From the IMG/VR virus record IMGVR_UViG_3300037153_000113, positions 1-22,190 of that record: 22,190 nt of DNA; one strand, given 5' to 3'. Below the pieces are notes generated by a model that worked only from the letters and a program-made list of their open reading frames with translations, was not told the origin of the DNA and searched no databases. The stretch is from a virus. Shown piece after piece: positions 1 through 22,190 of this stretch (position 1 is the stretch's first letter; every line of letters begins with the position of its first letter). The position numbers and the translations under genes were made by a program.

Positions 1-108
1 CGCATTACAACCGATTTCGAATTTGACATTGTGGGTACGCCGGATCGCACGTACGCCGCGCCCGGCGTCGCGCAAGAAGAGGTTCCCGCACCCGCACCGG
101 TTGGCTAA
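1..108 (+). CDS. Major tail protein, 3' end (duplicate of 22064-22171)
   Basis: The last 35 codons and TAA stop (106-108) of the major tail protein whose complete copy is at 21707-22171. It reads in frame from base 1 and ends in a Pro/Ala-rich tail (EEVPAPAPVG). It is present only because the circular contig overlaps itself and is not a second gene. The next gene starts in the overlapping TAATG at 106-110. Confidence 0.93.
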   Translation, partial: RITTDFEFDIVGTPDRTYAAPGVAQEEVPAPAPVG

Positions 109-127
109 TGCCCGAGCCGGTAGTACG
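1..127. repeat. Terminal direct repeat, left copy (assembly overlap)
   Basis: The first 127 bases are identical to the last 127 (22064-22190). The repeat starts inside one gene and ends inside the next, with no terminus-like features, so it is best read as the overlap of a circular contig. The length of 127 equals a k-mer size commonly used by assemblers. The unique circle would be 22,063 bp. A true 127-bp terminal repeat is possible but less likely, because both copies sit within coding sequence. Confidence 0.95.
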
Positions 128-488
128 TATCGAAGGGCTCTCCGAATTGCGGCGTACGTGCATCAAAGCGGGCGCGCAAATGGAAGAGTTCAAAGAGGCA
201 ACGCAACGGACCGGACAGGTAGTGAGCTTTCATGCAATGGGACTCGCACCGAAACGGTCCGGTGCGTTAGCCGGATCGATACGCCCGGCACGCGCGGCAA
301 GCCGCGTCACGGTGTACGCGGGAAGCTCTTCGGTGCCCTACGCGGGCGTCATTCATTGGGGATGGCCCGCGCACAACATCCGATCGCAACCATTTTTGAC
401 CGATGCGGCGAGTCAATCCGAGCCGCAATGGGTCGGATACTTCTTCGCGGAATTGCAAAAGATTATCGACGGGATACACGGGACATGA
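108..488 (+). CDS. HK97 gp10-like head-tail/tail completion protein
   Basis: 126 residues. The central stretch PKRSGALAGSIR, followed by a beta segment, VPYAGVIHWGW and QPFLTDA, is the signature pattern of the HK97 gp10/minor tail completion family (basic residues plus SG-L, vpYA-wG, pFl). Such proteins sit at the neck or tail end of siphovirus virions during head-tail joining. The start overlaps the stop of the major tail gene (TAATG) and its own TGA overlaps the next start (ATGA), so it is translationally coupled in the late operon. Its place after the major tail gene, rather than before the tail terminator, is unusual. Family assignment is by motif only. Confidence 0.8.
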   Translation: MPEPVVRIEGLSELRRTCIKAGAQMEEFKEATQRTGQVVSFHAMGLAPKRSGALAGSIRPARAASRVTVYAGSSSVPYAGVIHWGWPAHNIRSQPFLTDAASQSEPQWVGYFFAELQKIIDGIHGT

Positions 489-787
489 GCACGCTACGGC
501 ATCGCTACCGGCTCGTTCTTGACGGAACGAAATTCGAAGTTGTCACGTCCGCGCGTGATATGGCGGCAGCGCAAATCGATCCGTCCAATCCGAACGCGAA
601 CTTTGCCGAGGCGACTTTTAGGCTCTTGCATGCGGCGTGTATCCGCAACAACATTCCTAATATCCCGTCCGATTGGGAATCGTTCGCGGATTTACTCGAT
701 GACGTGGACGACATGGAGCCGGGCGAGGACGCAAATTTGCCGGACCCTACCCGGTCGGTGGGATTGGAGACCTTGCAGTCAAAGTAG
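485..787 (+). CDS. Tail assembly chaperone, unshifted (G-type) product
   Basis: 100 residues from the ATG at 485, which overlaps the upstream TGA (ATGA). The same frame is open back to base 23, but that upstream part is the shadow of the gp10-like gene. The product is mostly helical with an acidic end (DDVDDMEPGED). Its position directly before the tape measure gene, plus a slippery site and a conserved -1 frame extension, identifies it as the G-type tail assembly chaperone. These proteins coat the tape measure protein during tail assembly and are absent from the virion. The zero-frame protein ends at TAG 785-787. Confidence 0.85.
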   Translation: MSTLRHRYRLVLDGTKFEVVTSARDMAAAQIDPSNPNANFAEATFRLLHAACIRNNIPNIPSDWESFADLLDDVDDMEPGEDANLPDPTRSVGLETLQSK

Positions 788-888
788 CAATTGCAACGGG
801 CATCGGGCCTAGCGAATGGTTATCCGATCCGCGCGCAATGGTTACCGCCATGGAAATCTTGACTGAGCAAGCACGGAGGCGCCGCTAA
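485..888 (+). CDS. Tail assembly chaperone, frameshifted (G-T type) product
   Basis: Join of 485-739 in frame 0 and 739-888 in the -1 frame, about 134 residues. After Asn-Leu at the slippery site the ribosome would continue with AGPYPVGGIGDLAVKVAIAT, then GIGPSEWLSDPRAMVTAMEI and a basic RRRR end, stopping at TAA 886-888, which overlaps the tape measure ATG (TAATG). The pattern GI-P-EW-DPR-TA-E-RRR is typical of T-domain extensions in actinophage tail chaperones. The -1 frame has no start of its own, so it can only be reached by frameshifting. The ratio of G to G-T normally matters for tail assembly. Confidence 0.85.
733..739 (+). promoter_or_regulatory. Programmed -1 frameshift slippery heptamer
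   Basis: AAATTTG reads as A AAT TTG in the zero frame of the chaperone gene, a perfect X XXY YYZ heptamer. Re-pairing one base back as AAA TTT places the ribosome in the frame of the 49-residue T extension, which stays open to 888. The zero-frame stop lies 46 bases downstream, giving ample overlap. No pseudoknot was worked out downstream. Confidence 0.85.
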
Positions 889-3059
889 TGGCCGGTAGCG
901 CGATACTCAAATTGCAGGTAATCGCGGATGCCTCCAAAGCGGTTAGCACACTCCACGGTCTGAGCAATGCAACCGACGATGCCGGTAAAACGACAACAAC
1001 AATGTCCGACCGGCTCAAATCGCTTGGTAAAGCGGCAGCCGTTGCAGCGGGCGCGGCAGCTATCGGCGGACTCATTGCGGTATTCAAAACCGGTTGGCAA
1101 GAGCAGCAAGACTTTCTAGCCGGGCAATCGCAATTAGAAGCCGGTTTGAAATCGACCGGCAACGCCGCAAATGTGACCGTGGACGGCATGGAAAAACTTG
1201 CCTCCACGATTCAGAATTACTCCGGACAGACGGACGATTCAATCGTTGCGTCCGAGAAACTCATGCTCACGTTTACGAACGTGCGCAACGCGGCAGGCAA
1301 GAATAACGATATATTCAATCAAGCGATAAAGCTTACTGCCGACATGGCCGCGCGTATGGGTGGCGAGGCATCTACCTATGCGATTCAACTAGGCAAGGCT
1401 CTCAACGATCCGATCAAGGGTCTGAGCACGCTAACGCGTATCGGCGTGAGCTTTACCGAGCAGCAAAAGAAGCAAGTTACCGCGCTCGTGGAGAGCGGTC
1501 ACACGATGGCCGCACAAAAGATAATCATTGGCGAGCTCAATAAAGAATTCGGCGGCAGCGCCAAGGCATTCGGCAATACCCTGCCGGGCCAAATCGAGCG
1601 TACTAAGCGCGCATTCGAGGATGTGTCTCAACAGGTAGTCGCATCGCTTATGCCGATAATTACGAAACTCGCGCAATTCCTACTCAAAGACCTTATGCCC
1701 GCGTTCAAAGGCTTTGTTGACTTCGTAACGCGAAACTTCGATTGGATCGGGCCGCTAGTCGCAGCAATCGGAACAATTATCGTTGCCACAAAGCTATGGG
1801 CCGCGGCGACTGCATTACTCGGTATATCAATGGATATGTTGCCGGTGATCGGATGGATATCGGCAATTGTCGCACTAGCAACCGCAATCATCTACGCATA
1901 CAACCATTGCGAGACCTTCCGCAAGATCGTGCAAGCGGTATTCTCGGCGATCACTACCTATATCAAGATATGGTGGAAGTCATGGGTTATCGCGTTCAAT
2001 GCGGTAAAGAAGGTTGTAACCGTTGTTGGTAAGGCGATCGGCGTTGCGGTCAAAGCGGTGTGGAAAGTCGTTGTTGCAACGGCTAAAACGATATTCAAGG
2101 TGTACACGACACCATGGGTGCTTACGTGGAAGTTCATAAAGAATCTCGTCACGAAATGGGCACCGCAAATATTCTCATGGGTAAAGAATGTCGTTGTCCG
2201 TGGCGCGCAAGCACTGAGTAACCTCTTCGACCGGATAACGGGACCGTTCAAAAAGGCTTGGGATTGGATTCGATCGCACGTCAGCGGGTGGGCGTCCTCG
2301 GTAGCGACGTGGATTCGTAATATCGCATCGCGTGCGTTCAGTGCGCTAAGCAATCTGTTCGATCACATAGTGTCGCCGTTTCAGCGTGCGTGGCAATGGT
2401 TGAGTAGCCATGTCAGCGGGTGGGCGTCCTCGGTAGCCAATTGGCTAGGCAGAGTAGCGAGCGCCGTAGGGCGTGCGCTCAATGGCGTATTTCACGCGGT
2501 CATCGGTCCATTTCAGGACGCGTGGAGTTGGCTTAGCTCGCACGTCAGCGGATGGGCGAGCGGCGTATGGAATTGGCTTAGCGGCATAGCCGGGCGAGTC
2601 GGTAGCGCACTGTCGGGCGTGTTCAATGCGATTATCTCGCCATTCAAGACCGCATACGATTGGGTAATGTCGCACGTCATTAGCCCGCTGAAATCCGCGT
2701 GGAACGGTTTTGCGAACGTAATCAATGCCGTGCACATCACGCTGCCGAAAATCAAGATTCCGTTCGGGCCAACCATCGGCGGGCAAACCATCGGGCTACC
2801 GCATATCCCAACCTTTGCATCCGGTGCGTTCGTTGGTAAACCGACGATGGCGGTTGTTGGTGAAGCCGGTAACGAATGGGTATTGCCCGATGCGAAGCTG
2901 CGCGCGATGCTGCGGCAAGAGCTTGCCAACATGGGACCAACGATCGTTATCAATGGCGCTCTTGATCCGGACGCGGTAGCACGGCAAGTAGAAAGGCTCT
3001 TAGTCGGTCGCTCGCGGCGCGTGCAAGGTGTATCGCGTTCCGGAACGGCACACCTATGA
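888..3059 (+). CDS. Tail tape measure protein
   Basis: 723 residues. It is the longest helical protein in the tail module, directly after the chaperone pair. Seen: a hydrophobic Ala-rich segment near residues 48-66, a cluster of hydrophobic stretches around 285-345, a Lys/Trp/Val-rich helical zone (about 350-440), then four copies of a 44-residue Trp-rich repeat (442-617), and a C-terminal part with FASGAFVGKPTMAVVGEAG, common at tape measure C-termini. It sets tail length; at the usual ~0.15 nm per residue it predicts a tail of about 108 nm. Its TGA overlaps the next start (ATGA at 3056). Confidence 0.95.
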   Translation: MAGSAILKLQVIADASKAVSTLHGLSNATDDAGKTTTTMSDRLKSLGKAAAVAAGAAAIGGLIAVFKTGWQEQQDFLAGQSQLEAGLKSTGNAANVTVDGMEKLASTIQNYSGQTDDSIVASEKLMLTFTNVRNAAGKNNDIFNQAIKLTADMAARMGGEASTYAIQLGKALNDPIKGLSTLTRIGVSFTEQQKKQVTALVESGHTMAAQKIIIGELNKEFGGSAKAFGNTLPGQIERTKRAFEDVSQQVVASLMPIITKLAQFLLKDLMPAFKGFVDFVTRNFDWIGPLVAAIGTIIVATKLWAAATALLGISMDMLPVIGWISAIVALATAIIYAYNHCETFRKIVQAVFSAITTYIKIWWKSWVIAFNAVKKVVTVVGKAIGVAVKAVWKVVVATAKTIFKVYTTPWVLTWKFIKNLVTKWAPQIFSWVKNVVVRGAQALSNLFDRITGPFKKAWDWIRSHVSGWASSVATWIRNIASRAFSALSNLFDHIVSPFQRAWQWLSSHVSGWASSVANWLGRVASAVGRALNGVFHAVIGPFQDAWSWLSSHVSGWASGVWNWLSGIAGRVGSALSGVFNAIISPFKTAYDWVMSHVISPLKSAWNGFANVINAVHITLPKIKIPFGPTIGGQTIGLPHIPTFASGAFVGKPTMAVVGEAGNEWVLPDAKLRAMLRQELANMGPTIVINGALDPDAVARQVERLLVGRSRRVQGVSRSGTAHL
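2211..2738 (+). repeat. Four tandem 132-nt (44-residue) repeats in the tape measure gene
   Basis: Units start at 2211, 2343, 2475 and 2607. Each encodes a variant of ALSNLFDxIxxPFxxAWxWL followed by SHVSGWASxVxxW; the fourth unit is diverged in its second half (SHVISPLKSAWNG). The CACGTC/CATGTC landmark falls at 2277, 2409, 2541 and 2673, exactly 132 bases apart. Units 1 and 2 share a near-identical stretch around 2277-2305 and 2409-2437, suggesting recent duplication or gene conversion. Each unit would add about 6.6 nm of tail. Confidence 0.93.
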
Positions 3060-5824
3060 CCGCACCGCTCATCGCAACGAACCTCGCGACGATTCCGCAA
3101 GTCCGCGCTTGGGCGACTGCGGCTAATCAAATGGGCGCAAGCCAAAATGTCAACGCTACATTTGCAACGGCTACGTTCGGCATCGATGGCACCCGTCCCT
3201 ATGGGCGACGCACGCTCGTAGCAACAACCGGCATTCAAGGGCTTTCGTATCGCAACAACGATCAAGCGTTAGTTGGTGCGGCGCAAGCCTCTTTGCCGGT
3301 CGGTGCGGGTATTCCATGCGCGGGTAAGACGCGAGTACGGCTCAATTGCAAGTACCGCGTTACCGTGGCAAGCGGTGTTGTCGTCCCTATCGCGATCGAA
3401 TGGCGGTTCGCGGACGCGGCATACGCTTGGGTAAATCCGGCATCGACTAGCACGCCGGTAATAAACCTTGTCAATGGGCAATGGGTGGAGGTAAATCTCG
3501 TCCTGCCTGTACCGGCAAACGGTGCCTTTCTTGCGATGCGGTGGTTTACGCAGCACGCTGCCGCGAATGTCGCGCAGGGCGATACCGCCGATATCGCGGA
3601 AGTTCTATTCACCACCGACGATTACGATGGCCCGTATTTCGACGGCGACGCGGATAGGGCGCGGTGGACCGGCGCGGTAAACAATTCCACTAGCGAGCTA
3701 TTCGGCGATGCCCCGCCACAACCGCTACCGCCCCCGCCAAGCGATGTTTCATGCATCGTGTATGTAGAGGGCAACCGCATCGCGGATACCGGGCCGGATT
3801 ACCTCAATGACGTGCCAACCGTCCTTGCCGGTTTATCGGTGGAATGGGGACGCGAGACGGTAGTAGATCAACCGCCCACATCTACATGCAGCTTTACCGT
3901 TGCCGAGCGTCCCGGTATGCGGTCGATATTTCCGGTGCTGCATGTCGGTAACCGCGTAGATGTAGAGGTTGGCTATCAGGACGAATCGATACCGCCCGGT
4001 GCACCGGTCAACGTAGCCGAGGACGGTAACTTTCTCACGATCCCGATTGCACAACGGACGCGGTATGGAACGGGAAGCGTTGCGCGAGCGGTATTGGGCG
4101 GCAATGTCACCATGTTGGGCGTGCAATCGGGATCGATCTACGCGCGCACGACGCGGAGTCTTCCGGCAGCATTCGCGAACGACATGATATTGATTGCGCC
4201 TGCCGCGTTTAGCAACCAATCGACCGCTTGGGACTCGATCCCGCAAGTGCTCCCCGGCTCATCGTGGCAATTGCAATTCTATGCGGGGATGGGTGGCAAC
4301 GGCGATACCGGCTCGCAGACGCCCGGGCAGTATTACCCGCAACCATTGGCGCAAGCGGTGCTCTTCACTTCGCCATCGGCAACCGGTCCGTATAGCTTTA
4401 TTGGTCCGCAAGTCACGCTCGAATCGCTCAATAACTTGCAATGGACTATCAACGTTCCGATACCAACACCGCTCCCGCAAAGAGGATGGCTAGGTCTCGC
4501 GGTATGGCCGCGCCCGCGCATTACATGGGAGAGGTATTGGAGCGCCACCGCGCCATGGACCGGCGCTCTAGACGCTTGGGTAGGGGCGACCGGGTATAAC
4601 CCTAGAGGGCTCGATGATTTACGCATTTCATTCTTCCAAGTGATCACAACGGGCGGCGCGGACTTGCGCCGACAGATGCTCGCATTTGCCGGGCGCATAA
4701 CCGACCTAGAGATAGTCGGCGCGCAAAATGGTAGTTCCCAATGGCGCGCGACATGCGCGGACGTAACCGCCGATATGGCGAATGATGCAATCGGCGATGA
4801 CCCGTGGCAGCAAGAGCGAATAGACGTGCGCGTGCCGCGTATCCAAAGCCTGTCATCGGTGGACTTCACGACGGATATAGATTCCGGTATCGCGCACCGC
4901 GTGATGAGCTATATCGACGTGGACTCGCAACCAACCATCGGACTAATTACCGATATGGCGAATTCATCGGGCGGCATCGTGTGGGCCGCATTCACCACCG
5001 AACGCGGATTCTATCTATGGATCGAAGACCCGGAAAACCGCGTTGCGCTCGGCGCTCTCATGTTCGACGCGAATATCGGGCGTGTCGTGATCGATTGGAA
5101 CCGATACCATCCGGGCGGAAGTGCGATCGTGTCAGCGTGCGATATCCCGCGCGACGCACCGAGCTTCGTGCAAAATGTGAGCGACGTTATTACACGCGTG
5201 GATTTGACGTGGCTAGAACAGACAATGGGCGAGGATGGCGTAACGCCGGAGCCTACAGAGCGCTACGTGCACGTGTGGGATAGCGACGCGGAAGCGCTCT
5301 ATGGCGTGCGCGCCCTGAGCATGTCAACGCAACTAGTCAATAGCACGGCGGCAACGGACGTAGCCACACAAGCGCTCATGCGCCAATCGGATCTACGGTG
5401 GCGGATGCTCAATATCGAATGGGACACCGGGACGCGCGTCCTAACCGATGCCGATCGTACTTACCTACTGCGGATACTTGATGGTGTTACCCGGATCGGG
5501 CTACCCGTGACCATTACCGACTTGCCCGCATGGACGCCGGACTATCCCGCCGTGAATGCCTATCTAGAGGGTGGCACGTACACGTACACCGATGGCGCGT
5601 GGACCGTGGATCTCAATCTAAGTCCGTCGCACACCATCGGCGCTAGCGCGACATGGGCTCAACTGCCGGTTGCATGGAGATGGAATCAATTCGATATCAA
5701 TATCGCATGGTCGGATTGTTGGGGATTGGCGGTATCCGGTACTGCGCTAGCAGTACAGGACGAGCCGGTGCCCGTAATAACCGATCGGCTAATGGGGAGT
5801 AGCTATGGCGTCAACGGGAACTAA
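3056..5824 (+). CDS. Minor tail protein: tail hub with carbohydrate-binding-like domains
   Basis: 922 residues, directly downstream of the tape measure with an ATGA overlap. Residues 1-217 form a beta-rich module ending in YFDGD (194-198) and WTGAVNNSTSE, the ending typical of jelly-roll carbohydrate-binding-like domains in actinophage minor tail proteins. A proline linker (220-228) follows. A hub-like part begins at about 232 (VLAGLSVEWGRETVVDQP, then GNRVDVEVGY) and appears to resume near 560 with FAGRITDLEI and CADVTADMANDAIGDDPW. Between them (about 335-558) is another beta-rich jelly-roll-like segment. The protein probably forms the tail tip and contacts the host surface. No separate distal tail protein gene lies between it and the tape measure. 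Domain borders are estimates. Confidence 0.85.
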   Translation: MTAPLIATNLATIPQVRAWATAANQMGASQNVNATFATATFGIDGTRPYGRRTLVATTGIQGLSYRNNDQALVGAAQASLPVGAGIPCAGKTRVRLNCKYRVTVASGVVVPIAIEWRFADAAYAWVNPASTSTPVINLVNGQWVEVNLVLPVPANGAFLAMRWFTQHAAANVAQGDTADIAEVLFTTDDYDGPYFDGDADRARWTGAVNNSTSELFGDAPPQPLPPPPSDVSCIVYVEGNRIADTGPDYLNDVPTVLAGLSVEWGRETVVDQPPTSTCSFTVAERPGMRSIFPVLHVGNRVDVEVGYQDESIPPGAPVNVAEDGNFLTIPIAQRTRYGTGSVARAVLGGNVTMLGVQSGSIYARTTRSLPAAFANDMILIAPAAFSNQSTAWDSIPQVLPGSSWQLQFYAGMGGNGDTGSQTPGQYYPQPLAQAVLFTSPSATGPYSFIGPQVTLESLNNLQWTINVPIPTPLPQRGWLGLAVWPRPRITWERYWSATAPWTGALDAWVGATGYNPRGLDDLRISFFQVITTGGADLRRQMLAFAGRITDLEIVGAQNGSSQWRATCADVTADMANDAIGDDPWQQERIDVRVPRIQSLSSVDFTTDIDSGIAHRVMSYIDVDSQPTIGLITDMANSSGGIVWAAFTTERGFYLWIEDPENRVALGALMFDANIGRVVIDWNRYHPGGSAIVSACDIPRDAPSFVQNVSDVITRVDLTWLEQTMGEDGVTPEPTERYVHVWDSDAEALYGVRALSMSTQLVNSTAATDVATQALMRQSDLRWRMLNIEWDTGTRVLTDADRTYLLRILDGVTRIGLPVTITDLPAWTPDYPAVNAYLEGGTYTYTDGAWTVDLNLSPSHTIGASATWAQLPVAWRWNQFDINIAWSDCWGLAVSGTALAVQDEPVPVITDRLMGSSYGVNGN

Positions 5825-6167
5825 GAAGCTGCCATATCCGCAACCGTCCGAGCCGATAGCGCAAGGTGCGGACGCTATTCGTAAGCTCGCGCAATCGGTC
5901 GATAATATGGTGCAAGCCGGGGCGGTCACGGTAGCTATCGGGACGGCTAACCTCAACCAAAGCCAAGCGGTGGCGTTTCCCGTACCGTTCAATTCGGCGC
6001 CGTACGTGTGCATTACCCCGATCAGCGGACCGACGCCGGATTTCACTACGGCATGGTGGGTAACGGCGGTAACGGCAAATGGCTTTACCGCATGGAGTCG
6101 CCGCAGCACGACGGGAAACTTTACGGCTCATTGGGTGGCGGTCGGCTCGGTTGTGGCGGTTACGTAG
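5805..6167 (+). CDS. Minor tail protein with lectin-like C-terminal domain
   Basis: 120 residues, overlapping the hub gene by 20 bases. The N-terminus (LPYPQPSEPIAQGADAIRKL) matches a short motif seen at the start of many actinophage tail-tip proteins. The rest is beta-rich: VAFPVPFNSAPYVCITPI, then VTAVTANGFTAW and HWVAVGS, the spacing expected of an H-type-lectin-like tail fibre fold (F-x-P-V, GF, W-A-x-G). It is a likely receptor-binding tip or a small trimeric appendage. The lectin comparison is pattern-based and not certain. Confidence 0.75.
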   Translation: MASTGTKKLPYPQPSEPIAQGADAIRKLAQSVDNMVQAGAVTVAIGTANLNQSQAVAFPVPFNSAPYVCITPISGPTPDFTTAWWVTAVTANGFTAWSRRSTTGNFTAHWVAVGSVVAVT

Positions 6168-6180
6168 TAGTGTGCGGCGC

Positions 6181-6261
6181 ATGACGGATAGAGCAATCAT
6201 TGTGGCGCTCATCATCGGCTTTGCGCTCGGCTTGGCGGTCGGACTATTGATAGCGGCGTAA
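6181..6261 (+). CDS. 26-residue single-pass membrane peptide
   Basis: ATG at 6181 to TAA 6259-6261: MTDRAI followed by an uninterrupted hydrophobic segment (about residues 5-26) ending LLIAA. It sits 13 bases downstream of the last tail gene and just before the endolysin, the expected place for a holin or lysis accessory peptide. No clear Shine-Dalgarno sequence precedes it, so it may depend on coupling. An in-frame start exists at 6079, but that stretch is covered by the tail gene. It could instead be a fortuitous ORF; the clean transmembrane pattern argues against that. Confidence 0.55.
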   Translation: MTDRAIIVALIIGFALGLAVGLLIAA

Positions 6262-6274
6262 ATGGAGGTAAGAA

Positions 6275-6937
6275 ATGCCCTACTCTCCCGATTCAATAAT
6301 GAGCGTGTACAAACGCATTCAACAGGCAATCCCGAGCACGCAATTGGGCGGTATATATGCCAATAAAGCGGGCTACCATAATTGCCGCGCCAATCTGCCA
6401 TCGTCGGATTACTCGGTGCAAAAAGCGGACGACAAGAAAGGTGATGCGCAGGCATCGGCCGGTCTCGACCTAACGTTTCCGAACAATTCCGACGAGCGCA
6501 CGCTAATGTCACGGCTCATGAAGGCCGGGCAAGCGGGCGATTCACGCGTACACAATTTGCGCGAATGTTTCGGCACAACGGACGGCAAAACGGTAACCGG
6601 TTGGGACTTCCGGGGAATGTATTACGTCACGTCGGATAGCTCGCACTTATGGCATATCCACGTGAGCTTTTATCGCGCGTATGCAACCAATCAGAAAACG
6701 GCGGATGATTTGGTATCCGTCCTACTCGGCAGCGGCTATAGCCCGGACGTGAAACCGGAGGATGACGACATGAATCAAGAGGACACGCGCAAAGAGATTG
6801 CAACGGCACTGCGCAATTACCATCTCGGCGAACAGTCCGATTCGAAGCATTGGACCGAAGCCAACTATCCGAACATTATCAAGGATTCCAAGAATGGCGT
6901 AGCCGACCGGTTGCAGCGATTGGAGAAGGGCAAATGA
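6275..6937 (+). CDS. Endolysin, M15-like peptidase
   Basis: 220 residues with a strong ribosome site (GGAGGT at 6264-6269, 5 bases before ATG). The pattern GYHNCR (H35), GDAQASAGLDLTF (D65), VTGWD (109-111) and SDSSHLWHIHVSF (H124, H127, H129) matches a lysin family of actinobacterial phages related to zinc D-Ala-D-Ala carboxypeptidase/M15 enzymes, where the HxH near the end and the Asp bind zinc. The classical SxHxxGxAxD motif is not intact, so H35 may supply the missing ligand (inference). It would cut peptide links in host peptidoglycan. Residues about 155-220 form a charged tail, perhaps for wall binding. There is no signal peptide, so release should need a holin. Its TGA overlaps the next ATG. 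Confidence 0.8.
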   Translation: MPYSPDSIMSVYKRIQQAIPSTQLGGIYANKAGYHNCRANLPSSDYSVQKADDKKGDAQASAGLDLTFPNNSDERTLMSRLMKAGQAGDSRVHNLRECFGTTDGKTVTGWDFRGMYYVTSDSSHLWHIHVSFYRAYATNQKTADDLVSVLLGSGYSPDVKPEDDDMNQEDTRKEIATALRNYHLGEQSDSKHWTEANYPNIIKDSKNGVADRLQRLEKGK

Positions 6938-7101
6938 GCGAATCTGTAGTTGAGCCGAACGAAAACGAAGAGCCGGAAGTGCGCGAAAGCGGCGATGCCG
7001 AGGATTTACCGCCCGACACCGTGACGGAAGAGGTAACGGAGACGGTCGAGACGGAAGAGTCCGAATCCGGAGTCGACGAATCCGAGGCGAAGCCGGACTA
7101 A
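6934..7101 (+). CDS. Acidic N-terminal part of a probable holin gene
   Basis: 55 residues as written, starting at the ATGA overlap with the endolysin stop and ending TAA 7099-7101. It is dominated by Glu/Asp with some Pro/Thr/Ser (TEEVTETVETEESESGVDES) and shows no hydrophobic segment. On its own it resembles no known enzyme. The -1 frame downstream encodes a two-segment membrane protein with no start codon of its own, so this acidic stretch is most likely the cytoplasmic N-terminal domain of that protein, joined by frameshift or separated here by a single-base sequence error. Confidence 0.6.
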   Translation: MSESVVEPNENEEPEVRESGDAEDLPPDTVTEEVTETVETEESESGVDESEAKPD

Positions 7102-7319
7102 AGGATTGGGCGGTAATCATCCTCGCGCTAGGTCTCGGAACGGCTCTCAATCTCGTCACGTTCGCGGTGTTGTGGGACGCGCTTTTCTCGCCCGAGTCCG
7201 GGCTATCGGATAACGCCGTGCAGCTACTGACCGGATGGGGCGGAGGCATGATCGGCGTGATCGGTGCCTACGTCGGTTACAAGGCGTCAGCGGGCAACGG
7301 CGAGCCGCCCAAGCGCTGA
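7095..7319 (+). CDS. Probable holin membrane domain, reading frame without a start codon
   Basis: Reading the -1 frame relative to the acidic ORF gives G-LKDWAVIILALGLGTALNL, then VTFAVLWDALFSPES, a second hydrophobic stretch WGGGMIGVIGAYVGY, and a basic end (GEPPKR), stop TGA 7317-7319. Two transmembrane segments with a charged tail, directly after the endolysin, fit a holin. The frame is open from the stop at 6951-6953, but it has no ATG, GTG or TTG before GTG 7167, which lies inside the first membrane segment. Joined to the acidic ORF near 7095 it would make about 128 residues. No classical slippery heptamer is visible in the overlap. Alternatives are an assembly indel, or a rare non-AUG start behind the AAAGGA at 7100-7105. 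Confidence 0.65.
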   Translation, partial: GLKDWAVIILALGLGTALNLVTFAVLWDALFSPESGLSDNAVQLLTGWGGGMIGVIGAYVGYKASAGNGEPPKR

Positions 7320-7433
7320 CCTAACGCCCTCAGCGCCACGCTGAGCGACGAACGCCGCGCGGTGCGTGTCCTAGGTACCCCCTACCGTCCCCGGCACGCC
7401 TAGAGCCGCGCGGCGTTCCCCCGGGATGGCCGA

Positions 7434-7457
7434 TGCCGGACGGATGAGCGTCCGGCA
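7434..7457 (+). terminator. Hairpin after the lysis genes, possible terminator
   Basis: Perfect 9-bp stem TGCCGGACG/CGTCCGGCA with a 6-base loop (GATGAG). It follows the end of the late/lysis transcript by about 115 bases. There is no T-run after the stem, so it is only a candidate; a shorter 7-bp stem at 7329-7345 lies closer to the last stop codon. Confidence 0.35.
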
Positions 7458-7660
7458 CCGTGCCGAGCCTCTTACCCCTGCCCGGGGATCGGTTCTCACT
7501 AGTCGCGGAACCGTGCTCACGGGCGGTGCTAACACGTTCCCCGGCGGGGAATATGGCCCGGATTTGGCACTGTTTGGAGATCAACTAGGGCCAAAATATG
7601 TACCCAAACTCGGACATAGCGACGCTCAAATGAACTTGTAGTAGTACCGCATGCCCCGAA

Positions 7661-7717
7661 TTTGCTAGGGTAGAGGCGTGCGACGTTCCCCGGATGGGAA
7701 CGCGGGAATCTAGCAAA
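7661..7717 (+). promoter_or_regulatory. Nested inverted repeats in the integrase leader
   Basis: The outer arms TTTGCTAG (7661-7668) and CTAGCAAA (7710-7717) are perfect complements. Inside them CGTTCCC (7684-7690) pairs with GGGAACG (7696-7702). The outer right arm runs into the integrase ribosome site (AAAGGG 7715-7720), so folding of the leader would partly hide it. The DNA repeats could equally be integrase or regulator binding sites next to attP. Confidence 0.5.
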
Positions 7718-7724
7718 GGGTGAG

Positions 7725-8774
7725 ATGATGGGAAAGATGATCGGGAGCATCGAGCAGCGGGCACGGTCGTGGCGCGTGATTTGGAGCGTGGACGGCAAGC
7801 GGCAAACGCGATCGTTCATCCGTGAGAGTGATGCCGTCGCGTTCCGCGAGCGTCTGACGCGGCACGGTGGAACGTTGCAGGATGGCGACGCGGACGCGCT
7901 CACCGTTGCCGCGCTCTATGACGAATGGGCGCACCGCTACGGCACCGAGCGGCGACGCGGCATCTTCCGGACGATGGCGGAGGGCGAGCCGATCGCAAAG
8001 GCTCACATCGGGACCGTGACCGCCGAGGATTTGACAGACCTTGCCGACACGCTCGCGACGCGCTACGCGGAGACAACGGTTCGGGGGTTTATGAACGCGC
8101 TACGGGCGGCATTCCGGTATGCGCAGAAGCGCGATTACATCGTGAAGAGTCCCGTACCGGATTCGTTCACCATTCGTAGCAAGGTGCGTGCGACCGTGCC
8201 GGTATTTTTGCGCGACGATGAGGCGGACCGGCTCATTGCGGCGATGCCGGAGCGTTTCAGGCTCTTTACGCGCGTGCTGCTTCATTCCGGCATCCGTATT
8301 GGCGAGGCTTACGCGCTCGTTGTCGGCTCGGTGGACGTTGCCGACGATGGCCGCGTGACCCTGACCATTAGCGCGAACGCCAATCAGAAAACGGGCGCGC
8401 TCGGACCGACGAAAACTCGCGATAGCGTGCGCTTCGTACCATTGCCGCGCAATATCTCGCGAGAGGTTGCCGAGCTAGCGAATGGGCGACCGTACGGGGA
8501 ACGGCTCTTTACGCTCCCCGTGTACAACAATTATCTACGCGCACATAAGCGCGCCGTAGCGGATGCAGGCCTACTCGCGAAGTACCCGGGCGGCGTGCGC
8601 ATTCACGACATGCGGCACACGTACGCATCGCGGTTGCTCCGTAACGGCATGTCGTTGTTTCAGGTGTCAAAGTGGATGGGCCATTCTGACGTGGCGATCA
8701 CGGCGAACCTCTACGGCAAGATTCACGTGGACGACGAACGGCTAAATGCGATCGTGGACGCGCTCGAATCCTGA
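7725..8774 (+). CDS. int: Tyrosine site-specific recombinase (phage integrase)
   Basis: 349 residues. The catalytic set is complete: R191 in SGIRIGEA, H294 and R297 in HDMRH, H320 in MGHSD and nucleophile Y330 in ANLYGKI. An N-terminal arm-binding-like segment (SIEQRARSWRVIWSVDGKRQ) and a core-binding domain (about 65-150) precede the catalytic domain. It would integrate the phage at a host attB and, with the excisionase-like protein at 10573, excise it. The start could be 7725 or 7728 (ATGATG); AAAGGG at 7715-7720 suits 7728 slightly better. The gene stands alone, with a structured leader before it and a strong terminator after it. Confidence 0.95.
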   Translation: MMGKMIGSIEQRARSWRVIWSVDGKRQTRSFIRESDAVAFRERLTRHGGTLQDGDADALTVAALYDEWAHRYGTERRRGIFRTMAEGEPIAKAHIGTVTAEDLTDLADTLATRYAETTVRGFMNALRAAFRYAQKRDYIVKSPVPDSFTIRSKVRATVPVFLRDDEADRLIAAMPERFRLFTRVLLHSGIRIGEAYALVVGSVDVADDGRVTLTISANANQKTGALGPTKTRDSVRFVPLPRNISREVAELANGRPYGERLFTLPVYNNYLRAHKRAVADAGLLAKYPGGVRIHDMRHTYASRLLRNGMSLFQVSKWMGHSDVAITANLYGKIHVDDERLNAIVDALES

Positions 8775-8786
8775 GCGCAAAAGAGT

Positions 8787-8814
8787 AGGCCCGGGCAACC
8801 GCCCGGGCCTTTCT
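8787..8814. terminator. Strong, probably bidirectional, Rho-independent terminator
   Basis: A 10-bp perfect stem AGGCCCGGGC/GCCCGGGCCT with an AACC loop, followed by TTCT. It lies 13 bases after the integrase stop and 8 bases before the end of the leftward operon, so it separates two convergent transcripts. On the minus strand the trailing tract is A/G-rich rather than a clear T-run, so termination is expected to be stronger for the integrase transcript. Confidence 0.88.
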
Positions 8815-8821
8815 CATGCCA

Positions 8822-8962
8822 CTACCGCCCGTCGTCGCGTTGCGCCCGGGCTATCTCGATGAGCGCTTTATTGATCGCGACGTCATACCGTAGCCGCTCG
8901 CGCGGGTCACGTTCTCGATTGCGCCGATCCATAAGGCGTCCAACTAGTTCCCGTGCATTCAC
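8822..8962 (-). CDS. Small charged protein, last gene of leftward operon
   Basis: 46 residues starting at a GTG (8962-8960) that overlaps the TGA of the upstream gene (GTGA), giving NARELVGRLMDRRNRERDPR and a helical C-terminal half ending QRDDGR. The frame is open further upstream, but that part is the shadow of the zinc-finger gene. It is predicted to be all-helical and rich in Arg, Asp and Glu. No family was recognised. Tight coupling to the zinc-finger gene suggests a joint function. Confidence 0.6.
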   Translation of the reverse strand: MNARELVGRLMDRRNRERDPRERLRYDVAINKALIEIARAQRDDGR

Positions 8963-9558
8963 TGCAATCCGCTCTCTTTGGCCGCTCGTACAAGAGCGAG
9001 CCGCTCGTCCCGTCCCATGTCGCCGTGCTCTTTGGCGCTGCCTAAATGCGCGGTGAGCGCTTGCAGGCTCGCGAACCGTTTGCCGCATTCCATGACGCAC
9101 GGGAAGCTCTTCGTTCGTGCCGCGTTGCGTGCCTTCGCTTCGGGCGTGACGTTTCGATTGGTTACCGGGAATCCGGCGAGGCGCTGCCGCTCGGCTAGCG
9201 GCAAATCGCCGTGCTTCTTGGTCAAGTGCATCATGAGCGAGTGTGCGGTAAGGGCTACGCCGTATCCGGAATGGCACAACGGGCAATCGTCGGTTGGTGC
9301 CGGGCGCTGCTCTTTGGTCGGTCCGCGCCCGGTCGGCTTACGCGGTGCGGTGGGCACCGTCGCGTCTAGGTCATCGTTCCAATACGTCGAGATTTGCGTC
9401 CACGACGGATCTTTGTGTAACGGGCACACGTCGAGCCGCTTTGCTCGCCCTTCGTAGACGAGCGCAATCGACAATGCCTCTTCGGCGTTTGTCGTCTCGT
9501 CTAGCTCGCCCTTGCACACATCACAGTGCACATCGATGAGCGTTCGAACAGTACGCAT
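8959..9558 (-). CDS. Zinc-finger DNA-binding protein (two C2H2-like fingers plus N-terminal zinc site)
   Basis: 199 residues. The N-terminal part has CDVC (12-15) paired with CPLH (45-48) around a beta-rich segment. A Pro/Arg linker (about 69-88) follows, then a finger with C92/C95 and H106, H111, H116 in CPLCHSGYGVALTAH, and a second with C154/C158 and H171, H178 (CVMECGKRFASLQALTAHL). The N-terminus (LIDVHCDVC, later YEGRAKRLDVC) loosely recalls the dimerisation domain of Lsr2-type nucleoid proteins with an added zinc site; this is an inference. A good ribosome site (GGGGGA) precedes the ATG. As the main DNA-binding candidate in the leftward operon, it may take part in lysogenic control. 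Confidence 0.75.
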   Translation of the reverse strand: MRTVRTLIDVHCDVCKGELDETTNAEEALSIALVYEGRAKRLDVCPLHKDPSWTQISTYWNDDLDATVPTAPRKPTGRGPTKEQRPAPTDDCPLCHSGYGVALTAHSLMMHLTKKHGDLPLAERQRLAGFPVTNRNVTPEAKARNAARTKSFPCVMECGKRFASLQALTAHLGSAKEHGDMGRDERLALVRAAKESGLQ

Positions 9559-9569
9559 CGCATTCCCCC

Positions 9570-9770
9570 TTAGCCGTTTGTCGGTTCGCTATCGAGCGTA
9601 TCCGTTTCCGGATCGGGCCAAAGCTCGGTTACCCAAGCTCGCTCGTACTCGTCCACGTACTTGCCGCGCAACGCTCGCATCGTGCGGGTAGCTGCTGACC
9701 GGCTCTCGATCGGGCCAATGATCCGGTAGCCGTTGATCGGATTCCCGAGGACGATCACGTACTGCATCAT
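9570..9770 (-). CDS. Small hypothetical protein in leftward operon
   Basis: 66 residues, starting MMQYVIVLGNPINGYRIIGP, then a helical stretch with RTMRALRGKYVDEY and an acidic end (DPETDTLDSEPTNG). The start overlaps the upstream stop (ATGA at 9770-9767); a second ATG follows directly. The alternation of short strands and a helix suggests a small alpha/beta fold. Short actinophage proteins with a similar look are common in this position, but no function is assigned. Confidence 0.65.
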   Translation of the reverse strand: MMQYVIVLGNPINGYRIIGPIESRSAATRTMRALRGKYVDEYERAWVTELWPDPETDTLDSEPTNG

Positions 9771-10180
9771 CCACCCTCTACCGCGTTGCGCGTCGCACCG
9801 AAGCGCGGCATGTCATCCTCTCGCGCTTTCCCGCGACGCTCTGTAACACTTCCGCGCAATGTTGCCGCGAGCCGTACCGCGTCCTTTGCCTCGCCCGCGA
9901 TCCGGCCGAGACCTTTGGTCAGGTAGCCGTCCGGGTACTCGCGCGTTTCCGCATACACATGGCCGGATTCGCTCATCTCGCGGATGCGGACCATCGAGCA
10001 CCGGGCGCACGTGTGACTGACGCGGTAGAACCTGAGCCGCGCCACGTGTACCGCGTCGGTCGGTGCCCATTGGTGCCCTAGGTCCCGACAGGCAAGATGC
10101 TCATTTGTCCAATGCACCGCCTCTTCTGCTACGTCCTCCGCGTCCGCCCATGTCGGCTCTCGTCGTGCCGGTCTCGCCAT
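9767..10180 (-). CDS. Zinc-ribbon protein, first gene of leftward operon
   Basis: 137 residues from the ATG at 10180; AAAGGA lies 5 bases upstream (10191-10186), favouring it over the adjacent ATG at 10183 or the in-frame start at 10213. A Cys-x4-His (CRDLGH), then CARC about 34 residues later, frame a zinc ribbon. The following SGHVYAETREYPDGYLTKGL contains the Y-P-x-GY-L-x-G pattern of a family common in actinophages. It probably binds nucleic acid. It opens the leftward operon, right beside the 16-bp palindrome, so the operon's regulator may bind within its own leader. Confidence 0.7.
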   Translation of the reverse strand: MARPARREPTWADAEDVAEEAVHWTNEHLACRDLGHQWAPTDAVHVARLRFYRVSHTCARCSMVRIREMSESGHVYAETREYPDGYLTKGLGRIAGEAKDAVRLAATLRGSVTERRGKAREDDMPRFGATRNAVEGG

Positions 10181-10183
10181 CAT

Positions 10184-10327
10184 GATCCTTTCAGAAAGTG
10201 CCACAGGTGGCACACAAAGTAGCTCATCGGGTGGTAGAACGACAGCACCGGTAATGAAGTAGCCGACGGCGGGACGAAAGCGGCCCGTCGCGTAATCGGT
10301 ACTGCGCCTAAAACGGGGGAATTGCCG
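10184..10327. promoter_or_regulatory. Divergent early control region
   Basis: 144 bases between the leftward operon and the rightward HTH gene. It contains the GTGCCAC/GTGGCAC palindrome (10198-10213), ACCGGT at 10247-10252 and an imperfect repeat CGACGG/CCGTCG (10264-10269/10285-10290). Divergent promoters are expected here, but no pair of convincing -35/-10 boxes was found. On the minus strand TACTTT lies just upstream of the palindrome and could be a -10 element, which would place the palindrome over the transcription start. This layout resembles a lysis-lysogeny switch. Confidence 0.6.
10198..10213. promoter_or_regulatory. Operator-like palindrome GTGCCAC-AG-GTGGCAC
   Basis: Two perfect 7-bp arms separated by 2 bases, as expected of a dimeric repressor site; a 2-base loop would be too small for an RNA hairpin with full arms. 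It lies 5 bases upstream of the leftward ribosome site (10192-10186). A GTGGCAC half-site also occurs in the origin region near 15139, which may be chance. Confidence 0.65.
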
Positions 10328-10576
10328 ATGGGTTCACCGCGATCCCGCGCGGATAACATGCGGATACGGCTTATTGCCGGTGCTTGGCAAATCCGGGCGA
10401 TCGAACGTGACATACGCCCGAGCGCGGCAGCGGTGGCGGAAGCGGCAGGTATTCCGCGCACAACGATGTATCGCATGGTGCGCGGCAAACAACCTTCTTC
10501 GGAAGCTATTGCCGCGCTCATGGATACTCTAGATTGCCCGTTCGAACGCTTATTCGAGAGGGTGCGAGCCGAATGA
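10328..10576 (+). CDS. Helix-turn-helix (XRE/Cro-like) regulator
   Basis: 82 residues from ATG 10328 with GGGGA at 10316-10320; a TTG at 10322 is a weaker alternative. The helix-turn-helix lies around AAAVAEAAGIPRTTMYRMVR, followed by GKQPSSEAIAALMDTLDC and FERLFERV, the layout of Cro/C1-type DNA-binding domains with a fourth helix. As the first rightward gene after the control region it may act like Cro, or be the repressor of this compact phage. No longer CI-like gene is present. Its TGA overlaps the next ATG. Confidence 0.85.
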   Translation: MGSPRSRADNMRIRLIAGAWQIRAIERDIRPSAAAVAEAAGIPRTTMYRMVRGKQPSSEAIAALMDTLDCPFERLFERVRAE

Positions 10577-10890
10577 CCATTCCGCTTAGCGCTCAATTGG
10601 GTACCGGTGAAATCGCCCGGCTCGTCGGTTGCTCGCGCGAGTATGTGGCGCGTCAATGCCGCGAGCGCGTTTGGCCGCATGCTGTTTTTAGGAATCGGTA
10701 TCGGTTCACTCGTGATCACGTCGCAATCATTCTCGCCATGTCGAGAAAAGAGCGCGTGGCAGATCCACGCCGCGCGGCGTGCGTGTTGTTGTTCGATGAG
10801 CTACCGACCGATGCGCTCATTGTGGAACCGCGCAACCGCCGCCCGGCAATCGACGTGCACCGCTACTCGCGGATGAGGTACGGCGAATGA
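10573..10890 (+). CDS. Excisionase-like winged-helix DNA-binding protein
   Basis: 105 residues. The N-terminal TGEIARLVGCSREYVARQCR, followed by WPHAVFRNRYRFTRDHVAII, matches the MerR/excisionase type of winged helix (helix-turn-helix then a wing with Arg/Tyr). The C-terminal 45 residues are Arg- and Pro-rich. Its role is probably excision with the integrase and/or early regulation. ATG 10573 overlaps the upstream TGA, so it is coupled to the HTH gene. The upstream frame to 10534 is a shadow. Confidence 0.75.
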   Translation: MTIPLSAQLGTGEIARLVGCSREYVARQCRERVWPHAVFRNRYRFTRDHVAIILAMSRKERVADPRRAACVLLFDELPTDALIVEPRNRRPAIDVHRYSRMRYGE

Positions 10891-11087
10891 TGTACGCGGT
10901 GGCGACAGCCGATGGTGCTATCTATTTGGTAACCGAAGACAAGGCGCAAGCCATCGACTATGCCGAATGGTTGAACGCGAAGATGGGCGACATACTCGAA
11001 TACACCGCAAGTACGCATGACCCGGGGGCGGCAGCCGTCTACGAAGAATTGGACGACGGTTCGCTAGTGGAGCTTGCCGATGACTGA
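10887..11087 (+). CDS. Small acidic hypothetical protein
   Basis: 66 residues starting MMYAVATADGAIYLVTEDKA, then QAIDYAEWLNAKMG and an acidic tail (YEELDDGSLVELADD). The ATG overlaps the upstream TGA. Probably a small alpha/beta protein, with no recognisable motif. The first and second ATG are adjacent, so the start is uncertain by one codon. It lies in the early rightward operon ahead of the recombination genes. Confidence 0.65.
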   Translation: MMYAVATADGAIYLVTEDKAQAIDYAEWLNAKMGDILEYTASTHDPGAAAVYEELDDGSLVELADD

Positions 11088-11219
11088 TACCGAATGTCAG
11101 CATGAGCACACCGACCCGCCACGGCCGAAATGGTTTGTAACGACGAACGGCGAACGATGGCGGCGTTGTATCCGGTGCGGCACGATCCTTTGGGTGATCG
11201 GCGATGACTGATACCGAAT
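11078..11219 (+). repeat. Duplicated 18-bp translation start region
   Basis: CGATGACTGATACCGAAT occurs at 11078-11095 and again at 11202-11219. Each copy carries the end of one ORF (GAT GAC TGA) and the start of the next (ATG ACT GAT ACC GAA), so two successive genes share the same stop-start junction. The segment between copies, 124 bases from start to start, is the whole zinc-ribbon ORF, which could therefore be gained or lost cleanly by recombination between the repeats. Confidence 0.9.
11080..11211 (+). CDS. 43-residue zinc-ribbon protein
   Basis: ATG 11080 overlaps the end of the previous gene by 8 bases and its TGA (11209-11211) overlaps the next gene by 8. It reads MTDTECQHEH, then PKWFVTTNGERWRRCIRCG and TILWVIGDD. 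The metal-binding residues C6, H8/H10 and a CIRC pair form a zinc ribbon, a common type of small phage protein. GGAG at 11069-11072 is a plausible ribosome site. Its first 17 bases repeat at the start of the YqaJ gene, so both proteins begin MTDTE. Confidence 0.7.
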   Translation: MTDTECQHEHTDPPRPKWFVTTNGERWRRCIRCGTILWVIGDD

Positions 11220-12133
11220 ATCTCGATTGGCGATCACGTGGCATCGGTGCATCCGATATCGCGGGCATCTTGGAAATCTCACCATGGGATAGCCCCTACT
11301 CGGTATGGGCGAGCAAGGTGATAAACGCGAGCGGCGACGGTACCGGCTCGAATATGGAGGCGATGAAATGGGGAAAGCTACTAGAGGACGTCATAATTAC
11401 CGAAGCCGCGAGGCGCTTGGATTGCCTCGCGTACGGGCAGCAGACGCGGTGCGAGCATTCCGAGATTCCATGGGCGCGAGCGACGGTGGACGCCTTTTGT
11501 CGGGAGAGCGACGCGGGCGAGGGCGTCATAGAAGCAAAAACCACAGGTGACCCGTATTGGCATGAGCTACCCGCGCACTATGAAGCCCAAGTCTTATGGC
11601 AACTAGAGGTATCCGGGCGTGCGTTCGGATGGGTAGCGGCGTTGCATGCCGGGCGGCGCATGTCGTTGTGGCGCGTAGAGCGGCAACCGGAATTGCAACG
11701 GGCGATGCTCGATGCGGCGCGCATCTTTTGGGACAAGTACGTGATTCCGCGCGTGCCTCCGATCATCGATGGCTTTCCGGGAACGACGGATACGCTCAAC
11801 GCGATGTATAGCTCATCCGACAAGAATTTGAGCATAGAGCTAGACGCATTGGGCGATGAGCTAGATGCATTGAAACGCGTACGCAAGGATATTGCGACGT
11901 TGGAACGTGACCGCGACCGATTGGAAAATACGGTCAAGGCGGCAATGGAGCGAGCCGAAATAGGCACGCTCGGCGGTAAAGAGGTAGTCACGTGGAAGTC
12001 GCGCACAACGCGCCGCGTCGATCTTGACACGCTCCGCGAGAAATACCCGGCGGAAGCGGCGGCGTGCGAGACGGTGACAGAATCACGAACGTTTTTGGTA
12101 AAAGGGGTAGCGAAATCACGAAGTGCGGCATAA
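11204..12133 (+). CDS. YqaJ-type viral recombination exonuclease
   Basis: 309 residues. GIGASDIAGIL (13-23), WGKLLED (56-62, E61), ATVDAF (D96) and IEAKTT (E110, K112), then YEAQVLWQLEV, give the complete lambda-exonuclease/YqaJ PD-(D/E)XK core. A coiled-coil segment near residues 215-255 (LDALGDELDALKRVRKDIAT) and a C-terminal part resembling those of other YqaJ proteins follow. It resects double-stranded ends so that the RecT-like annealase downstream can pair the single strands. ATG 11204 lies in the repeated start region, overlapping the zinc-ribbon gene by 8 bases. Confidence 0.92.
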   Translation: MTDTEYLDWRSRGIGASDIAGILEISPWDSPYSVWASKVINASGDGTGSNMEAMKWGKLLEDVIITEAARRLDCLAYGQQTRCEHSEIPWARATVDAFCRESDAGEGVIEAKTTGDPYWHELPAHYEAQVLWQLEVSGRAFGWVAALHAGRRMSLWRVERQPELQRAMLDAARIFWDKYVIPRVPPIIDGFPGTTDTLNAMYSSSDKNLSIELDALGDELDALKRVRKDIATLERDRDRLENTVKAAMERAEIGTLGGKEVVTWKSRTTRRVDLDTLREKYPAEAAACETVTESRTFLVKGVAKSRSAA

Positions 12134-12160
12134 CGTGAGCGCCATCCCGTAGTGGAATTC

Positions 12161-12213
12161 AGCGGAGGGCGCGCCACGCGGTAAGTGCGTGGCGGTGCCC
12201 CTTCCGCTAGGGG
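12161..12213 (+). promoter_or_regulatory. Structured recT leader with competing hairpins
   Basis: Fold A: AGCGGA (12161-12166) pairs with TCCGCT (12203-12208), GGGC (12167-12170) with GCCC (12197-12200) across a CT bulge, and CGCCACGC (12172-12179) with GCGTGGCG (12187-12194) around a 7-base loop: 18 pairs, ending one base before the AGGGGG ribosome site (12209-12214). Fold B: CCCCT (12198-12202) pairs with AGGGG (12209-12213), hiding that site. The two folds share bases and exclude each other. The 86-base gap is the largest inside the early operon up to recT. Confidence 0.6.
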
Positions 12214-12219
12214 GAATCA

Positions 12220-13155
12220 ATGTCAACGCTCAGCGATGCGGTAGAGCGCGCGTCAAAATCGATGCGGGACGCGCCCGACGTAGAACAGACCGCGTTTGGT
12301 CCGGTCGATCAAACGCAAGTGCTCCGGTTGATCGGTCTCGATCCGCGTAATCCGATCGCGCATGCGGTTGTGGCGGTTGCTCGGCGCTACGCGCTCGATC
12401 CGGTGCTAGGGCACATCGCGATCATTCCGAAGGTGAATCGGCCGTACATCACTCGCGATGGGTTCCTACACATCGCGCACCGAAGCGGCCAATTCGACGG
12501 CATGGAAGTACTGAGCGGACCGACGCGCGTCGGTGCCGAATGGATGGCGACGGTTGCAGTGTTCCGGCGTGACATGACGCACGCATTCGTCTACCCGGGA
12601 CGCGCGAGCGTTGCGGCCGACAACGGTCCCGAGATGGCGATCACGCGGGCCGAGCGCCGCGCGCTCAAAAGAGCGTTCGATGTGGCACTGCCGGGAGAGT
12701 TTGGCGACGACGGCGAGAGCGTGACAGTGCCCGTCCCGGCTCTGAGCGCCACGGAGAGCGCCGAACCTGCCGAGCCGCGTGTATCCGGTAGGCCCGAGCC
12801 GCAGAGCGCCGCTCAGAGCGCCACACTCGAGAATGTTGATCTTGACCCGACAGCGCCGACCGGTGCGCCCGTGGAGCTTTCGAACCAACAACGCAAAGCG
12901 ATCTTTGCGCAATGGTCACGGCTCGGATTGGCGGGCACGGACGAAGAGAGCCACGAGACGCGGCTAGCGCTCTACCGGCGGGTGATCGGGCGACCGTTCG
13001 AAAGCACCAAAGACCTAAGCGAAACGGAGGCGAGTCAAGTAATCAGCACGTTGGCAAACGTGTATCCGAACGAAGCGGTAACCGAAGAGATGACCGCACG
13101 GCTAGTAGACACCGTGCACAACAACGAAGGGGCAATGGGCAATGACGACAGCTAG
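12220..13155 (+). CDS. recT: RecT-family single-strand annealing protein
   Basis: 311 residues. The core (about 30-160) has ALDPVLGHIAII, PYITRDGFLHIAHRSGQFDG and EMAITRAERRALKRAFDVA, all characteristic of phage RecT proteins. A Pro/Ala/Ser/Glu-rich linker (about 165-223) leads to a C-terminal domain with LSNQQRKAIFAQWSRLGLAG and ETEASQVISTL, as often found fused to RecT in actinophages. It anneals complementary strands exposed by the upstream YqaJ exonuclease. A strong ribosome site AGGGGGA lies 5 bases before ATG 12220, at the edge of the leader hairpin. It overlaps the next gene by 14 bases. Confidence 0.9.
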   Translation: MSTLSDAVERASKSMRDAPDVEQTAFGPVDQTQVLRLIGLDPRNPIAHAVVAVARRYALDPVLGHIAIIPKVNRPYITRDGFLHIAHRSGQFDGMEVLSGPTRVGAEWMATVAVFRRDMTHAFVYPGRASVAADNGPEMAITRAERRALKRAFDVALPGEFGDDGESVTVPVPALSATESAEPAEPRVSGRPEPQSAAQSATLENVDLDPTAPTGAPVELSNQQRKAIFAQWSRLGLAGTDEESHETRLALYRRVIGRPFESTKDLSETEASQVISTLANVYPNEAVTEEMTARLVDTVHNNEGAMGNDDS

Positions 13156-13435
13156 TAACGTGATCACGGTCCAATTCGGCAACCTGCCGGACGACGCGCG
13201 GGCACCGCGCAAAGGGGCAGGCGGACGCGGCCAATCGTTGCGATCCGAAGCCGAAGCGTTGACTACGCGCCCGCAAACATGGGCGAAGGTTGCGACGCGC
13301 GACGACGAAAAGAAGGCACGCGCGCTCGCAATGCAGATCGAAAACGGCAAGCTTGCACCGTTCGCGGATGCCAAGTACGAAGCCGCGTCGCGTCCCAACG
13401 GCGAGGTTTGGGCGCGGTACATTGGTCCGCGCTAA
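13142..13435 (+). CDS. Small hypothetical protein following RecT
   Basis: 97 residues. The N-terminus is Gly/Arg-rich (APRKGAGGRGQSLRSEAEAL), then TWAKVATRDDEKKARALAMQ, and it ends FADAKYEAASRPNGEVWARY. The ordered end and basic linker suggest a small nucleic-acid-associated protein in the recombination operon, but no family name is certain. It starts 14 bases inside recT and ends in TAATG, coupling it to the next ORF. Confidence 0.7.
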   Translation: MTTASNVITVQFGNLPDDARAPRKGAGGRGQSLRSEAEALTTRPQTWAKVATRDDEKKARALAMQIENGKLAPFADAKYEAASRPNGEVWARYIGPR

Positions 13436-13662
13436 TGCGCCTATGGCTAGCGGTCGATATCGCGGGCGATAGTGAGCAAGAGCCACGCGGTATTACGCGT
13501 GATGAGGCAAGCGAGGCGCTCGAAGAGGCATTAGAGAGCGTGGAACTCGAAGCGGGCGACGATGTTTGGTATGTGACCGTGCGCGGCGTAGGCCATACCG
13601 CGAAAGAGGCGCAAGAGTCCGTGCAGACGCGCAAAGAGATATTGCAGGGTCTACGCGAGTAG
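13435..13662 (+). CDS. Small acidic hypothetical protein
   Basis: 75 residues from ATG 13435 in the TAATG junction. MRLWLAVDIAG, a long acidic helix (EASEALEEALESVELEAGDD), WYVTVRGVGHTAKEAQESVQ and a short helix. The strand-helix-strand-helix pattern suggests a compact alpha/beta fold. The frame is open upstream to 13279, but that is the shadow of the preceding gene. Function unknown. Confidence 0.65.
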   Translation: MRLWLAVDIAGDSEQEPRGITRDEASEALEEALESVELEAGDDVWYVTVRGVGHTAKEAQESVQTRKEILQGLRE

Positions 13663-13672
13663 GGCGAGCATC

Positions 13673-14140
13673 ATGCAATGCCTAGAGGTGACGCTATGCG
13701 ATGAGCAATTTGCATTCGCGGTGAACGTCGGCATAGCGCGCGAGCTTTACGCGAGGACGAAGCGGTACCGCGACGCGTTCGTAAACGGACGCGAGATTGA
13801 TCCGCACGTACTCGGCGCAATTGGTGAGTATGTCGTGTCAAAGTTTCTCGGCGTGTATTGGGATCCGGCAATTGGTGACCTAGACGACGGCAATGGCGAC
13901 GTTGCCGGATACGAAGTCAAATGCACGGTATCTGAGCGGGGATATCTACGCGTCAAAGAGCACAACAACGTAGCGCGTACGTACGTGCTTGTAACGTTCA
14001 TGAACAACGATAGGCACCGCTTCGCCATCCGGGGATGCATGCCGGGCGTAGAAGTCAAAGACATGACGCGACGGTATTTCAATAGCGCGGCGCGAACGTT
14101 CGAAGTGCCGCAACGTGATCTACATCGGTTCCCACCATGA
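13673..14140 (+). CDS. PD-(D/E)XK-fold nuclease-like protein
   Basis: 155 residues. After a helical N-terminus comes LGAIGEYVVSKFLGV (E52), then DDGNGDVAGYEVKCT (D76, E81, K83), the E...D...ExK signature of the PD-(D/E)XK nuclease fold, followed by strands with RTYVLVTFMNN. Such phage nucleases are found near replication and recombination genes and may trim or resolve DNA, or attack host DNA; substrate cannot be told from sequence. It lies in the early operon, coupled by ATGA to a second nuclease-fold gene. Confidence 0.75.
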   Translation: MQCLEVTLCDEQFAFAVNVGIARELYARTKRYRDAFVNGREIDPHVLGAIGEYVVSKFLGVYWDPAIGDLDDGNGDVAGYEVKCTVSERGYLRVKEHNNVARTYVLVTFMNNDRHRFAIRGCMPGVEVKDMTRRYFNSAARTFEVPQRDLHRFPP

Positions 14141-14505
14141 CGCAATATCAGCGTGGCGACCGTAGAGAAAAGCTCGTCATGCGGGCATTAGAGGATAACG
14201 GCTACGTCGCGTGGCAATCGCGGCAGTCACGCGGCTATGCCGATATCATCGCGTTGCAGGCGCAATGCAAGCCGCTGCTAGTGCAAGTAAAGAGCGGACG
14301 TGCGCAAATCAAGCATTATGAGTGGAACATGCTATGGCGACTCGCCCGGCAATTGGAAGCGGTGCCGCTCGTCGCGCTCGAAGCGGAACGCGCACACGCT
14401 AATCAACCGGTCCGTATGGAATTCGTGCGGATACTCGGCGAGCACAAAGCGTATGGCCGCGATTGGCCCGGGGCACCGTACACGCCGATGATGGGCGCGC
14501 GGTGA
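14137..14505 (+). CDS. Holliday junction resolvase-like protein (Hjc/RecB-fold)
   Basis: 122 residues. RGDRREKLVMRALEDNGYVA (E11) followed by SRGYADIIAL (D36) and LLVQVKSG (K52), then HYEWNMLWRLA, closely follow the archaeal-Hjc-type resolvase pattern, except that Gln50 stands where the ExK glutamate is usual. If active it would resolve branched DNA produced by the YqaJ/RecT system before packaging. ATG overlaps the upstream TGA, and its own TGA overlaps a GTG start. The Gln substitution may lower activity or be a tolerated family variant. Confidence 0.75.
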   Translation: MTQYQRGDRREKLVMRALEDNGYVAWQSRQSRGYADIIALQAQCKPLLVQVKSGRAQIKHYEWNMLWRLARQLEAVPLVALEAERAHANQPVRMEFVRILGEHKAYGRDWPGAPYTPMMGAR

Positions 14506-14690
14506 AATGGGACGACATTACGCCGGGCGAGCAATGGCTAATAGAAACGCTCGATAGCGATAGCAACCTGCGCGGGTGGGCAATGCGACGCATAGAGCTA
14601 GACGAGACACGGGGGCACTTGCACGTGTCATTGACCGATCGGTATGGGCGTACCTATCGGTATCACGTGATCGTGGAACCTGAGCTATGA
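14502..14690 (+). CDS. Small hypothetical protein
   Basis: 62 residues from GTG 14502 overlapping the resolvase TGA (GTGA). KWDDITPGEQWLIETLDSDS, then GWAMRRIELDETRGHLHVSL and GRTYRYHVIVEPEL: a helix followed by a beta hairpin or sheet. The in-frame start at 14463 lies inside the resolvase gene and is less likely. Not recognised. Confidence 0.6.
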   Translation: MKWDDITPGEQWLIETLDSDSNLRGWAMRRIELDETRGHLHVSLTDRYGRTYRYHVIVEPEL

Positions 14691-14756
14691 CGGGACGCGC
14701 GGCGTGGATTCGGTGGGTAACGTCCGCGTGCAATTCGGTTGGCGGGTAGGCCGAAC

Positions 14757-14942
14757 ATGGGTGCAATCTTCCTAGCGGGTGGCGCATTCCTACTCGCGCT
14801 GCTCGTCCTCTTCGTTGCGTTGTACCCAATGAGCAAGCTCGAATGGCATGAGGATGACGAGCAAACAGACGCGGATGACTTCTTTAGGTATTGGGAACAC
14901 GGAACCGACACCGAGCGAAGAGATGGAAGCGGAGCGCCGTAA
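14757..14942 (+). CDS. Small single-pass membrane protein
   Basis: 61 residues: MGAIFLAGGAFLLALLVLFV forms an N-terminal transmembrane segment (about residues 3-24), followed by an acidic cytoplasmic-type tail (WHEDDEQTDADDFF). The ATG at 14757 is preceded by GGGTAGG (14745-14751); a TTG at 14739 is an alternative. Expressed early with recombination genes, it could be a superinfection-exclusion or membrane-anchoring protein, but this is speculation from topology alone. Confidence 0.6.
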   Translation: MGAIFLAGGAFLLALLVLFVALYPMSKLEWHEDDEQTDADDFFRYWEHGTDTERRDGSGAP

Positions 14943-15048
14943 AGAAGATCACGACGACGGCGAGGTAGAGCCGCTCGATAGCCACGGCCGGACGCCGGAT
15001 TGGCATTGGCCGCGCGGGTATGGCGGTGACAATTCCGTGCCATGGTAG
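14923..15048 (+). CDS. Small charged protein at the end of the early operon
   Basis: 41 residues: MEAERRKEDHDDGEVEPL, then DSHGRTPDWHWPRGYGGD and NSVPW. It overlaps the preceding membrane-protein gene by 20 bases. The frame is open to 14848, but that part lies in the shadow of the membrane gene. The start is uncertain, with no strong ribosome site. It is the last ORF before the non-coding origin-like block. Confidence 0.45.
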   Translation: MEAERRKEDHDDGEVEPLDSHGRTPDWHWPRGYGGDNSVPW

Positions 15049-15115
15049 GCACATTGTTGTATAGACAAAGCTAGCGATCGTAGATCAATACCGGCGAGTA
15101 CGTCCACACTTCGAA

Positions 15116-15124
15116 TGTGGATAA
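15116..15124 (-). promoter_or_regulatory. DnaA box (perfect TTATCCACA, minus strand)
   Basis: TGTGGATAA on the plus strand is the exact reverse complement of the consensus DnaA box. It faces the boxes at 15225-15241 about 100 bases away, in opposite orientation. Confidence 0.75.
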
Positions 15125-15224
15125 CCATGTTTCACCCGTGGCACTTTAGTGGTCCGCCATTGCTACTAATTCAAGCGCTTACACCAAGGATTACCGAGGG
15201 CTCGTGATTAGTAGACCAATTCGG

Positions 15225-15241
15225 TTATCCACATATCCACA
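15225..15241 (+). promoter_or_regulatory. Two overlapping DnaA boxes
   Basis: TTATCCACA at 15225-15233 is a perfect box and ATATCCACA at 15233-15241 matches 8 of 9 positions, sharing one base. Tight tandem boxes in direct orientation are typical of functional DnaA clusters. Confidence 0.75.
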
Positions 15242-15291
15242 GTGCCGACGTTAGATAACTACGTAACTGTACCGACGGGCTCACTTACCGA

Positions 15292-15319
15292 GGCGCGAGC
15301 ACCGCTCTTAGCTCGCGCC
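15292..15319 (+). terminator. Hairpin at the end of the origin-like block
   Basis: GGCGCGAGC (15292-15300) pairs perfectly with GCTCGCGCC (15311-15319) around a 10-base loop; two more pairs are possible past a one-base bulge. No T-run follows, so it may be a terminator without a U-tract, or part of the origin. It ends 5 bases before a GTG (15325) that could start the next ORF. Confidence 0.4.
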
Positions 15320-15393
15320 CTCAGGTGAAAGGTTTACAACACCGCACGCGCGCGCGTAGCGTCCGTGAAATCCCGGCGAATTCGGGGGCGATC

Positions 15394-15624
15394 ATGAGGG
15401 CTCGCACTCAACGTAAGCGCGAGGTATTCAGCGAAGCCGAAGCAGCGTACGAAGTTGGGCACGCTGAGTATTCCGATATCCGCAAAGCATGGATTCGCAC
15501 ATTGGCCGAGGCGCATTGCTCTCGGTGCTCAGTCTTGATACTCGTTCCATGGGATCGGACCGAAGAGCGTTACCGATTCGAGGATCGATCATGGGCGCAT
15601 GAGCTTGCGTGTCCGAATGCCTAG
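15394..15624 (+). CDS. Small zinc-ribbon-like hypothetical protein upstream of HNH gene
   Basis: 76 residues from ATG 15394, with GGGGG at 15384-15388 five bases upstream; a GTG at 15325 is possible but would run across low-complexity arginine codons. TQRKREVFSEAEAAYEVGHA is helical, followed by AHCSRCSVLILVPWD and WAHELACPNA, giving CxxC and HxxxC metal ligands. It overlaps the HNH gene by 26 bases. Likely a small nucleic-acid-binding partner of packaging or transcription; function unknown. Confidence 0.6.
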   Translation: MRARTQRKREVFSEAEAAYEVGHAEYSDIRKAWIRTLAEAHCSRCSVLILVPWDRTEERYRFEDRSWAHELACPNA

Positions 15625-15886
15625 CCGATTCGAAACGCGTAACCGTGTCTACAAGATACGGCGATACTTCATGGCGCAAATGCCGTTGCCTTGTTGGCGA
15701 TGCGGAACGCTGCTCACCGTAGATGACGAATGGGATCTAGGACACCGCATCGATCTAGCGCACGGTGGATCGGATCATGACGTATGGCCCGAGCATCGCT
15801 ATGCCGTACCGGGTATCTGCATCGGCAATCGCAATGGCGGGGCGCAGGTACGAGCAAGAGGTATCGGGGGTAGTCGCGAATGGTAG
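15599..15886 (+). CDS. HNH endonuclease (packaging-associated)
   Basis: 95 residues. LPCWRCGTLL supplies the structural CxxC, LGHRIDLAHGGSDHDVWPEH carries the catalytic GH...D...GG...EH segment, and NRNGGAQ the Asn/Arg end of the motif. A short insertion (RYAVPGICIG) separates the last His from the NR, slightly longer than usual. In HK97-like phages an HNH protein next to the terminase is needed for cos cleavage together with the large terminase. Its position just upstream of the G-run block and TerL supports that role. The stop TAG (15884-15886) abuts the first 7-G run. Confidence 0.85.
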   Translation: MSLRVRMPSRFETRNRVYKIRRYFMAQMPLPCWRCGTLLTVDDEWDLGHRIDLAHGGSDHDVWPEHRYAVPGICIGNRNGGAQVRARGIGGSREW

Positions 15887-15964
15887 GGGGGGCATTCGAT
15901 ACCGGGGGTATTCATAAGGGGGGCACCCGTATGTAAAGGCGGGGGGGCTCAACCGGGAAGGGGG
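15861..15964. other. G-run block, candidate cos site or G-quadruplex region
   Basis: Runs of G on the plus strand: 15866-15870 (5), 15886-15892 (7), 15904-15908 (5), 15918-15923 (6), 15941-15947 (7), 15955-15957 (3) and 15960-15964 (5). The first 7-G run sits in a 10-base loop between CGAATG (15877-15882) and CATTCG (15893-15898), flanked by GGTATC (15861-15866) and GATACC (15898-15903). Many actinophage cos overhangs are G/C-rich and lie near the HNH and terminase genes, so this is the best cos candidate. At least four runs also allow a G-quadruplex. Confidence 0.55.
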
Positions 15965-15968
15965 ATCG

Positions 15969-16232
15969 ATGGCGCTAACGGCTAGGCAACGGAGGGCATT
16001 GCCTAACTCTGCATTCGTCTATCCATCGGTGCGTAAGTATCCGGTACCTACCAAAGCGCAAGCACAACGCGCGGGAATCAGTGAGCGCCAACGGCTAGGG
16101 CTACACCGCAATGCCCTGTCCCGGGTAGCTCAGTCGCACACCATGGGAAGCGCGAGCAACGTTCGCAAGACAGTCGCGAAGCGATCAAACGTTGGCGGAC
16201 ACGCGGCGCGGCGACGGAAGCGGCGAAGCTAG
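15969..16232 (+). CDS. Small basic protein between HNH and TerL (small-terminase position)
   Basis: 87 residues, very basic: MALTARQRRALPNSAFVYPS, then RKYPVPTKAQAQRAGISERQ and a C-terminus with AARRRKRRS. The LTARQR-LP-SAF-YP-RKYPVP pattern recurs in short ORFs next to actinophage terminase genes. It occupies the place of the small terminase subunit but is shorter than usual ones and has no clear helix-turn-helix. It could bind cos DNA through its basic tail; this is inferred from context. The ribosome site GGGGG (15960-15964) is the last G-run of the block. Confidence 0.65.
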   Translation: MALTARQRRALPNSAFVYPSVRKYPVPTKAQAQRAGISERQRLGLHRNALSRVAQSHTMGSASNVRKTVAKRSNVGGHAARRRKRRS

Positions 16233-16414
16233 AAAAATATTCGCACGCAAGAAAAAAATACGCGCGGAATTTTGAAAACAGAAAGAGACGGCGGTTTTTT
16301 CTGAGCGGACGCGCCACGGTTGCCCCGCGTCATTCCGCAAAAGTATCCCCGAATCCGCGCCGATCCGGCCGGATGAGCAAAGAGCTAGCAGCGAAGAGGT
16401 AGGAACTTAGCAGG
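16233..16414. promoter_or_regulatory. AT-rich, A-tract region and palindrome upstream of TerL
   Basis: 182 bases without a gene. A/T tracts at 16233-16237, 16252-16258, 16270-16278 and 16295-16300 are spaced about 20-21 bases, two helical turns, predicting intrinsic bending. A stem GACGCG/CGCGTC (16308-16313/16326-16331) and a perfect 12-bp palindrome ATCCGGCCGGAT (16363-16374) follow. The region could hold the late promoter and/or a cos-binding segment. No -35/-10 pair was assigned. A 9-codon ORF (16373-16402, MSKELAAKR) resembles the start of TerL (MSKALEAF). Confidence 0.5.
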
Positions 16415-17878
16415 ATGTCGAAAGCGCTAGAAGCGTTTACCGAGCGGGGTATAGCGCATGTGCCCGATTCGGTGCCTCTTCCGCGCTTCGTGACGCCGAT
16501 TCACCCCGACCGGAAGCTTTCATGGGGCGATAGCGCCGAGAAATTCGCGGCGATGCTGCCTATTCACGGTGGACGTGTTGCGGAATTGCGACCGTGGCAG
16601 CGTTACGCATTGGACCGTGCTCTCGAAGCCGACGCGGACGGCAATCTGCTATGGGAAACGGTGATACTGAGCGCGCCGCGTCAGGTTGGCAAGTCGGTAT
16701 TGGAGCGGATCGCGGTTACATGGCGCTTACACCAATCGCATCTCTTCGGGCAGACGCAAGACATTGTGCACGTCGCTCATAACTTCCGCACCGCTTTGGA
16801 GATTTACCGACCGGCGGCGCGGTGGGCATTGCAAGCGCTCGGCAAGAGCTACGTTCGGCAAGCGCAAGGTCAGCAGCAAATCGAATTGCCGGACGGATCG
16901 CGGTGGATGATCCAAGCGGCGACCGATGGTGCGGGTGTCGGCTTCGCGTTGACGATGGTTCTTGTAGATGAGGCGTGGCGTATTCAACGGTCCGTTGTCG
17001 ATGCCGCTCTTATGCCGACGTTGACCGAAGCGAATAGCGGGCAGCTATGGCTAGTGAGCACGGCGGGCACGTCCACGAGCGATCTTATGAAGGCGTACCG
17101 AAATGCGGCGCTCAACGGCAGCGAATCAATCCTCATTCTCGAATGGTCCGCACCGGACGACGAGAGCCAAGACATAACCGATCCCGAGCTTTGGCGCATC
17201 GCCTCGCCGTATTGGGACGACAAGCGCGAGCAGCACGTAAAGCGGCGCTTGGACACGTTGACCGAATGGAATTTCCGGCAGCAGTACCTCAATCAATGGG
17301 TGCCGAACATGCAAGCGCCATTGCTCGGTGCCGATGTGGCGCGCACCGTCGAGACCTTGCAGCCAATGCCCGATGTGCCCGTGTCGTTCGGCGTGGACGT
17401 GGCAACCGACCGAAGCCACGCGGTGATCGTTGCCTATGGCGGACTCATCGCTGAGGTTGTGGACGAAAACATTCGTGAGCGCACCGGCGTGTCATGGCTA
17501 CCGGCGAGAATCAAAGAGCTAATCGAGAAATGGAATCCGCTAGCGGTTGGGTTCGATGCGAACGGTCCGGGCGCGAGCATTGCGGATGCACTAAAGCTTG
17601 ATCCGGATTACGCCGATGTAATCGTGATGATGAGCGGCCGCGAAATGTGCGCCGCGAGCGGTCAACTATTCGACGCGATCCACGCGGGCGCGTGGCACGT
17701 TCGTCCGCACGACCGGATGGCCGCGAGCCTGACCGGTGCACTGCGGCGCGGCTACGGGCAATCGTGGACATTCGCGCGGGACGCCCCTACGTCCGGATGC
17801 CCCGTAATAGCCGCTAGCGCGGCGCTATGGGCATCGGCGCACGCTCCCGCGACCGTGGAGGCAAGCGCCATATGGTGA
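16415..17878 (+). CDS. terL: Terminase large subunit
   Basis: 487 residues. Walker A-like APRQVGKS (87-94), Walker B VLVDEA (D185, E186), a motif-III-like LVSTAGTS, and the nuclease acidic residues in GVDVATD (D328, D332) and VGFDANGPG (D381). It powers DNA packaging into proheads through the portal and cuts the genome at cos or pac. The ATG at 16415 has only a weak AGG directly upstream and GAGGTAGGA at 16395-16403. Its end overlaps the portal start (ATGGTGA at 17872-17878). The C-terminus is somewhat shorter than in many actinophage terminases but includes the nuclease domain. Confidence 0.95.
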   Translation: MSKALEAFTERGIAHVPDSVPLPRFVTPIHPDRKLSWGDSAEKFAAMLPIHGGRVAELRPWQRYALDRALEADADGNLLWETVILSAPRQVGKSVLERIAVTWRLHQSHLFGQTQDIVHVAHNFRTALEIYRPAARWALQALGKSYVRQAQGQQQIELPDGSRWMIQAATDGAGVGFALTMVLVDEAWRIQRSVVDAALMPTLTEANSGQLWLVSTAGTSTSDLMKAYRNAALNGSESILILEWSAPDDESQDITDPELWRIASPYWDDKREQHVKRRLDTLTEWNFRQQYLNQWVPNMQAPLLGADVARTVETLQPMPDVPVSFGVDVATDRSHAVIVAYGGLIAEVVDENIRERTGVSWLPARIKELIEKWNPLAVGFDANGPGASIADALKLDPDYADVIVMMSGREMCAASGQLFDAIHAGAWHVRPHDRMAASLTGALRRGYGQSWTFARDAPTSGCPVIAASAALWASAHAPATVEASAIW

Positions 17879-19191
17879 ATCTGCTACGGCCATTTCAGCG
17901 CCGCGCGGTGACAACCAAAGTCTTGACGGCGACCGATGGGCGAGACGTATTGCTCAACACGCCGGACGGATGGGAAGTTGACCAACCGGGCCTATGGTGG
18001 CTCGGACCGGCGGACGGCTCGCAAGGTCCATACGGCAATCCGTTGCCGGGCGCGAACGATCCGAACGGCTTTGCATCGCTGCCGGGCGTGAGTCGAGCAA
18101 CGGCGATCATTTGCGACACGATCGCGGGCCTACCGTGGCAAGTGTTCCGAGGGTGGGAGCAATTGCCTAATCCGAATTGGATCGATGACCCGCAAAACCT
18201 CGCCCGCGATGGCCGGTTGCCGACCGAGCAAGGTCCCGAGATATTCGAAGTCCGGCTTTCGGCCGTGGAGTTTTGGACGCAATGGATTGTCAGTGCCCTA
18301 TGGTTCGGCGATGGATATATCTACGTGCCGAGCCGTGACGCGGCAGGCTTACCGCAACCGCCATTGTTCATTCTCAATCCGTCCGAAGTCACGATCGATT
18401 ACGAAGCACCCTATTCGCAATACTCGGTTGGCGACTACGTATTGAGTCCGCCCGAGATTATCCATCTACGCGGCGAGCCACCCTACGAAGAGGGGCACGG
18501 GCAAGGGGTATTCACGCGTAACGGTCTCGACCTAGCGCTAGCAATGACGGTTCGGCAGTACGCGGGCGGTCAATACGCGTCCGGCATTCCCTACGGCTAT
18601 CTCAAATCCGGTCAGCCGAGGATGGACGAAGATCAAGCCGGGAAGCTCCGCGATCGATGGATGGCGCAGCACGGGCGCACGAAGCGCAGCATTGCGGTAC
18701 TCAACGCAACAACGGAATTCGTGCCGCTCACCATCACACCATTGGACGCGCAACTATCCGACGCGCGAACGTGGAGCTTGCGCGACATAGCGCTAGCGTT
18801 CGGCATTCCGCCGTACATGCTCGGCGTAAGTGGCGATACGTCCACGTACGCAAACGTGGAAGGCCGCTACCGCGAATTCACGACGCTAACGCTTTTGCCA
18901 TGGTTACGCCGTATCGAATCCACGCTAGACGCGCAATTCCCGCGCGGCACCGAGCTACACATCAAGACGGCGGGACTCGAAAGAGCCGACACGGCAACGC
19001 GCTATAACACATACAAGATTGCTCTAGAGAGCGGGATCATGACGCGCGATGAGGTACGCGCTCTAGAGAATCTCCCACCATTGGGCAATGAAGCCGATCC
19101 CAATATCCCGGATACTGCGCCGACAGGAGGCGTGAGCAATGGAGTACCGGCAGCCGACGCATCATCTCTCAATGCAAGTGCGGCGAATTGA
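17872..19191 (+). CDS. Portal protein (HK97 family)
   Basis: 439 residues from ATG 17872; GGAGG at 17857-17861 supports it, although an adjacent GTG overlapping the TerL stop is possible. VSRATAIICDTIAGLPWQVF (early helix), WFGDGYIYV, FILNPSEVTIDYEA, IIHLRGEPP, FGIPPYMLGVSGDTSTYANV and FTTLTLLPWLRRIE follow the HK97-type portal order. It forms the dodecameric ring at the head vertex for packaging and tail attachment. The last 53 bases overlap the protease gene. Confidence 0.93.
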   Translation: MVNLLRPFQRRAVTTKVLTATDGRDVLLNTPDGWEVDQPGLWWLGPADGSQGPYGNPLPGANDPNGFASLPGVSRATAIICDTIAGLPWQVFRGWEQLPNPNWIDDPQNLARDGRLPTEQGPEIFEVRLSAVEFWTQWIVSALWFGDGYIYVPSRDAAGLPQPPLFILNPSEVTIDYEAPYSQYSVGDYVLSPPEIIHLRGEPPYEEGHGQGVFTRNGLDLALAMTVRQYAGGQYASGIPYGYLKSGQPRMDEDQAGKLRDRWMAQHGRTKRSIAVLNATTEFVPLTITPLDAQLSDARTWSLRDIALAFGIPPYMLGVSGDTSTYANVEGRYREFTTLTLLPWLRRIESTLDAQFPRGTELHIKTAGLERADTATRYNTYKIALESGIMTRDEVRALENLPPLGNEADPNIPDTAPTGGVSNGVPAADASSLNASAAN

Positions 19192-19696
19192 CGAGCAAGC
19201 GCGAACACTAGAGGGCGTCGTCGCACCGTACGACGAGACAACGTTGCTCGTCTCGACACCGGGCGGCGAGCGAATCAAGCGGCGCGCATTCGAGCGATCA
19301 ATCACGCAACGGGCAACGAAGATCCCGCTATGCGTGAACCACAATCACGAAAACATCGTTGGTGTATCGCGGGCATGGACCGACACGAACGAAGGGCTAA
19401 TAGGGCTTTTCGAATTCCGGGATGACGGTTACGCCGATCGCGCAATTGCCGACGTGCAACGCGGGTATCTCGAAAAGATGAGCGTCGGATTCGTGCCGAT
19501 CGATCGCAAGCGCGCCGACGATGGCGTGATGGAAATCCGCGAAGGTTTGCTTTGTGAATGCTCGTTAGTGATCCTTGGCGCATACGATGGTGCGGACGTA
19601 TTAGCGGCGCGTATTGCGCAGCAAACCGAAGAGTTATTTGCACCGTTCCAAAATCCTCCGGACTTGCCTATTCCCTTCGCTGCGCCTTGGGTATAG
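19139..19696 (+). CDS. Prohead maturation protease (HK97 family)
   Basis: 185 residues with GGAGG at 19126-19130. EGVVAPYDE, IKRRAFERSI, LCVNHNHE (H68), GYLEKMSVGF (S115) and CECSLV (E140) give the His-Ser-acid triad and order of S78/HK97-type prohead proteases. It cleaves the N-terminal delta domain of the capsid protein during maturation. The 53-base overlap with the portal gene is long but supported by the ribosome site and the conserved domain start (MQVRRIDEQARTLEGVV). Confidence 0.93.
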   Translation: MEYRQPTHHLSMQVRRIDEQARTLEGVVAPYDETTLLVSTPGGERIKRRAFERSITQRATKIPLCVNHNHENIVGVSRAWTDTNEGLIGLFEFRDDGYADRAIADVQRGYLEKMSVGFVPIDRKRADDGVMEIREGLLCECSLVILGAYDGADVLAARIAQQTEELFAPFQNPPDLPIPFAAPWV

Positions 19697-19832
19697 CGTC
19701 CGGTTTATCGGCTCGCTCGGTTCGGCTCGGACGCGCGACTAGGCACCCGTAATCGGCTCGCACTTCTCGGCGTTCACCCGTACGGCACCCGGATGATCAC
19801 CTATCCGATCTTGCGACGTGCGGGGGCACATC
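19697..19832. other. Protease-capsid gap with short direct repeats
   Basis: 136 bases without a gene. It holds three copies of TCGGCTCG (19708-19715, 19722-19729, 19753-19760) and two of CACCCGTA (19744-19751, 19775-19782). As the only sizeable gap in the head operon it may carry an internal promoter or an RNA processing site that boosts capsid expression; no promoter boxes were identified. GGGGG just before 19833 serves as the capsid ribosome site. Confidence 0.5.
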
Positions 19833-21035
19833 ATGCTGACGTACCTAAAGAAGCTCCGAGACGAACGCGACTCTCTGAGCGCAACGACAACCGGAATTCT
19901 CGATACTGCGGCGAAAGAAAACCGCGCAGTATCGGACACCGAGCGGGCGAGTATCGACAAGATGGCCGAGCGGTGCGCAGCAATCGACGGCGAGCTTTCG
20001 ACGTTCTCGACGCAATATGAGAATCAGCGTGCGTACGCGGCATTGCGCGGAAAGATCGAAGAGCTTACGGACGATGACGAGAAGCCGGTAACGACAATCG
20101 AGCGGCGCAAGCCGAGCGCACCGGAGCGTCCGCGTTCATGGGGCGAGACCTTTACCGACGCGGAAGCGTTCAAAGCGTATGAGGGTCACGGGCGAAGCGG
20201 CGTTGTCGAACTTGGCCCGGTGCTCGAAGAGCGCGCACCGATCACGACCGATTGGCCGCCCGATGGCGTATTGCGCCCGATGCGGTGGACCGGAAACGCT
20301 ACGCAATCATGGGCACCGCGTTTGCTCGCTCTCGCAAACACCGTCACGACAAGCGCGGGCGCGGTCGATTGGGTGCGCTATCAGCCGGTACCGCCGAGCG
20401 AAGCGAGCATTGTTGCCGAAGGCGATTTGAAGCCGGAAGCAAATATTACGCTCGAATTGAAGAGCGGGACTCTCGACACGATCGCGCATCACAAAATCAT
20501 CTCGCGGCAAGCGCTCGAAGATATCCCGGGTATCCAAACGGAAGTAACCAACCGTTTGCGCGCGGGCGTGATGGTGAAGCTGCAAAACTTGCTTGCCGAT
20601 GCGATCAATGCGGAAACGGACTTCGTAACCGCAGACTCCGACACATTGCTTGCAGCAATCCGCGTAGGTATGGCGGAAATGGACGATAGCAACGGCTATA
20701 CGCCGAGCGGTGTCCTCTTGAATCCTGCCGATTGGGCCGACATTGACCTTGCGGTGCTCGGTGGCACGCTCAACGGGCCCGATGTGAACCGTGGCGTATG
20801 GGGACTGCAATTCGTGGCGAGCAATAAGATTCCCGCCGGTACCGCGTATGTCGGCGATTTCAACGCTGCGCTTACGCTCTTTCAGCGGAGCGGTACTAGT
20901 ACGTTCATGAGCGATTCGCACGCGGATAACTTCTTGCGCAACATGCTTGCAATTATCGCGGAAACACGCGCGCTCGCGGTTGTTACCGAGCCGCTCGCGA
21001 TGTGCAAGTGCACCGTTACGCCGGTCGTACCGTAA
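19833..21035 (+). CDS. Major capsid protein (HK97 fold, with scaffolding delta domain)
   Basis: 400 residues from ATG 19833 (MLTYLKKLRDERDSLSATTT), with GGGGG upstream; a GTG at 19818 is less likely. Residues 1 to about 85 are a charged coiled coil, the delta scaffold expected to be removed by the protease. The mature part includes WVRYQPVPPSEASIVAEGDL, HHKIISRQALEDIPG, LLADAINAETDF, GYTPSGVLLNPADWADIDLA and FMSDSHADNFLRNML, all typical of HK97-type capsids. No separate scaffold gene is present, consistent with a built-in delta domain. Confidence 0.95.
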   Translation: MLTYLKKLRDERDSLSATTTGILDTAAKENRAVSDTERASIDKMAERCAAIDGELSTFSTQYENQRAYAALRGKIEELTDDDEKPVTTIERRKPSAPERPRSWGETFTDAEAFKAYEGHGRSGVVELGPVLEERAPITTDWPPDGVLRPMRWTGNATQSWAPRLLALANTVTTSAGAVDWVRYQPVPPSEASIVAEGDLKPEANITLELKSGTLDTIAHHKIISRQALEDIPGIQTEVTNRLRAGVMVKLQNLLADAINAETDFVTADSDTLLAAIRVGMAEMDDSNGYTPSGVLLNPADWADIDLAVLGGTLNGPDVNRGVWGLQFVASNKIPAGTAYVGDFNAALTLFQRSGTSTFMSDSHADNFLRNMLAIIAETRALAVVTEPLAMCKCTVTPVVP

Positions 21036-21045
21036 GGGGGATGCA

Positions 21046-21372
21046 ATGCCCGCGACGGTCGAAACACTTCGTATCTATCTCGGTATTGGCGGTGCGCGTG
21101 ACGTAGATACGCAAGCAATGCAGATTGCATGCGACGCCGCTAACCGCGTAGTCGAAGTGTTTCGGCCGGACGTGGCGGAATCCGATGATCCATGGCCCGC
21201 CGAAATCGAGAGCGGCGCGCTCGTCCAAGCGGCACGGCTCTACGGGCGACGCGGGAGCGTGCAAGGCGTGGCGGCATTCCAAGATATCGGCGTTGCCACG
21301 ATCGGCAGGCTTGACCCGGACGTGCGCGTGCTGCTCGGTTTAGGCGAGTATCAACCATCGGCTATCGCATGA
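21046..21372 (+). CDS. Head-tail connector (HK97 gp6-like)
   Basis: 108 residues from ATG 21046, with AAGGGGG (21034-21040) five bases upstream. TVETLRIYLGIGGARDVDTQ, MQIACDAANRVVEVFRPD, then EIESGALVQAARLYGRRGSV and DPDVRVLLGLGEY: a helical bundle with the A-x2-Y-x-RRGS pattern of head-tail adaptors. It binds below the portal after packaging. The frame extends upstream to 20947, but that overlaps capsid coding sequence. Confidence 0.85.
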   Translation: MPATVETLRIYLGIGGARDVDTQAMQIACDAANRVVEVFRPDVAESDDPWPAEIESGALVQAARLYGRRGSVQGVAAFQDIGVATIGRLDPDVRVLLGLGEYQPSAIA

Positions 21373-21710
21373 GTAGCTACGAAAAGGGTTTAGAGATAGC
21401 CGCGCGACTAGAGGACGCGGGCATCGTCGCTACATGCGATCCGCGCGGCGCTAATCCGCCGTGCGTATTGATCACGCCACCGCAAGGCACCGTGGATCAT
21501 TTGTGCGGCGCTACCGGGACATGGCAGCTATTCGCGCTCTCGCCGACAACCGCGAATCTCGACGCATGGAAAGCGCTCGATGAAATGTTGGTGGCAGTAG
21601 AGGACGTGCTTTCGATCGAAGGATGGGACTTTGTGAGTTACACGCTTAGCGGCGACTCGCCACCCATTCCGTCCTACCGCATTCGTTATACGGAGGCATT
21701 CGAACTATGA
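21369..21710 (+). CDS. Tail terminator-like protein
   Basis: 113 residues with ATGA overlaps at both ends. An N-terminal helix (EKGLEIAARLEDAG), NPPCVLITPP, WQLFALSPTTANLDAWKALD and SYRIRYTEAFEL follow the pattern of siphovirus tail terminator or tail completion proteins, which cap the finished tail tube and join it to the head. Position between connector and major tail protein agrees. The head-closure protein normally found before it was not identified, so this small protein or the gp10-like protein may cover that role. Confidence 0.75.
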   Translation: MSSYEKGLEIAARLEDAGIVATCDPRGANPPCVLITPPQGTVDHLCGATGTWQLFALSPTTANLDAWKALDEMLVAVEDVLSIEGWDFVSYTLSGDSPPIPSYRIRYTEAFEL

Positions 21711-22171
21711 CCATTACCGAATCGCGCGTCCGAAAGGGCGTGCTCACGCTCGGCGAAACGGCAGCATCCGTAGATTTCTCGTGTCAACCGACGAATATCC
21801 GGGTAACGCCAACGTATGACGATGACGGCGACCGGACCGAAACGCTCTGCGGCGACGTAATTCCGCCCGGCAAGATCGCGAGCTATGTGCTTGCCGGTAC
21901 TGCGGTGCAAGACTTCGATGATCCCGAAGGATTCCTAGCATATTGTTGGGATAACCAAATGGATACGGTGCCCTTCACATGGCAACCGAATATCGAAGGT
22001 GCGCCGACGTGGAGCGGTTCACTCGTCGTTGTGGCGCTCGAAGAGGGCGGCGATGTTGGCGCGCGCATTACAACCGATTTCGAATTTGACATTGTGGGTA
22101 CGCCGGATCGCACGTACGCCGCGCCCGGCGTCGCGCAAGAAGAGGTTCCCGCACCCGCACCGGTTGGCTAA
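21707..22171 (+). CDS. Major tail (tube) protein
   Basis: 154 residues. TITESRVRKGVLTLGETAAS, an acidic loop (YDDDGDRTETLCGDVIPPGK), SYVLAGTAVQDFDDPEGFLA, VPFTWQPN and DFEFDIVG form the beta-rich plan of actinophage tail tube subunits, which stack in hexameric rings. The C-terminal 20 residues are Pro/Ala-rich. It starts in an ATGA overlap with the terminator gene and ends in TAATG with the gp10-like gene, whose start is seen again at 108 because the window is circular. Confidence 0.88.
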   Translation: MTITESRVRKGVLTLGETAASVDFSCQPTNIRVTPTYDDDGDRTETLCGDVIPPGKIASYVLAGTAVQDFDDPEGFLAYCWDNQMDTVPFTWQPNIEGAPTWSGSLVVVALEEGGDVGARITTDFEFDIVGTPDRTYAAPGVAQEEVPAPAPVG

Positions 22172-22190
22172 TGCCCGAGCCGGTAGTACG
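22064..22190. repeat. Terminal direct repeat, right copy
   Basis: Identical over all 127 bases to 1-127. It contains the major tail protein 3' end and the first 27 bases of the gp10-like gene, so that gene continues at the left of the window (108-488). Confidence 0.95.

Follow-up and report, generated by a model that had tools for sequence, protein, structure and literature searches.

A cluster of DnaA boxes that goes beyond chance was found in the second-largest non-coding gap of a small phage genome. We consider it probable, at around 60%, that this gap is the replication origin of the phage and that it recruits the DnaA protein of the host directly. Tailed phages, as generally described, bring at least an initiator that redirects the host helicase to the phage origin, like lambda O or SPP1 G38P, and in the part of the literature that was covered no case of a tailed phage with a DnaA-only origin has been described. 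For one phage with a polymerase of its own, annotation of a DnaA-box origin by Ori-Finder is on record (PMC11512268).

The phage genome

The window, i.e. the whole stretch of 22,190 nt that was analyzed, consists of a circle of 22,063 bp and a terminal overlap of 127 bp, the latter probably reflecting the assembly k-mer. It represents a temperate siphovirus-like phage, the main features of which are listed in Table 1. The product encoded at 14137-14505 was identified as an Hjc-like resolvase on basis of a structure model of moderate confidence (pLDDT 66) for which the top PDB matches were archaeal Hjc proteins; the model for the neighboring frame (13673-14140; pLDDT 34) was too poor for use. 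A comparison at the DNA level with the phage collection yielded no similar record and no near match among known phages, and a scan with Rfam yielded nothing. Distant relatives of the TerL and portal proteins were recovered from IMG/VR contigs and from two Promicromonosporaceae genomes, and because of these the host is probably an actinobacterium. The search for a host via prophages and the attachment region returned only distant prophages and matches that were short and weak, and searches of the viral contigs with RecT and YqaJ returned only the record of the closest relative (L038, see below) or nothing. Upstream of the integrase two palindromes of the form TTCCCC-N4-GGGAA were observed (7537-7551 and 7686-7700), far above chance expectation and with similar palindromes upstream of the integrase of L038, which are probably operator or integrase-accessory sites.

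Table 1. Features of the window, with those of the gap and its surroundings given first
Feature	Position	Strand	Remark
Non-coding gap with candidate origin	15049..15324		276 bp; second-largest gap, after 7320-7724
GTATAGACAAAGCTA	15059..15073	+	Left edge of gap; also L038:8739-8753
Possible weak DnaA box ACGTCCACA	15100..15108	+	TCCACA core
12-nt perfect inverted repeat	15115-15126/15223-15234		Holds the opposed boxes
Perfect DnaA box TTATCCACA	15116..15124	-	Consensus match
Inner repeat CTACTAAT/ATTAGTAG	15163-15170/15207-15214		Inside the 12-nt inverted repeat
100-bp stretch of lowest stability in the circle	15166..15265	.	Nearest-neighbour energy, rank 1
Perfect DnaA box TTATCCACA	15225..15233	+	First of overlapping tandem pair
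8/9 DnaA box ATATCCACA	15233..15241	+	Second of tandem pair
GC-rich hairpin GGCGCGAGC/GCTCGCGCC	15292..15319	+	Right edge of gap
Tape measure	888
Tyrosine integrase	7725..8774	+	Temperate-phage marker
Cro-like regulator	10322
Excisionase-like HTH	10534
YqaJ/RecE-like exonuclease	11204..12133	+
RecT/Bet-like single-strand annealing protein	12220..13155	+
Putative Hjc-like Holliday-junction resolvase	14137..14505	+	Predicted structure resembles 1gef
TerL (terminase large subunit)	16415..17878	+	Query for relatives
Portal	17827
Capsid	19818

DnaA boxes and DNA stability in the gap

The gap is bounded on the left by the last small ORF of the early region, which ends at 15048, and on the right by zinc-ribbon/HNH-like genes that are followed by TerL. 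Boxes were scored against TTATCCACA allowing at most one mismatch, a consensus that may not be the one used by the host. In this way the initial annotation, which had placed two perfect boxes and one 8/9 box in opposed arrangement within one of the largest non-coding blocks, was confirmed: one box lies on the minus strand and two on the plus strand, the latter sharing a single base. Over the whole window, three boxes are an unremarkable number (shuffle mean 2.3). These three are the only sites with at most one mismatch in the entire circle and all fall within 126 bp (15116-15241). When 3000 genomes were simulated with an order-2 Markov model, none matched the score of the cluster; of 1500 9-mers taken from the genome itself, 9 did. 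The circle contains seven TCCACA cores, four of which are found at 15100-15241.

The tandem boxes belong to the 100-bp stretch with the lowest stability in the circle (energy -1.335, against a mean of -1.536 with a standard deviation of 0.064), and this stretch is a candidate unwinding region. The inverted repeats and the duplicated TTACCGAGG (15191/15285) that had been put forward as further origin features do exist. A 9-nt direct repeat occurred in 23% of simulated 276-bp stretches, and for a 12-nt inverted repeat, counting palindromes, the figure was 13%. Since both are this frequent, they add little, and neither the duplicated TTACCGAGG nor the 12-nt inverted repeat was retained as a signal by itself. 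At the edges of the gap, the GC-rich hairpin is a possible terminator, and GTATAGACAAAGCTA, whose 15 identical bases constitute the sole clear match between the syntenic gaps of the window and L038, is a possible promoter or protein site. GC skew, named as a check in the initial annotation, was calculated for third and fourfold-degenerate positions and showed no switch at the gap (~15.2 kb), which in a small mosaic genome speaks neither for nor against an origin.

Absence of a recognizable initiator

No initiator, helicase, primase or polymerase was recognized in the window using Pfam, PHROGs or a custom profile, in agreement with the earlier statement that the circle lacks a primase, helicase, polymerase or Rep gene. 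The custom profile, which was run at maximum sensitivity, was derived from nine related contigs (L006-L010, L019, L020, L024 and L047) that encode a small replication-initiation protein upstream of TerL. These nine proteins have matches in PHROGs families annotated as 'replication initiation protein' or to one another, with L047 doing so more weakly; a further relative, L043, encodes an O-like initiator that is unrelated to this type. The protein shared by the nine contigs is absent from the window and from its nearest relative L038. The best E-value obtained with the profile in the window was 0.28, and only background scores were found in the window, L038, L002, L055 and the record that contains L076.

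The corresponding gap in relatives

The closest relative of the phage is L038 (TerL 75% and RecT 61% identical, same gene order, end overlap of 123 bp). The syntenic gap of L038 again consists of very unstable DNA and holds no box; a single box occurs in the whole 21.3 kb, and no initiator was found. Of all observations, those on this contig argue most strongly against a DnaA mechanism that is conserved within the lineage. Copies resembling GAATCATTCAC were observed in L038 at 8710 and 8757.

Boxes were found in the corresponding position in two more distant relatives. In L002 (TerL 51%), TTGTCCACA at 80 and TTATCCACA at 289 are located on either side of the least stable 100 bp (137-236), directly upstream of an HNH-like gene and TerL; the contig is 8.8 kb long and truncated upstream, so that the absence of an initiator holds only for the available sequence. 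In L055, a prophage of Xylanimicrobium pachnodae, the gap that precedes TerL contains GTATCCACA and TTGTCCACA at a distance of 41 bp. The box scores of L002 and L055 were not reached in any of 4000 simulated stretches. The small actinophages RRH1 and Decurro showed no box cluster.

Box arrays and DnaA-trios in other viral contigs

In the basal unwinding system (BUS) of a B. subtilis-type oriC, DnaA boxes are followed by DnaA-trios and then by AT-rich DNA. The tandem TTATCCACATATCCACAG of the window (15225-15241) recurs in viral contig L094, directly before DnaA-trios. No trios in the right orientation were found in the window, where at most one trio follows any box, and given that none follow the tandem TTATCCACATATCCACAG the window is not a proven oriC-type element.

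A wider search with the inverted pair TGTGGATAAC-N85-115-GTTATCCACA recovered 69 loci in viral contigs versus none for a scrambled palindrome of the same composition, an enrichment that is based on this single control. TerL was identified by phrog_2 in 21 of 50 tested records, and not every contig is a verified phage. Among the 69 loci, L076 belongs to a relative of the phage (TerL 36%, portal 27%, protease 31%). In the gap at 8446-9022 of this record (L146; 21.8 kb), five boxes at 8558-8695 are followed by CTACTACTACAACTACTG, which constitutes DnaA-trios (as defined in PMC10797057) in the polarity known from the oriC of B. subtilis. An Erf-like annealase gene directly precedes the element, which also represents the 100 bp of lowest stability in the record, more than 5 standard deviations below its mean stability; neither an initiator nor a DnaB-type helicase was found. 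By its sequence L076 is a complete BUS-like origin and a cleaner test case than the window. In L096, eight DnaA-like boxes occur within 200 bp (3876-4075) upstream of a putative TerL; this contig also encodes a RepA/DnaB-like ATPase. Both L076 and L096 were recovered via the box search and can therefore not be counted as unbiased support.

We found that TTATCCACA followed by four CTA trios is present in 15 viral contigs (L094, L099, L103, L123 and L150-L160). Seventeen records were checked, covering the box-plus-trio contigs, L085, L076 and L096. TerL was identified by phrog_2 in eight of them, one encodes a DnaB-type helicase and none encodes DnaA, which makes it unlikely that they are stray chromosomal origins located beside dnaA. 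The TerL frames of L077 and L103 contain internal stops (TAG and TAG plus TAA, respectively), reflecting either recoding or decay.

Comparison with known origins

The element resembles a bacterial oriC/BUS in its clustered boxes, its same-strand tandem pair, the adjacent least stable DNA and the fact that no dedicated initiator was found; it differs in having only three to four boxes and no trio run (trios being present in L076, L094, L103 and L123) and in being part of a tailed-phage genome. With the iteron and P1-type origins (RK2, F, P1, pSC101) it has in common that an AT-rich region adjoins DnaA boxes in a mobile replicon, but those origins need a Rep protein and iterons. Neither was found here. 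There is no iteron array in the gap, where repeats of 9 and 16 nt occur in just two copies. Like lambda, SPP1 and the staphylococcal phage 80alpha, the phage would belong to the tailed phages that use host replication enzymes together with annealing recombinases. The origins of those three are located inside the phage initiator gene (O and G38P in the former two), whereas the element of the window is intergenic and no such gene was found, which also sets it apart from its relatives L008, L009, L019, L024 and L043 with their initiator-type genes. Phage-plasmids, finally, carry replication and partition genes for an extrachromosomal prophage. Among the genes of the window that were scanned, none was recognized as serving partition or maintenance, and an integrase is present. 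The proposal that excision yields a plasmid-like replicon found no support: what was seen is a temperate phage circle with an end overlap.

A probable host-DnaA origin and its alternatives

If the gap is indeed an origin, host DnaA would bind the opposed and tandem boxes at 15116-15241, and possibly the one at 15100 as well, and would open the least stable DNA at around 15166-15265, after which the host helicase would be loaded. An initiator, helicase loader or primase of the phage itself would then not be needed, and YqaJ, RecT and the Hjc-like resolvase may turn the products into concatemers by recombination. We favor this direct recruitment because the cluster goes beyond chance and overlaps the DNA of lowest stability, because the relatives either encode an initiator protein or, for several of them, have boxes at the equivalent place, and because the initiator-less L076 combines boxes with DnaA-trios. 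Counting against it are the box-free gap of L038, the presence of only three to four boxes, the lack of trios and the lack of a skew switch. The recruitment of the host initiator suggested in the initial annotation is thus supported by the cluster, the unstable DNA and the relatives, and is not proven in view of the latter observations (the small number of boxes apart).

The location of the gap between the early and the TerL-proximal genes, the GC hairpin within it and the AT-rich DNA, which suits promoters too, would also fit a regulatory region. Host DnaA would in that case control transcription in the direction of the packaging and structural genes or couple lysis to the cell cycle of the host, and the start of replication would lie at another place. 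A consensus scan recovered no sigma-70-like promoter, a result that weighs little for actinobacteria, and such regulation leaves both the missing initiator and the DnaA-trios of L076 unexplained; we regard it as unlikely. Somewhat less credit still is given to the idea that replication is recombination-dependent, with YqaJ, RecT and the Hjc-like resolvase initiating synthesis on structures that arise from host replication or invasion, and the boxes being auxiliary or vestigial. The window does contain a full recombination module, L038 has the same module and zero boxes in its gap, and annealing proteins have been found to be required for phage replication in staphylococcal phages (PMC5499656). 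Nevertheless, the relatives with YqaJ, L038 excepted, keep an initiator protein, for which reason the module alone is not obviously enough, and the combination of a cluster and unstable DNA recurs in L002 and L076.

The opposed boxes could also pair as a hairpin, thus forming a single-strand primosome site where DnaA loads the helicase on ssDNA that results from the exonuclease and RecT or from rolling-circle copying. As a single strand, 15095-15250 folds better than shuffled sequences on both strands (z -2.8 and -2.5), and the centroid structures show the boxes paired; the two boxes of L002 pair in its best structure. In the minimum-energy structure of the window, however, the two boxes are not paired with each other, other stretches of the genome fold equally well when GC content is taken into account, and a search for a nick-initiating Rep found none. 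The A site of the R6K ABC-primosome resembles the window in that the opposed boxes could put a box in a hairpin stem, but the loop in the window is far larger and there is no sign of a single-stranded mode. We regard such a primosome site as very unlikely. Least probable of all, and by our estimate nearly negligible, is a chance cluster or a functionless remnant of some plasmid or piece of chromosome that was acquired recently: it would agree with the fact that a single genome is concerned and that the syntenic gap of the closest relative shares just 15 nt and zero boxes. Against it speak the 3000 simulations and the fact that L002 and L055, too, have boxes in their corresponding gaps.

Implications

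The data may tentatively be extended, with somewhat less than even odds, to a group of small actinobacterial phages, scattered and equipped with recombinases only, that would have lost their own initiator and would replicate like miniature bacterial chromosomes, relying on oriC-like elements and host DnaA alone, the window carrying a reduced version of such an element and L076 a complete one with trios. A DnaA-only phage would be bound to the initiation control of its host and would compete with oriC for DnaA. The gap would then represent a natural minimal DnaA origin of less than 300 bp, and the approach provides a route to the origins of many small phages without recognizable replication genes.
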